NCBI RefSeq assembly: GCF_900110185.1
Contig: NZ_FOCT01000002.1
Span: forward strand, 310,001 to 374,000
Direction: 5' to 3'
Length of the DNA: 64,000 nucleotides
From: Nitrosospira multiformis
Lineage (GTDB): Bacteria; Pseudomonadota; Gammaproteobacteria; Burkholderiales; Nitrosomonadaceae
Shown here: positions 1-64,000 of the stretch, one piece after another
Numbering within the stretch: position 1 is the first letter of the stretch
How the letters are laid out: the number at the start of each line of letters is the position of its first letter
Notes under the pieces: generated by a model
The model's input: the letters and a program-made list of their open reading frames with translations, nothing else
Told to the model about the DNA's origin: nothing
The model's database searches: none
Position numbers and translations under genes: made by a program

Positions 1-426
1 GGTTTCATCTTCGATGCGCTGGGAAATGCCGATATGCGATACCTGGGGCAGATAAACCAGCAAACGGCCCGCAATACTGACTTGAGTCGACAGACGGGCA
101 CCCTTGGCGCCGATGGAATCCTTGATAACCTGGACGAGGATATTTTTTCCTTCGTGCAACAGCTGTTCAATCGGTTTATCAGCATCTTCACCCTGCCGCA
201 AGCGCCAGATATCAGCAAGGTGGAGAAAGGCAGCCCGTTCGAGACCGATATCCACGAAAGCGGACTGCATGCCGGGCAGCACCCGGATTACGCGCCCGTT
301 ATATATATTGCCGACTATACCGCAATTGCTGGTGCGCTCTATGTGCAGTTCCTGGACGGCGCCCTGCTCGACCACCGCGACACGCGTTTCCTGGGGGGTA
401 ACATTGATAAGAATTTCACAAGACAT
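1..426 (-). CDS. rng: Ribonuclease G, N-terminal part (cut by window edge)
   Basis: RNase G is an endoribonuclease that trims the 5' end of 16S rRNA and takes part in mRNA turnover. The reverse strand reads from an ATG at 426 through 142 open codons to the window edge. It starts MSCEILINVTPQETRVAVVE, followed by an S1-type RNA-binding region (about residues 35-125) with the segments GNIYNGRVIRVLPGMQSAFV and LVQVIKDSIGAKGARLSTQV, typical of the RNase E/G family. The catalytic DEAD-like half lies outside the window. The short distance to maf (24 nt) and the order nadD-rsfS-rlmH-maf-rng match the usual betaproteobacterial cluster. RNase E is less likely, because the protein begins directly with the compact RNase G-like N-terminus. 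Confidence 0.93.
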   Translation of the reverse strand, partial: MSCEILINVTPQETRVAVVEQGAVQELHIERTSNCGIVGNIYNGRVIRVLPGMQSAFVDIGLERAAFLHLADIWRLRQGEDADKPIEQLLHEGKNILVQVIKDSIGAKGARLSTQVSIAGRLLVYLPQVSHIGISQRIEDET

Positions 427-450
427 AAGAGATCCGGCTTTTATTGCGGC

Positions 451-1074
451 TCACTGAAATATTCTTATAGCGGACTCTTCAAGCAATTGCGCCGTCTCAA
501 ACAGCGGCAATCCGACGACACCGCTATAACTGCCGGAAATCTCCGAGATAAAAACCGCCGCCCTGCCCTGAATTGCATAAGCCCCTGCCTTATCATATGC
601 CTCGTCGCAAGCGAGGTAATTACCGATTTCCTGCTCGCTGAGATTGCGGAATCGAACACTCGATCTGGACAGACAAACCCGGGTTCCATTTCCCGCTGCC
701 ACGGCGGCCGCAGTCAAAACCTCATGAACCTGGCCGGACAGTGCCCGCAGCATTTGCCTTGCATGGAGAGGATTTTCCGGTTTGCCAAAAAGCCTGCCGT
801 TCAATACTACCGCTGTATCCGCTCCCAAAACCGGGAAATCTGCCCAACCTCGCTCACCCATCCGCTTTCGCCCCGTTTCCGCTTTAACGCGCGCAATCCG
901 CTCCACATACTCCGGCGGCGACTCCTGCGGCAGCGGAGTTTCATCCACATCCGGTATCCGTGGCAAAGCTTCGCGCAACGATAAAACCATGAAGTCCACG
1001 CCGATCTGCCTTAATAATTCCTGCCGGCGGGGACTACGGGAAGCAAGATAGATGCGATTTTCCACAAAAGTCAT
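451..1074 (-). CDS. maf: Maf family nucleotide pyrophosphatase
   Basis: A 207-aa member of the Maf/HAM1 superfamily, which hydrolyses dTTP/UTP or modified nucleotides to the monophosphate and pyrophosphate and is a cytoplasmic house-cleaning enzyme. The sequence shows the N-terminal signature LASRSPRRQELL (residues 10-21), the acidic catalytic motif VLGADTAVV with Asp86, the GKPENPLHARQML segment, and the C-terminal GAYAIQGRAAVFI and GSYSGVVGLPL motifs. The length is normal for the family. It sits between rlmH and rng in a minus-strand housekeeping operon. Which subfamily it belongs to (YhdE-like dTTP/UTP or YceF-like m7GTP) was not settled by eye; the position next to rng favours the YhdE type. 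Confidence 0.93.
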   Translation of the reverse strand: MTFVENRIYLASRSPRRQELLRQIGVDFMVLSLREALPRIPDVDETPLPQESPPEYVERIARVKAETGRKRMGERGWADFPVLGADTAVVLNGRLFGKPENPLHARQMLRALSGQVHEVLTAAAVAAGNGTRVCLSRSSVRFRNLSEQEIGNYLACDEAYDKAGAYAIQGRAAVFISEISGSYSGVVGLPLFETAQLLEESAIRIFQ

Positions 1075-1125
1075 GGCGGGGCGAATGCTACGGGAGCGCA
1101 GTTACTTCTGTTACATTGTTATTTT

Positions 1126-1596
1126 TTATGCACGATGATACGGATGACCCTTGATCAGCGATATCGCGCGGTAGAGCTGTTCCGCCAGCAGAATTCGAAC
1201 CAGCCCATGAGGAAGTGTCAGGGCAGATAACGCCAGGACTTCATCCGCCGCATTCCTGAGGGTCGGGTCCAGCCCGTCGGCGCCGCCAATGAGGAACGCG
1301 GTGTCACCTCCATCCTTCATCCAACTGCCGATGGCATGCGCCAACCCGGCGGTAGTCCATTGGCTCCCGCGCTCATCCATTGCCACAAGCCGACAATTGG
1401 GAGGCAGCAGCGCGCGAATACGTGCGCCCTCGGCAGCCAGCAGCTGTTCCAATTTTTTTCCGCTGTCCCGTCTCTCGGGTTTGATCTCCAGAAGCTCGAT
1501 GCTCGCCTCACGCGGCATCCGTCTGGCATATTCCTGAAAACCCGCAGCAATCCACTCCGGCATTTTATGTCCCACCGCATAAACGAGGAATTTCAT
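1126..1596 (-). CDS. rlmH: 23S rRNA (pseudouridine1915-N3)-methyltransferase RlmH
   Basis: RlmH is a small SPOUT-class methyltransferase that methylates pseudouridine 1915 in helix 69 of 23S rRNA, acting on assembled 70S ribosomes. The 156-aa protein has the usual length. It shows the SPOUT knot signatures [11 protein letters not shown] (the SAM-binding loop) and [17 protein letters not shown], and ends in the conserved KGHPYHRA tail. The start [20 protein letters not shown] is the typical RlmH N-terminus. It lies between rsfS and maf on the same strand, as in many betaproteobacteria, so the cluster joins ribosome maturation with NAD synthesis. Confidence 0.95.
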
Positions 1597-1701
1597 GCCA
1601 CAAGGAATTTCATACTGAAAACATGCTTATCCAATGCTTCGGGAAGAGTTTGTTCGAGAGACTCTCACGCCGAGAACTTGGCGCTCGCTCCCATATTTCC
1701 T

Positions 1702-2178
1702 TCACCTCTCGTCATCCGGATTGGTCTTCGCTCGGGTGACTCTGGCTTTTCTGGTCCTGGCAGGGGTCGCGGGTGCTGTCTCCCCCTCTTCAGCGGCACG
1801 CGGTCTTGCGGCCGGCTTCTTCCCGCTCGAATTTTCGGATATTTTGTTGATCCTGGCAGCTTGTGCCCACAACTCCTCAAGATTGTAATGGGCGCGCACC
1901 GCGGTCTGCATGACATGCACCAGCACGTCGCCCAGATCAACCAATATCCATTCCCCGTTATCCTCGCCTTCCACACCGTAAACCATGCCACCCGCCGCCT
2001 TGACTTTCTCGACCACATTGTTCGCGATTGCCCGTGTCTGCCGCGTGGAATCACCGCTGGCGATGATCATCCGATCGAACAAGGCTGTCAGTTTTTTGAC
2101 ATCGAGTACTTCCACGTCGCGCGCCTTGATTTCGTCCAGCGCTGCAACAACGGTTTTTATCAATTTGGCCAGCGTCAT
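1702..2178 (-). CDS. rsfS: Ribosomal silencing factor RsfS with long basic tail
   Basis: RsfS (Iojap/YbeB family) binds ribosomal protein uL14 and blocks subunit joining when nutrients are scarce. Residues 1-107 carry the family fold: LDEIKARDVEVLDVKKLT, the IIASGDSTRQTRAIA segment and the GEWILVDLGDVLVHVMQ core. The usual protein is about 105-120 aa. Here roughly 50 extra residues follow, rich in Lys, Arg, Ala, Pro and Glu (for example KKPAARPRAAEEGE), and look disordered. Only two bases separate it from the nadD stop, so the two are probably translationally coupled. The tail may add RNA or ribosome affinity; that is inference. Confidence 0.93.
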   Translation of the reverse strand: MTLAKLIKTVVAALDEIKARDVEVLDVKKLTALFDRMIIASGDSTRQTRAIANNVVEKVKAAGGMVYGVEGEDNGEWILVDLGDVLVHVMQTAVRAHYNLEELWAQAARINKISENSSGKKPAARPRAAEEGETAPATPARTRKARVTRAKTNPDDER

Positions 2179-2180
2179 CT

Positions 2181-2861
2181 TTATTCCCGGTACAGATCAT
2201 TAGCAGCAATATAATCCCGAGTATCCTCGGGAACCAGATAGCGGATACTTTTTCCTGAGGCGACCCGTCTGCGGATGGCCGTTGCCGAAATATCCAGCAA
2301 TGTCGTCTGCGCAGTAAAGATCAAGCCCCCGGATGTATATTTAAGACTCTCTGCACTCGACGTCCAGCGCTCCCGGCATTCCTCTTCCAATTCCTGTGGC
2401 AGCGCTCCGGGCGACGTTCTGTCCTCCGTGGAAAGCAAATGACCGGGGCGAGCCGCAATAATGAAGTGACATAACTCGAACAGTTCCCGCCACCTGTGCC
2501 ACTCGGCCAGCCTGATGAATGCATCCGCTCCGGTAACGAAGCAGAGTACGGCATCCTTCCCCAGTTCCTGCCTGAGTTCGCGCAAGGTATCCACGCTGTA
2601 GCTCACACCTCCGCGTATTACCTCTCGTTCATCGAGAATAAAACGGGAATTTCCATCGATGGCCAGACGAACCATTTCCAACCTATGTTCCAATGATGCT
2701 TCCGGACCGCGGCGTAGCCGGGGAATGCCGGCGGGAACAAAACGCATTTCCCTCAACCCGGCCAGTTCGGCAATTTCTTCGGCGATGCGCAAGTGCCCAT
2801 AGTGAACGGGATCGAAGGTGCCCCCAAAAACACCGACCGGAGAAACAGGGAAATCATTCAT
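2181..2861 (-). CDS. nadD: Nicotinate-nucleotide adenylyltransferase
   Basis: NadD transfers AMP from ATP to nicotinate mononucleotide, giving nicotinate adenine dinucleotide in NAD biosynthesis. The 226-aa protein shows the nucleotidyltransferase signature VFGGTFDPVHYGHLRIAEE (residues 11-29, with the HxGH pair His20/His23), the LCFVTGADAF segment, and the C-terminal ISATAIRRRVASGKSIRYLV motif that holds the phosphate-binding SxTxIR. Its start MNDFPVSPVG is the only reasonable one. It is the first gene of the nadD-rsfS-rlmH-maf-rng run; the 105-nt gap to the aceF stop upstream may hold its own promoter, but none is obvious. Confidence 0.95.
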   Translation of the reverse strand: MNDFPVSPVGVFGGTFDPVHYGHLRIAEEIAELAGLREMRFVPAGIPRLRRGPEASLEHRLEMVRLAIDGNSRFILDEREVIRGGVSYSVDTLRELRQELGKDAVLCFVTGADAFIRLAEWHRWRELFELCHFIIAARPGHLLSTEDRTSPGALPQELEEECRERWTSSAESLKYTSGGLIFTAQTTLLDISATAIRRRVASGKSIRYLVPEDTRDYIAANDLYRE

Positions 2862-2966
2862 TATCGGACGGGAAAAACGCTGATCCTGCGAAGCTGCTCA
2901 AGCGGACAAAAAACGCCGACAGTTGTCTTCACCTGTCTTCCCCGCCTTCCCTGAATAATCTGTTTT

Positions 2967-4319
2967 TTACAACAGCACACGACGCAGATCAGCCAGCACT
3001 TCGACCAGGTGCGTCGTAAAGCGCGCTGCTGTCGCACCGTCGATTACTCTATGATCATAGGAAAGAGATAATGGCAGCATCAGGCGCGGGACAAATTCGC
3101 CATCCCGATAAACGGGCTTCATCACTGCACGCGAAACACCGAGAATCGCCACTTCCGGCGCATTGATAATGGGCGTGAACGCAGTGCCGCCGATGCCCCC
3201 GAGGCTGGAAATGGTAAAACTCGCTCCCTGCATATCGGTGGGCTTGAGTTTGCCCGCGCGCGCCCAAGCTGCGAGATCAGACATTTCCTTGGCAATGGCG
3301 ATGACCCCTTTCTTGTCCACATCCCGAATCACGGGGACTACCAGTCCATGAGGTGTATCCGCTGCAAAGCCGAGATGGTAATAATTCTTGACCACGAGAT
3401 TCATTTCATCGCCTTCACTGGTCAGCGAGGCATTGAACTCGGGAAACTTCTTCAGTACCGCTATCGAAGCCCGCAGCAGAAACGCGAGCAGGGTAACTTT
3501 CACACCTTCTTCTTTTGAAGATTCGTTTGTTTCTTTGCGCAGGGTTTCCAGCTCGGTAATATCCGCTTCGTCAAACTGCGTCACGTGTGGAATCATGACC
3601 CAGTTGCGGTGCAGATTCGCCCCGGATATTTTTTTGATTCGCGATAGCGGCTTAAATTCCACTGGACCGAATTTCGCAAAATCGGGTTGAGGCCAGGGCA
3701 GCAGATTGAGCTCGGTTCCGCCACCCCTTGGCTTGGAAAGTTCAGCCTTGACAAAAGCCTGCACGTCTTCCTTGAGAATGCGCTGCTTGGGACCGTTACC
3801 CTTTACCAGCGCCAGATTCACTCCAAGTTCGCGCGCAAAGCGCCGAACCGAAGGACTGGCGTGTGCCTTCGCAAACGTAGCTTCATCTATCGGAGAAGGA
3901 ACGAATGCAGAGCGTGGAGAAGAACCCGAAGGTTGGGGTTGCGCAGTAGATTGGGGTTGCGCACCAGATTGTGTCGCTGGCCGCGGCGCTTGTTCCGGAG
4001 AAGCGATGGTTGGAGCGGGAGCCGGCGTTGAAGCAGGTGCCACTTCCCGTTGCTCAGCGGGCGACGCTTGCTCCGCTTCTGAAGCTTCCAGCGTCAGGAT
4101 GGGCGAACCTTCAGATACCTTGTCGCCCACCTTCACGGATAACTCTCTGATTATGCCAGCAAAAGGAGAAGGCACTTCTATGGTGGCCTTGTCCGATTCA
4201 AGCACAATCAACGAGTCTTCCGCCTTGATCGAATCGCCGGGTTTCACCAGCACTTCTATTATGGGAACGTCTTTAAAGTCGCCAATATCGGGAATCAATA
4301 CCTGTTTAGTCTCTGCCAC
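2967..4319 (-). CDS. aceF: Pyruvate dehydrogenase E2, dihydrolipoamide acetyltransferase
   Basis: E2 core of the pyruvate dehydrogenase complex: it takes the acetyl group from E1 on a lipoyl arm and passes it to CoA. A GTG at 4319 is preferred over an upstream ATG at 4358, because AAGGA stands about 7 nt upstream and the product then begins directly with VAETKQVLIPDIG. Domain order in the 450-aa protein: one lipoyl domain (about 1-75, lipoyl Lys in ESDKATIEV), an Ala/Pro/Gln linker, the E1/E3-binding domain (SPSVRRFARELGVNL), then the catalytic domain ending in LSYDHRVIDGATAARF with its active-site His. There is a single lipoyl domain, where E. coli has three. It follows aceE with a 216-nt spacer containing a hairpin. 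Confidence 0.95.
   Translation of the reverse strand: MAETKQVLIPDIGDFKDVPIIEVLVKPGDSIKAEDSLIVLESDKATIEVPSPFAGIIRELSVKVGDKVSEGSPILTLEASEAEQASPAEQREVAPASTPAPAPTIASPEQAPRPATQSGAQPQSTAQPQPSGSSPRSAFVPSPIDEATFAKAHASPSVRRFARELGVNLALVKGNGPKQRILKEDVQAFVKAELSKPRGGGTELNLLPWPQPDFAKFGPVEFKPLSRIKKISGANLHRNWVMIPHVTQFDEADITELETLRKETNESSKEEGVKVTLLAFLLRASIAVLKKFPEFNASLTSEGDEMNLVVKNYYHLGFAADTPHGLVVPVIRDVDKKGVIAIAKEMSDLAAWARAGKLKPTDMQGASFTISSLGGIGGTAFTPIINAPEVAILGVSRAVMKPVYRDGEFVPRLMLPLSLSYDHRVIDGATAARFTTHLVEVLADLRRVLL
3933..3968 (-). repeat. 18-bp tandem repeat in the AceF linker
   Basis: Two adjacent 18-base units (3933-3950 and 3951-3968) differ at only two bases and encode repeated AQPQS/TAQPQ-like residues in the flexible Ala/Pro linker of AceF. 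Linkers of E2 proteins are free to expand and contract, so this is probably replication slippage. Confidence 0.8.
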
Positions 4320-4466
4320 GCCTCTTCCTTCTCGTATTAGATAATCCCGGCTTTCCACAACGAAATGATCACAGCAGGAGGATGTCGCCTTTCAAGCTCC
4401 CCGGCTCCTGGTAGTGCAGTCGCCGTTCCCCCCTCCAATTCCCAATTGGGCGACTCGATGAAGAAC

Positions 4467-4505
4467 AAGGCTAAACGACGCGCTCAGATCCTGTTGTTTA
4501 GCCTT
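4467..4505 (-). other. Perfect 10-bp hairpin in the aceE-aceF spacer
   Basis: The arms AAGGCTAAAC (4467-4476) and GTTTAGCCTT (4496-4505) are perfect inverted repeats around a 19-nt loop. They lie about 30 nt after the aceE stop codon and about 150 nt before the aceF start. Only a broken run of T follows on the minus strand (GTTCTTC), so it is a poor intrinsic terminator. It could lower aceF expression relative to aceE, or protect or process the mRNA; the sequence does not decide. Confidence 0.6.
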
Positions 4506-4535
4506 CTCCGCGCACAAAAGTTCACTGCCGCCTTC

Positions 4536-7205
4536 TCATATGGTCATCGGATTGGGTTTATCAGGGTCGAGGCCAAATTTGCCTATGGCCTGCGCCACCA
4601 TTTCCGCCTCGATTCTGCCATCTTCGGCCAGCGCTTTCAGAGCGGCTATCGTAATGTAATGACGGTCGACCTCGAAGAAGCCGCGCAATTGCTCGCGCGT
4701 ATCGGAACGTCCGAATCCATCTGTACCCAGCACCTTGTATCGCCCTGGGATAAATTCACGTATCTGGTCGGCAAAAATCTTCATGTAATCCGTAGCCGCC
4801 ACCACCGGACCTTCCCGGTCCTTGAGACACGTGCTGACGTGCGACAATCTTGCCGGTTCTGTAGGATGCAGCATGTTCCAGCGCGTTGTCGCCAGCGCTT
4901 CGCGTCTCAACTGGGTAAAGCTGGTTACACTCCAGATATCACCCGTCACACCGAATTCCTTCTCCAGTATTTCAGCCGCAGCGATCACCTCGCGCAGAAT
5001 GGTGCCGGACCCGAGCAATTGAACACGCAACCCGGAACCCTTTTCTCCTGCCGGCTTGCCTTCCCGGAACAGGTACATGCCTTTCAGAATTCCTTCTTCC
5101 GCCCCTGCAGGCATCTCCGGGTGCGAATAGTTTTCGTTCATCACCGTGATGTAGTAATAGACATCTTCCTGCATTTCGTACATGCGGCGCAGGCCATCCC
5201 GGATAATCACCGCGAGTTCGTAGGCAAAGGTCGGGTCATAGGATATGCAATTGGGGACAGTCGATGCCGCCAGATGGCTGTGGCCGTCCTCGTGCTGCAA
5301 CCCCTCGCCATTCAGTGTGGTGCGCCCTGCAGTGCCGCCCAGCAGGAAACCGCGGCAGCGCATGTCTCCCGCCGCCCAGCAAAGATCCCCCACGCGCTGG
5401 AAGCCGAACATCGAATAGTAAATGTAGAACGGGATCATCTGCACGCCATGAGAACTGTAGGCCGTTGCCGCGGACATCCATGACGACATGGCCCCCGCCT
5501 CATTGATACCTTCCTGCAGGATCTGCCCGTTCTTGTCTTCCTTGTAGTACATCAGTTGCTCGGCATCCTCGGGCGTATAGAGCTGTCCGGTAGAAGACCA
5601 GATGCCCAGTTGCCGGAACATGCCTTCCATGCCGAAGGTGCGCGACTCATCCGCCACAATCGGCACGACCCGCTTGCCGATGTTCTTGTCTTTTATGAGG
5701 ATATTGAGGATGCGCACAAAAGCCATGGTGGTGGAAGATTCCCTTCCCTCCCCGCTTGCCTTGAGCAATGTGTCGAAGGCGGACAGCGGTGGGATCTGCA
5801 GGGGCTCGGCTTCACGCTGGCGGCGGTGGACGAACCCCCCCAATGCCTCCCGCTGCTGGTGCATGTAGACGGCTTCCGGAGAATCCTTGTCGAATTTCAG
5901 GTAGGGTACCGAGTCGATCTCATCATCGCTGATTGGCAGGCCAAAGCGATCACGAAACGCTTTGAGTGAAGTCGTACCCATCTTTTTCTGCTGATGAGTG
6001 ATATTCTGGGCCTCGCCGGCTTCACCCATTCCATAACCCTTGATCGTTTTGGCGAGGATTACGGTGGGCTGACCCTTGTGCTTCACCGCCGCTGAATACG
6101 CGGCATAGACCTTATGCGGGTCGTGGCCGCCTCGGTTCAGGCGCCATATGTCGTCGTCGGACATATTCGCCACCATTTCGAGCAACTCCGGATATTTGCC
6201 GAAGAAATGTTCACGCACATAGGCGCCGTCTCTCGACTTGAAAGTCTGATATTCGCCATCCACGCATTCCATCATGCGTTGTTGCAGCAACCCCTTCGTG
6301 TCTTTAGCAAGCAATGGATCCCAGTATGAGCCCCAAATTACCTTGATGACGTTCCAGCCGGACCCGCGAAAAGCGGCTTCCAGTTCCTGGATGATCTTGC
6401 CATTTCCACGTACCGGCCCGTCGAGACGCTGAAGGTTGCAGTTGATGACGAAAATCAGGTTGTCCAGGTTCTCGCGCGACGCAAGCGAAATGGACCCCAG
6501 TGATTCAGGTTCATCCATTTCTCCATCGCCCATGAACGCCCAGACTTTGCGGCCCTCCGTCTTGACCAGTCCGCGGCTATCCAGATACTTCATGAAGCGC
6601 GCATGATATATCGCCATCAGCGGCCCAAGTCCCATTGACACCGTCGGGAACTGCCAGAAGTCAGGCATCAACCACGGATGCGGATAGGAAGACAATCCCT
6701 TTCCGCCCACCTCCCGCCGGAAATTATTGAGTTGCTCCTCTGTCAGTTCCCCCAGCAGAAAAGCATAGGCGTAAAGACCGGGCGATGAATGTCCCTGTGC
6801 AAATATCAGGTCGCCACCGTGATTCTCCGACCTGGCGTGCCAGAAATGGTTATAGCCTACATCATATAGCGTAGCGGCCGAGGCAAAGCTGGCAATATGC
6901 CCGCCGACGTTGGAGTTCCGGTTGGCGCGCAACACCATGGCCATGGAATTCCAGCGGACATAGGAACGGATGCGGTGCTCCAGCGCATGATTTCCCGGCG
7001 ACCGCTCTTCCTTTCCCAGAGGAATGGTATTGATATAGGCCGTGGTGGCGCTATAGGGAAGATAGGCGCCTGACCGGCGTGCTTTTTCCACCAGTCTTTC
7101 CAGCAGGTAGTGCGCCCGCTCCGTCCCCTCGTGGGTCAACACGGATTCCAGCGCCTCCAGCCATTCCTGCGTTTCAGTCGGGTCTATATCGGGTATAGGT
7201 TCCAT
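4536..7205 (-). CDS. aceE: Pyruvate dehydrogenase E1 component (homodimeric)
   Basis: Thiamine-diphosphate-dependent E1 that decarboxylates pyruvate and acetylates the lipoyl group of AceF. The 889-aa length is normal for the homodimeric type. The start at 7205 (MEPIPDIDPTETQEWLEAL) is the family N-terminus; the open frame runs 39 codons further upstream but overlaps folD and is not used. Visible signatures are HIASFASAATLYDVGYNHFW, LGPLMAIYHARFMKYL and the ThDP motif GDGEMDEPE followed about 30 residues on by NLIFVINCN. The C-terminus DGFGRSDTREQLRGFFEVD is typical. It forms an operon with aceF; no lpd gene lies in this window. Confidence 0.97.
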   Translation of the reverse strand: MEPIPDIDPTETQEWLEALESVLTHEGTERAHYLLERLVEKARRSGAYLPYSATTAYINTIPLGKEERSPGNHALEHRIRSYVRWNSMAMVLRANRNSNVGGHIASFASAATLYDVGYNHFWHARSENHGGDLIFAQGHSSPGLYAYAFLLGELTEEQLNNFRREVGGKGLSSYPHPWLMPDFWQFPTVSMGLGPLMAIYHARFMKYLDSRGLVKTEGRKVWAFMGDGEMDEPESLGSISLASRENLDNLIFVINCNLQRLDGPVRGNGKIIQELEAAFRGSGWNVIKVIWGSYWDPLLAKDTKGLLQQRMMECVDGEYQTFKSRDGAYVREHFFGKYPELLEMVANMSDDDIWRLNRGGHDPHKVYAAYSAAVKHKGQPTVILAKTIKGYGMGEAGEAQNITHQQKKMGTTSLKAFRDRFGLPISDDEIDSVPYLKFDKDSPEAVYMHQQREALGGFVHRRQREAEPLQIPPLSAFDTLLKASGEGRESSTTMAFVRILNILIKDKNIGKRVVPIVADESRTFGMEGMFRQLGIWSSTGQLYTPEDAEQLMYYKEDKNGQILQEGINEAGAMSSWMSAATAYSSHGVQMIPFYIYYSMFGFQRVGDLCWAAGDMRCRGFLLGGTAGRTTLNGEGLQHEDGHSHLAASTVPNCISYDPTFAYELAVIIRDGLRRMYEMQEDVYYYITVMNENYSHPEMPAGAEEGILKGMYLFREGKPAGEKGSGLRVQLLGSGTILREVIAAAEILEKEFGVTGDIWSVTSFTQLRREALATTRWNMLHPTEPARLSHVSTCLKDREGPVVAATDYMKIFADQIREFIPGRYKVLGTDGFGRSDTREQLRGFFEVDRHYITIAALKALAEDGRIEAEMVAQAIGKFGLDPDKPNPMTI

Positions 7206-7254
7206 GTCTTGTCTCGAAATTGTCGGGCGCTTGCCCGATGTGATAGAGGCGCTG

Positions 7255-8121
7255 TCAATTACCCTGCAATCGGGCGTGCGCCTGCTCGGCGGCCACAACG
7301 GTGTTGCACAGCAGCATCGCAATGGTCATGGGGCCTACTCCCCCCGGGACAGGCGTGATATAACCCGCCTTTTCCTTGACCGATTCAAAATCCACGTCCC
7401 CCGCCAGTTTTCCGTCGGGCAGGCGGTTGATGCCGACGTCTATTACTGTCGCTCCCGGTTTCACCATCATGGCGGTGACCAGGCATGGTCTGCCCGCAGC
7501 AACTATCAGGATATCGGCGCGGCTGGTGTGTTCCGACAAGTTCCGTGTTCTGGACGTGCAGATAGTAACGGTTGCACCTTTTTGCAGCAGCATCAGCGCC
7601 ATCGGTTTGCCCACGATATTACTGCGGCCTACTATTACCGCGTGCTGCCCCTCGATCGGGATATCATATTTTTCCAGCATTTTCATCACGCCGTTGGGCG
7701 TGCAAGGCGGGAAAATGCTGCTACCGGTTACAAGTGCGCCTATATTATAAAGATGGAAGCCATCCACGTCTTTTTCCACGGCCACAGACTCGATGACTCT
7801 GCTGCTGTCGAAATGCCGTGGCAGAGGCAATTGAACGAGGATGCCGTGAATTCCGGGATTCCTGTTCAATTCCTGAATGCGTCCAATCACCTCATCCTGG
7901 TCGGCGTTTTCCGGGAATTCGTGGACTTCGGAATAGATGCCCGTTTCGCTACAGGCCTTGGCCTTGTTTCGCACATACACTATGGAAGCCGGATTGTCTC
8001 CCACGATAACCACGGCCAGCCCCGGCTGGGTACCTTTTTCCGCCAAACGCGCTGCCCGCGCCTGACACTCCCCCCTTACCTCCTGGCTCAACCTCTTGCC
8101 GTCAATGATCTTCGCGCTCAT
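7255..8121 (-). CDS. folD: Bifunctional methylene-THF dehydrogenase/cyclohydrolase
   Basis: FolD interconverts 5,10-methylene-, methenyl- and 10-formyl-tetrahydrofolate with NADP, supplying one-carbon units for purine and fMet-tRNA synthesis. The 288-aa protein has the normal length. Signatures seen: [14 protein letters not shown] with the catalytic Lys, [13 protein letters not shown], the NADP-binding [20 protein letters not shown] and the C-terminal [16 protein letters not shown]. It lies 49 nt upstream of aceE on the same strand and could share its transcript. The start [16 protein letters not shown] is standard. Confidence 0.96.
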
Positions 8122-8301
8122 TATGATTGTGGCGCGGCAGGAAAGAGAACGAGCAGATAACGGAGAATGCTTCGGCTGTTAGTATCTTTCACTCTGATTG
8201 TATATCCTGCGAAACCCCGCATTATGCGTGCAAAGCAGACTGCTCACCGGAACCCTGACTGGAAACCGTGCCCCGCCCCATAAACGTGCCTCTTCGTCCA
8301 A

Positions 8302-8958
8302 TCATGATTGCGAAGACGCAGGGGGGACGGATTTTTTCATCTTCGTCCGATAAATCAACAGCCCGATCAGGAATGTCGGAACGACAACAAACGCAGCAGC
8401 CAGAAGGCCGGCTGCCAGTATGTCGATTCCCTCGGTTTTCGGCAGAAAGATGGTCACGGCCCAGATCGTTACAAAGGCTGCCGCCGCGCCGCCGATGAAC
8501 ATGATCTTTTTACCGCGCTCAAAAAGTCGCCATAGCGAACCGGATACCCGCGCCTCGTTGCGGTATTCATCAAAAAGGCGCGTCATGCTGTCATCGTTCG
8601 GAACCGCTTCATAGCCAGTCGATACGGCAAGCGTGTCTGTTCCGTCTTCCACCCGCGACATGTTGCGCAGGAACACGATACGCTGTTGAGCTTCTTTCTT
8701 TTTCATGCCATCGGCTATGAGCATGGATTGCATCGCTTCAAAGGCATGATCGCGAGTATCTCCCGCCACGCCGAGTCTTTCGCTGCACCGCCACATCACG
8801 CCCACCAGATATAACTGGATGGTCATCTGCCTGAAAAGAGGCGCAAAATCATACCCTTTGTCTTTAACTTGCGGAAGTTGGGACGCTAGTATCTCGCGCG
8901 CGTGCTGTACACAAATATCAATCGTGTTTGCTTCTGAATCCGTTTTCACTTCAGTCAT
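8302..8958 (-). CDS. Unknown protein with two C-terminal membrane helices
   Basis: I do not recognise this 218-aa protein. Residues 1-145 are soluble and mostly helical, with the segments FAPLFRQMTIQLYLVGVMWR and RDHAFEAMQSMLIADGMKKK. Then come two hydrophobic stretches, about 152-172 (MFIGGAAAAFVTIWAVTIFL) and about 178-203 (LAAGLLAAAFVVVPTFLIGL), and a short basic tail. This gives a tail-anchored hairpin with both ends probably in the cytoplasm. It is flanked by folD (same strand, 180 nt away) and a divergent FAD reductase. A TATAAT box lies about 50 nt upstream of the start. Function unknown; the frame looks real from its length, composition and start context. Confidence 0.75.
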   Translation of the reverse strand: MTEVKTDSEANTIDICVQHAREILASQLPQVKDKGYDFAPLFRQMTIQLYLVGVMWRCSERLGVAGDTRDHAFEAMQSMLIADGMKKKEAQQRIVFLRNMSRVEDGTDTLAVSTGYEAVPNDDSMTRLFDEYRNEARVSGSLWRLFERGKKIMFIGGAAAAFVTIWAVTIFLPKTEGIDILAAGLLAAAFVVVPTFLIGLLIYRTKMKKSVPPASSQS

Positions 8959-9301
8959 CGTTCAATTTCGGGACATGCCCAGCTTGGCTTTGAATTCATG
9001 GAGGAACCCATTATATACTGGCGTGAGGATTGTTGAATAATGAGGCACAGTCTCTCTACGATTCATAGGGCAATGGAACTTGCCCTGCTGCTGGCCTATC
9101 CCCTTGTATGCACCGGCAATTTTCCTCTTCAAGAGGGATTAAAGTTTACATAGTTTTATGAAGTTTCCGATTTTATTGGATAGGTTCGCTATTACAGAGT
9201 TCCGCTCTCTATCGCGCAACATCGTCACACAAAAGGTTTCGGAACATGACAACGGGGTCAATTTTTAACCTGCGCTTCATATAACTACAAAGGAAACCAG
9301 C
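8959..9301. other. Divergent intergenic region, 343 nt
   Basis: This stretch separates the minus-strand membrane-protein gene from the plus-strand FAD reductase. It holds the TATAAT box noted separately and, at its right end, the ribosome binding site AAAGGAAA of the reductase. The middle is AT-rich. I see no ORF with a usable start signal, no repeat and no RNA gene in it. Confidence 0.6.
9010..9038 (-). promoter_or_regulatory. Possible sigma70 promoter for the two-helix membrane protein
   Basis: On the minus strand a perfect TATAAT (plus-strand 9010-9015) is preceded, with a 16-nt spacer, by TTCAAC, a weak match to TTGACA. It stands about 50 nt upstream of the start codon at 8958. The -10 element is convincing, the -35 only fair. 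Confidence 0.4.
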
Positions 9302-10480
9302 ATGAAACACCATAAATACCTTATTGTCGGGGGCGGAATGACCGCCGATTCTGCTGTACACGGTATCCGTAAGATTGACCCCGATGGCGCAATCGCCGTC
9401 ATCGGAGAGGAGTTGCATCGTCCTTACAACCGTCCGCCCCTTTCCAAGGCGCTATGGAAGGACTCACCCTATGATTCGATCTGGCGAAGCGAGCACGGGC
9501 TGAACGTTGCCATGCACCTCGGAAAAAAAATAGTAGCGCTGGATCCTGCAAAAAAGACGGCTACGGACAATGCAGGCAACATCTATACCTATGAAAAACT
9601 TTTGCTTGCCACGGGGGGCGAGGTGCGCCGCTTTCCCCATTTCGACAGCGGGATAATCTACTACCGGACGGCGGACGATTACCTCAAGCTGCGGGAATTG
9701 AGTAACCAGGGTTCGGATTTTGTCGTGATCGGCGGCGGCTTCATCGGTTCGGAAATCGCCGCCGCGCTCGCCATGAATGATAAACGGGTCACCATGATTT
9801 TTCCGGAACACGGAATTAGCTCGCGTATTTATCCGCGACCCCTCGTCGAATTCCTGAATTCCTACTATCGCGAAAAGGGTGTAATCGTGCTCGCCCCCGA
9901 AACTGTCACTTCGATCAGGACGGATGGGACCAAAAAAATTGTTACCACGGGGAGCGGAACCGAGATTTCCGCCGATGGAGTAGTGGCAGGACTGGGTATT
10001 CTTCCTAACACGGAACTGGCCGTCCAGGCCGGGCTCGCGGTTGACAACGGCATCGTAGTGGATGAGTTCCTGCGCAGCAGCAATCCTGATATCTATGCCG
10101 CTGGCGACGTCGCCAACTTCTACAGTCCCTTGCTCGACAAGCGCATGCGGGTCGAGCATGAAGACAATGCAAACATGATGGGAGAAGCGGCGGGACGAAA
10201 CATGGCAGGGAGCCCGGAGCCCTATCATCACCAGCCCTTCTTTTATTCCGACCTGTTTGATCTGGGTTATGAAGCAGTCGGTGAACTCGATTCCAGTCTC
10301 GATATTGTCGAAGATTGGGTAGAGCCCTTCCGCAAGGGCGTGATTTATTACCTGCGCGATGGCCTCGTACGCGGTGTTCTGCTCTGGAATACCTGGGGAC
10401 AGGTGGGCGCCGCAACCGCGTTGATTGCCGAAAAGAAACCCTGCACGAGCGAGACACTGCTAGGCCGCATCAAGGACTAG
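9302..10480 (+). CDS. FAD-dependent NAD(P)H oxidoreductase (ferredoxin-reductase type)
   Basis: A 392-aa pyridine-nucleotide-disulphide-oxidoreductase fold protein without a redox-active CxxC, like rubredoxin, ferredoxin or putidaredoxin reductases. It shows the FAD Rossmann motif YLIVGGGMTADSAVHGI (residues 7-23), a second NAD(P)H-binding motif FVVIGGGFIGSEIAAALA (about 140-157) and the FAD-contacting IYAAGDVANFYS (about 264-275). A C-terminal domain of about 90 residues resembles the reductase C-domain. AAAGGAAA about 7 nt before the ATG supports the start. It stands alone between unrelated genes with no ferredoxin or oxygenase beside it, so its electron partner is unknown. Confidence 0.85.
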   Translation: MKHHKYLIVGGGMTADSAVHGIRKIDPDGAIAVIGEELHRPYNRPPLSKALWKDSPYDSIWRSEHGLNVAMHLGKKIVALDPAKKTATDNAGNIYTYEKLLLATGGEVRRFPHFDSGIIYYRTADDYLKLRELSNQGSDFVVIGGGFIGSEIAAALAMNDKRVTMIFPEHGISSRIYPRPLVEFLNSYYREKGVIVLAPETVTSIRTDGTKKIVTTGSGTEISADGVVAGLGILPNTELAVQAGLAVDNGIVVDEFLRSSNPDIYAAGDVANFYSPLLDKRMRVEHEDNANMMGEAAGRNMAGSPEPYHHQPFFYSDLFDLGYEAVGELDSSLDIVEDWVEPFRKGVIYYLRDGLVRGVLLWNTWGQVGAATALIAEKKPCTSETLLGRIKD

Positions 10481-10621
10481 AACAGGAGACAGTAGTGCAG
10501 AATGAGGGAAGGCGGGGACCAAACCATCATTTGCTGCGATGCGCGATGCTTCGCTTGCCCCTCCTGCAATTTACAATGAATTAATCGGGGAATAGCAGAC
10601 TCGAGTCCTCTTGAATCCTCA

Positions 10622-11725
10622 ATGGGAGACTCATGGTATTTTTCGTGCCAGTTAAATAAAAAAACAGATGCTGCAGCTATCTTGAATACCTTCACACTTA
10701 CCCGCCCGGACGACTTTCACCTGCATCTCCGCGACGGCGAACACATGCGGGCCGTGCTGTCGGACACTGCCCGCCGTTTTGCCCGCGCAATCGTCATGCC
10801 CAACCTCAAGCCTCCCGTCATCACCACGGAAATGGCGCTGGCGTATCGCGCGCGACTTCTTGCCGCCCTGCCGCACGGCGTGCGCTTCGAGCCGCTGATG
10901 ACCCTCTACCTGACCGATAACACCTCCCCTTCGGAAATCATCGAAGCAAAAAGAAGCGGGGTAATCCACGGCATCAAATACTATCCCGCCGGTGCAACCA
11001 CAAACTCCGCAGCCGGAGTTACCAATATTGCCAGGTGCCATGAAACTCTGGAAGCCATGGAGCAAGCGGATATGCCCCTGCTGGTGCACGGTGAGGTAAC
11101 TGATCCTGAGGTGGATGTATTCGACAGGGAAAAGGTCTTTCTTGAACGGGTGTTGATCCCGTTGACGGGACGCTTTCCGCAACTCCGCGTGGTATTCGAG
11201 CATATCACCACGCGGGAAGCGGTAGAGTTTATCGTCGGCACACCGGAAACCATCGCCGCCACCATCACGGCGCACCACCTCCTGATGAGCCGGAATGCCC
11301 TTTTTCAAGGCGGTATTCGGCCTCACCACTATTGCCTGCCCATCCTCAAGCGGGAAACCCACCGGCAGAAGCTGATCGAGGCGGCTACCAGCGGCAATCC
11401 GAAATTTTTCCTCGGCACCGATAGCGCCCCCCACGCGCAATCGGCCAAGGAAAATGCCTGCGGCTGCGCCGGCATCTATACTGCTCACGCAGCGATCGAG
11501 CTTTATGCGGAAGCATTCGAACAGGCGGGCGCACTGGAAAAACTGGAAGCCTTTGCCAGTTTTCATGGCGCGGATTTCTACCAACTACCGCGCAACCAGG
11601 ACAAGATTACGTTGAAGAAGGAAAACTGGGGTGTGCCGGCACAACTGGAATTTGGCGGCGAAAGCCTGATTCCATTCCGAGCTGGGGAAAGCGTTACCTG
11701 GGCCCTGGGCAAAACCGGGAACTAG
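10622..11725 (+). CDS. pyrC: Dihydroorotase
   Basis: PyrC closes carbamoyl-aspartate to dihydroorotate in pyrimidine synthesis. The protein carries the metal-binding DDFHLHLRDGEHM (the HxH pair), KYYPAGATTNSAAGV with the lysine that is carboxylated in the family, LLVHGEV, VFEHITT and the FFLGTDSAPHAQSAKE motif with the catalytic Asp. This is the class II type of about 345 residues. The first ATG (10622) gives 367 aa but has no clear ribosome binding site; the family-like part starts near TTG 10682 (LNTFTLTRPDDFHLHL). The true start is therefore uncertain, the function is not. It is monocistronic by appearance. Confidence 0.93.
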   Translation: MGDSWYFSCQLNKKTDAAAILNTFTLTRPDDFHLHLRDGEHMRAVLSDTARRFARAIVMPNLKPPVITTEMALAYRARLLAALPHGVRFEPLMTLYLTDNTSPSEIIEAKRSGVIHGIKYYPAGATTNSAAGVTNIARCHETLEAMEQADMPLLVHGEVTDPEVDVFDREKVFLERVLIPLTGRFPQLRVVFEHITTREAVEFIVGTPETIAATITAHHLLMSRNALFQGGIRPHHYCLPILKRETHRQKLIEAATSGNPKFFLGTDSAPHAQSAKENACGCAGIYTAHAAIELYAEAFEQAGALEKLEAFASFHGADFYQLPRNQDKITLKKENWGVPAQLEFGGESLIPFRAGESVTWALGKTGN

Positions 11726-11811
11726 CGTCGAAACGGGATTTTCACCAAACTTTCCTGATCAGGAAATAGCTGCGTGAATTGTTTCCTGGTCACTGGCGCC
11801 TGCCAGTGCGC

Positions 11812-12180
11812 CTACCAGTGTTTTTTTGCGCGATTCCACCGGTACAGCCTTCCGGCAAAGGCGTTGTACGCCAGACGTGAAAGCTGCCGGAGCACGGGCA
11901 ACCGAAAAAGCCTTGCCAGCCAGCGCTGCCCCGGTGTTTGTGACCAGAGTCGCGTGAAGGCATCCACGCCCACGTCAATCCGGCCCTCCTGTCTTTTTAC
12001 GTGCAGCCGCTCGCGCACCTGTTCCAGCGAGGCATCTACTTCTGCAACAGCTTCCGGCTGCGCGTGCACATCAATCCACTCAATGTCCTTGATACCGCAT
12101 GCTTCCATACGGCGGCGCTGCTCTTTTATGCCCGCGTTGCAGACGGGGCATGCGCTGTTATAGTAAACCTTGCTGGACAT
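11812..12180 (-). CDS. DCC-family (DUF393) thiol-disulphide-like protein
   Basis: A 122-aa protein starting MSSKVYYNSACPVCNAGIKE. The tyrosine-rich strand followed by CPVC matches the DCC family, named for its conserved Asp/Cys/Cys motif and thought to have a thioredoxin-like fold; the usual first acidic residue is replaced by Ser here. The rest has the family's WIDVHA and basic helical C-terminus (LFRLPVLRQLSRLAYNAFAG). The frame is open 42 codons further upstream, but the ATG at 12180 puts the motif at the N-terminus as in relatives. Biochemical role is not established for the family. It is followed 65 nt upstream by a lipoprotein gene on the same strand. Confidence 0.8.
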   Translation of the reverse strand: MSSKVYYNSACPVCNAGIKEQRRRMEACGIKDIEWIDVHAQPEAVAEVDASLEQVRERLHVKRQEGRIDVGVDAFTRLWSQTPGQRWLARLFRLPVLRQLSRLAYNAFAGRLYRWNRAKKHW

Positions 12181-12245
12181 TTCCGGAGCACTCTGCCCTA
12201 TAGGAGTAAATTCAGGCCGGGTATTCGGGACCCGGGTGCGAGGAA

Positions 12246-12599
12246 TCACTCGCAGCGATAAACGACACCCAGCACTGTCGTGTTTGTCGTGCCCTTGCTG
12301 CCCCATGCATTCGTATTGGCGGAGTTCTGCACCCAGACGTAGTTTCCACCCATTTTGGCGGCCCTGTTGCGCAGATCATTTCTGGCGCCGATGAGAAGAT
12401 TTTCATTCGAAGTGTAGTCGCCGGTAATCCAGTTACCTTGGGAGCCGACCGCGTCACCCAGCGGCTTGCAATTACCACTCGGTTTTTCTGTGACAAGCTC
12501 AACGGATCTGCCCTCCGGTGTCGTCGAAATCGCCGAACAGCCGGCAAACAAAACAACTGACAGCAGACCCGGCAAGGCGATCATCCTTCTCGTGACCAT
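12246..12599 (-). CDS. DUF4156-like lipoprotein
   Basis: A 117-aa predicted outer or inner membrane lipoprotein. The signal peptide MVTRRMIALPGLLSVVLFAGC ends in a lipobox (LFAG-C, Cys21). The mature part contains SGNCKPLGDAVG, LLIGARNDLRNRAAKMGGNYV and the final VLGVVYRCE, a pattern I associate with DUF4156 (YjeI-like) proteins of unknown role. ACAGGAGAA 4-6 nt upstream of the ATG is a good ribosome binding site. The two cysteines of the mature domain may form a disulphide. Function unknown. Confidence 0.82.
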   Translation of the reverse strand: MVTRRMIALPGLLSVVLFAGCSAISTTPEGRSVELVTEKPSGNCKPLGDAVGSQGNWITGDYTSNENLLIGARNDLRNRAAKMGGNYVWVQNSANTNAWGSKGTTNTTVLGVVYRCE

Positions 12600-12830
12600 C
12601 TATTTTCTCCTGTTGAAAACCTTCTCAATGATTTTTGAACTTATGCCAACTGGCAGTTCCCTGTCAGCAGATCGTTTAGTGAGAACCTATTGATTTCCGT
12701 CTTTGTGGAAAAGACAGCGTTCTATATTTTATGAGAAATTTCTGCTCAAGAATTGTACGGTTTAAGGTGACGGCATCAACCGCGCAGCATCGCTTCATTG
12801 CATTGCAAATCACTCTTGGGCTTATGTAAA

Positions 12831-13163
12831 TTATGCATGTCTTGGCCCGAACATGATAATTGCCATACCTGTCAGCGCCAGAAGAGAACCTGCCATATCC
12901 CAGGCAGTCGGCCTGACCCCATCAATAGCCCACAACCAAAGTACTGCTACGAAAACGTAAACACCTCCGTAAGCCGCGTATGTACGACCGGCGTCCGTCG
13001 GATGAAGCGTGAGAAGCCATGCAAATAGTGCAAGGCTTGCAGCAGCAGGAACAAGAAGCCAGGCACTCCCGTCCTGTTTAAGCCAAAGGTAGGGTAGATA
13101 GCAACCAACGATCTCGGCAAGCGCTGTAGCCAGGAAGAGAAACAAGGTCTTCAGCTCAAACAT
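12831..13163 (-). CDS. YnfA/UPF0060 family membrane protein
   Basis: A 110-aa inner-membrane protein with four hydrophobic helices, of the UPF0060 (YnfA) family, which is distantly related to small multidrug resistance transporters. Seen: the N-terminal helix with [15 protein letters not shown], the second helix [16 protein letters not shown], the loop [18 protein letters not shown] that is the family hallmark, and the last helix [14 protein letters not shown]. The length equals the family norm. Efflux has been proposed for some members; for this copy the role is open. No coupled gene is evident. Confidence 0.9.
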
Positions 13164-13226
13164 ATGGGTAATCTATTGCTCTGGAAAATCCAAAGGGAAC
13201 AAACAGATAGTGTGCTGTCGGGCTGA

Positions 13227-13922
13227 TTACTTCCGTCCAGAAACTGCTTCGGCGGAACGCTTCCTTACTGCGTCGAAGAGCTCAGGTATTGCGACGGTAT
13301 TCGAAAGATTGAATACAAAATCCGGAATGAGTCCACCCGGATCGGTAAGCAATGTATAAGTGAGGCGCGTGTGTCTGCCGCCATCCAGGGGCTCCGCCAG
13401 CCACGACCCCTCGTTGAGCTTGATGCGCACCACGCCTTCAACCTCGGGCTTCGCTTGGGGCAGCGCTGTCCACTCGACCTTGAAGGTACCGTCCTTGCGC
13501 GTGTCGTCACCTGCCGCCACTCTGCGCGTGAGCCGGACCTTGAGGGGATAGTCGCGCTCGCTGATAAACGGCGGTGCGATGCGCGCATAGGTCACCACCT
13601 CGTTATCGCCGGTGCGGCTGAGCACTTCCGATTCCTTCACGTACGGCATGAATTCCCGGTAATGTTCGAAGTCGACGAGAACATTGAAAACGGCTTCGGG
13701 CGGAACTTCCACTTCGGAAACCGCGATTACCCGGCGTCCCTCCGTTATATCCTTCGTAAAAATGACAAGGCCGTTTTTGTGATAAGCCTCTGTCCAATCC
13801 GGCCCCGGGCTGTTCACACTGCCTGTCCTCTCTACTTGGTCCGCCGATACCAATCCGGCCGCTCCGCTTGCGACCACGGCAATGATGGTAAGGATGACGG
13901 TGAAAGCGGCACTAGAGCGCAT
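13227..13922 (-). CDS. Exported START/SRPBCC-fold protein
   Basis: A 231-aa protein with a Sec signal peptide (residues 1-27, ending in VASGAAGLVSADQ). It is followed by a START/polyketide-cyclase-like domain: VSEVEVPPEAVFNVLVDFEHYREFMPYV is the characteristic first strand-helix part, and the C-terminal helix has PGGLIPDFVFNLSNTVAIPELFDAVRK. The fold makes a hydrophobic pocket for lipids or similar ligands. The export signal places it in the periplasm. Ligand and pathway are unknown; related proteins are widespread in proteobacteria. It stands between ynfA-like and methyltransferase genes on the same strand. Confidence 0.8.
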   Translation of the reverse strand: MRSSAAFTVILTIIAVVASGAAGLVSADQVERTGSVNSPGPDWTEAYHKNGLVIFTKDITEGRRVIAVSEVEVPPEAVFNVLVDFEHYREFMPYVKESEVLSRTGDNEVVTYARIAPPFISERDYPLKVRLTRRVAAGDDTRKDGTFKVEWTALPQAKPEVEGVVRIKLNEGSWLAEPLDGGRHTRLTYTLLTDPGGLIPDFVFNLSNTVAIPELFDAVRKRSAEAVSGRK

Positions 13923-13999
13923 GGCATTCCGGCTGAAGATGGGATGACGATTTCGCCTCTCGTAAAAATTCTACCCTTATCGCATATCCCGGTCACGTC

Positions 14000-14599
14000 C
14001 TAACCGGCTTTAACGAGTCGAATGCTCCGGAACCAGCCTCCTGCCAGAAGCGGCTGGTCTGACTCCACTTTCAGTTGCGGAACACTTGCAAGCACCTCTT
14101 CGAAAACCACATCCAGACGCGTCACGATATGCTGAGACAGCAGGTTCACCATTCGCCGGAGCACTGCGTGTTCCCCTGGCTTCAGAAATTTATCGAGTAT
14201 CAGCACGCTGCCACCCGGTTTCAGTACCCGCGCTGTTTCTTTCAGGCATGCGCGCGCATCCGGTACGATCGCCAGAATGAGGTGAAGCACCACGTGATCG
14301 AAGCATGCGTCCACAAACGGCAGAGACATGCTGTCCCCCTGGACGAGGTCTACATGCAGATTGCCTATCCTGGGTCTTGCCCGCTTCAGCATGGCCGCGG
14401 TAAGGTCCAGTCCTACATAATGATGACACGCTGGAACATGCGGGAGGTCGAGCCCGGTACCGATGCCGCTGATGAGAACGTCGAGATTCTCCTGCCGGGG
14501 CAATTGCTCAAGACTGACTGCCCGCAGTCCCGTGCCCGCCCCGGCGAGCAAGGCATCGTAAAGCGGAGCGATCAGACTGTAGGAACGGCGCAAAGACAT
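14000..14599 (-). CDS. Class I SAM-dependent methyltransferase
   Basis: A 199-aa protein with the Methyltransf_11/UbiE-like core. Motif I is LDVLISGIGTGLDLP, with the usual first acidic/Gly pattern slightly altered (SGIGTG in place of GxGTG). Then come YVGLDLTAAMLKRAR with the ribose-binding Asp, VDLVQGDSMSLPF, and FDHVVLHLILAIVPD with the helix KETARVLKPGGSVLILDK. The N-terminus SYSLIAPLYDALLAG is typical of ubiquinone/menaquinone methyltransferase relatives. Substrate unknown; it is too divergent and short to be called UbiE or UbiG. It starts 10 nt after the lgt stop, so the two are probably cotranscribed. Confidence 0.85.
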   Translation of the reverse strand: MSLRRSYSLIAPLYDALLAGAGTGLRAVSLEQLPRQENLDVLISGIGTGLDLPHVPACHHYVGLDLTAAMLKRARPRIGNLHVDLVQGDSMSLPFVDACFDHVVLHLILAIVPDARACLKETARVLKPGGSVLILDKFLKPGEHAVLRRMVNLLSQHIVTRLDVVFEEVLASVPQLKVESDQPLLAGGWFRSIRLVKAG

Positions 14600-14609
14600 G
14601 TAAAGCTGT

Positions 14610-15479
14610 TTATCGCTCTTTGCTGCCGCGCTTCCCCGCGATGACCGCGTTGGCGGCTTTGCCAGCTTTGCCGGCTTTCCTCCGCGCGGACACAGGAGCT
14701 TGGGTACGATAAGCCCAGACCAGCATGATTACCCCGGCCAGGATCATGGGTAGCGACAGCCACTGACCCATGCTGATACCAAGCGTCATCACGCCCATGA
14801 AACCCTCGTCCGGCTCGCGGAAAAACTCTGCAAACGAGCGGAATACGCCATAACCGATCAAAAACATCCCGGAAACCGCTCCAACCGGTCTCGGCCTCGC
14901 GGAATAAATCCACATCAATGTAAAAAACACCAATCCTTCCAGGACGAATTCGTACAGTTGGGAAGGATGGCGGGGAATGTTGTCGACATAGGGAAAAATC
15001 ATACCCCAGGGCACATCGGTTGGCCGCCCCCATAACTCGGCATTGATAAAATTGCCGATACGCCCCGCTCCCAGCCCCAGCGGCACCAATGGGGCGATGA
15101 AATCCGTCACGACGAGCCACCGCAGATGATATTTGCGCGCCAACAGGGCCATGGCGGCTATCACTCCGAGAAAACCCCCGTGAAATGACATCCCACCTTG
15201 CCAGACGGCAAAGATTTCCAGGGGATGCTCCAGATAATAGCCGAACTGATAAAAAAATATGTGACCTAGGCGGCCGCCCACGATCACGCCGAGCACACCG
15301 TAAAACAGCATATCGTCCAGTATGCTGATGGTGACCCCCCCCTCGGGATTTCGTTTGATGCGGTAGCGCCCCAGCAGAATGAAGCAAGCGAAGCCGATGA
15401 GATACATGAGCCCGTACCATCGAACCGCGAGCGGTCCGAACTGGATGGCAATGGGATCAATCTGAGGATGAACGAGCAT
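14610..15479 (-). CDS. lgt: Prolipoprotein diacylglyceryl transferase
   Basis: Lgt moves the diacylglyceryl group of phosphatidylglycerol to the lipobox cysteine of prolipoproteins in the inner membrane, the first step of lipoprotein maturation. The 289-aa protein has about seven hydrophobic helices. It shows the HGGFLGVI motif ([16 protein letters not shown]), the signature [20 protein letters not shown] and the C-terminal FREPDE segment, all hallmarks of the family. The tail is extended and basic ([18 protein letters not shown]), which is unusual but plausible. Substrates in this window include the lipoproteins near 12.5 kb and RlpA. Confidence 0.96.
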
Positions 15480-15794
15480 GGGCTTGCATTTTTTTGAGGT
15501 AAAATAGCTTGTTTATCGAGCGCAGCATCAAAACATCATACCGGCGAAAACCGGCAGGGAAAGCGGAAGCCCTTCCTGACGGAGGGTTGGGCAGGAATGG
15601 AATAAGGAATTCCATTTTTCCCTCATTATACATACGGCGACGATTATCCACTGCGGAGAACACGGAAAAGAGCGACGTTGAACTGCTTTTCTTTCCTCAC
15701 AGCTTCGCAGGCGCCTCGGCCGCTTCTTCCCCTGACTACCGGAATTCGCCAGAATTTGCCTGCATTCCCGTTTTTTCAATCCAAGGAGTAACTC
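15480..15794. other. Divergent lgt-ilvD region, 315 nt
   Basis: The region separates minus-strand lgt from plus-strand ilvD and must hold promoters for both, but I see no clear consensus pair. A small AT-rich hairpin stands at 15596-15616: AATGGAAT and ATTCCATT around the 5-nt loop AAGGA, followed by TTTC on the plus strand. It lies about 180 nt before ilvD. It could be a weak terminator or leader structure. No leader peptide rich in branched-chain codons was found. CAAGGAGTAACTC before the ilvD ATG is a strong ribosome binding site. Confidence 0.5.
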
Positions 15795-17468
15795 ATGTCA
15801 GATAACCAGCGCAGCCGGGCAATCACCCAGGGGGCGGAACGTACCCCCAACCGCGCGATGCTGCGCGCTGTAGGCTTCAGCGACAACGATTTCGACAAAC
15901 CGATCGTCGGCGTGGCCAATGGCTTTTCCACCATCACACCCTGCAACAAGGGATTGAACGAACTGGCGCTGGACGCCGAGCAGGCATTGAGACAAGCGGC
16001 TGCGATGCCCCAGATGTTCGGTACCATCACCGTTTCCGATGGCATCTCCATGGGAACGGAAGGCATGAAGTATTCACTGGTATCCCGCGAAGTCATTGCC
16101 GACTCGATCGAAACGGCGGTGCAAGCCGAAAGCATGGACGGCGTGATCGCTATCGGGGGCTGTGACAAGAACATGCCGGGGGCAATGATCGCCATTGCGC
16201 GCATGAATGTTCCCGCAATTTTTGTTTATGGCGGAACGATCAAACCGGGTCACTATAAAGGAAAGGATCTCACTATTGTCAGTGCTTTCGAAGCCGTCGG
16301 GCAATATACCTCCCATAAGATAGACGCGAAAGAACTGCTCGAAGTGGAGCGCCATGCCTGTCCGGGAGCGGGCTCCTGCGGAGGCATGTTCACTGCCAAT
16401 ACGATGTCGTCCGCTTTCGAAGCGATGGGCATGAGTCTTCCCTATTCTTCCACGATGGCTGCGGAGGATGGCGAGAAGCGCACCAGCGCGGCGCGCTCCG
16501 CAGAAGTGCTCGTGGACGCCATCAGGAAACAGATTCGTCCGCGCGACATCATTACCCGCAAGTCCATTGAAAACGCGATCGCGGTGATCATGGCCGTGGG
16601 TGGTTCCACCAATGCTGTTTTGCACTTCCTCGCCATTGCCCATGCGGCCGAAGTGACGCTCACGATCGATGATTTTGAACGCATGCGCGGCAAAGTGCCG
16701 GTGCTGTGCGATCTCAAACCTTCGGGACGGTATGTCACCACCGACCTGCACAAGGCAGGGGGCATTCCCCAGGTCATGAAAATGCTGCTCGACCACGGCC
16801 TGTTGCATGGCGACTGCGTCACTATCAGCGGACAGACCATTGCCGAGATATTGAAGGATGTGCCGTCAGAGCCTCGCGAAGATCAGGATGTCATTCGCCA
16901 GTGGGACAACCCGTTGTACGCTCAGGGCCACCTCGCCATACTCAAGGGCAATCTCGCCACAGAAGGGTGCGTGGCGAAAATCACCGGAGTGAAATCCCCA
17001 AAAATTACCGGACCGGCACGAGTATTCGATTCGGAAGAAGCCTGCATGGCAGCTATCCTTGCGCGCGAAATCCAGCCCGGCGACGTGGTGGTGATACGCT
17101 ATGAGGGACCCAAGGGCGGCCCCGGCATGCGTGAAATGCTGTCTCCCACTTCCGCGCTTATTGGCGAGGGACTCGGAGATTCGGTGGGCTTGATCACCGA
17201 TGGACGTTTCTCCGGGGGCACCTATGGAATGGTGGTTGGACACGTGGCGCCGGAGGCGTTTGTAGGCGGTACCATTGCGCTGGTGCGGGAAGGCGATTCG
17301 ATCACCATAGACGCCGAGCAACGGCTGCTGCAGCTCAACGTTCCTGGAGATGAGCTGGCCCGGCGCCGGGCTGAATGGCAATCGCCCCATCCGCGCTACA
17401 CCCGGGGAGTGCTCGCTAAATATTCGAAGCTCGTCTCGAGTGCCAGCCGCGGCGCGATCACCGACTAG
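15795..17468 (+). CDS. ilvD: Dihydroxy-acid dehydratase
   Basis: IlvD dehydrates dihydroxy-isovalerate and dihydroxy-methylvalerate to the keto acids that give valine, leucine and isoleucine. The 557-aa length and the three cluster cysteines (in [24 protein letters not shown] and [18 protein letters not shown]) fit the shorter, probably [2Fe-2S]-containing type rather than the roughly 615-aa E. coli type. [16 protein letters not shown] and [19 protein letters not shown] are further signatures. A strong ribosome binding site (AAGGAG) precedes the ATG. It is followed after 24 nt by the DUF255 gene. Confidence 0.97.
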
Positions 17469-17492
17469 TCCGTTCTTTCCCGCCATAAAGCC

Positions 17493-19595
<2,103 letters not shown>

Positions 19596-19616
19596 CGGAT
19601 AAAAGGAGTGTGTGTA

Positions 19617-19925
19617 ATGAAAGCTGTCTGGATGGGAATGGTTGCGGCATCAGCCTTGTTGGTTGTCGGTACCGCGCAGGCGAACCCCGAGCTGGCGAAA
19701 AGCAGCGGTTGCCTGAATTGTCATAAAGTGGACCAAAAACTGGTCGGCCCTGCGTTGAAGGATATAGCGGCCAAGTATAAGGCTGACCCGAAAGCCGCGG
19801 ACTATCTGGCAGGAAAAATCCAGAAAGGAAGTCAGGGAGTTTGGGGTCCGGTTCCCATGCCGCCCAACGCAAAGGTTAACGAGGCAGATGCCAAGACTCT
19901 GGCAAAGTGGATTCTGACTCAATAA
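19617..19925 (+). CDS. Periplasmic class I cytochrome c (c551/c552 type)
   Basis: A 102-aa small electron carrier. A signal peptide of about 22 residues ends in GTAQA. The mature protein begins NPELAKSSGCLNCHKVDQKLVGPALKDI, with the haem-binding CLNCH and the usual VGPAL. The distal Met ligand lies in WGPVPMPPN, and the C-terminal helix is EADAKTLAKWILTQ. This is the small soluble cytochrome c551/c552 pattern, which in ammonia oxidisers carries electrons between the bc1 complex or other donors and terminal oxidases. AAAAGGAG 8 nt upstream selects the ATG at 19617 over an in-frame GTG at 19608. A strong terminator follows at once. Confidence 0.93.
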   Translation: MKAVWMGMVAASALLVVGTAQANPELAKSSGCLNCHKVDQKLVGPALKDIAAKYKADPKAADYLAGKIQKGSQGVWGPVPMPPNAKVNEADAKTLAKWILTQ

Positions 19926-19938
19926 GCCGGGGTCCGCT

Positions 19939-19966
19939 AAAAAAGCCGGCAAGTGCCGGCTTTTTT
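19939..19966 (+). terminator. Rho-independent terminator after the cytochrome c gene
   Basis: GCCGGC (19945-19950), a 4-nt loop AAGT and GCCGGC (19955-19960), flanked by six A on the left and six T on the right, starts 13 nt after the stop codon. The A/T flanks extend the stem to 12 bp, and the symmetry would let it work in both directions. Confidence 0.93.
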
Positions 19967-19992
19967 ATTTTGGCTGTCCCTGACAAAAGTCC

Positions 19993-20748
19993 ATGAGCTG
20001 GTTTGCAACCAACTTCGCAAGCGCATTTCTTCTCCCCCCGTTTAACCTCATTTTACTGGGCGCCGCAGGCATCCTGCTCCTGAAACGCCGACAGGGAATA
20101 GGTATGACATTGGTAGCTGCTGCACTTGCTCTGCTTTACCTTCTTTCCACTCCGATTGTCGCGGACGCCCTGTTGCAGGTACTGGAAGCACCCCCCGAAA
20201 AGAATCCGCTTGACGACACGATACAAGCCGTCATCGTGCTGGGCGGAGGAACCTACTATTACGCGCCCGAATATGGCGATCATACGGTTGGCAGATACAC
20301 GCTGGAACGTGTCCGCTATGCGGCGAAAATGTATCGCTTGACCGGTAAGCCGATGCTGGCCGCAGGGGGCGCCCCTCTCGGCAGTCGCTCGTCCGAAGCC
20401 ATGCAAATGAAGGCGGTGCTGGAAGAGGAGTTTCTCGTTCCGGTCGAGTGGGTAGAGGAGACATCGAGCAATACTCGGGAAAACGCCTACAAAAGCTTTG
20501 CCATCCTGCAAAAACAGGGTATCCGCCAGATCGCGCTTGTCACCCACGCATGGCACATGCCGAGAGCGGCGCGTGAATTCGAACAGGCCGGATTCGAGGT
20601 TACTCCTGCTGCCACAGGATACACGCGGCGTTATAAGACCGACCTGCTCACATTCCTTCCAAACGCGGGCGCGCTTCTCAAAAGCAGCCTGTTCTTCCAC
20701 GAGGCTATTGGCATGTTGTGGTACCGCCTGACGCCTGTGCCGGATTGA
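19993..20748 (+). CDS. YdcF/ElyC-like (DUF218) membrane protein
   Basis: A 251-aa protein with two N-terminal membrane helices (about 10-29 and 34-55) followed by a DUF218 domain: AVIVLGGGTYYYAPEYGD, TLERVRYAAKMYRLTGKPMLAAGG, SRSSEAMQMKAVL, ETSSNTRENAYKSF and LVTHAWHMPRAAREFEQAGF. This arrangement matches ElyC/YdcF proteins; ElyC in E. coli affects envelope integrity and undecaprenyl-phosphate metabolism. Precise activity is not known. It begins 26 nt after the terminator of the cytochrome gene, so it needs its own promoter. Confidence 0.88.
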   Translation: MSWFATNFASAFLLPPFNLILLGAAGILLLKRRQGIGMTLVAAALALLYLLSTPIVADALLQVLEAPPEKNPLDDTIQAVIVLGGGTYYYAPEYGDHTVGRYTLERVRYAAKMYRLTGKPMLAAGGAPLGSRSSEAMQMKAVLEEEFLVPVEWVEETSSNTRENAYKSFAILQKQGIRQIALVTHAWHMPRAAREFEQAGFEVTPAATGYTRRYKTDLLTFLPNAGALLKSSLFFHEAIGMLWYRLTPVPD

Positions 20749-20817
20749 GGGGCATTACACTCGGCATGGCCGGAAGTCGCTAAAATAGCGTAATCGAATT
20801 CTCTGGAGAGGAGCGGC

Positions 20818-21234
20818 ATGAAAGCACGCATCAAATGGCAGAGCGAAGCAAGTTTCATGGGCGAATCAGGCAGCGGTCATACAGTACTGATGGATGGACC
20901 GCCGGAATCAGGAGGCAGGAACCGCGGCCCCCGCCCGATGGAGATGCTGTTGATGGGAACCGGAGGCTGCGCAGCTTTTGATGTTGTGCTGATCCTGAAA
21001 AAAGGCCGTCAGGAGATCTGCGATTGTGAGGTGCGCATTGAAGCGGAACGGGCCGAACGAGAGCCGAAAGTGTTTACCCGCATTCACTTCCATTTCACCG
21101 TGACCGGAAAAAAGCTGAATCCGCAACAGGTCGAACGCGCAATCAGCTTGTCCGCTGAGAAATACTGTTCCGCATCGATCATGTTGGCAAAAACAGCCGA
21201 ACTGACCCACGATTTTGAAATCGTGGAAGCATGA
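20818..21234 (+). CDS. OsmC family protein
   Basis: A 138-aa protein of the OsmC/Ohr superfamily of thiol-dependent peroxidases. It contains PRPMEMLLMGTGGCAAFDVVLILKK, where one cysteine lies on the central helix, and FTVTGKKLNPQQVERAISLSAEKYCSASIML with the second cysteine, at the positions expected for the reactive pair. It belongs to the small YhfA-like subgroup rather than true Ohr. GAGAGGAGCGGC before the ATG is a good ribosome binding site. Likely role: detoxifying organic hydroperoxides; physiological substrate unknown. Confidence 0.88.
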   Translation: MKARIKWQSEASFMGESGSGHTVLMDGPPESGGRNRGPRPMEMLLMGTGGCAAFDVVLILKKGRQEICDCEVRIEAERAEREPKVFTRIHFHFTVTGKKLNPQQVERAISLSAEKYCSASIMLAKTAELTHDFEIVEA

Positions 21235-21278
21235 CAAGGATTCGCTCCTCAGTATTGGTTTTAGACCTGCTATATTCG

Positions 21279-21905
21279 TTAGACCCAGTAGGCGGTCCGC
21301 GTCATCACCGATGACGCCATCCTCATCACTAGTTTCACCGGCATCGGCAGTTCGGCGCCGCCATATGCCACGGCGGTGGTGGCGTGTCCGGCCTCATCGA
21401 TCTGCATCTGGGTCACAATGGCGCGACTCTTCTCGTCGGCATGCGGCAAACGGCTCAGGTGCCCCCCGAGATGAGCGGACACCTGACGTTCGGTTTCCGC
21501 AAGAAACCCCAGGTTCCACTTGTCGCCCAGCAATCCGGCGAAAGCGCCAATGGCAAATGAACCGCCATACCATAACGGATTCAATAGACTTTTGCGTCCG
21601 CTCAATTCGTTAATGCGCCGTTCCGTCCAGGCAAGATGCTCGGTTTCCTCGCGCGCCGCCTGAGCAAGTGTCTGCTGGACCTCGGCATTCCGCGCCGTCA
21701 GCGCCTGGCCCTGATAAAGAGCCTGCGCACAAATCTCGCCAACGTGGTTGACACGCATCAGTGCCGCCGACTCGCTTTTCTCCAGATCATTCAGTTCCGC
21801 CTCCGGCAGCTGGGTTCCGGGCACTGGCCGCAGGGTCTGCGCCGGAGTCAACAAGGTGCGCAGCGCGTGGTCGAAACCAATGATGAGCTTGTCTAGATTG
21901 GGCAT
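21279..21905 (-). CDS. coq7: Ubiquinone hydroxylase Coq7 (DMQ hydroxylase)
   Basis: Di-iron monooxygenase that hydroxylates 3-demethoxyubiquinol in ubiquinone synthesis; bacteria lacking UbiF often use Coq7. The frame is open to 21959, but the ATG at 21905 ([18 protein letters not shown]) gives the normal 208 aa. Iron ligands are visible as the repeated ExxH elements: [32 protein letters not shown] and DEAGHATTA. The internal [29 protein letters not shown] is characteristic. It lies convergent with the OsmC gene and is peripheral in the membrane. Confidence 0.95.
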
Positions 21906-22159
21906 AAGATTCTCTGAGAAAGAAAACAATGAAAACGGTAAGAATGATAACGCCGCCATTCCGCAATTGTATACCCATTCGTCCTGTTGCTAACGTGACA
22001 GGATGAGTGACTTCGGATATTCTCAACCCCCGGTTCCCCCCGTCAATGCTTTTTTCATGTTCACTCCCGCCAATTCTCCAATCAACGAAGTCTTCAGCTT
22101 TGGCTTGAAAGACCGTTTATGATGTATTCTCATGGCTCAGCTCGATCGAGATCGTATAA

Positions 22160-23080
22160 ATGCCTCTACATATCCAGACACCATTAATTGAATCGCGCCC
22201 TTTAAGCGATAGAATCGGACATTCAGTCTGGCTGAAAATGGAAATCGCCCAGCCCCCCGGCTCTTTTAAAGCCCGGGGAATCGGGTATGCGTGTGAAGAA
22301 TATTTCCGACGCGGGGCAAGACGCTTCATTTCATCATCTGGCGGGAATGCGGGCCTTGCGGTTGCCTTTGCCGGGCGTAATCTGTCCGTACCCGTGATTA
22401 TCGTTGTGCCGGAAACCGCATCGAAGCGCGCCAGGGAACTGATGGCGCGAGAGGGCGCAGAGGTGATAATCCAGGGAAAATCTCTCAGTGAGGCGAATGC
22501 TTTTGCGCTATCGCTCGTACAACCTGAGGACGCTTTTCTGCACCCCTTTGATGATCCGCTCATTTGGACGGGTCATGCCAGCATAATTGATGAAGTCGTC
22601 GATACAGGGCCAAAACCCGACGTGATCGTCCTGTCCGTCGGCGGAGGCGGCCTTCTGTGCGGGGTTATAGAGGGACTGAATCGGAATGAGTGGCAGGATG
22701 TGCCCATAATCGCCGTCGAAACCCAAGGCGCGGACTCATTTGCTCAGGCACTCAACGCAGGAGCGCTTGTGGAGCTACCCAGGATATCAAGTATTGCGAC
22801 GACATTAGGGGCAAGTGCGGTTTGCAGGCAGGCCTTGGAATATTCGAGAAAACATCGCATCGAGAGCGTCGTATTACCGGACAAGCTCGCCGTCTCTGCG
22901 TGCATGCAATTCCTGCACGACCATCATGCGGTGGTCGAGCCCGCTTGCGGCGTAGCGCTGGCGACGGTCTATGAAAGGGTTCCAGCTTTGTCCGGATACA
23001 AAAAAGTATTGATTATCGTGTGTGGCGGTGTCAGCACTACGGTTGACCAGTTACAGGAATGGTCTGCCGTGATGCAATAA
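22160..23080 (+). CDS. PLP-dependent serine/threonine dehydratase
   Basis: A 306-aa fold-type II PLP enzyme. QPPGSFKARGIGYA holds the Schiff-base Lys37, SSSGGNAGLAVAFAGRNL is the phosphate/substrate loop, and VGGGGLLCGVIEGL is the glycine-rich PLP-phosphate loop. The size and the absence of a regulatory ACT domain match L-serine dehydratase (SDS-type) or catabolic threonine deaminases, which turn Ser/Thr into pyruvate/2-oxobutyrate plus ammonia. Which amino acid is preferred cannot be told by eye. No close operon partner; the next gene converges on it. Confidence 0.87.
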   Translation: MPLHIQTPLIESRPLSDRIGHSVWLKMEIAQPPGSFKARGIGYACEEYFRRGARRFISSSGGNAGLAVAFAGRNLSVPVIIVVPETASKRARELMAREGAEVIIQGKSLSEANAFALSLVQPEDAFLHPFDDPLIWTGHASIIDEVVDTGPKPDVIVLSVGGGGLLCGVIEGLNRNEWQDVPIIAVETQGADSFAQALNAGALVELPRISSIATTLGASAVCRQALEYSRKHRIESVVLPDKLAVSACMQFLHDHHAVVEPACGVALATVYERVPALSGYKKVLIIVCGGVSTTVDQLQEWSAVMQ

Positions 23081-23236
23081 GGAATCCGGATGAGAGGAAA
23101 CTGGAAAAGATGATATCTCATATCTCAGATGATCCGCGGTGGTAGAGCCAAGCACTTCCAGGACCTTTACAGGGGATAGGGAAAATTAAATCTGAACATG
23201 CCTACGCCCCCAGCTTCGCTGAATCGAACGATAAAG

Positions 23237-24619
23237 CTATTTCAGAGATTGAGATTGCATACCCATTTGCCTTGCTATTAATGTGACCGGGTGAATGACT
23301 TCGATCCCCAGCCCTGCCTGGCGCAAGCCGGCAGCGATATGCAATGCGCAACCCACATTGGATGTTGCAAGGTAACAGGCCTGCCCTGCTTTCAAGGCTG
23401 TCACTTTGTCCTCAAGCAGTGCCGCCGATATCTCCGGTTGATCCAGGAAATAGGTTCCGGCAGCGCCGCAGCATCGGTCATTCCCAGCAAGAGGTACTAC
23501 TTGCGCCCGCGGAATGCGCTCCAATAGTTTATAGGCGTATACCGACGCGCGTAATACATTGCGCAAGGTGCAAGGCTCATGTACCAGGATTTTATACGGC
23601 AAGGGCTGGAGCCTGGCATCTTCCCATCCTTCCGCCTCCGCCAGGAATTCACTGATATCCAGGACCTTCGGCGGCGATCGCCTGGCGGTCTCGCCTCTTG
23701 CTTGTGGACCTACCGCTGGCGCCCTTATCGTGCGCTGCCAGCCGGGAAAAGAGGAATATTCGGATAACTGCGCACCGCAACCGGATGCCGTGGTGATAAT
23801 CGCGCTTAAATCCAATCCAGCGAACGCCTGGACGTTCTGACGTTCCAATCGCGCCGCCGCATCCACCTCGCCCCTGTGCCGGTGAAGCGCTCCGCAGCAA
23901 GTCTGCGCGGTGGGTACATGCACGACATAGCCCAGTTGGTTGAGTACGAACAAGGCCGCGTCCAAGGTGGCTGCATCCGCCACGCGCGCGACGCAACCCA
24001 GGAATAGCCCGACCTCTCCACGCGGCTTGCCGACAGCAGGATAAACAACCGACCATGACGAAGAACGGGGCTGGTCAATAAACGGAACCTGGGCTTCCAG
24101 CAAGGCGAGTTTCGTCTTGCCCAGCAAACCGGATTTGCGCACCCATTTCTGCAAACCGCTTCGCTGATAAAAACGCAGAAGCGGCCGCAACGCATCGATA
24201 CGCGAGGGCTGGGCGATCAGTTCACGCTCCACCCATTTCCGAAATCTGGATACCCGGGCTCCCGGATTGCTCCCCCCGAACTCAAGCGGTGGTGACGAAA
24301 TCATCGCCCGCGCATCGTCTATCAACTGACCAAAATGTACGTGGTTGGGGCAGACAGCCTCGCAGGCACGGCAGGTAAGGCAACGATCCATGTGCAATGC
24401 GAAACGTGCATTCATTGGAATGCGTCCCGCGGCCACACCACTCATCAATGCAATGCGACCACGTGGGGAATCAGCTTCCGACAGGGTGACCCGATAACTG
24501 GGACAATGCGGCACGCAGAGGCCGCACGCGACGCATTGGCTAGCCTCCTCGCTTATTTCGCGACGCAATCGCAGTAATGGATCCGAAGAAAAATCGGAAG
24601 GAAGGTCATCCGGCTTCAT
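23237..24619 (-). CDS. glcF: GlcF-like Fe-S subunit of glycolate oxidase
   Basis: A 460-aa protein with two [4Fe-4S] ferredoxin motifs near the N-terminus (CVACGLCVPHCP and CLTCRACEAVCP) and two cysteine-rich CCG domains (around CGALHRHRGE, HEPCTLRN and DRCCGAAGTYFLDQ). This is the GlcF/LutA/HdrD architecture that passes electrons from a flavoprotein to quinones or other acceptors. No glcD or glcE flavin subunit lies nearby, so the partner must be elsewhere. The symbol is by resemblance: a lactate- or other 2-hydroxyacid dehydrogenase Fe-S subunit is the alternative. Confidence 0.8.
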   Translation of the reverse strand: MKPDDLPSDFSSDPLLRLRREISEEASQCVACGLCVPHCPSYRVTLSEADSPRGRIALMSGVAAGRIPMNARFALHMDRCLTCRACEAVCPNHVHFGQLIDDARAMISSPPLEFGGSNPGARVSRFRKWVERELIAQPSRIDALRPLLRFYQRSGLQKWVRKSGLLGKTKLALLEAQVPFIDQPRSSSWSVVYPAVGKPRGEVGLFLGCVARVADAATLDAALFVLNQLGYVVHVPTAQTCCGALHRHRGEVDAAARLERQNVQAFAGLDLSAIITTASGCGAQLSEYSSFPGWQRTIRAPAVGPQARGETARRSPPKVLDISEFLAEAEGWEDARLQPLPYKILVHEPCTLRNVLRASVYAYKLLERIPRAQVVPLAGNDRCCGAAGTYFLDQPEISAALLEDKVTALKAGQACYLATSNVGCALHIAAGLRQAGLGIEVIHPVTLIARQMGMQSQSLK

Positions 24620-24855
24620 GGACGGTAGACCTGCTTTTGTCAGAGCCGTTCAAATTCAAAAAAATTTTACCTGGGAGGATGAAAAGAAGATTCGTGCCAA
24701 TATTCACACGCCCACTCTCATGGCAGGACACAGATCAAGGCAAAATCTTCAGGAGAGCAGGACGCAAACTCTCCAAACCGTACTTGTCGATCGAATGGGG
24801 AGCAGCGTTTCATCGAGGCGGAGTAGTCACTGGACCCTGGATCGAAGTCGCAGAG

Positions 24856-24883
24856 GGGTAATATCAAGGGGGTAATATCAAGG
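24856..24883. repeat. Perfect 14-bp tandem duplication
   Basis: GGGTAATATCAAGG occurs twice in direct succession (24856-24869 and 24870-24883), 15 nt beyond the stop codon of the CBS-domain gene. It looks like a recent slippage duplication in non-coding DNA. Confidence 0.85.
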
Positions 24884-24898
24884 AGTAGTACAATATGC

Positions 24899-25342
24899 TT
24901 ATTCCGGGCCACGTGTCCCGTATATATAACGTTCGAGCTGGTCGATGATAAATTCGCGGCCCGAGATCGCATCCTTGACCAGGTCGCCGATGGAGATGAT
25001 CCCCATGACTTTACCATCCTCCAGCACGGGCAAGTGACGAACCCGCGTTTTAGTCACCAATGCCATGCAATCCTCGGTGGAATAATCCGGGCTCACATAC
25101 GCCACCTGCGCGGTCATGAGTTCTTTCACCTGGATATCTTTCGCGAGCCGATCCAGGCTGTATGCCTTGCGGGAATAATCTCTCTCGGTAAAAATGCCCA
25201 CCAGTTTTCCCTGGTGCAACACCAGCAATGCACCGATATTTTTCGCCGCCATCAAGTGCATGGCCTCATATACCGATTTATCCGGCTCGATGTTTGCAAC
25301 TTGGTATCCTTTGCCTTCCAGTAATTCCTTTACGGTCGTCAT
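24899..25342 (-). CDS. Two-CBS-domain protein
   Basis: A 147-aa protein made only of a CBS pair (Bateman module). The first domain spans about 8-65 (VANIEPDKSVYEAMHLMAAKNIGALLVL, GIFTERDYSRK), the second about 72-130 (VKELMTAQVAYVSPDYSTEDCM, RHLPVLEDGKVMGIISIGDL). Such modules bind AMP, ATP, SAM or related nucleotides. As a stand-alone protein it probably acts as a sensor or regulator of an unknown partner. The gene is flanked by unrelated genes on both sides. Confidence 0.9.
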   Translation of the reverse strand: MTTVKELLEGKGYQVANIEPDKSVYEAMHLMAAKNIGALLVLHQGKLVGIFTERDYSRKAYSLDRLAKDIQVKELMTAQVAYVSPDYSTEDCMALVTKTRVRHLPVLEDGKVMGIISIGDLVKDAISGREFIIDQLERYIYGTRGPE

Positions 25343-25467
25343 GGATCAACCCTCCCACCTCGGTTTCAAAGCATGCAATTTCTTTATCGGACTCATCCAA
25401 TCATAGCATGCCATATGAAAAGAAAAGCCGAGAGCGATGTGAAGCTGCTCCACTATGTTCGAACCTT

Positions 25468-26664
25468 TCATAGCAGGCGACTCTTGTCACCGCCCGTAAA
25501 GCCGACAGGAGGTGGATGATTATTGCCAATCCCTTTGCCCAGGAGCATAACCTTGAACAACTCCCCCATCTCAGCCGGGCTCACCAGTTTCTGCACCTGG
25601 TTTGCCAGCGGCAAATAGTCCTTTGCGTTCGCGGCAGGTGTCTCCGCCAGAATTTCCGTTATTCCGCAGTTGATGAGAAAGTGTGCCTGCGTCGTATAGC
25701 CCAGCAACTGCAAGCCCGCTTCGACGCCCGAACTGGCAACGGAGCTGAAATCGACATGGCTGGTTATATCCTGCAGACCTGGTAGGTAAAACGGATTATC
25801 GTGGGCGTGGTGACGATAATGACACATCAATGTTCCTTGCCTGCGCTGAGGATGATAATACTCATCCCGGCCGAACCCGTAATCGATCAGCAGGATCTCT
25901 CCTCGTTGCAGTATCTTGCCGAGACTTGCAGTGAGTCTGCGTGCCTCCAGGCAGATTTCACTGACATATTCACCTTCATTACCCCCGGAACGAATTCGAT
26001 CCGCCAGTTCCCGCGCCGCTTCGAAAAGCACTCCTTCTGCAAGGGGGCGTTCACTCCAGACAAACTCATTGCCGGCGGAGGAGACACCGCGCTCATACAT
26101 TGTGTTGCCACGCCACACGATCAGGTGCACCGGCATGGCGTCGAGCACCTCATTGGCCAGTATCAGACCATTGAACTGCTCCGGCAAATGCTTCAGCCAA
26201 AAGACGCGTGAGGCGAGATGCGGCGCGAACTGTTCAAGCAACTGCCGTTGACGCTGCTGGAGTTCCGCGCTGACTTCGAGAATGAAATACTGCTGAGGCA
26301 GACGGCCGAGTTTTTCCAGTTCAACCAATAGATCGAACGCCAGCTTACCTGTCCCGGCACCAAATTCGAGAATACCGCTGCCGTCACCCATCAACTCGAG
26401 TATCTGCCTGGCCTGTCGCGCCACAGTCCTGCCAAACAGCGGAGAAATTTCGGGTGCAGTGACGAAATCGCCTTTCTGGCCGAATTTGGCGGGACCAGCG
26501 CTGTAATAACCCATGCCCGGCGCGTACAACGCCAGCCTCATGTAATGCTCGAATGAAATCCAGCCACCAGCGGCACTGATTTCCTCATGAATGAGTTCTG
26601 TCAATGCGCGGCTATGCTCGAGCGCTGCTTCACCCGGTAAAGGAAATGGCGGCTGTGGCTGCAT
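25468..26664 (-). CDS. MidA/NDUFAF7-like SAM-dependent methyltransferase
   Basis: A roughly 398-aa protein of the DUF185 family, whose eukaryotic members (MidA/NDUFAF7) methylate an arginine of a complex I subunit during its assembly. It shows YMRLALYAPGMGYYSAGPAKFGQ, KGDFVTAPEISPLFGRTVA, SGILEFGAGTGKLAFDLL as the SAM site, LILANEVLDAMPVHLIV and LIDYGFGRDEYYHPQR. The ATG at 26664 (MQPQPPFPLPGEAALEHSRAL) matches usual N-termini; the frame is open to a GTG at 26742 and neither has a strong ribosome binding site. It is divergent from the SDR gene at 26819, a pairing common in betaproteobacteria. Confidence 0.88.
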   Translation of the reverse strand: MQPQPPFPLPGEAALEHSRALTELIHEEISAAGGWISFEHYMRLALYAPGMGYYSAGPAKFGQKGDFVTAPEISPLFGRTVARQARQILELMGDGSGILEFGAGTGKLAFDLLVELEKLGRLPQQYFILEVSAELQQRQRQLLEQFAPHLASRVFWLKHLPEQFNGLILANEVLDAMPVHLIVWRGNTMYERGVSSAGNEFVWSERPLAEGVLFEAARELADRIRSGGNEGEYVSEICLEARRLTASLGKILQRGEILLIDYGFGRDEYYHPQRRQGTLMCHYRHHAHDNPFYLPGLQDITSHVDFSSVASSGVEAGLQLLGYTTQAHFLINCGITEILAETPAANAKDYLPLANQVQKLVSPAEMGELFKVMLLGKGIGNNHPPPVGFTGGDKSRLL

Positions 26665-26818
26665 TGGCGCTATGCTACGCTTTACTGTTGATTCGGCCAG
26701 CAGATAGCAGCGGTATCTGGGTCCCTCTTTTGAGGCAGACACTCTCGTAACCTGCTTCTGGCGGCCGGTTTCCCGTTATAAAAAATCGAATCAATCCGCA
26801 AGTGTAGAGGAGATAGCG

Positions 26819-27559
26819 ATGCAAGGGAAAGTGATACTCGTCACAGGGGGAGCAAGGCGCGTGGGTGCTGCCACCTGCCGCCGCCTGCACTCACAGGGAG
26901 CAAAGCTAGCCGTGCATTACAGAAGCTCGATCGAGGAGGCGCAGACATTGCAGGCCGAACTGAACCAGACGCGCCCTAATTCAGTCGCCCTGGTACAAGC
27001 CGACCTGTTGGATATTGCGCGCCTGCCGCAACTGGTAGCTGAAACCGTAGAACGATTCGGGAAGTTGGATGCGCTGGTCAACAATGCCTCCAGCTTTTTT
27101 CCAACTCCATTAGGCGAAATCACTGCTGACATGTGGGACGATCTGATGGGAAGCAACCTGAAAGCTCCCCTGTTTCTATCCCAGGCGGCAGCCTCCGAAT
27201 TAAGAAAACAGCACGGCTGCATCGTCAATATCGTGGACATTCATTCGGAATGGCCACTCAAGAATTACGTGGTATACAACGCCGCCAAGGGCGGACTTGC
27301 CTCGCTGACCCGATCGCTGGCGCAGGAGCTTGCCCCTGAAGTCCGGGTAAATGGCATCTCACCCGGCCCCATCCTGTGGCCGGAAGCGGGCGAATGGGCG
27401 GATGAAGCATCCCGCCAGCACATCATTGACAGGACACTGCTGAAACGGACGGGTGAGCCGGATGACATTGCCCGGACCGTTGCTTTCCTGATTGCAGATG
27501 CGCCTTACATTACTGGCCAGATCATTGCCGTGGATGGGGGACGAAGTGTGAATCTATAG
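26819..27559 (+). CDS. Pteridine-reductase-like short-chain dehydrogenase
   Basis: A 246-aa SDR. Its N-terminus VILVTGGARRVGAATCRRLHSQG carries TGxxRRxG, the arginine-containing NADPH motif of pteridine reductases/FolM rather than the common TGxxxGxG. Further on are LVNNASSFFPTPLGEI, the catalytic Tyr and Lys in YVVYNAAKGGLASLTRSLA, and ISPGPILWPE, then the usual ITGQIIAVDGGRSV end. It would reduce dihydrofolate or dihydropterins. GTAGAGGAGATAGCG before the ATG is a good ribosome binding site. Its promoter must lie in the 154-nt gap it shares with midA. Confidence 0.88.
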   Translation: MQGKVILVTGGARRVGAATCRRLHSQGAKLAVHYRSSIEEAQTLQAELNQTRPNSVALVQADLLDIARLPQLVAETVERFGKLDALVNNASSFFPTPLGEITADMWDDLMGSNLKAPLFLSQAAASELRKQHGCIVNIVDIHSEWPLKNYVVYNAAKGGLASLTRSLAQELAPEVRVNGISPGPILWPEAGEWADEASRQHIIDRTLLKRTGEPDDIARTVAFLIADAPYITGQIIAVDGGRSVNL

Positions 27560-27588
27560 GGCGGTTGCAAAAATCATTGGACGTTAGA

Positions 27589-27756
27589 ATCCCCTAAAGA
27601 AAGAATCTGCCCAGTTTCCTCGGCCTGGGGAATGAACCCGGAGGCAAGCAAAAGGCCGCCGAGGATATTGCGCTTCGGCTCCTATAATCCCGCGCTATCC
27701 ATCTGCGGCTGATAGTAGAGAACAAATTCGTTTCTCTCCAGCTTTTGCATAAAGCT
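27589..27756 (-). pseudogene. Relic of an EAL-domain (c-di-GMP phosphodiesterase) gene
   Basis: The minus strand reads FMQKLERNEFVLYYQPQMD, the start of an EAL domain. After a stop and frame change it gives IIGAEA (the EAL region), and after a further frame change LLASGFIPQAEETGQILSLG, which aligns with the FIPLAEETGLI part. The pieces are in the right order and spacing except for a missing 10-15 residues. The relic is not a copy of the neighbouring EAL gene, whose matching segments read LEQEQLVLYYQPKVDL and FIPLLEETGMILD. No start, catalytic loop or C-terminus remains. An 8-bp hairpin (27738-27758) lies at its 5' edge. The rest of the 27560-27888 gap holds nothing I recognise. Confidence 0.72.
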
Positions 27757-27888
27757 GGATGATGAGGAAGACGTCCTGGCTCTCATCAAGGTTATGCCGG
27801 GATTATTCCAGGGGGAAACAACTCCATCTCCTACTGCTGATTAAGGGTTAGAGCGGGTCTAATGCAAAGACCCGATGTCATCATCCAT

Positions 27889-30831
27889 TTAAAGAGATTT
27901 CTTCTGGTGTAGAAACTCTATTATTTTGGTCGCTGTGACGGCGGGACTAAAGAGGTAGCCCTGCATCTCCTCACATTCGAGGCTTCGCAAAAGCTCGGCT
28001 TGCTCAATCGTTTCCACCCCCTCGGCAACAACACGCAAATGCAACGAATGTGCCAGAGATATGATTCCGGAAACAATGGTGAGATTGTCTGGATTGATAT
28101 TCATATCGCTGATGAAAGCGCGATCAATTTTCAGGACATTGACGGGCAATTTGGCGATATAACTGAGCGAAGAATAACCAGTACCGAAATCGTCTATCGC
28201 AAGCTCGATACCCATATCCTGGATGAGATTGAGCTTCTCGATATTGGCTTTGATATCGTGCATGATTACACTTTCCGTGATCTCAAGCTGGAACGCAGCT
28301 TGATCTCCCGCGTCACTTACCACATTTGCCACCATATCGACAAAATCCTTCTGCCGTAACTGAACGGGAGAGACATTGATAGCAATTCTCGGCGGATTTA
28401 AACTCATGGCTTTCCATTTATTTGCATCTGATATCGCTTTGCTCAGCGCCCACCGGCCCGCGTCAAGAATCATCCCCGTTTCTTCAAGTAAGGGAATGAA
28501 GTGTAGCGGTGAAAGTACCATAGCGCTTTCTGGATCGTGCCAGCGCATCAGTGCCTCGAGTCCGCTTATTTGTCCACTCTTCAAATCAACTTTGGGTTGG
28601 TAGTACAGCACCAATTGTTCCTGCTCCAACGCCTGACGCAGCTTGATCTCGAGTTTCAGTTTTTCTTTAACCCGTGCATGAAATTCGGGAGCATAAAACA
28701 AATGCTTGTCGGAAGAATGCTTGGCCTTCTTTAGCGCTGTTTCAGCATTTCTCAAGAGCGTATCAGTATCCAGGCCGTCGCTAGGAAAGAACGAAGCTCC
28801 CGCCCTGGCGGAAACCCACAGTTCCTGTCCATTAATTAAAAAGGGCTCGTTCTGAACCTCGAACAGAAGCTTCTCTAGCATATGGACGATGTCGATGCTT
28901 TCCTCTTCATGTTTTCTGGCGATAGCAAAATAATCGGCGGAAAGATGGGCCAGAATGTCTGCTTCTGAAAGCAGCTGCTTCAGCCGCTTTGCAAGTTGGC
29001 GGAGTAGACTGTCGCCCGCTCCATGGCCGAACGATTCATTAATACTGCTGAACCGTTCGATGTCCAGGACAATTACGGAAAGCATCTCGTGACCGGAAGA
29101 AACCATCTTGATCCGCTGATTAACCCGGTCTAGAAATAATGCCCGGTTCGGAAGCTCGGTCACAGCGTCGAAGAAAGCCAGATAATTGATGCGCTCCTCT
29201 TTTTTCAGGTGATCCATTGCAAACGAAATATCGCCTGCCATTTCTACTAGCAAAGCAATTTCCTCCTCGTCGAAAAACCCTGTCTCGGGAGTATAGAGAG
29301 TCAGAGTACCAACGAGTTGCCCATCGAGAACCAGGGGCAAGATCGCCATGGAAAGATAATCGTGAGCAAGCGCTGCGTTATGCAAACCCTCCATGCGCTT
29401 ATCGGCAATGAGATCATTGCAAATGAACGGCTTGAGATGTGTGATTAAATCCTCTACCAGTGGAGCGCCTTCCGGCGCACTCATCAGAGATAGGTTGAGT
29501 TGGAACAGCTCATCATTTCCTTGCCCCATCTTAGCCACTGGTGTAATTATTCTCGTATTTCCCCCCAGCATTCCGATCCAAGCGAAAGCGAATCCACCAT
29601 GAACGACTGCAATACGGCATGCCTCATTGAAAAGCTCCTGTATTTCACGGACACGCACAATGGCTGTATTGATACCACTTAACACGCTATACAAACGGTT
29701 GAGCCGGACTACTCTCGCTTCATATTCCTTGCGCTGAGCGATCTCCGCTGTTAACGCCGCAGTACGCTCCCCCACCAACTTTTCCATATGTTCATGCAAT
29801 CGGGCACGCTCCAGCGCAACGCTTACCTGCTGGCCAATCCCGTGGAATGTGTCGAACTCATTCTCCCTGAACTGATCCTGTTCCAAGCCCAGGAGATTCA
29901 TCACGCCCTGGTTCTTGCTGCCACTCCACATCGGTATGGTGATATGATGGCAAGAACCATTGCCTCCGGTTGAGAAGAGGCGCTCGCAGTTTAAAATTTT
30001 AGGAGTATTGCCGAGCTCCCCGGCGAGCAAAAGGCGCAGGCAATTGCATGATATGTCCAAGCCATCAGCACTTACTGATGCGGGTACGTTTCGCGAGCCT
30101 GCCAAACTCAGGCCGTCGGTATTCCATAAATAAAGCCATCCCGCCTGGACTCCCGGCAACATCATGGCGTACTCCAGCGCTTTTTCGCTGACCTCGCGCT
30201 CGGTTGCTGCCTGGTTCAAGCCTTCCGCCATTCGATACAGTCCATTGAGCAAGCGATTCGAGTGCGTCAGCTCACGTTGTCGCGTATTCAGTTCAGCGTT
30301 GAGGCGAACCGCATCCTCATAAACTGAAATCAATAGATCCACGATCTGCTGCCGCTCACTGGTGATGAAATGTTTTTGCCCGCCCAGATAAATCTGCATT
30401 CCCATTTGCATCTTCTGACTCTTGCGCAGCTCATGGCTCATCAGCAGATACTCGATACGATCAAGAAGATATCTGTCGTCGTATGGCTTGCGGATAAAAT
30501 TGTCGGCCCCCGATTCCAATCCCTGGATGATATCCTTGACATCCGCCAGTGAGGTAAGCAGGATCACTGGAATCTTCTTGAGTTGTGCGTCCCGCTTGAT
30601 TTCGCCGCATAGCGCAAACCCATTCATTTCCGGCATCATCACATCACTGATAATCAATGTCGGGTTGCGCTGCCGCGCCCTCGAGAGGGCCTGCTTGCCA
30701 TCGCCTGCAGTAGTAACTTTGTAGCCGTTTTCCTCCAGCAGATACTTCAGTTTTTCCGCTTGTGTGGGACTGTCCTCTGCGATGAGAATCTCGACTTTCC
30801 GGGCATCGTGGATTGAAATATCATGCGCCAA
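27889..30831 (-). CDS. Response regulator REC-GAF-GAF-GGDEF(degenerate)-EAL
   Basis: A 980-aa output protein at the end of the chemosensory operon. Domains: receiver (about 13-130, phospho-acceptor Asp63 in ISDVMMPEMNG, Lys115 in FIRKPYD), a coiled linker, GAF (about 200-345), GAF (about 378-540), GGDEF (about 552-710) and EAL (about 725-975). The GGDEF motif is replaced by SADYF (631-635), so cyclase activity is unlikely. The EAL side keeps Glu759-Ala-Leu, Asn819, Glu850, DDFGTG (Asp880/881), Lys901, Glu937 and Gln957, so it should hydrolyse c-di-GMP. It overlaps the cheB stop by 11 nt. It takes the place of WspR in a Wsp-like pathway. Confidence 0.93.
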   Translation of the reverse strand: MAHDISIHDARKVEILIAEDSPTQAEKLKYLLEENGYKVTTAGDGKQALSRARQRNPTLIISDVMMPEMNGFALCGEIKRDAQLKKIPVILLTSLADVKDIIQGLESGADNFIRKPYDDRYLLDRIEYLLMSHELRKSQKMQMGMQIYLGGQKHFITSERQQIVDLLISVYEDAVRLNAELNTRQRELTHSNRLLNGLYRMAEGLNQAATEREVSEKALEYAMMLPGVQAGWLYLWNTDGLSLAGSRNVPASVSADGLDISCNCLRLLLAGELGNTPKILNCERLFSTGGNGSCHHITIPMWSGSKNQGVMNLLGLEQDQFRENEFDTFHGIGQQVSVALERARLHEHMEKLVGERTAALTAEIAQRKEYEARVVRLNRLYSVLSGINTAIVRVREIQELFNEACRIAVVHGGFAFAWIGMLGGNTRIITPVAKMGQGNDELFQLNLSLMSAPEGAPLVEDLITHLKPFICNDLIADKRMEGLHNAALAHDYLSMAILPLVLDGQLVGTLTLYTPETGFFDEEEIALLVEMAGDISFAMDHLKKEERINYLAFFDAVTELPNRALFLDRVNQRIKMVSSGHEMLSVIVLDIERFSSINESFGHGAGDSLLRQLAKRLKQLLSEADILAHLSADYFAIARKHEEESIDIVHMLEKLLFEVQNEPFLINGQELWVSARAGASFFPSDGLDTDTLLRNAETALKKAKHSSDKHLFYAPEFHARVKEKLKLEIKLRQALEQEQLVLYYQPKVDLKSGQISGLEALMRWHDPESAMVLSPLHFIPLLEETGMILDAGRWALSKAISDANKWKAMSLNPPRIAINVSPVQLRQKDFVDMVANVVSDAGDQAAFQLEITESVIMHDIKANIEKLNLIQDMGIELAIDDFGTGYSSLSYIAKLPVNVLKIDRAFISDMNINPDNLTIVSGIISLAHSLHLRVVAEGVETIEQAELLRSLECEEMQGYLFSPAVTATKIIEFLHQKKSL

Positions 30832-31888
30832 GCTTAGTTTCTCCTCGTTCTGCCACCATATTCGTTAGCGCTGCGGCAATCTTTTCCAGAGGCAAGACCA
30901 TGGTCGCCGCACCTAACCTGATCGCCTCGCCCGCCATACCGTGGACGACTGAACTTTCCTTGTCTTGTGCGAAAGTAATCGCGCCTTTCTCCTTCAGGAG
31001 GCGTAATTCGTCGGCACCATCACGGCCCATCCCCGTCAATAGGCCCGCAACGGCATCATGACCGTAGACTCTGGCAACCGACCTAAAAAGATATGAAATT
31101 GAGGGTCTTGATCCATACTCTGGCTCATCGTTGGTCAAAACGATCTCCCCTCGATTCTCCACCTTCATCTGGTATTCATCGGGTGCCATATAAACATGCC
31201 CTGGCAGGGGCAACTCACCCTGCCTTGCAATATGAACGGGAAGATTGGACGAGTTCTTTAGCCATTGGACAAATCCTTCCATGAATCCCGCAGTCATATG
31301 CTGAACGATTAGAATAGGCACAGGAAAATGCTTTGGGAGTGACGAAAGAATCGCCTCGAGTGCAGGCGGGCCGCCCGTTGAAGCACCTACAACGACAATT
31401 CTTGTTTGCGCCACACGGTTAAGCAGGGGGGCACGTACAGAAAGTGAGGCCGGAGAAGCTCCTCGCATGCGCGCCCAACGACGAACTACCTTTACTTCTG
31501 ACATCAGTTTTACGACCTCTATCATCTTCCGAGCTGTCGCCTCGTGATCCGGATGACCGATGCCTGCCGGCCGCGGGAGCACTGCCAATGCCCCTGCATC
31601 GATCGCATCAAATGTGATCCCAACCTCTGCCGGATCCGTACTGCCGCTCACGATGACAATGGGAGTCGGCTGTGTCTCCATGATCAGCTGTGTGGCCGCC
31701 ACTCCATTCAGCTTCGGCATGTGAATATCCATTGTGATTACGTCAGGCCGATGGTTGCGCAAGGCATCGATTGCTTCTTCTCCGTCACCGGCGGTCGCAA
31801 TAACAGTGATATCAGGATCGGAATTGAGTATGTAAATGAGGAACTCTCGCACTACTGGTGAATCTTCCACTACCAGGACGTTTATCAT
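30821..31888 (-). CDS. cheB: Chemotaxis-type methylesterase CheB (WspF-like)
   Basis: A 355-aa response regulator with a methylesterase domain. The receiver domain (1-120) has Asp54 in DVITMDIHMPKLNG. The C-terminal domain carries the catalytic triad Ser170 (VVVGASTGGPPALE), His197 (LIVQHMTAGFMEGF) and Asp290 (LLTGMGRDGADEL). It would remove methyl groups (and deamidate Gln) on the receptor encoded by the same operon and so set its adaptation state. In the Wsp pathway of Pseudomonas the equivalent is WspF, whose loss locks the system on. It starts 10 nt after the hybrid kinase gene and overlaps the next gene by 11 nt. Confidence 0.93.
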   Translation of the reverse strand: MINVLVVEDSPVVREFLIYILNSDPDITVIATAGDGEEAIDALRNHRPDVITMDIHMPKLNGVAATQLIMETQPTPIVIVSGSTDPAEVGITFDAIDAGALAVLPRPAGIGHPDHEATARKMIEVVKLMSEVKVVRRWARMRGASPASLSVRAPLLNRVAQTRIVVVGASTGGPPALEAILSSLPKHFPVPILIVQHMTAGFMEGFVQWLKNSSNLPVHIARQGELPLPGHVYMAPDEYQMKVENRGEIVLTNDEPEYGSRPSISYLFRSVARVYGHDAVAGLLTGMGRDGADELRLLKEKGAITFAQDKESSVVHGMAGEAIRLGAATMVLPLEKIAAALTNMVAERGETKLGA

Positions 31889-31898
31889 GGGAGGGAAC

Positions 31899-34253
31899 TC
31901 ACGGATTAATGCTGCTGATGCTGATCAGGCGTCGGGTCGCCTCCAGCAAGTTGCTTTGGTCAAAGCGACTCTTCACGATATATGCATTTGCTCCCACATC
32001 GATGCCTCGCTCCCGGTGATCACGTGAATCCAATGCCGTTACCAATACCACCGGCAGCGTCGCCAACTGCTTGTCAGCACGTATCTTGGCTGTCAGGGCA
32101 AAGCCGTCCATTCGCGGCATTTCAACATCAGAGACTACCAGGCTGTAGGCGCCCGTTTTAAGGGCGGTATAACCCTCCACTCCATCCACAGCTGTAGTCA
32201 CACGATAACCTGCCGATTCCAGAATATGTTTGAGCAGCGTCCGAGCAGTGATGGAATCGTCCACCACTAAAATAGAGTGCTTGCTTGATGTTCCCTGCTT
32301 CTCAGCCGATGAGTCCTGAGTAGAGATGAATGTAGCCGAGGATGCTTTCACAGCCGATTTCAACAGATCAGGTACGTTAAGCACCGGGACCACTCGCCCA
32401 GTTCCCAGCATGGATACACCTGCGACGTTTCTTACCCGCTTCAATGGCGGGAGGAGTGCTTTTATTACTACCTCTTGCTCCCCGAGAACCTCTTCCACGA
32501 GAAATGCAACACGACCAAGACCTGAACTGAGAACGATCCCTCGCAAATAGTGCGTGGGTTCCATTTCTGCCGAATTGCGAGCCAGTTCCAGTATGTCATT
32601 CAACCTGACCAGAGAAACAGGTTGTTCATCTACCAGAATGGTTTCTCGATTTTTCACTGTCTGAATTTCGTTTTTGGCGATTCGGACTACTCGCTCAACG
32701 CTGCTTGAAGGAATAACAAAAAGCTGTCCTCCAGCATGAACCAGAACTCCGCGGGTATTTGTTAGCGTTAACGGCAGTAAGATATGGAAAGCAGTTCCGG
32801 TATCAGTACTTGATTTGACCTTGATGCTGCCGCCCAAAGCTTCAACCTTTTCACGTACAATCGCGAGTCCCAGCCCGCGTCCAGAGATATCGGTGATGAG
32901 GGGGCTGGTGGTCACACCAGATCTAAAAATAAGCGCAAGCAATTCCGACTCACCCAGTTGCTCCATCTCCTCCTCAGACATTACGCCAAGCTTGTGTGCG
33001 GCAGCTTTCAATTTACCGACATTGATTCCGCCCCCATCATCGGCTACACGTATCTCAGCCTTACCGCTATCGCTTTGCGAGCATGCGAAGGTGATTCTTC
33101 CCGACGAAGGCTTACCTTTAGCTAACCGGGCGGCGGGCTGCTCAATACCGTGGTCGATGCAGTTACGCACCAGATGGATCAGAGGGTCTTTCATCTCTTC
33201 CAAAATATGCCGATCAATTTCCACCTCGCCGCCACTCACCACCAGCTCCAGGCTCTTGCCCTGTTCGCGGGCCAACTCGCGGGAGAATCGGGGTAGAATA
33301 TCTAACAGCGTCGAGAAAGGCAGTAATTGCATTTCTTTGACATCCTGGATCAGGCAATCGGTCATGCCAGCAAGTGCGCGTTGGTCTTGTTCGATAGTCC
33401 GCTGCAATCTCACTAGCCGCTCCTCAAGCGCTTTCATTTGAAGCGGCTCCCCATCCAGGTATTTGAGCAGCTTCGGGAGCCCATGCTGTCCTCGGAAGGG
33501 ACTATCCTTGAGGCTGGATGTCAACTCGCGATCAATAATGCGGACTGCCGACTGGATTTGCAGGCGCTGCTTCTTCCATGCGGTAAGTGTCGTAGTGATT
33601 TCGCCTAGCTCCTTGGCCCGTTGTCGCGCTGTCAGGCAGGGCAGCAACAATTCCTCAACCTGACGCAGAACCTTTTCGAGTTTTACAGTAGGCACTCTGA
33701 TTGTTGCAGATGCATGGCTCGAAGTAGAGGTCCGCAAATATGCACTTACATCGGCACGGGTTACGGATGATTCATCAGGGGGAAGCAAAGATAAAGGTGA
33801 TGCGGCCTGCGATAAGGAGGAGCCCGTACGCCCTTCTTTTATGGGACTTTTCAGCGTTTCATCGAGCTGTCGGGTTACTGTAGTCAGCAACAGCTTTTGC
33901 CGCTCAGCCATGCTGCCCTCTCCTGAAACGAGCGTTCCCAAGGCATCGACCGTCCTAAGCAGCCGATCGATGAGCGATGACGATACGGCAAGGCTTTTAT
34001 CTTTCAGTGCGGAGAATACATTTTCCAGAGAACGGCAGGTCTCCTCGACTTGGGCAAAATTGACTGCTCGTGCTGCACCTTTGAGACTATGTGCGCACCG
34101 CAACATGTTCTCAATGATATCGAACGCCGGGGTATCTACAGATTTTCCCTCCAGGACGAGCAGTCCCGACGATATATCCTTCAGATGGGCCTCTGCCTCG
34201 ATGCGAAACATTGCAAGGAGCCTTTCCAGAAGTACATCCCTTTTGTCAGGCAT
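31899..34253 (-). CDS. Hybrid CheA-type histidine kinase with receiver (WspE-like)
   Basis: A 784-aa kinase. Order: HPt domain (1-115, phospho-His55 in CAHSLKGAARAV), a linker with the conserved KLEKVLRQVEELLLP region, the HATPase core (N box LVRNCIDHG about 361-369, G1 VADDGGG 403-409, G2 SGRGLGLAIV 457-466), a CheW-like domain (about 497-635) and a C-terminal receiver (659-780, Asp709 in VSDVEMPRMDG). This CheA-REC layout is that of WspE and FrzE. The fused receiver may act as a phosphate sink. The start overlaps the receptor stop by 8 nt, so coupling is likely. Confidence 0.94.
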   Translation of the reverse strand: MPDKRDVLLERLLAMFRIEAEAHLKDISSGLLVLEGKSVDTPAFDIIENMLRCAHSLKGAARAVNFAQVEETCRSLENVFSALKDKSLAVSSSLIDRLLRTVDALGTLVSGEGSMAERQKLLLTTVTRQLDETLKSPIKEGRTGSSLSQAASPLSLLPPDESSVTRADVSAYLRTSTSSHASATIRVPTVKLEKVLRQVEELLLPCLTARQRAKELGEITTTLTAWKKQRLQIQSAVRIIDRELTSSLKDSPFRGQHGLPKLLKYLDGEPLQMKALEERLVRLQRTIEQDQRALAGMTDCLIQDVKEMQLLPFSTLLDILPRFSRELAREQGKSLELVVSGGEVEIDRHILEEMKDPLIHLVRNCIDHGIEQPAARLAKGKPSSGRITFACSQSDSGKAEIRVADDGGGINVGKLKAAAHKLGVMSEEEMEQLGESELLALIFRSGVTTSPLITDISGRGLGLAIVREKVEALGGSIKVKSSTDTGTAFHILLPLTLTNTRGVLVHAGGQLFVIPSSSVERVVRIAKNEIQTVKNRETILVDEQPVSLVRLNDILELARNSAEMEPTHYLRGIVLSSGLGRVAFLVEEVLGEQEVVIKALLPPLKRVRNVAGVSMLGTGRVVPVLNVPDLLKSAVKASSATFISTQDSSAEKQGTSSKHSILVVDDSITARTLLKHILESAGYRVTTAVDGVEGYTALKTGAYSLVVSDVEMPRMDGFALTAKIRADKQLATLPVVLVTALDSRDHRERGIDVGANAYIVKSRFDQSNLLEATRRLISISSINP

Positions 34254-35739
34254 GGACTTTTTCCACTTCCTTTACGAAATAGTCTTTCTTGCTGCCTACG
34301 AGGACACTCAACTTATTCCCCATCTCATACAAGCCTTGTGCCGCTGATTCTGCCTGCCTGGTCCCTGCCACGTTCTGCTCGCTCGCCTGCTGGATATTAG
34401 TCATGGCCATCGCCACCTGGTCCATGCCGACCATTTGTTGCTTGCTTGATGCCGCAATCTGGGTAGCTGCTTGTGCTGCCTCACTGATGCTGGTGGATAG
34501 TAGGCGGATTGCTTCACCCGTCTCGGTGGATTGCCTGACCCCCGCCTCTACCGCTTTATTGCCTTGCTCAGTGGCGAGTACCGCAGCATTAGTCGCTTTC
34601 TGAATATCACCTAGAATGTTTCGCACCTGGGCAGTGGCTTGTCTGGATTGATCCGCCAGACTTCTTATCTCCCGAGCAACTACGCCAAAACTCTTACCTT
34701 GTTCCCCAGCCCGCGTCGCCTCGATAGCGGCATTCACGGCCAACAAATTGGATTGCTCAGCCAGGTCATTGACTGTGGCAATGATCTCACCGATGGCATG
34801 CCCCTGCTTGGAGAGCTGCATAATGCTCTCAGCTATGGATTCCATCTGCTCCTGGATTCGATTCATTCCACTAATAACCTCCTCCACCGATTTGCGTCCA
34901 GCCTCGGAGATATTGGAAACTTTCTGCGCACTGTCTGATACATATTTAGCTTTCTGGCTCGTAGTCAATGCGGTTTGCTTGACCTCTTCCACGGTGGCGG
35001 TCGTCTCGCTTACTGCGGCTGCGGTCTCGGCTGCGCCAGCGGCAACCTGGGAAGTGGTGGAAAGAATCTCTGCTGAAGACGACGCAAGTTGGGCGATGTT
35101 CTCCCGGAGCCGTCCGGTAATCATGCGGCTCAGGCGAATGCCGATTGTTAGTCCAACTAAAACAGTAAATAAAGAAACGGCCACCAACGCAGTGGTATAA
35201 GACCTCACTTTCTCCATCGCTTCAGTTTTTCTACTTTCCAGAATTGCAGATTGTTTCTCATAGAAACGCTTGGCTTTATCTATAAATGCAAGGCTGAGCG
35301 GACGGAACGTATTAATTACGAAGGCGAGCGCTTCCTCGGGTTTTTGCTCAAACGAGAGTCGGACGGCTTGTTGCTGGGCCCCGTCCAATTGTTGGTGCAG
35401 GGATTCGAGCTCGTTGAGTAGGCTATCCCCCTTGTTTCCACTCATTAGCTGTCGAATTTTTTCGAGGATTTCCTTGAACTGGCGATCATTGTCTTGCAGG
35501 AGCGCCTGGTTGGTCTTCTGCAGCTCCGGATAAAGCAAAATACCCCGAACGTAGGTTTGTTGCGCAAGCCCCGCAATCCGCAATTCATTCGCGCTCTCCA
35601 TCAGTCGCTCGTCTACGCGAAGAAAATGATCGTAGGTCGCCTGTGTCTGGCTAAGCGCATAGAATGCGACAGCGGTGGAGAGTGCAAGAAGCGCCAGTAT
35701 GATGGAATACCCTCCAATTATCTTTTCACTGATGGTCAT
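34246..35739 (-). CDS. Methyl-accepting chemoreceptor with 4-helix-bundle sensor
   Basis: A 497-aa membrane receptor. TM1 is at about 8-29 and TM2 at about 186-206. Between them lies a periplasmic helical region of about 155 residues with the look of a 4HB_MCP sensor (RGILLYPELQKTNQALLQDN). No clear HAMP domain is seen beyond a short SRMITGRLRENI stretch. The signalling hairpin tip is VNDLAEQSNLLAVNAAIEATRAGEQGKSFGVV in two parts, the canonical MCP sequence, with Glu/Gln-rich adaptation helices on each side. There is no CheR-tethering pentapeptide at the C-terminus (ends EVEKVHA). The ligand is unknown; WspA of Pseudomonas senses surface contact. Confidence 0.92.
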   Translation of the reverse strand: MTISEKIIGGYSIILALLALSTAVAFYALSQTQATYDHFLRVDERLMESANELRIAGLAQQTYVRGILLYPELQKTNQALLQDNDRQFKEILEKIRQLMSGNKGDSLLNELESLHQQLDGAQQQAVRLSFEQKPEEALAFVINTFRPLSLAFIDKAKRFYEKQSAILESRKTEAMEKVRSYTTALVAVSLFTVLVGLTIGIRLSRMITGRLRENIAQLASSSAEILSTTSQVAAGAAETAAAVSETTATVEEVKQTALTTSQKAKYVSDSAQKVSNISEAGRKSVEEVISGMNRIQEQMESIAESIMQLSKQGHAIGEIIATVNDLAEQSNLLAVNAAIEATRAGEQGKSFGVVAREIRSLADQSRQATAQVRNILGDIQKATNAAVLATEQGNKAVEAGVRQSTETGEAIRLLSTSISEAAQAATQIAASSKQQMVGMDQVAMAMTNIQQASEQNVAGTRQAESAAQGLYEMGNKLSVLVGSKKDYFVKEVEKVHA

Positions 35740-35803
35740 GCTGTCCTTTCAAAACTTCGTTTCGTCATTTAAATTCAGCGTCTTCACCCATTTCGATACT
35801 TCT

Positions 35804-36415
35804 CTACTCGGCTACTTGCTCATCTACAACGATGCTTTCATCCATGAGAAGATTTTCCGCATCAAGAACCACTAGTCGCTCCGGGGTTATTCCCTTGAGG
35901 TATTTCTTACGAATGCCCATAAGAGTGGGTAAAGATGACTGAATGTCGGTTGCCAAGATAGACCGGGCGCCAAGGACTTCGTCCACCAGAATGCCGAACG
36001 TCATTTTTCCCGACTGCAGTACGATAACTTTGTTGCGTCCACGCAACTCCTTCTCCGGCACTTCGAAAAACTTCTTCAGGTCAATGACCGGCAGGATCTC
36101 CCCGCGCAGGGTAACAATGCCGCGAATAAAGCCAGGGGTGCAGGGCAGCGGTGTGATGTCCTCAACCTCGGCGACCTGAGTGACATAGCACGATTCGAGG
36201 GCGTAGCGTTCACAACCAAGAATAAATTCCACGATTTCAATGTCTTCATTCCGTACCTCTTGAGCCGGTAACTCCTGAGCCAGGGCCAATGCCCTCAATT
36301 GCAAGATCTGCTGAATTTTTTCATTGGAAGGCATCCAAGTGCTGTCCACTGTTGCACGAGGAGAATTCCCGGAAGCCACTTTCCTTTTTTGAAACCCTAA
36401 GGTTCTAGTTGTCAT
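35804..36415 (-). CDS. CheW-like coupling protein, long form (WspD-like)
   Basis: A 203-aa CheW protein. The N-terminal 60 residues are an extension (basic, then helical, ALALAQELPAQEV). The CheW fold spans about 63-200 with IVEFILGCERYALESCYVTQV, ITPLPCTPGFIRGIVTLRGEILPVIDL split over the two sub-barrels, and FGILVDEVLG. It couples the receptor to the hybrid kinase. It is one of two CheW proteins in the operon; the operon position after cheR-TPR matches wspD. The roughly 64-nt gap to the receptor gene is the longest inside the operon. Confidence 0.9.
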   Translation of the reverse strand: MTTRTLGFQKRKVASGNSPRATVDSTWMPSNEKIQQILQLRALALAQELPAQEVRNEDIEIVEFILGCERYALESCYVTQVAEVEDITPLPCTPGFIRGIVTLRGEILPVIDLKKFFEVPEKELRGRNKVIVLQSGKMTFGILVDEVLGARSILATDIQSSLPTLMGIRKKYLKGITPERLVVLDAENLLMDESIVVDEQVAE

Positions 36416-36430
36416 GTGATGCCCTACTCT

Positions 36431-37909
36431 TTATTTCCGATGATTGAGTGAATCGCATGTCCTTATAGAGGTAATGACATGAGTGAGGTCTCCGGCGGTC
36501 AGACCGCCTGAGTCCGGGAGAATGTCGTTGGATGAATATCCATTCAACAGCGATAGTGCATTATCAAAATGACGTTCTGCTTCCCGGCTTTTGCCCTGCG
36601 TCAGACAGAGGCCACCCAAAGCAAAATGGGCAAGCACAAGATCAGGATCAAGATATAGCGTATTCATCAGGCACCGCATTGCTTCCTTGGCCTGCCCCAG
36701 CTCCTGGCGAATCGTTGCCAGGAGATAGTAAGCCGCAGGGTTCAGTTTGTTAGCGGAAATTGCTTCCTCGCACTGTTTTACAGCCCTGGTGAGGTCGCCT
36801 CGATCGGCATAGCGGCGGGCTTCGTGATAAAGCGTATTGGACCGCTCTTGATTCGCTGATTGGCTTGCAACATCTTGCACGCTTGTTAATTGAGTGAAGG
36901 GGCTTGATGCCACCGGCAATATTTGCGGTTCCATGCTTTCGAGCGAAAGGGGCATTTCCCAGCTCTGCAGACTGGGGGGCGGCACTGAAGCTACCTTGTA
37001 GAAGGCATCCGATGACGGACCAAAGGAGAAGTAATTGTCCTTTCCATGCCCGTCGTGACTGTCAATCTTCTGATAGAGGCCCGTTCCGGAAACGGTATGA
37101 AGTCGGAACTGCGGAAACGAGTCACCAGACATTTCCACCGGACTCACAATGAGCCATCCGTAGTCGACTAGAGATCGATGAAAGCCCTGTCCAATCCTTT
37201 TAACTGCCGGAGAGCTGAAATACATCAGGACATTTCGGCAGAAGATGACGTCCACGGCGCGGGTGGCATTGGCCGGCGATGCATACACATCCTCGGCCAG
37301 ATTTAGATTGGAGAACGTTACTCTTTTACGGATATGCGGCACTATCTCGAATAGGCCGTTTTTTTTTCGTTTAAAGTAACGCTCTTTAATCCAATCCGGG
37401 GTCCCCCGAAAAGCCCACTCTCTATATAGGCCCTCGGCTGCTCGATCCAGGAATACCGGATTAATGTCTGTTGCAAGGATTGTCGCATTCCATTCCTCCC
37501 CATGCTTCTTGAACAATCGATCAAGGAGTATGGCAATCGAATAGGGCTCTTCGCCCGTGCAACAGCCCGCACTCCAAATGCGCAGTTGGCGATTGTTTTC
37601 TTTGCATTTCCGTATCAGTTCCGGAAGAATACTTTGTTCAAGTACGTCCAGGCATTTCTGCTCCCGGAAGAAGTAGGTCTCCCCGACAGTAAGGCGGCAA
37701 GCAAGTATTTCGATCTGTCTGCGGGTCAGGGAAGTGGAAAGGAGGTGACGGGCAGCTGTTTCAGTGTCCGGCATGTCAAGCTCGGGTGCGGCAGCCGCAA
37801 TTGCGCGCTCGAGGTCACCCCAACGCTTTTGCGGATAATACAAGCCCATCTTCATCGCTATTAAATCACTTAGCTGCGAGACCAGCACATGAGGAAGGGT
37901 GATTTGCAT
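36431..37909 (-). CDS. CheR methyltransferase with C-terminal TPR (WspC-like)
   Basis: A 492-aa receptor methyltransferase. The N-terminal helical CheR domain (about 10-75) is followed by the catalytic part with YFFREQKCLDVLEQSILPEL, the SAM motif IWSAGCCTGEEPYSIAILLD, TILATDINPVFLDRA and VIFCRNVLMYFS. Residues about 365-470 form tetratricopeptide repeats (LYHEARRYADRGDLTRAVKQ, ALGGLCLTQGKSREAERHFD). CheR-TPR fusions are a hallmark of WspC and FrzF. It would methylate glutamates on the operon's receptor. Only 3 nt separate it from the preceding cheW. Confidence 0.94.
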   Translation of the reverse strand: MQITLPHVLVSQLSDLIAMKMGLYYPQKRWGDLERAIAAAAPELDMPDTETAARHLLSTSLTRRQIEILACRLTVGETYFFREQKCLDVLEQSILPELIRKCKENNRQLRIWSAGCCTGEEPYSIAILLDRLFKKHGEEWNATILATDINPVFLDRAAEGLYREWAFRGTPDWIKERYFKRKKNGLFEIVPHIRKRVTFSNLNLAEDVYASPANATRAVDVIFCRNVLMYFSSPAVKRIGQGFHRSLVDYGWLIVSPVEMSGDSFPQFRLHTVSGTGLYQKIDSHDGHGKDNYFSFGPSSDAFYKVASVPPPSLQSWEMPLSLESMEPQILPVASSPFTQLTSVQDVASQSANQERSNTLYHEARRYADRGDLTRAVKQCEEAISANKLNPAAYYLLATIRQELGQAKEAMRCLMNTLYLDPDLVLAHFALGGLCLTQGKSREAERHFDNALSLLNGYSSNDILPDSGGLTAGDLTHVITSIRTCDSLNHRK

Positions 37910-37912
37910 GCC

Positions 37913-38389
37913 CTATGAGGTACTAAGTGCCAAATCCAAGGACTTTTCTTCTTCTAATGAAAGGAATTCGTCAAGATTCTGGATAAGGATCAATCCATCC
38001 TGAAATTTGATGACTCCCTTTAAGTACTTGAGGGGAGGAAAGAATTCGGCTGTTGGAACCACACATTGTTCCAGGCATTCCTCAACTCCCATCACTGAAT
38101 TTACCGCCAGCCCCACAACACGGGTCGTCGTATGGGCGAAAATCAGCCAGTCAGTCAGCAAAATTTCGCGCTTTGGAAGATCAAACCGTTGACGAATGTC
38201 CACGATAGGGACAACTTTGCCGCGAAGATTAACTACGCCAAGCACAATCTCCGGCGCCCCGGGTAGCGGCGTTATATAAACCATGCGTGCGACGCCCTCC
38301 ACCGCAGGCAAATGCAAGGAGTACCGCTGATCATCCAGGAAAAAAACCAAATAATGATTTCCGACCCTTACTGTGGTATCAAACTTCAT
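37913..38389 (-). CDS. CheW-like coupling protein (WspB-like), first gene of operon
   Basis: A 158-aa CheW protein, MKFDTTVRVGNHYLVFFLDD, with the usual two sub-barrels: VARMVYITPLPGAPEIVLGV, VNLRGKVVPIVDIRQRFDLP and VGLAVNSVMGVEE. It is the promoter-proximal gene of the seven-gene chemosensory operon. Being distinct from the longer CheW further down, it may form a separate receptor-kinase linkage, as WspB and WspD do in Pseudomonas. Confidence 0.92.
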   Translation of the reverse strand: MKFDTTVRVGNHYLVFFLDDQRYSLHLPAVEGVARMVYITPLPGAPEIVLGVVNLRGKVVPIVDIRQRFDLPKREILLTDWLIFAHTTTRVVGLAVNSVMGVEECLEQCVVPTAEFFPPLKYLKGVIKFQDGLILIQNLDEFLSLEEEKSLDLALSTS

Positions 38390-38938
38390 GATCGATATAA
38401 ATTGTTATAGTGATGGAGCGCCTCAGCAAGCACCATCTTCTCACCGAGTGGGAGTAAAGGAATAAGATGCCAGGACAGACAAAGCCAGGTAACTCTTCGG
38501 AGCAGTCATAGTCCGCGCCTAAGAGTTGGATTTTCGATATTGTCCGCCCTTCTATCGCGGGTACCTGGGCGACAAGCCGAGAAAACTCGAAAACCCGGTT
38601 ACATTGAATTATTCCGCTTTTACTATCGGCCTTGCACTGCTGGAAACAGCAGGTCTAGTTATCACTGCCAGCTTTTTAAAGAAATACTTTCTGTATTCAC
38701 GTGAGTTAATAAACATATGAGACTACAGAATGAGTACTTTTGCACCTGTAAAATCTTACAGGTGCAAATAGCTTTACCTCTTTTCACGCCAAAGCCATGA
38801 TGTAAATGTCAGCCAATCTGCTGGCATCGAAAGCCAGCGAACGATTGACAGCACAAATAGTCATTTCCGTGCCACCTATAATCTTTGCAGCTATTAACTT
38901 CTCTCTTTTAAAGTCTTTCCTATTTTTCGTAAATCTGA
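38390..38938. other. Divergent region between the chemosensory operon and PAS-GGDEF-EAL gene
   Basis: This 549-nt stretch should contain the promoters of both transcripts. A perfect 12-bp dyad lies at 38740-38767 (listed separately). An AAAGGAATAAG sequence precedes a 14-codon ORF at 38467-38511 (MPGQTKPGNSSEQS), which is too short to claim. A hydrophobic frame around 38526-38720 has no proper start. No conserved gene or repeat family was recognised. Confidence 0.5.
38740..38767. promoter_or_regulatory. Perfect 12-bp dyad, possible operator
   Basis: TTGCACCTGTAA (38740-38751) and TTACAGGTGCAA (38756-38767) are exact inverted copies around the 4-nt spacer AATC. There is no T-run after either arm, so it is not a good intrinsic terminator. 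Its place in a divergent promoter region, about 170 nt before the PAS-GGDEF-EAL gene and about 350 nt before the chemosensory operon, fits an operator for a dimeric regulator. An RNA hairpin in a 5' leader is the alternative. Confidence 0.55.
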
Positions 38939-41794
38939 ATGGAGCCGAAGGTAATAACAACAGATTTTGGCAAGCTTGTTCTTGATGAAATGCCTGGCGG
39001 CGCAATTGTTACCACCGCCGATGGCGTTGTCGTTTATTGGAACAAGGGCGCGCAATCGATATTTGGCTATACGGCGGCGGAAGCCTTGCAAAGGAGGCTT
39101 ACTGAACTCGTCGGTGCCCCTGATCATCGATCCAAGATCAACCAGAGCCTGAGAAATATGCACGAGGCAAGGGCTTCAGTGGACGAGATCTTATGTCGCA
39201 AAAAAGACGGCTTGCTGGTCTATGTAAACATGTCATTCAAAGTCTTGTCGCAGGATCAGCGCCAGGATGGCTACGTCCTGATTACAAGTACGGATATCAC
39301 GCATATCAAAGCGTTGCGCGATGCCAAGCTGATCAATACCAAATTCGGCAATTTGCTCGATTCAATACCAGATGGAATAGTCATAGTGAACTCGACAGGA
39401 CGGATAGTCCTGATCAACACGCAAACGGAGAAACTGTTCGGATATAGCGCAGACGAACTTCGCGCCCAGCCCGTGGAAATGCTGCTGCCCCCCCGCAAGC
39501 GCGGCCTCCATTCGGGAGAACGCGCCGCTTACTTTACCCATCCGCATATCCGAATGGTCGCCGCCGACTGGGAGCTATACGGGTTTCGCAAGGACGGCAC
39601 CGAATTTCCAGTGGAAATCAGCTTGAGTCCCATTGAAACGGATGAGGCTAGGTTTAGCATAAGTGCAATCCGCGATATCAGCGATCGAAAAAAAGCGGAG
39701 CAGAAATTTCGCGGACTGCTGGAAGCGGCACCCGATGCGATCGTCATTGTGAATCGCAATGGCGAAATCGTGCTGGTGAATTCCCAAACCGAAAAATTGT
39801 TTGACTACCAGCGAGAACAGTTGCTCGGTAAAAAGATGGAGATGCTTATTCCACCCCGTTACCGCTCAAAACATCCGGGGTTTCGGGAAGATTTTTTCCG
39901 TGCACCCCGCACGCGTCCAATGGGTATCGGACTCGAGCTCTACGGCCTGCGCCGCGATGGCACTGAATTTCCTGTTGAAATCAGTCTTAGTCCCATTGAA
40001 ACCGAGGAAGGAATCCTGGTATCCAGCGCCATCCGCGATATCACCGAGCGCAAGCGTACCAAGGAAATCCAAACCCAACTCAGACGGGATCTCACTGAGC
40101 GTGAAATAGCGGAAAAAGCGCTTTTTGAAGAAAAGGAACTCCTGCGCGTTACCTTGAGCTGTATTGGTGACGCCGTTATCACAACGGATACCGAAGGGAG
40201 CGTTACCTATCTGAATCCGGTTGCAGAAGCTATGGCTGGCTGTAGTTCCGATGACGCAAAGGGTTTGCCTCTTCAAGACGTATTTCAAATCATCCATGCA
40301 GAAACCAACAAGCTGGCACCCAGTCCGGTCGAAAGGGTTTTAAGGAACAAGGAGACCGTAAGCCTCAATTCCCATGCGTTGCTCATACGGCGAGACGGCC
40401 AAACCTTTCCGATCGAAGACTCGGCCGCGCCCATTCGAGACCAAAATGGTTCAATTATCGGCGTCGTGCTGGTATTCCGCGATGTCAGCCATGCACAGAA
40501 GATGGCGATGGAAATGCGCTATCAGGCGACGCACGACGCCTTGACGGGGCTGATCAACAGGCATGAATTCGAGCGGCGCCTGAAACAGGTCCTGGAGCGC
40601 GATAAAGAGGCTGACGAGCATACTCTGCTTTATCTTGATCTCGATCAATTCAAGATCGTAAACGATACTTGTGGTCACCTTGCAGGGGATGAGTTGCTGA
40701 AACAACTCACCGCCCTCCTGCAAGCAAAGTTGCGAAAGGATGATACTTTGGCGCGCCTGGGAGGAGATGAATTCGGCTTATTGCTTGAAAGATGTCCAAG
40801 GGGACCGGCATTTCGCGTGGCTGAAGTGCTGCGGCAAACCGTGCAGGAGTTCCGTTTCGTCTGGGAAGAGCGGGTGTTCTCGCTTGGGATAAGCATCGGC
40901 CTGGCTACTTTCTCCGGTGGCGAGCAAACTTTCTCGGACGTTTTACGTATGGCAGACACGGCTTGCTTCCTTGCCAAGGATAAGGGGCGTAACCGTGTTC
41001 AACTCTATGCTTCTGATGACAAGAACCTCGAGAAACGCCGTGGCGAGATGGGATGGGTGGAACGCCTGCACAAAGCTCTCGACAAGCAGCGGTTCGTACT
41101 GTATTCACAGAAAATATTGCCCCTTTCCGCACCTTCAAGCGCTAACCACTACGAGATACTGCTGCGAATGAAAGGAGAAAATGGCGAGCTAGTACCTCCC
41201 ATGGCCTTCATCCCCGCGGCGGAGCGCTATGGCCTCATGCCTCAACTCGACAGATGGGTAATCACCAATGCCCTTGCCCAATACGCTTCATATCGCTCAC
41301 AAGGCACAAAAGACACCTGCACTATCAATCTCTCAGGCGCATCTATTTGCGATGAGCATTTATACGATTTCGTGGTGGACCAATTCAAGCAATCTCAGGT
41401 TGATCCTGCCGGGATCTGTTTCGAGATTACGGAAACTGTGGCAATCGCAAACCTTACTCAGGCTGCCGCATTGATCCGCAAGCTAAAGGAGCTCGGCTGC
41501 CGCTTCTCCCTTGACGACTTCGGCAGCGGAATGTCCTCCTTTACTTACCTCAAGCACTTGCTTGTAGACTATTTAAAAATCGATGGAGCATTCATCAAGG
41601 GCATGCTCAATGATCCTATTGACCATGCTATGGTTGAGGCGATTAATCATATAGGCCATGTAATGAAAATCCAGACGATAGCGGAATGGGTAGAGGAAGA
41701 GTCTTTTCTTGAGGCGCTGCGAAAGATAGGTGTTGACTATGCCCAAGGGTATGCGATTGAAGAGCCGCGCCCAGCCATAATGCTTTGCCATTGA
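38939..41794 (+). CDS. Multi-PAS diguanylate cyclase/phosphodiesterase
   Basis: A 951-aa cytoplasmic c-di-GMP enzyme with no membrane helix. Four PAS-like domains lie at about 12-122, 132-250, 254-372 and 400-520; the second and third are near-duplicates. The GGDEF domain (about 525-690) has an intact GGDEF (608-612) and an RxxD I-site (Arg599-Asp602) five residues before it. The EAL domain (about 705-945) has EIL in place of EAL (YEILLRM, Glu739), keeps [10 protein letters not shown] (Asp859/860), Asn797 and Glu829/832, and may still be active. The start lacks a clear ribosome binding site. It is divergent from the chemosensory operon. Confidence 0.93.
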
Positions 41795-42083
41795 CTCTTC
41801 CCCTCAAACGCTGCGTCCCAGTCGGGTAGAGCTCCAATGCTACAGGTCCTAAATGGCCCCTTATTAAACTCTCTGTTATTGCTTCCGAGCTTCTGCCGCC
41901 TTGAAATCCCCTGACAGCCAGCGCAGACCCGGAAAGGAAAAGAATGCATGAGACGTTTCCATCCTCTCCCCCGATCGTTGTACTCAGGGGAATTTATTTT
42001 CATTTCAGATTTCAAATTGCACTGGAGTATCAAAAAACGAGATCGAGATCTCATAACCAGGATTTATATAGGGGCATCTTGAA

Positions 42084-43424
42084 ATGAAAAGGGTTGTAGC
42101 TATGGCAGCGGCCTTGGGCATTATTATGGGTGCATATGCAGTGGAGAAAATCACGATACCTGGGCAGGCAACGGATTACGTCGTTCTAGGGATGGGGTGC
42201 TTCTGGGGTGCGGAGAAGCGCATGGGAGAAATTCCCGGGGTGGTCGACGTGGAAAGCGGTTATGCAGGCGGTGACCTTCCCGGCGCTGGTTACCAAGACA
42301 TTTTGAATCATGAAAGAGCGCTTCGTACCGGTAAAACTACAGTGCGCAATCATGCGGAAGTGGTCAAGGTGGTTTTCGATCCAGACAAGGTAACGCTGGA
42401 AACAGTGCTGGGCAAATTCTGGGAGAGCCATGACCCCACTCAGGGCAATCGCCAGGGGAATGATATCGGCAGTAATTATCGCAGTGCCATCTATTACCAT
42501 GACGCGAACCAGAAGGCTGTGGGACTGGCAACCCGGACTGTTTATCAAAAAGCACTGGATGCTGCGGGTTACGGCAGAATCACCACGGAGATCCTGCCAC
42601 TCAAGAATTACATCACCGCTGAGGAATATCACCAGAACTACCTGAAAAAGAATCCCGATGGGTATTGCGGCTTGGGTGGTACTGGAGTGAAATATCCCGG
42701 GTCAGTCAGGAAAGTTGCGCAGACGCATACGTCCTCCATCTCTTCCGGCACTTCTGTGGCCTCGACCCCGTCCAAAATCGGCGTGGAGGCCCTGAAGAGC
42801 GACGATCTGAATCCTGCCCGGCAGCTGGTGGCGTTCGAGGCCGAGCATTGCGAATTTTGCGAGCGCTTCGAAAAAGACATAATGAGCCATTGGCAAGCGG
42901 AAGTGCCGATTGCCAGGACGTTGAACTCGAATCCGCCCAGCGGTTGGACTCTGGAAAAGCCCTTGTTCGCGGCCCCCACCATCGTGCTGTTCAAGAACGG
43001 TAAGGAGGTTGCTCGCTACACGGGATACAACGGCGAGAAATCCAATTTCTGGAAATGGTTGGGTTTTCAACTGCTGTCGCCCGAGCAGCAGAAAATCGCC
43101 TTCAAGCAAGGTACCGAGCCTCCTTTTACCGCGTCCAATCTTGATGAAAAGCGTCCGGGAAGATTTATCGACCCTGTCACAGGCGCAACCCTCTTTTACA
43201 GCAATACCAAATTTGAAAGTGGAACGGGGTGGCCCAGTTTCTTTGAACCGGTGGAAGGCGCCGTTACCCTGCACGAAGACAACTCTCACGGCATGAAACG
43301 GATTGAAGTACGGAGCGCAAGCTCGGGCATTCATCTCGGCCATCTATTTCATGATGGGCCGCCCCCCAGCCACAAGCGCTATTGCATCAACGGAAACGTC
43401 CTGAAATTTGTCGCGGACCAATGA
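42084..43424 (+). CDS. Exported MsrA-thioredoxin-MsrB fusion
   Basis: A 446-aa methionine sulphoxide reductase. A hydrophobic N-terminus of about 20 residues (VVAMAAALGIIMGAYAV) suggests export to the periplasm. MsrA spans about 30-205 with catalytic Cys39 in GMGCFWGAEKRMGEIPGV. A thioredoxin-like middle part (about 240-345) has CEFC in AEHCEFCERFEKD and TIVLFKNGKEVARYTGY. MsrB spans about 355-446 with GTGWPSFFEP, GIHLGHLFHDGP and the catalytic-Cys motif RYCINGNVLKF. The zinc CxxC pairs of classic MsrB are absent. It would repair oxidised methionines (both epimers) using its own electron domain, like PilB of Neisseria but with a different order. Confidence 0.9.
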   Translation: MKRVVAMAAALGIIMGAYAVEKITIPGQATDYVVLGMGCFWGAEKRMGEIPGVVDVESGYAGGDLPGAGYQDILNHERALRTGKTTVRNHAEVVKVVFDPDKVTLETVLGKFWESHDPTQGNRQGNDIGSNYRSAIYYHDANQKAVGLATRTVYQKALDAAGYGRITTEILPLKNYITAEEYHQNYLKKNPDGYCGLGGTGVKYPGSVRKVAQTHTSSISSGTSVASTPSKIGVEALKSDDLNPARQLVAFEAEHCEFCERFEKDIMSHWQAEVPIARTLNSNPPSGWTLEKPLFAAPTIVLFKNGKEVARYTGYNGEKSNFWKWLGFQLLSPEQQKIAFKQGTEPPFTASNLDEKRPGRFIDPVTGATLFYSNTKFESGTGWPSFFEPVEGAVTLHEDNSHGMKRIEVRSASSGIHLGHLFHDGPPPSHKRYCINGNVLKFVADQ

Positions 43425-43437
43425 ATCCGAACGAAAC

Positions 43438-43710
43438 TTAGCCAACGCCACACATCCGCCGATTGCCCCCTTTCACGACGAGAATGTGCAACTCTTCGTC
43501 CTGAATGTCGCAGGTGATTCGGTAATCTCCAACACGGTAGCGCCAGTAGCCGAAAAATTGAGAAGCAAGCAAGGGTTCGCCGAGGCAGCGCGCATCTTCC
43601 AGGAGTACGATGCGCTCGCTCAGGTATCTCAGAAGGCGCTGGCGTGCCTGGGGCTCCATCTTATCCAGATCCCGTTGCGCCGCCGGATTGAAACTAATCC
43701 TGTATGTCAT
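43438..43710 (-). CDS. RelE/ParE-family toxin
   Basis: A 90-aa protein with the compact RelE fold pattern: MTYRISFNPAAQRDLDKMEP, a two-helix region ending LLASQFFGYWRYRVGDYRIT, then strands CDIQDEELHILVVKGGNRR. The core W-R-YRVGDYRI is the family's signature. In usual RelE proteins the tail reads like GHRxxVY; here it ends GNRRMCGVG, lacking the terminal Tyr, so ribonuclease activity may be altered. It overlaps the upstream antitoxin by 17 nt, the normal arrangement. Likely activity: ribosome-dependent mRNA cleavage or gyrase inhibition, undecided. Confidence 0.88.
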   Translation of the reverse strand: MTYRISFNPAAQRDLDKMEPQARQRLLRYLSERIVLLEDARCLGEPLLASQFFGYWRYRVGDYRITCDIQDEELHILVVKGGNRRMCGVG

Positions 43711-43951
43711 ACTTCCTCATGATGTCCTCAAGCGGAATCATCTTTTCACCTTTGAGACGGGAAAGCATGACTACCCGGTCAGCTTCAAGCGCATCTTCCA
43801 GCGCTTCGATGCCGTTCCGCGCAAGTTCGATCAGATAATATTGCTTGTTATGACCGTATTCCTCCACGAGCCGGGTTAGCCGCTCGTCGATATCCGGACC
43901 GAGACGGACGGTGATTTCATTGATTGCTTCGGGTTCAGGCGGGGTGCTCAT
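43694..43951 (-). CDS. Ribbon-helix-helix antitoxin
   Basis: An 85-aa protein: after a short polar start (MSTPPEPEAI) comes NEITVRLGPDIDERLTRLVE, the strand and first helix of a CopG/MetJ-type ribbon-helix-helix domain, then GHNKQYYLIELARNGIEALE. The C-terminal part (SRLKGEKMIPLEDIMRKYDI) would wrap the toxin. It should neutralise the RelE-like protein and repress the operon. The frame is open to an ATG at 44083 that has a good ribosome binding site; that would add 44 residues with no likeness to known antitoxins (see the separate entry). Confidence 0.85.
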   Translation of the reverse strand: MSTPPEPEAINEITVRLGPDIDERLTRLVEEYGHNKQYYLIELARNGIEALEDALEADRVVMLSRLKGEKMIPLEDIMRKYDIQD

Positions 43952-44083
43952 GCGGTCTTCTTCATTTCGTGCCGCCGGGCCCTGGCGGTTGAATTTGAAA
44001 ACGGCCGGGAGCGTATCCCGATATTTGCGCAACGCGTCGAGTTCTTCTTTCATTTTATCCACCCTTTTATATTGAGCTGTCAT
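43952..44083 (-). other. Upstream in-frame extension of the antitoxin frame
   Basis: The reading frame continues from the antitoxin Met at 43951 to an ATG at 44083 preceded by AAGGGAAGGACAA, a strong ribosome binding site, with a second ATG ten codons in after GGGTGGATAAA. The added 44 residues begin MTAQYKRVDKMKEELDALRK. That helix loosely resembles the first helix of some Fic-protein N-termini (IDxLKxELDxLR), which might make it a fused remnant; the likeness is weak. Either the antitoxin is really 129 aa or a short upstream coding region has been joined to it. Confidence 0.4.
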
Positions 44084-44802
44084 TTGTCCTTCCCTTGTCC
44101 GGCGATCGTGATTTCCGTTGGCTCCATTTCATGATTTTCAGGAGCTATATATATTAAAAAAATTAGAGAATGTTCGCGCGATGGATAGTTTATAAATTGA
44201 CTGATATTTTTTACTTATTGAAAGAAACGCAACGTGTATTCCGGGATGACGAGTTTGATATCCCGGGTGATAGTGTAGTGCATCACCGGAAAGCCCGGCA
44301 GACAAAGCTCAGGAGACAGAGTGTAGGCGGAAAACGTATTTGATGCTCTGTCCGACTCAAGGCCTCCCGCTCCTGGCCCCTGTTCTCCCTGTCCCGGCTT
44401 TTCTTTGATTTGATTTCTGCCTCAGGCTTCTCCCAGCTCTCTACCCACCGCCTCTACTCTTGCTTTGGCTCGACTCATCTCACCTGTTCAGTAAGTCAAG
44501 CTCAGGTATTATTGTGTTGTGGGCAATATTGGAACTGCTTTTCTGTGAACAGAGGAGGTGGGCGGCGCTGGTCACAAGGCCAGTGCCAGTAAAGGGTTTT
44601 GAAAGAAGATTTCCTGAATGATCAGCCCAGGGCCAAACGAAAGTCAGGAAGGTTTATGCTTCTGCTGGTGAAGCACGGGAACTCCCTGAATCCAGGAATA
44701 ACCCTGTGGGAGCCCTCGCTGGACGGGGCCTTATCCATTCATCAGGCGTCCATCAGATTTGAAGCAACCTGTCTGTCGTCTCATAGGAGATAGGAGACGC
44801 AT
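44084..44802. other. 719-nt stretch without a recognised gene
   Basis: This lies between the toxin-antitoxin pair and the small membrane protein gene, both on the minus strand. The part next to the antitoxin (44130-44220) is AT-rich with TATATA and poly-T stretches and probably holds its promoter. Two small partly overlapping inverted repeats (CCGGGAT/ATCCCGG, 44241-44266, and GGTGAT/ATCACC, 44266-44287) follow. A 64-codon plus-strand frame at 44599-44793 has no convincing start signal and no likeness to known proteins. The rest may be decayed DNA. Confidence 0.5.
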
Positions 44803-45123
44803 TCATTTTCGTAATTCGCAATCCCCCAGACGTTCGCATACGGCGAGCAGGTCAATATCAGTGTGGCCTGTTTGATCAATGAAGGCAATTGCCATTTCTT
44901 CCCGGTAATCATAACCACCGCCCCCGGTCTTTCTGAACGCTAATCCGCCGGAGAATGAAGCTTCTTCATCTTTCATGAGTCCCACGCGTACGGCGGTTCT
45001 GGGTGACATATATCCGTCCGCTGTGTAGAAAAAGACGCTGTGACGCAGGGCTGCAGCCAGTACCCATGCGACAATCACGGTACTCGATATCGCAACAGCA
45101 GTAGTGATAGCGGCTAGTTTCAT
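44803..45123 (-). CDS. Small unknown protein with one N-terminal membrane helix
   Basis: A 106-aa frame starting MKLAAITTAVAISSTVIVAW, whose first 28 residues form a signal peptide or membrane anchor. The remainder (YMSPRTAVRVGLMKDEEASF, GLAFRKTGGGGYDYREEMAI, CERLGDCELRK) is not known to me. Two cysteines at the end could pair outside the cytoplasm. The frame is open to an ATG at 45198, which would add 25 mostly basic and polar residues before the helix; no ribosome binding site clearly decides. It lies downstream of the terminator of the 25-codon gene, so it is a separate unit. Confidence 0.55.
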   Translation of the reverse strand: MKLAAITTAVAISSTVIVAWVLAAALRHSVFFYTADGYMSPRTAVRVGLMKDEEASFSGGLAFRKTGGGGYDYREEMAIAFIDQTGHTDIDLLAVCERLGDCELRK

Positions 45124-45221
45124 TAAATAAATTTTCTTCTGGGCGAAGTAGAGCGATGGCTGGTAAACCTTCAAACGGATAGTCATCCGGCTACTCATTA
45201 GCTGCCGGCTTTACAACAAAA

Positions 45222-45249
45222 ACCCCATCCCTATGAAAGCGAATGGGGT
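45222..45249 (-). terminator. Rho-independent terminator behind the 25-codon ORF
   Basis: On the minus strand ACCCCAT and ATGGGGT form a 7-bp stem around a 14-nt loop, followed at once by TTTTGTT. It lies 76 nt beyond the stop of the small ORF at 45325, and no T-run stands on the plus-strand side. Confidence 0.65.
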
Positions 45250-45324
45250 GTACCGCCAGCCGTTACAATCTGGACCATTCAGGGGTTACAGGAGGAGGAG
45301 CCATTCCCCTTAGCGGTCTCAAGA

Positions 45325-45402
45325 TCAGAGGAACGCTGCCGCCACCAGTGCTACCGTCATACCCATCAAATAGGAAACGGTAAGAAGTTTTCCCATTTTC
45401 AT
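45325..45402 (-). CDS. 25-aa hydrophobic small protein
   Basis: A very short frame encoding MKMGKLLTVSYLMGMTVALV plus five more residues (AAAFL): two lysines, then one membrane-spanning stretch of about 20 residues. Its ATG is preceded by AAGGAGAAAGGGCG, one of the strongest ribosome binding sites in the window, and a rho-independent terminator follows, so it looks like a complete small transcription unit. A TATGAT sequence lies a few tens of bases upstream of the Shine-Dalgarno. A single-pass small membrane protein or a leader peptide are both possible; I do not recognise a family. Confidence 0.55.
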   Translation of the reverse strand: MKMGKLLTVSYLMGMTVALVAAAFL

Positions 45403-45997
45403 CGCCCTTTCTCCTTATGGTGAAAGACACGTCTATCATAGCTGTATTGTTAAGAATTTGTTATTTTTTTGTGATACTACTGTGTAGGACACTTATTGAT
45501 CAGCCAGGTTCCCTTCAAAGAATTTCTTCTGAAATTCGGAAAGAATGGCTGACGAAGCTGGAGGCGGCGAACGATGTTCGCTGGAGTGAGGGTCGCTGCG
45601 TAATGGTATGGTAATACGGCAATAGCAGGCAGCAGGGAAAACTGTTAATGCACATGTCTCGCCTTCCTCTCCTCTATGACACTTATAGAAAACAGGACAA
45701 GCGGAATAGTTCCGCTTCGCAGCTTCAACTTCGGGGTGGGACAGATACTATACTATTTTGGCAAAACCGGCTTGCTACCTGCTATCCTTGTTCTATTGAC
45801 GACTTGCATGAGCCAGATGCCGTAATCGCTTATAACCGCTGCTTGTAGTCATCGAGGCATGGCACAATCCCTCCAAGCCCGGTTCCATGTTGTATATCCT
45901 TTTTCCATGGAGACTATGGGACTGGGGCAAGGGTTTCTATCAGGGCAAAGATAAAGCATTCCCGCTCGTTCCCGGTTCATCCAGTCCAGTCATTGAC
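45403..45997. other. 595-nt stretch without a recognised gene
   Basis: This lies between the 25-codon ORF and the gatB stop. Near its left end is the AT-rich promoter-like region for the small ORF (TATGAT on the minus strand). A tight hairpin GCGGAA-TAG-TTCCGC occurs at 45701-45715. No ORF with a good start signal and no terminator for gatB could be identified. Confidence 0.5.
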
Positions 45998-47488
45998 CTA
46001 TTCCGTCAGCTTCTTCCTCAATATCTCATTCACCTGCGCTGGATTCGCCTTGCCTCTGGCGGCCTTCATCACTTGGCCCACCAGTGCGTTGAAGGCTTTT
46101 TCCTTGCCTGCCTTGAATTCCTCTACCGATTTCGGGTTGGCGGCCAGCACTTCATATACCAAATTCTCCAATGCGCTTGAATCGGATATCTGTCTCAGTC
46201 CCTGTGAATCGATGATTCGGTCTGCAAGGCCCTCATCCACTCCCTCGCGATTCTTCCATGAGATGCTCTCCGCATCTGCCTGCGCCCACATCTGTCTGAA
46301 CACATCCTTGGCGATCTTTCCAGAAATGGTTCCATCCTTGATGCGCAGAAGAAGTTGCGCAAGCTGTGCAGGAGATAACGGACAGACATCGAACGACCTT
46401 CCTTCATTATTGAGATAAGCCGATACCTCTCCCATTACCCAGTTTGCGCACAGTTTAGGGTCGGAAGGAAGTTTTCCTACGACTGCCTCATAATATTCCG
46501 AGATGTCACGGTCTGCGGTGAGCAAGAGCGCGTCGTACATGGAAAGTCCATAGTCATGCTCGAGCCGCGTTCGCATTTGCTGCGGCAGTTCAGGCAGCCC
46601 TTTCTTCACTTCCTCGATCCAGTTCCCGGATATCTCGAGCGGCAGCAGATCCGGATCTGGAAAATAGCGGTAATCCTGCGCGTCTTCCTTGCTTCGCATC
46701 GCGCGCGTTTCACCCTTTTCCGGATCGAAGAGGCGCGTCTGTTGCTGTATGGACCCTCCGTCTTCGAGGATTTCGATCTGCCGCCTGGCCTCGTAATCGA
46801 TCGCCTTCTCGAGAAAACGGAACGAGTTGAGGTTCTTTATTTCACAGCGGGTACCAAGCTTGTCCGATCCCCGGAGACGCACAGACACGTTGGCATCGCA
46901 GCGAAAGGAACCCTCCTGCATGTTGCCATCGCAGATGCCGATCCAGCGGACGAGCGTATGCAGTGTCTTTGCATACGCCACGGCTTCAACACTGCTGCGC
47001 ATATCCGGTTCGGAAACGATCTCAAGCAGAGGTGTGCCGGCGCGATTGAGATCGATGCCGCTCATGCCGTGAAAATCCTCGTGCAACGACTTGCCGGCAT
47101 CCTCCTCCAGATGTGCCCGCACGAGACGCACGATTTTTTCCTGCTCTTTTCCATCCTGGACGATCTGAAGCTGGATGTGCCCTCCCTCGACCACCGGCAA
47201 TTCGTATTGGCTGATCTGATAACCTTTGGGCAGGTCCGGGTAAAAATAATTCTTGCGGGCAAAAATGGAAGGCGAATTGACTTTTGCTCCCACTGCCAAG
47301 CCAAACCTGATTGCACGCTCCACCGCGCCCCGGTTCAATACCGGCAGCACACCGGGCAGCGCGAGATCGACAGCGCAGGCTTCGGCGTTGGGCGCGGCGC
47401 CAAAAGCAGTCGAAGCGCCGGAGAATATTTTGGACTCGGTCGAGAGCTGGGCATGAACCTCAAGACCGATAACGGTTTCCCATTGCAT
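45998..47488 (-). CDS. gatB: Asp/Glu-tRNA amidotransferase subunit B
   Basis: GatB activates and amidates misacylated Glu-tRNA(Gln) and/or Asp-tRNA(Asn) with ammonia supplied by GatA. The 496-aa protein has the standard length, the N-terminal [20 protein letters not shown], the [20 protein letters not shown] motif and [10 protein letters not shown], and a C-terminal YqeY-like helical tail (KTVEEF-like [33 protein letters not shown]). It is the last of gatC-gatA-gatB on the minus strand. The presence of the operon implies that Gln-tRNA, Asn-tRNA or both are made by the indirect route. Confidence 0.97.
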
Positions 47489-47579
47489 TTTAGAATACCT
47501 TTTTCTGATACGGATGCTTTATGAGGGACGAGTAGCAGCTTGAACTGAGCCGCTCCCCCCAACTGACCAATCTACTCCT

Positions 47580-49031
47580 CTACTCCTTTGGCATCCGTGT
47601 GTGCCAATCTGATTCAAGCTGATATTGATGGGCCACGTTCAACATTTGTGCCTCGGCAAAATAATTGCCGATGATGTGCAATCCAACCGGTCTGTTTTTA
47701 TGCCCGAAGCCAACCGGAATGGACATCGCAGGCAGGCCTGCCAGGTTGACCGCAATGGTGTAGGCATCGGATAAGTACATCTGAACCGGGTCGCTGCTCC
47801 TCTCCCCGAGGTCGAATGCCACTGTAGGAGAAGTCGGCCCCATGATGACGTCGCACTGCTTGAATGCCTCGGCGAAATCCTGTGCCATGAGGCGACGCAG
47901 CTTCTGCGCCTGGATGTAGTACGCATCATAATACCCATGCGACAGCACATAAGTGCCGATCAGGATGCGGCGTTTCACCTCTGAACCAAAGCCCTGCGCA
48001 CGGGTTTTCCGATACATGTCGTTGAGATCCAGGTAATCGGGAGCACGATAACCGTAGCGTACGCCATCAAAGCGCGACAGGTTGCTCGAAGCTTCGGCGG
48101 GAGCAAGCACGTAATAAACCGGAACCGAAAGCTTCGTATTGGGCAGCGACACCTCCACCGTTTCGGCTCCCAGCTTGCGATACTGGCCGATGGCGGCTTC
48201 TACCGCGCGCGCCACATCCTCGTCTATTTCCTTGACGAAATATTCCTTTGGCAGGCCAATGCGCAGACCGTCGAGCGGCTTTTCCAGGTCGCGCGTGTAA
48301 TCTTCCGGTTCGCGCTCGAGACTGGTTGAATCGCGGGCATCGAACCCTGCCATGACGTTGAGCATCAGCGCCAGGTCTTCCGCTGATTTAGCCATCGGCC
48401 CACCCTGATCGAGGCTGGATGCGAAGGCGACCATGCCATAGCGCGATACCAGCCCGTACGTCGGCTTGAGGCCCGAAATGCCGCATAACGCCGCCGGTTG
48501 CCGGATTGAGCCACCGGTGTCCGTCCCGGTCGCGGCAGGCGCCATACGTGCTGCCACCGCGCAGGCGGAACCGCCGGAGCTTCCCCCTGGCACGGCTGCG
48601 GTATCCCAGGGATTTTTTACCGGCCCGTAAAAGGAAGTTTCATTGCTGGAACCCATGGCGAATTCGTCCATATTGGTTTTACCAATATTGACTGCGCCCA
48701 CGGCATTGAAGCGCCCGATCACGTGGGCGTCATAGGGCGAGATGAAATTCGACAGCATTTTCGATCCGCAGGTAGTGAGCCAGCCCTTGGTACAGAAGAT
48801 ATCCTTTTGTGCAATGGGAATGCCGGTCAGGGGTTGGCCGCGCCCGGATCCGATCAAGATGTCCGCCGCCTGCGCCTGAGCGAGGCTCGTCCTTTCATCG
48901 AGAGTGATGAAGGCGTTGTATTCGGGATTAAGCGCTCGGGAACGCTTGAGAAATTCACTGGTCAACTCAACGCTGGAAATTTTCCTTGCGGCAAGCATCG
49001 CGGAAAGTTGCTTGAGGCTGGCGTTCAACAT
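47580..49031 (-). CDS. gatA: Asp/Glu-tRNA amidotransferase subunit A
   Basis: GatA is the amidase that frees ammonia from glutamine for GatB. The 483-aa protein has the amidase-signature triad: the Lys in [20 protein letters not shown] and the Ser pair in [20 protein letters not shown] with [17 protein letters not shown]. Further typical parts are [20 protein letters not shown] and the C-terminal [14 protein letters not shown]. Its start follows gatC after about 105 nt and it precedes gatB by 91 nt. Confidence 0.97.
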
Positions 49032-49136
49032 GGCTGGTTTTCGCTGGATGAAGCAAAATGAAGCAAAACGTGAAAAGGCTCCTGGAAGGAGAATAGAAAT
49101 TACAGGGGAGCGGTCACGCAGGGATCCTGCGTTGGG

Positions 49137-49424
49137 TTACTCGATGACTTTAGGCACCAGATAAAGTCCCGCTTCTACCTGGGGAGCTACCGACTGGAAC
49201 AGCTCGCGCTGATCGATTTCCGTGACGGCATCTGCTCGCAGACGCTGCATTACATCCTGCGCATGCGACATGGGGGTTATCGCGGATGTATCCACTGCCT
49301 GCATCTGCTCGATGAGGTCAAATATGCCTGATAACTGGATCAATGCCTTGCGCGCCTCATCTTCGCTGATCTCGATGCGCGCCAGATTTGCAACACGTTT
49401 CACATCATCCAGAGACAGAGACAT
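49137..49424 (-). CDS. gatC: Asp/Glu-tRNA amidotransferase subunit C
   Basis: GatC is the small belt protein that stabilises the GatA-GatB complex. The 95-aa sequence has [20 protein letters not shown], the [20 protein letters not shown] region and the C-terminal [20 protein letters not shown], all typical. It is the first gene of the gat operon and diverges from mreB; the 111-nt gap must contain both promoters. Confidence 0.95.
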
Positions 49425-49448
49425 TTCCGGCTAAATCCTTTATAACCC

Positions 49449-49477
49449 TTATATTCAAATAGCTAATAGAGTATCAT
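49449..49477 (+). promoter_or_regulatory. Possible promoter of the mre operon
   Basis: TTATAT and TATCAT (the latter at 49472-49477) are separated by 17 nt in the gatC-mreB gap, about 60 nt before the mreB ATG. The -10 is fair and the -35 weak, so this is only a suggestion. Confidence 0.28.
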
Positions 49478-49532
49478 AGCCCGATTCTTTTCACCTGCTT
49501 TTAATCACTATCCTCCGCGACGGACTCCGTAA

Positions 49533-50594
<1,062 letters not shown>

Positions 50595-50689
50595 TAACCT
50601 TTATAACTGCGCTACTGCCACCTTTCACTACCGCCTTCAATGCACCGTACCTTCCAGTACCTGAAAATCGGGAACATAAAACTTCGCAC

Positions 50690-51586
50690 ATGATAGAAAT
50701 CTCTCCCCGGTTTTTCAGGCACAGCCCCAGTTTACTGGCTCGGACGGCTTTTTTTGTCATGCTGTCATTGCTTCTGATGGCACTGGATAGCCGATCCAAA
50801 TATCTCGGGGGCGTGCGGGAAATTTTTTCCGTGATAGTTTATCCGCTGCAGAAACTGGCTCATGTGCCCATGTCAATGTACGATGCCACAAGCGAACTCT
50901 TCCAGCATGGCGAGATAGCGGAGGAAAATGCACGTCTCAAGCAGCAGCATCTCGTTGACAAAGGCCAGCTCCTCCGGCTGCGTGCGCTGGAAGCCGAGAA
51001 TACCCAGCTGCGCAAGCTCCTGAATGCGACTCAGCGTATTGAAAACAAGGCAACAGTGGCGGAAATCCTGCGCGTGCCGCATGATCCATTCAATCGCAAG
51101 GTATTGCTTGACAAGGGCAGCATGGCCGGAATCGAGTCGGGGCAGGTCGTCGTAGATGATATGGGGGTGGTGGGGCAGGTTACCCGCAATTACCCGCTGG
51201 CCTCGGAAGTGACTCTCCTCACGGACAGGGACCATTCCGTTCCCGTGCAGGTGGTACGCAACGGCCTGCGCTCGATCATATCAGGTACCGGCAGGGAAGG
51301 AGTGCTGGAGTTGAGGTATATGGCAATCAACACTGACATTCAGGAAGGGGACGTGCTGGTTACATCCGGGATAGATGGCATCTATCCCCCGGGGCTTCCC
51401 GTTGCTGCAGTATCCCAGATCGAGCGTAATCCCAATTATATCTTTGCGCGCATCATCTGCACGCCTGCTTCCGGTGTGAATCAGAATCGGCAGCTGTTAA
51501 TCCTTTCCACGCGGGCGCCTCGTACCGGAACACCGGCAGAAGCAACCAAAATGAAGCCCCGCCCCCAGGAAGCGAGAAGACAGTGA
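50690..51586 (+). CDS. mreC: Rod-shape-determining protein MreC
   Basis: MreC is a bitopic periplasmic protein that scaffolds PBP2-RodA. The 298-aa sequence has a single N-terminal membrane helix (about 16-33, TAFFVMLSLLLMALDS) and a coiled coil (about 70-110, GEIAEENARLKQQHLVDKGQ and LRALEAENTQLRKLL). Then comes the beta-barrel region with GSMAGIESGQVVVDDMGVVG, TDRDHSVPVQVVRNGLRSI and VTSGIDGIYPPGLPVA. Length is typical. Its last base run overlaps the start of mreD. Confidence 0.96.
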   Translation: MIEISPRFFRHSPSLLARTAFFVMLSLLLMALDSRSKYLGGVREIFSVIVYPLQKLAHVPMSMYDATSELFQHGEIAEENARLKQQHLVDKGQLLRLRALEAENTQLRKLLNATQRIENKATVAEILRVPHDPFNRKVLLDKGSMAGIESGQVVVDDMGVVGQVTRNYPLASEVTLLTDRDHSVPVQVVRNGLRSIISGTGREGVLELRYMAINTDIQEGDVLVTSGIDGIYPPGLPVAAVSQIERNPNYIFARIICTPASGVNQNRQLLILSTRAPRTGTPAEATKMKPRPQEARRQ

Positions 51587-52104
51587 CGCTCGCTAATTCA
51601 TCCAGGCACGAAATTCTGATGCCAGCCAAAGGCTGGTTCATCATGCTCAGCCTGATCGTGGCGCTACTCCTGAATCTCATACCGCTGACAGGCACCGCTC
51701 GGACGCTGCAGCCCGATTTTGTCGCGTTGGTGATGCTTTACTGGTATGTCAATGAACCCCAGCGTGTGGGCATCGGCATGGCATTCTGGATGGGTCTGCT
51801 CATGGATCTCAGCAATGCCAGTACCTTCGGGCAACACGCGCTCGGGTACAGCGTAATGGCGTTCATGGCACTGATCTTCAACCGGCGCATGGGTATCTTC
51901 GAAGGATATAAACAAGCTCCCCAGATAGGACTGGTTCTGCTTTCAGGACAGATCGTCACACTTCTTGCCGGGCTGTTTGCCGGTTCTCCTTTCCCCGGCT
52001 GGAACTTCTTTCTTGGCAGCATTGTCGGCATGTTACTGTGGCCGCTTCTCTCAGCCATATTGAGGGTGCCGCAGAAACCCTGGTCTGCTTCCGATGCAAG
52101 ATGA
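51583..52104 (+). CDS. mreD: Rod-shape-determining protein MreD
   Basis: MreD is a small inner-membrane protein that pairs with MreC. The 173-aa sequence is strongly hydrophobic with about five helices (FIMLSLIVALLLNLI, PDFVALVMLYWYV, IGMAFWMGLLMDLSN, GYSVMAFMALIF, QIGLVLLSGQIVTLLAGLF). The GTG at 51583 overlaps the mreC stop (GTGA); an in-frame ATG at 51619 is the alternative. The stop overlaps the next start (ATGA), so mreC, mreD and mrdA are translationally coupled. Confidence 0.94.
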   Translation: MTLANSSRHEILMPAKGWFIMLSLIVALLLNLIPLTGTARTLQPDFVALVMLYWYVNEPQRVGIGMAFWMGLLMDLSNASTFGQHALGYSVMAFMALIFNRRMGIFEGYKQAPQIGLVLLSGQIVTLLAGLFAGSPFPGWNFFLGSIVGMLLWPLLSAILRVPQKPWSASDAR

Positions 52105-54041
52105 ATCACAGAATCGAGCTTCGAAGCTACTCGCGTGAGTTACACAATTTCCGCCTGCGGCTGGCGATAAGCGCCGGCTTCATGCTGCTGCTCTTCCTGC
52201 TGCTGTTCGCACGCTTCTTTTACCTGCAGGTTTCTCAGCGTGATCACTATCACACGCTGGCGGAAGCCAATCGCATTTCCATTGCGCCGATCGTTCCCAA
52301 CCGCGGCCTGATTTTTGACCGCAATGGCGTCGTGCTCGCTCATAATTATTCTGCCTATACACTCGAAATCGTTCCGAGCAGGATCGGAAATCTCGAGCGC
52401 CTCATCAATGAGCTGACGACGGTAGTGGAGATCTCCGCGCGTGACCGCAAGCGCTTCAAGAAATTGATGGAGGAGAACAGAAGATTCGAAAGCTTGCCTA
52501 TTCGCACGCGATTATCGGACGTGGAGGTTGCCCGCTTCGCCGCCAACCGCTATCGCTTTCCGGGAGTGGAAATCAAGGCGCGACCGTTCCGCCAGTATCC
52601 CAAAGGCGAGTTCGCCTCTCACGTGGTGGGTTACATAGGGCGCATCAATGACAAGGATCTGGAACGGCTGGAGGCTGACAGCGAACTCGCCAATTACCGC
52701 GGTTCCCAGCACATGGGAAAAATCGGCATCGAACAGAGCTACGAGAGGGAATTGCACGGCATCACCGGAATCGAGGAGATGGAAACCGACGCAGGCGGCC
52801 GTGCAATTCGCGTCATATCCCGCACGCCGCCGATTGCGGGCAGGAATCTCAAGCTATCGCTCGATTTCAAATTGCAGGAAGTCGCGGAAAAGGCGTTTGG
52901 CGACCGGCGTGGCGCACTTGTCGCCATAGAACCGGCAACGGGAGACGTGCTCGCGTTCGTGAGCAGACCGGGGTTCGATCCGAATCTTTTTGTAGACGGG
53001 ATCGACACCGAGAATTGGGAATTGCTGAACAATTCCATCGACCGGCCGCTGAACAATCGCGCTTTGCGTGGCGTATACCCGCCCGGCTCGACGTTCAAAC
53101 CCTTCATGGCTCTGGCTGGTCTGGAACTCAAGAAGCGTTGGCCGGGAAGCGCAATCAGCGATCCCGGCTACTTCAGTCTGCCCGGAAGCACTCACCGTTT
53201 TCGCGACTGGAAAGCCGGCGGTCACGGCCTCGTGGATCTTCACAAATCGTTGGTTATCTCCTGCGACACTTATTACTATTCGCTGGCTCATGACCTCGGG
53301 ATCGATAATATCTACAATTTTACCAGTCAGTTCGGGTTGGGGAAAAAGACTGGGATCGATATCGAAGGCGAAGCCGCCGGCTTGTTGCCCTCTCAAGAGT
53401 GGAAAATGCAACGGCATAAACAGAACTGGTTTGCGGGCGATACGATTTCTGTGGGGATTGGCCAGGGTTATAATCTCACCACGCCGCTGCAACTAGCATT
53501 TGCAACCGCTGTGCTCGCCGGCAACGGCGCTGCGTTCCGTCCCCATCTCGTCAAGCAGGTCCTGGACAGTAACAACCGGATCGTACGGGAATTCGGCACA
53601 AGTCCGCTGTACCGACTCAAACTCGATCCCGCCAATTTGAAGGCGGTACATAATGCGCTGGTCGATGTAACCCGTCCGGGCGGCACAGCCGCGGTCGCCG
53701 GTGCAGGGGCCGCTTATACCTTTGCCGGAAAAACGGGGACTGCGCAGGTGGTGGGGGTAAAACAGGGGGAAAAGTATGAGGAAAGCAAGCTCGATGAACG
53801 CCATCGTGATCATGCGCTTTTTATAAGCTACGCCCCCGCTGAAAACCCCAAAATTGCGCTGTCCGTACTGGTGGAAAATGGCGGCCATGGCGGTTCGGCA
53901 GCGGCGCCGATTGCCCGCGTGGTGATGGATTACTATCTGCTGGGTAAACTGCCTAAAGAAGCAGCTGCCCGGCCTGTCGATCAGGTGGACGAAGAGGAGG
54001 ATGAGGAGCACCAGCAGAACCGGGAGGACGGGCATGGCTAG
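52101..54041 (+). CDS. mrdA: Penicillin-binding protein 2, elongation transpeptidase
   Basis: PBP2 crosslinks peptidoglycan during side-wall growth together with RodA. The 646-aa protein starts MNHRIELRSYSRELHNFRLR at an ATG overlapping the mreD stop. It has one membrane helix (about 21-42), the dimerisation/pedestal region (RFPGVEIKARPFRQYPKGEF) and the transpeptidase domain with the active-site SxxK in YPPGSTFKPFMALAG, the SCDTYYYSLA motif where SxN is expected, and KTGTAQ in TFAGKTGTAQVV. The last 25 residues are acidic and Gln-rich (EEEDEEHQQNRED), an unusual tail. Confidence 0.96.
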   Translation: MNHRIELRSYSRELHNFRLRLAISAGFMLLLFLLLFARFFYLQVSQRDHYHTLAEANRISIAPIVPNRGLIFDRNGVVLAHNYSAYTLEIVPSRIGNLERLINELTTVVEISARDRKRFKKLMEENRRFESLPIRTRLSDVEVARFAANRYRFPGVEIKARPFRQYPKGEFASHVVGYIGRINDKDLERLEADSELANYRGSQHMGKIGIEQSYERELHGITGIEEMETDAGGRAIRVISRTPPIAGRNLKLSLDFKLQEVAEKAFGDRRGALVAIEPATGDVLAFVSRPGFDPNLFVDGIDTENWELLNNSIDRPLNNRALRGVYPPGSTFKPFMALAGLELKKRWPGSAISDPGYFSLPGSTHRFRDWKAGGHGLVDLHKSLVISCDTYYYSLAHDLGIDNIYNFTSQFGLGKKTGIDIEGEAAGLLPSQEWKMQRHKQNWFAGDTISVGIGQGYNLTTPLQLAFATAVLAGNGAAFRPHLVKQVLDSNNRIVREFGTSPLYRLKLDPANLKAVHNALVDVTRPGGTAAVAGAGAAYTFAGKTGTAQVVGVKQGEKYEESKLDERHRDHALFISYAPAENPKIALSVLVENGGHGGSAAAPIARVVMDYYLLGKLPKEAAARPVDQVDEEEDEEHQQNREDGHG

Positions 54042-55134
54042 ACTCCCGCACGCAGGGCACTACTTTACGCGCTACATCGATGGTCTTCTGCTTTGTGGAA
54101 TTCTCCTGCTCATGGCAACGGGACTTATCACGCTTTTCAGCGCAACGGATGCCAATAGCGCGCGGGTCACGAGTCAGGCGATCAATATGCTGGTCGCGCT
54201 CAGCGTGATGTGGCTGGTCGCCAATATTCCGTTGGAGCATATCATGCGGATCGCCTTACCGTTATACGCGGCCGGCCTTTTCCTGCTGCTCTGCGTCGCG
54301 CTGTTCGGGGAGGTCAACAATGGCGCGAGGCGCTGGCTGAACCTGGGTGTAACCCGCATCCAACCTTCCGAACTGATGAAGATTGCCGTGCCGCTGATGA
54401 TGGCCTGGTACTTCGACAAGCACGAGACAACCTTGCGGCTGCGGGATTACGGCGTGGCCACCCTGCTGCTGCTGGCTCCGGTACTGTTGATCCTGCGCCA
54501 GCCTGATCTTGGAACCGCGCTGCTCATTGCCTCGAGCGGTTTTTATGTCCTGTTCTTCTCCGGGTTATCCTGGCGCATCATGGCGGCGGTGGCGATTGCG
54601 GGGGGAGCAAGCCTTCCCCTGCTCTGGTCCATGATGCATGATTATCAGCGCAAGCGCGTCATGACGCTTCTTGACCCGACGCAGGACGCGCTTGGCGCCG
54701 GCTACCATACCATTCAATCCACTATTGCCATCGGCTCCGGGGGAGTGCTGGGCAAGGGCTGGCAGCAAGGCACCCAGACCCATCTTGCGTTCCTCCCCGA
54801 GAGAAGCACTGATTTCATCTTCGCGGTATTCTCCGAAGAATTCGGTCTGCTCGGCAATTTGCTGCTGCTGCTGTTGTATCTGGCTCTCATCGCCCGCGGG
54901 ATGGTGATTGCCGCCAACGCTTCCACCCAGTTTACCCGCCTCATCGCCGCTTCCATCACGCTGACTTTCTTCACCTACATCTTCGTCAACATCGGGATGG
55001 TCATCGGCATTCTGCCCGTGGTAGGGGTGCCTTTGCCCCTGATCAGCTATGGCGGCACATCAATGGTGACAATGTTGCTGGGATTTGGTATTTTGATGAG
55101 TATCCAGACTCATCCGAAGCTTGTTAAGACGTGA
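54034..55134 (+). CDS. rodA: Peptidoglycan glycosyltransferase RodA
   Basis: RodA is the SEDS polymerase that makes glycan strands for PBP2 to crosslink. The ATG at 54034 has GGGAGGACGGGC in front and overlaps the mrdA stop by 8 nt; the 366-aa product has about ten membrane helices. Signatures: NNGARRWLNLGVTRIQPSEL, LRQPDLGTALLIASSGFYVL, GSGGVLGKGWQQGTQTHLAF and PERSTDFIFAVFSEEFGLLG, and the C-terminal VGIGLP-like PVVGVPLPLISYGGTSM. Confidence 0.97.
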   Translation: MARLPHAGHYFTRYIDGLLLCGILLLMATGLITLFSATDANSARVTSQAINMLVALSVMWLVANIPLEHIMRIALPLYAAGLFLLLCVALFGEVNNGARRWLNLGVTRIQPSELMKIAVPLMMAWYFDKHETTLRLRDYGVATLLLLAPVLLILRQPDLGTALLIASSGFYVLFFSGLSWRIMAAVAIAGGASLPLLWSMMHDYQRKRVMTLLDPTQDALGAGYHTIQSTIAIGSGGVLGKGWQQGTQTHLAFLPERSTDFIFAVFSEEFGLLGNLLLLLLYLALIARGMVIAANASTQFTRLIAASITLTFFTYIFVNIGMVIGILPVVGVPLPLISYGGTSMVTMLLGFGILMSIQTHPKLVKT

Positions 55135-55139
55135 TACTT

Positions 55140-56342
55140 ATGGATACACATCCTGCCGGCCTGCCCCTCTTACAGTCAACTGCACAGCCAACGACGCAGT
55201 CAACAGCCCAGTCGATTGCCAGGCGATGCGCCGCTTGGATGGTTGTACTGACCATTCCCCTTTTCTTTAGCGGGTGCGGCACCTTTTTCAAGCTGGAGAA
55301 AAGCGAGGAGAAGACTGCGAAGCCTTCATCGGTCTCCACTCTGTTTGGAGGCAAGAAAAAAGGAGGCGGTTATTACCTGGATGATGGTCCCGGCGACAAT
55401 CCACCTGCCGATCTCCATCTGATCCCTGATGCCATTCCCCGGGAAGAACCCTTGCGCGCCTCCACCATGCGGCCTTATTCAGCTCTGGGAAAACGGTATA
55501 AACCGATGACGCGTCACGAGCCCTATAAAACGCGGGGAATGGCATCCTGGTATGGGCGCCGCTATCACGGGCAGAAGACCGCGTCGGGGGAGGTCTACGA
55601 TATGTATGCCATGACGGCTGCACATCCCACCCTCCCCATTCCGAGCTACGCACGTGTGACAAGCGTGGCGAGCGGGAAATCCGTGGTGGTGCGTGTCAAT
55701 GACAGAGGACCTTTCCTCTCCAATCGCCTCATTGATCTTTCCTATACGGCCGCATATAAACTGGATGTACTGGGTGGGGGCAGCGGCCTGGTCGAAGTGG
55801 AATCCATTGTGCCCGGAACGGGTAGTTTCACGCGGCTTGCCGCGGCTGCACCTGCCCAGCGTGTAAGTTCAACATCCAGCACTTCCAGGTCTCCCTCCGG
55901 CTCTTCCGCTAGTCCAAATCCAAATGGGCAGGCAGGAACCATAGCCGACCAATCGGTGGCGGTCATTACCACCACCGAACCGGACTCCACTGAAGCGCAG
56001 CCGGGTCTGTTCCAGGCCGCTTTTGCGCCGGCAGTAGCTGATACGCCCACCGCTAGCCCTACCGGCGATGGCGCCCCTCTTTCATCTCCCGAAACACCTG
56101 CTGCCGTTCCTGCGGGGATCTACCTGCAGTTGGGGGCCTTCAATGCGTATGACAATGCGGATAATTTTGTCGTCCGCATGCGAAATGAATTACCATCGCT
56201 GATGACCAGCCTGGATATCATTGCAAAGGATGGTCTGTTCAAGGTCCATGCAGGTCCTTATCCTGACCGTGCCTTGGCCAGAAAGGCTGCGGACAAAATC
56301 GCCGAGGCGCTGTCAATCAGGCCGGTGCTGCTGACGCGGTAG
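55140..56342 (+). CDS. rlpA: Septal-ring lytic transglycosylase-like lipoprotein RlpA
   Basis: An exported 400-aa protein. A long signal peptide ends in the lipobox LFFSGC. The double-psi beta-barrel domain (about 125-215) reads KTRGMASWYGRRYHGQKTAS, YDMYAMTAAHPTLPIPSYAR, VVVRVNDRGPFLSNRLIDLS. A Pro/Ser/Thr-rich linker follows, then a C-terminal SPOR domain (about 325-400) with LQLGAFNAYDNADNFVVRMR that binds denuded glycan at division sites. In Pseudomonas RlpA cleaves such strands. An in-frame GTG at 55131 overlaps the rodA stop; the ATG at 55140 is the alternative and is used here. Confidence 0.94.
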   Translation: MDTHPAGLPLLQSTAQPTTQSTAQSIARRCAAWMVVLTIPLFFSGCGTFFKLEKSEEKTAKPSSVSTLFGGKKKGGGYYLDDGPGDNPPADLHLIPDAIPREEPLRASTMRPYSALGKRYKPMTRHEPYKTRGMASWYGRRYHGQKTASGEVYDMYAMTAAHPTLPIPSYARVTSVASGKSVVVRVNDRGPFLSNRLIDLSYTAAYKLDVLGGGSGLVEVESIVPGTGSFTRLAAAAPAQRVSSTSSTSRSPSGSSASPNPNGQAGTIADQSVAVITTTEPDSTEAQPGLFQAAFAPAVADTPTASPTGDGAPLSSPETPAAVPAGIYLQLGAFNAYDNADNFVVRMRNELPSLMTSLDIIAKDGLFKVHAGPYPDRALARKAADKIAEALSIRPVLLTR

Positions 56343-56406
56343 GCCGCACACCCTCTTCATCGGCTCTCTTCACCGGGAGCGACACAAACCTGCTCCCCAT
56401 CCGGCG

Positions 56407-56426
56407 GCTGCTGGCAGTCCAGCAGC
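56407..56426 (+). other. 8-bp hairpin downstream of rlpA
   Basis: GCTGCTGG (56407-56414), the loop CAGT and CCAGCAGC (56419-56426) form a perfect stem 64 nt after the rlpA stop. No T-run follows, so it may mark the 3' end of the mre-rlpA transcript through another mechanism or be a stabilising hairpin. Confidence 0.4.
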
Positions 56427-56546
56427 GGCAGAAGGATTCCCGATTTGAACTTTCCACTTTAATTTTTCGCTTCGGGGGGGCAGAATGGTATGTAAGCGGG
56501 TATTTTGCTCAGGCAATTCCTATTCACGGTTACGAGGGCGGACAAA

Positions 56547-57488
56547 ATGCAGATCAGGGATCAGGTTACCCCGGCAACGATTCTTGCAGAACTGGTCAGT
56601 CATGCACGGGCGCAGCCTGCGGATACTCAGGGCTTCTGTCACGTAAATTGTCAGGATCTATATGGCCGGTTTCATGCCAAAGCCGAACGTATCTTCGCCT
56701 CTTTCGATAAGTATATTCCTCTGACCTGGTACCTCTGGCGCGCAGGTGAGAGCGCAACGGACATAGCGATGAGATATTCGAGCGAATTTCTTTCAGGAGG
56801 TACGGACCGGTTCATCGGGATGCGTCTGATCTCCCGCGATGAATTGGCGGCAGGTGATAATCAGGCAACAAAAATAGGCGCTCAGATTCGAGAATTGCAG
56901 AAAGATTACGACGCACTGTTGGAAAGGTATTTCCTGTTGCTTTGTACCGACGATGAAAAGCAGCAGGAAAAAATTGAATCCATTATCGAGGCGCTGAAGG
57001 CAGATACCACCATCGTTACTGTTGTACCACGCTATGCGTGGTCTTTTTTTGCCATGGAAGATGCGGTGATCGACGCAGTGGTGGACCGTTTGATGTACCC
57101 GGATGATTATGTTCGCCAGCAAGCCCGGGAGCAAGTATCCGGACTCGACAGGAGAAGACTTGTCCTGCTACTGTCGTGCCTGATCCATGGGATCGAGGAA
57201 AACAGTTGTTTCACCGTTTCTGACGACTTTGTAATGCACAACGAACTCGTACAGGAATTTGAAAAAGATAATCCGGAAGAACGCGGGTCGGTGGCCGAAG
57301 ATGTCATCGCGATGGATGGAAGATTTTTCTTTCGCGAGGCAGATGTGAATGGGTTCGAAATCTATCAGGACAGCGTGTCCGCTGTTATAGCCCTGTATTA
57401 TGACGCGAAGGTTCGGTACAGCCATACGGGGGATGAGGCTGTACACTATCTCTATACCCTCTTGGAACAAACAGGTGAGACAACCTGA
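56547..57488 (+). CDS. Unknown 313-aa protein
   Basis: I do not recognise this protein. With the ATG at 56547 (MQIRDQVTPATILAELVSHA), preceded by GAGGGCGG, it has 313 residues; a TTG 14 codons upstream is less likely. It seems soluble and largely helical, with a coiled stretch (about 120-170, QIRELQKDYDALLERYFLLL, KQQEKIESIIEALKAD), a motif DRLMYPDDYVRQQAREQVSG and an acidic C-terminus (EALFF-like MDGRFFFREADVNGFEIYQD). There is no signal peptide or cysteine cluster. It follows rlpA by 204 nt and converges with glmS. Composition and codon use look like the neighbours, so a resident gene of unknown role is likely. Confidence 0.72.
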   Translation: MQIRDQVTPATILAELVSHARAQPADTQGFCHVNCQDLYGRFHAKAERIFASFDKYIPLTWYLWRAGESATDIAMRYSSEFLSGGTDRFIGMRLISRDELAAGDNQATKIGAQIRELQKDYDALLERYFLLLCTDDEKQQEKIESIIEALKADTTIVTVVPRYAWSFFAMEDAVIDAVVDRLMYPDDYVRQQAREQVSGLDRRRLVLLLSCLIHGIEENSCFTVSDDFVMHNELVQEFEKDNPEERGSVAEDVIAMDGRFFFREADVNGFEIYQDSVSAVIALYYDAKVRYSHTGDEAVHYLYTLLEQTGETT

Positions 57489-57581
57489 GCGTTCGCTAGC
57501 TATGCACTGCCGCCGGGATGGCAACTGCAACTATATGGCTGAAAACCGGCTTTAGCCAATAGTCAGTTCAATAGATACTTC

Positions 57582-59429
57582 TTACTCCACCGTCACTGAT
57601 TTCGCCAGATTTCTCGGCTTATCCACATCCGTACCTTTTTGCAGCGCGACGTGATAGGCGAGAAGCTGCAGGGGGATGGTGTGGAGGATAGGGCTGAGCA
57701 GTCCCGCATGTTCCGCCAGACGAATGATGTGCACGCCTTCGCTTTCCTGAATGTGGGAATCGGCATCGGCGAAAACGTAAAGCTCTCCCCCACGGGCGCG
57801 TACTTCCTGCAGGTTTGACTTGAGTTTTTCCAGCAGTGCGTCATTGGGGGCTATGGCGACGACGGGCATATCCTTATCCACCAGCGCAAGCGGGCCGTGC
57901 TTCAGTTCCCCGGCAGCATAAGCTTCGGCATGGATATAGGAAATTTCCTTGAGCTTGAGCGCACCTTCCAACGCAATGGGATAATGCATGCCGCGGCCAA
58001 GAAACAGGGCGTGGCGTTTCTCGGCAAACCTTTCCGCCCAGGCTTTCACCTGCGGTTCCACTTGAAGACTGTGCTGAAGCGCAACAGGCAGGTGGCGCAG
58101 GGCAGTAATCATCTGGCGCTCACTCTCACCCGACAGTTTGCCGTTCAATTTCGCCAACGTCATGGTGAGCAGCATCAGCGCGGCAAGCTGTGTGGTGAAT
58201 GCCTTGGTCGAGGCCACACCGATTTCCGGGCCTGCCCGGGTTAGAAAGCGTAAATCCGTCTGGCGCACGAGCGCGCTTTCGGCCACATTGCAGATCGCCA
58301 GACTGTAACGATGTCCGAGTGATCTTGCATAACTCAGAGCGGCCAGGGTATCTGCCGTTTCTCCGGATTGAGAGATGCCCACGATCAGGGTGTCGGCTCC
58401 AACCGCCGGGTTACGGTAACGATATTCGCTCGCGATCTCGACATTACAAGGAATTCCCGCCACGGTTTCAAGCCAGTAGCGGGCGACGACACCAGCGTGA
58501 TAGCTGGTGCCACACGCCAGGATGAGGATACTTCTGGTATTTTTGAAGATGTTCTCCGCCTCGGTACCAAACAGGCGCGGAGAGATGGATTGCGCATTGA
58601 GCACCATTTCCAGCGTGTTCGCCACGACGCCGGGTTGCTCGAATATTTCCTTCTGCATGAAGTGCGCATACGGGCCCATCTCCACCGCCTCGTTTGTCAG
58701 CTCACTTTCCTGCACCGCTCGTGCGACCTCTGCACGTGCGCCATCGTAACGGCAATTGACGATGCGGTAGCCATCCTGGCGCAATTCGGCGACATCGCCC
58801 TCTTCTAGATAGATCATGCGCCGGGTAACCTGCAGCAAGGCGGAAGCATCCGAGGCAGCGTAGATCCCATCTTCGCCCAACCCAAGCAGCAGTGGCGCTC
58901 CATTGCGGCAAACGATGAGGCGCTCCGCCCTTGCTTCCTCCATTACTGCAATTGCATAGGCACCCCGCAATTCGCCCACGGAACGGCATACCGCTTCGAA
59001 TAAATCTGGGTTTTCCCTGAGATGAGACGAAATGAGGTGAGCGATGACTTCCGTATCGGTATCGGAACTGAACTCGAACCCTGCCTTCTGCAAACGCTGA
59101 CGCAGCACCTCATGATTTTCGATGATACCGTTATGCACCACCGCCACCTTGGGTGTCTCTCCGGAAAAATGAGGATGAGCGTTGCGCTCGGATGGAGCGC
59201 CGTGCGTAGCCCAGCGGGTATGGGCAATACCCACGTCTCCGCTGAAGTGTTGCTCATCCGCAAGCTTGCTGAGCTCGGTGACTCGCCCGGTGGTGCGTAA
59301 CCGGTGCAGACGACCATTGTTCAGTGCAATGCCGGCTGAATCATATCCGCGGTATTCCAGCCGGCGCAGGCCTTCAATCAGAGTGGGGACGATATTGGTT
59401 TTTGCGACTGCACCGACGATTCCACACAT
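57582..59429 (-). CDS. glmS: Glutamine-fructose-6-phosphate aminotransferase (isomerising)
   Basis: GlmS makes glucosamine-6-phosphate from fructose-6-phosphate and glutamine, the first step to UDP-GlcNAc. The ATG at 59429 follows AAAGGAG by 8 nt and puts the nucleophile Cys at position 2 (MCGIVGAVA). An N-terminal amidotransferase domain (2-240, with [20 protein letters not shown] and [13 protein letters not shown]) is followed by two SIS domains ([42 protein letters not shown]). The end is the standard LAKSVTVE. No glmS ribozyme is expected in a proteobacterium, and none was seen. It follows glmU by 71 nt. Confidence 0.97.
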
Positions 59430-59500
59430 CAAAAGACTCCTTTCTTACAGGTACCAGCAATTGGCGCGGTTCAAGGATGGAAAAAGATGGAAGGCTATGC

Positions 59501-60889
59501 TCAATTTTTGGGCTTCGGTTTTTTTACCGGGCGTTTCCACCCATCGATACTCAACTGCTTCGCTCGCGAAAGCGTCAACATATCAGGTGGCGTATCCCTG
59601 GTAATGGTCGAACCCGCACCGATCGTGGAACCGCGGGCAACTCTGACCGGTGCTATCAACTGGGTATCGGAGCCGACAAAGACATCATCCTCGATGATGG
59701 TCTGGTATTTATTGGCGCCATCATAATTGCAGGTGATCGTCCCTGCGCCGATGTTGACGCTCCTGCCCACCACGGCATCCCCGATGTAACTCAGGTGGTT
59801 TGCCTTGCTGCCAGCCGCAAGGGCGCTGTTCTTGACTTCGACGAAATTGCCGATGTGAACTTCGTCCTCCAGTCGCGTGCCCGGACGAATACGGGCATAA
59901 GGACCGATACGGCAATTTCGACCAATTTCCGCAGCCTCTATCAAGCTGAATGGCGCGATTACCGAACCCGCGGCTACCCGCACGTCTTTCAGTATGGTGT
60001 GAGCACCCACTTTTACACCATCATCCAGTTGAACGTCCCCTTCAAATATGCAGTTGATATCGATCATAACGTCTCTGCCGCAAGAAAGTTTACCGCGGAT
60101 ATCGACGCGCGACGGATCAGCCAGCGCTACACCCTGCTCCAGCAATTTATTGGCCTGCGCTGTCTGATAGATGCGTTCCAGTCCGGCGAGCTGAACCTTG
60201 CTGTTGACTCCGGTGGTTTCCCATACATGAGCGGGATTGACTGTTTCTACCTTTACCCCATCCTTCACCGCCATCGCGACAATATCGGTCAGATAATACT
60301 CACCTTGCGCGTTGTTGTTTTCAAGCTTGTGTAACCAGTTGTGAAGATAGCGATTCGGAACCGCCATGATGCCCGTATTGATTTCATTGATGCTGCGTTG
60401 GGATTCGCTGGCATCTTTCTCCTCGACAATGGCGGCAACCTCACCCGTTGCGCTATGCCGAACGATTCTACCGTAGCCTGCTGGATCAGGAAGTTCTACC
60501 GTCAGTAAACCTAATGTTTGCTTTCCCGCCGTCGCGATCAGCTTTTTTAATGTTTCGACGCTGGTCAGAGGCACGTCGCCATACAGAATAAGTGTAATGC
60601 CCTCTTTCTCGATATGAGGCAGGGCCTGCATCACTGCGTGACCCGTTCCGAGTTGCGGGACCTGTTGCGCCCAGATAAGGTTTTCATCCGCTATCGTTTG
60701 CGGGACTGTCTCACCCCCATGTCCGTAAATGACACAAGTTGCGTAGGGCGATAATGCGCGGGCGGTATCGAGCACATGCACCAGGAGAGGCTTGCCTGCC
60801 AGGGGATGCAACACTTTTGGCAGCGCAGAGTACATGCGTTTTCCGAGACCGGCAGCAAGAACGACGATGTTCAGTTTGGACACATTCAT
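59501..60889 (-). CDS. glmU: Bifunctional GlmU (acetyltransferase/uridylyltransferase)
   Basis: GlmU acetylates glucosamine-1-phosphate and then joins it to UTP to give UDP-GlcNAc, the precursor of peptidoglycan and lipopolysaccharide. The 462-aa protein has an N-terminal nucleotidyltransferase domain (VVLAAGLGKRMYSALPKVLH, QLGTGHAVMQALP, LYGDVPLTS, NTGIMAV) and a left-handed beta-helix of hexapeptide repeats from about 250, ending with GAGTITCNYDGANKYQTIIE and SDTQLIAPVRVARGSTIGAG. Together with glmS it forms a two-gene operon. Confidence 0.97.
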   Translation of the reverse strand: MNVSKLNIVVLAAGLGKRMYSALPKVLHPLAGKPLLVHVLDTARALSPYATCVIYGHGGETVPQTIADENLIWAQQVPQLGTGHAVMQALPHIEKEGITLILYGDVPLTSVETLKKLIATAGKQTLGLLTVELPDPAGYGRIVRHSATGEVAAIVEEKDASESQRSINEINTGIMAVPNRYLHNWLHKLENNNAQGEYYLTDIVAMAVKDGVKVETVNPAHVWETTGVNSKVQLAGLERIYQTAQANKLLEQGVALADPSRVDIRGKLSCGRDVMIDINCIFEGDVQLDDGVKVGAHTILKDVRVAAGSVIAPFSLIEAAEIGRNCRIGPYARIRPGTRLEDEVHIGNFVEVKNSALAAGSKANHLSYIGDAVVGRSVNIGAGTITCNYDGANKYQTIIEDDVFVGSDTQLIAPVRVARGSTIGAGSTITRDTPPDMLTLSRAKQLSIDGWKRPVKKPKPKN

Positions 60890-61274
60890 GAAGATATCAG
60901 GACATGCGGGAACGTGTAATATTCAACCCGCAAAGGTAGATCAACTGCAGGAAGTTAAGGTTGAAGCGGATTTACAAATGGAAACCGGATTAATTTATCA
61001 TATAGCTGGCACAAATCCAAATGAAGTGGCAAATTGGGACCGTGCGGGTCTGATTGCAGTATTTCCGCTCGGAGCTTCCAGCAACGAACGGGGGATACGA
61101 GAGCAGACATACTCAAGTCCGGCTGTACTTCGAAGCAGAGATACCGATGTCTTTACAGGCAGGCGGTTCAATTGAGCGTAAGCTATGGACTGCTCGTCAG
61201 TTCGACTTCAGGAATTGATTTACAGAATTGAAAAAGGGCGGTATTTCCGCCCTTTTTCAATTCTGGTTCGAATA
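60890..61274. other. 385-nt region between glmU and atpC
   Basis: Both neighbours are on the minus strand: the atp operon ends here and glmU starts to the left. The terminator at 61225-61263 fills the right end. The remainder should hold the glmU-glmS promoter; TTGGAT and TAAATT 17 nt apart near 60990-61040 (minus strand) are a weak candidate. No gene was recognised in it. Confidence 0.5.
61225..61263 (-). terminator. Strong rho-independent terminator of the atp operon
   Basis: Arms of 17 nt (61225-61241 and 61247-61263) are perfect inverted repeats around a 5-nt loop. The GC core GGGCGG/CCGCCC is flanked by A5 and T5 runs inside the stem, so an RNA made from either strand has a U-tract. It begins about 12 nt after the atpC stop codon. 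Confidence 0.95.
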
Positions 61275-61706
61275 TCAGTGTCCGCGTTTCCGTAATTTCT
61301 GAATTGCCGCGAGTTGTGCGATTGCTTCGCTCAGTTCTGCCTGTGCCCGTGCGTAATCCAGAGCGGAAGCTCGATCTCTTACTGCTTCTTCCGCACGCTT
61401 TTTGGCCTCGATGGCCTTTGCTTCATCAAGGTCGGCGCCGCGTACCGCGGTGTCAGCAAGGATAGTGACGACATCTGGCTGGATTTCAAGCATACCGCCG
61501 GAAACATAGACTAATTCCTCTTCTTTCAGCGGTACCTTGATGCGTACTGATCCCGGCTTGATGCGCGTCAGCATGGGGGTGTGCTGAGGATAAATGCCCA
61601 CCTCACCTCCTTCTGCCGGCGCAACCAGAAATTCAGCCGGACCGGAGTAAATGGATTCCTCCGCACTGACGATATCAACGTGAAACACGCCCATTTTAGT
61701 TCCCAT
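61275..61706 (-). CDS. atpC: ATP synthase F1 subunit epsilon
   Basis: Epsilon is the regulatory subunit of the F1 central stalk. The 143-aa protein has [60 protein letters not shown], and a C-terminal helical hairpin ([20 protein letters not shown]). Two starts are possible: the ATG at 61706 ([11 protein letters not shown]) and one four codons later at 61694, neither with a strong ribosome binding site. It is the last gene of the atp operon. Confidence 0.95.
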
Positions 61707-61760
61707 TCATCATTGAATCGGGACGACTGTTTTATCCGGTCGCCCGATTCATCAACTTGA

Positions 61761-63161
<1,401 letters not shown>

Positions 63162-63170
63162 TCAAATTAT

Positions 63171-64000
63171 TTAAACTGCCGCCGCGCCGCCAACAATTTC
63201 GGACAGTTCCTTGGTAATGGCAGCCTGTCGCGACTTGTTATAAATCAATGTCAGCTCGTTGATGACATTCCCGGCATTGTCCGACGCAGCCTTCATCGCC
63301 ACCATGCGCGCAGATTGCTCGGATGCGATGTTTTCGGTCAACGCCTGGTAAATCAGGGCTTCCACGTATCGCACCATGACGTCATCGATGACGGGTTGGG
63401 CTTCGGGTTCATAGATGTAATCCCATACACCACGCTGCCCCGTAGGTCCATCACTGCTTCTAAGACGCTCATCGGAAAGCGGAAGCAACTGCTCCATCGC
63501 CGGTTCCTGTTTCATGGTATTGATGAAACGGGTATAAAAAAGATATACGCGGTCGAAACGATCCTGGTTATAACCATCCAGCAATACTTTTATTGCCCCG
63601 ATCAGCCGTTCCAGATCGGGCGCATCCCCGAGGCTCACGACATGCGAGATGACATTGGCGCCCATGCGGTTCATGAACCCTAATCCCTTATTACCGATGC
63701 AGCACACCTCGATCTGTTCGCCTTCGGCTTCCCAGGCTTTCATCTTGCTTACCGCCATGCGAAGCACGTTTGTATTAAGCCCGCCGCACAAACCCTTGTC
63801 AGAGGTAACAACAATGATGCCAATGCGCTTTACCGTGTCACGTTCTATCAGGAACGGGTGGCGGTATTCGGTGTAAGCACGGCTCATGTGCGCGGCGACG
63901 TTGCGAATCTTCTCGCCATATGGCCGGGCTTTTTTCATGCGTTCCTGGGCCCGGCGCATCTTGGATGCGGCCACCATTTCCATTGCGCGCGTGATCTTCT
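63171..64000 (-). CDS. atpG: ATP synthase F1 subunit gamma (5' end beyond window)
   Basis: Gamma is the rotating central stalk of F1. The frame runs from the stop at 63171 to the window edge, where it still reads [18 protein letters not shown], a conserved stretch that in the family lies about 18-20 residues after the start; the true start is thus just outside. Further signatures are [18 protein letters not shown] and the C-terminal [20 protein letters not shown] with [21 protein letters not shown] 270-codon ATG-initiated frame inside it is not the natural start. Confidence 0.97.

Follow-up and report, generated by a model that had tools for sequence, protein, structure and literature searches.

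The window, meaning the whole 64,000-nucleotide stretch of Nitrosospira multiformis DNA that was analysed (G000:C5:310001-374000), carries on its minus strand a hydrophobic ORF of 25 amino acids, MKMGKLLTVSYLMGMTVALVAAAFL (45325..45402), whose ATG stands at 45402 and whose stop codon ends at 45325. A first-pass annotation, which gave no strand, had proposed here a 25-codon gene with a very strong ribosome binding site directly before its ATG and a terminator of its own, and each of these features was recovered. The Shine-Dalgarno AAGGAG (45411..45416, minus strand) is spaced as AAGGAG-N8-ATG when read from the sequence, and the stretch that it opens, AAGGAGAAAGGGCG at 45416-45403 on the minus strand, abuts the start codon and is identical across the five window orthologs. 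AAGGAG lying 3-10 nt ahead of the ATG of a 15-40-codon ORF is seen at two places in the window, compared with a mean of 1.27 in 30 Markov-resampled windows; when a hydrophobic core was also required (mean Kyte-Doolittle >= 1.9), one such ORF was left in the window and none in the 30 controls.

Downstream on the same strand, an intrinsic-terminator-like hairpin with a T run (45215..45249, minus strand) was recognised by its fold and by homology to the hairpin behind a singleton amoC. Its stem, ACCCCAT...ATGGGGT (45249-45222), begins 75 nt past the stop codon and is followed by TTTTTGTT; a 40-nt piece has a folding energy of -15 kcal/mol (z -2.87), and 3 of 200 shuffles were equally stable. The hairpin is absent from a simple terminator scan, probably because the plain stem encloses more than eight bases. 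By sequence identity, the stretch 45218..45274 (minus strand) is homologous, along with the terminator that it contains, to the 3' untranslated region of amoC. Upstream of the ORF, a consensus scan marked the -10-like hexamer TATGAT (45435..45440, minus strand), the two sites found by promoter consensus scanning showing no excess over chance (3.2 expected from shuffles). Beyond it lie four repeat units phased at 11 bp, ACACA, TCACA, TAACA and TAACA (45442..45485, minus strand), which are putative activator binding sites; 19 of their 20 letters match, a score reached by none of 300 mononucleotide shuffles, and the three-unit pattern match for the gene falls at G000:C5:355448-355474. The upstream neighbour (45998-47488) we take by its sequence to be gatB, and beyond the hairpin a 131-aa ORF on the same strand (44803-45198) has no Pfam match.

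Peptide family and selection on the frame

When 61 relatives were searched (DNA query at E <= 0.001, peptide query at E <= 10), the DNA search matched eight genomes and the peptide search 13, all within one genus; a profile search then extended the family further inside the genus, and each place was read individually. Intact short ORFs of 25-28 aa number 19 in 11 of the 23 Nitrosospira genomes, one of them starting with GTG, and no short member was found in the other 12. Residues M1, G4 and Y11 do not vary across 18 aligned rows, and S10 hardly does; outside those rows one G020 copy has R4. The family profile, run within the bacterial family, matches 15 of 125 genomes at E <= 0.001, namely 13 of the 23 in the genus, where G009 and G017 have only long relatives, and 2 of the 102 others. 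A degenerate DNA pattern applied to 84,980 species genomes returned 15 stretches, all 15 in Nitrosospira or Nitrosovibrio records. The two matches outside the genus lie in a sister genus (g3, perhaps Nitrosomonas, which is our guess). Both are stand-alone ORFs whose length is again exactly 25 aa; they read MKKGKFVAICYSLSI(T/V)VALLVQVLF and have a GGAGG ribosome binding site and repeats at 19/20.

The frame, the Shine-Dalgarno and the terminator-like hairpin are all kept in five genomes of one clade. The window version forms a single clade (support 100/100) when 22 genomes are placed in a gatB tree, and a search of the 1.5 kb following gatB in the other 17 genomes did not turn it up. Conservation of frame, peptide and ribosome binding site in relatives had been put forward as the check on the first-pass proposal, and it holds in the five-genome clade for all three and, for the peptide, in 11 of the 23 genus genomes and in the sister genus; the refuting outcome named there, a reading frame that is not conserved, did not occur. 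Judged by its sequence, the peptide is a member of an unnamed family: Pfam and NCBIfam, scanned at E <= 1 with three members of 25-28 aa, gave no family. For a 42-aa relative, matches to Nramp (E 0.017) and to a porin model (E 0.12) fell far short of the cut-off and were not accepted. Two broken family copies exist; one of them (L121, G000:C18), in the genome of the window, continues into letters that look like the C-terminal end of the 131-aa window ORF, as though a fusion had joined the N-terminal segment to it. A place in G008:C62 (profile E 0.13, one stop) is a possible further broken copy.

Selection on the frame was examined first through dN/dS and nonsense changes, both of which gave weak results, and the hydrophobicity test was added later. 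The dN/dS ratio lies weakly below 1 (0.41 for the five orthologs, 0.63 for all 19) and is lower still in frame +1 (0.27 and 0.53), so that the signal is not frame-specific; parsimony on the tree gives 0.79, with 111 of 1,000 nulls as low. Null runs free of stops (71 of 1,000) make the absence of stops weak evidence, and within close groups, where 8 synonymous and 18 nonsynonymous changes were counted, it is uninformative. There, two polar introductions against 4.0 expected are not significantly rare (p=0.20), and among the four closest amoC-linked copies six of seven changes are nonsynonymous. The 324 ORF columns contain no indel and the 1236 flank columns contain 15 (p=0.03), and substitutions in the ORF are fewer than in both flanks jointly (p=0.012; p=0.09 against the downstream flank alone).

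The layout of the peptide is a positively charged N-terminus followed by about 20 hydrophobic residues, and this property is held against drift. In 18 distinct sequences, sister genus included, positions 6-25 hold 4 polar, charged or Pro residues against 45.7 under drift, with none of 2,000 runs as low; an earlier run lacking the sister genus gave 2 polar residues against 38.8 (0 of 1,000 as low). Because some deep branches may have sat in longer proteins, stand-alone copies and subtrees were also run separately: the stand-alone 25-aa copies alone have 2 such residues against 17.4 (6 of 2,000 runs as low), and null runs were as low in 0 of 1,000 for the 25-aa subtree, 7 of 1,000 for the 26-28-aa subtree and 67 of 1,000 for the multiformis clade on its own. 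The null assumes uniform mutation, a ts/tv of 1.52 and an equal number of changes, and the result would therefore soften under strong pyrimidine bias. A hydrophobic segment of about 20 residues appears to be kept by selection, and a membrane location is predicted for it. The real small-protein gene that had been proposed is thus supported by the family, the conserved frame and the retained hydrophobicity, dN/dS by itself being weak.

It could also be the transcript of about 210 nt that matters, with a 3' end matching amoC mRNA and a frame that is incidental or dual-function. Such a regulatory RNA would fit a locus that has promoter-like and terminator-like signals of its own, a 3' end homologous to amoC mRNA ends and synonymous sites that are likewise well kept. 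We consider it very improbable: the fold of the whole predicted transcript is not more stable than those of shuffles (z -0.30), Rfam has no match anywhere in the window, and the constraint tracks hydrophobic residues.

The repeat signature and the genes behind it

Four TMACA units at 11-bp spacing, matching at 16 or more of 20 letters, precede 27 of 28 family members, with 0 of 300 shuffles as good in each case, the shuffles preserving base composition only. The exception is the stand-alone copy G008:C39 (14/20; 9 of 300 shuffles as good). Exact four-unit matches, overlapping ones counted, number 60 across 61 genomes against 2 for the reversed control, and they occur in 17 of the 61, that is, in 17 of the 37 inside the bacterial family and 0 of the 24 beyond. 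The genome of the window has 11 three-unit matches (2 in the control) at seven places, which are the window gene, an amoC leader, a BBP2 porin, a DUF6733 gene, a 66-aa relative, a broken copy and a 36-aa ORF. Among 246 other ORFs of at least 200 aa, taken in any frame and including some spurious ones, four reach 17 or more: two DUF6733-type genes (one so called by eye), a BBP2 porin and an amoC behind a family leader. Common regulation of the signature-bearing genes is well supported by these shared promoter letters, and the repeats apparently mark one regulon.

Promoters controlled by OmpR/PhoB-family regulators are expected to have direct repeats in tandem, about 11 bp apart, ahead of the -10, and this arrangement is present here. 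The Pho box consensus consists of 7-mers with a TGTCA-type core at 11-bp spacing; the repeats resemble it in this architecture and differ from it in their letters. Membership of the PhoB regulon was considered and rejected, as TGTCA or TGTAA occurs in 0 of 30 family repeat blocks. Control by PhoB was set aside because the pst region of the same genome has a different box, the stretch before pstC reading TTGTCAC GAAA CTGTAAC ATTT CCATCAT. The putative regulator is probably an OmpR/PhoB-type response regulator other than PhoB.

The N-terminal segment of the family also opens proteins of 133-154 aa that belong to a large unnamed family (LLEQYxxKSYLYGRQAQDLQ). Of the 23 genomes in the genus, 22 have 5-24 matches to it and an incomplete one has 3; beyond the genus, it is matched in 8 of 38 genomes. 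In a scored subset of 29 of these long relatives, all six with a family-like start have repeats at 19-20, and all 23 others reach at most 14. For one long relative, the predicted fold (mean pLDDT 78.9) consists of a signal helix and a two-helix hairpin; no solved structure resembles it at E <= 0.001, and its sequence profile found one structure chain, at E 0.35. Family libraries gave weak matches for the long relatives, the best being LIC10421-type (E 1.5e-4, in 5 of 16 members), which were not accepted. The long hairpin proteins are presumably secreted, the N-terminal segment apparently serving there as a signal peptide. A sub-group of this helical-hairpin family thus shares the promoter repeats and the N-terminal segment with the short ORFs, which end at 25-28 aa, before the hairpin domain; the window ORF stops at residue 25 and has only these two elements in common with the long proteins. 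Since promoter and N-terminal segment also head longer proteins, the two together behave as a 5' module. By eye, the letters past the stop of some short copies resemble the continuation of the long proteins, which suggests truncation in some lineages.

Other small proteins stand behind the same repeats. A second, unrelated kind, MIELIEFLKPALFGAPLMTVLYGIMQIWEEAPDQST, lies at G000:C44:189536-189643 (L250) and has relatives in seven other genomes, with the four-repeat promoter. This 36-aa ORF matches 8 of the 23 genus genomes at E <= 2.1e-7, a ninth match (G017, E 0.98) being taken as chance; seven of the eight promoters were scored, all at 20/20, and the eighth has an exact repeat match just upstream. 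A third kind of 38-43 aa, with a charged start and a hydrophobic tail (for example METAKMKPENSKDESTKHDNMLELVLIGLLAALVGLAS; L220, L226 and L230), stands downstream of the repeats in three genomes.

Proteins such as MgrB and SafA are small regulated single-pass membrane proteins under two-component control. The window peptide is like them in size, in its single hydrophobic segment and in having its own promoter with regulator-like direct repeats; it differs in that the three members of its family that were scanned lack a Pfam or NCBIfam match, in that the family was found, by the searches made, in one bacterial family only, and in that its regulator is putative. Size, hydrophobicity and dispersed paralogues are equally features of a type I toxin, a short hydrophobic peptide checked by an antisense RNA. 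Such peptides (Ldr, Ibs, TisB, Hok) are toxic when overexpressed, and the gene for their antisense RNA lies opposite the toxin frame or next to it. A consensus scan, which can miss one, found no + strand promoter-like site between 44000 and 47000; a strong Shine-Dalgarno together with a repeat promoter held in common with a porin argues against a toxin, as does the occurrence of a like segment at the head of presumably secreted proteins, and we regard this explanation as most improbable.

Remains of amoC and the proposed role of the peptide

According to published work, additional amoC singletons occur in most betaproteobacterial ammonia oxidizers (PMC4964001), and AmoC is thought to serve as a chaperone and to stabilise the enzyme under stress (PMC5960693). 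Six of the 19 short ORFs stand directly before a singleton amoC, ending 44-173 nt ahead of it, and in two of these cases a contig end truncates amoC; the other 13 do not stand before amoC. One of the six, a paralogue in the genome of the window (G000:C13), ends 172 nt before an amoC (Pfam AmoC E 1.9e-128), and the stretch behind that amoC is 86% identical to 45218..45274 of the window. The identity is 89%, over a shorter piece, with the stretch behind a partial amoC at G000:C26 (L070), a copy that matches only the 3' part of amoC and has the same terminator. At the window locus, which shares the amoC terminator, amoC itself is missing. A leader of this kind is not seen before several other singleton amoC genes. 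Fixed linkage to amo genes, as expected of an accessory protein of ammonia monooxygenase, is not what was found, given the 13 unlinked copies of 19 and the two sister-genus copies, around each of which no amoC match occurs within 4.4-4.5 kb. In several genomes (L060, L061, L063, L050 and L078), amoC is immediately preceded by an ORF of about 51 aa with a single hydrophobic segment, which, judged by eye, looks like a truncated AmoC N-terminus.

Remains of an amoC cassette are kept at 10 of the 13 stand-alone Nitrosospira copies. In the five window orthologs they consist of the amoC 3' part and terminator, in G015 and G022 of about 50 nt of the amoC coding start, and in two G020 copies and one G019 copy of the 5' leader, which reaches roughly to the start codon; at G001, G013:C18 and G008:C39, no amoC remains were found within 1.4 kb. 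The window cassette probably once carried amoC. The three kinds of remains would imply at least three separate losses of amoC, the alternative being that amoC arrived downstream of a stand-alone gene that was already there; the stand-alone copies of the sister genus favour an old stand-alone form.

These remains are what would be expected if the ORF were a relic, the leader of a former leader-amoC cassette whose promoter and N-terminal segment expressed amoC and whose frame is now drifting, open by luck. The six paralogues that precede amoC, the homology of the window terminator to that of amoC, and a dN/dS near 1 that is not frame-specific speak for it as well. Against it stand the sister-genus copies of exactly 25 aa with no amoC match in the 4.4-4.5 kb around each, the hydrophobicity kept among stand-alone copies, and the retention of repeats, Shine-Dalgarno and hairpin throughout the five-genome clade; on this evidence we judge a relic unlikely.

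We consider it fairly probable that the window ORF is a genuine, regulated stand-alone gene for a 25-aa single-pass inner-membrane microprotein. An OmpR/PhoB-type response regulator would bind the four TMACA units, which lie 11 bp apart and immediately precede the -10, an mRNA of roughly 210 nt ending at the hairpin would be made, and the strong Shine-Dalgarno would give high translation under the inducing condition, probably envelope or nutrient stress. In the membrane, the peptide would then work alongside the apparently co-regulated products, namely a BBP2 porin, the DUF6733 and helical-hairpin proteins and further tiny membrane proteins, its most likely part being that of a small effector of a membrane complex or a modulator of one; at several loci the singleton AmoC encoded directly downstream may also be its partner, so that peptide and AmoC could work together. 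A wider reading, which is possible and on the doubtful side, is that ammonia oxidizers have a dedicated regulon under one putative response regulator, comprising several unrelated membrane proteins of 25-43 aa, a porin, DUF6733 proteins and singleton AmoC, in which the 5' end (promoter and conserved N-terminal membrane segment) would be an exchangeable module that is free, fused to secreted hairpin proteins or placed before amoC, the free peptide modulating a stress form of ammonia monooxygenase or the surrounding envelope.

In titles and abstract beginnings of open-licence literature on amoC and Nitrosospira topics, neither the peptide nor the repeat is described; as the search was limited to open-licence papers, novelty is not proven by it. 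The gene is small enough for gene finders to miss, and if the proposed reading is true, it would reveal an easily missed layer of small membrane proteins in ammonia oxidizers. One repeat signature, and presumably one regulator, would then testably tie together a porin, microproteins and singleton AmoC. A promoter and signal-like segment passed between genes as a unit further suggests one way in which microproteins may arise.
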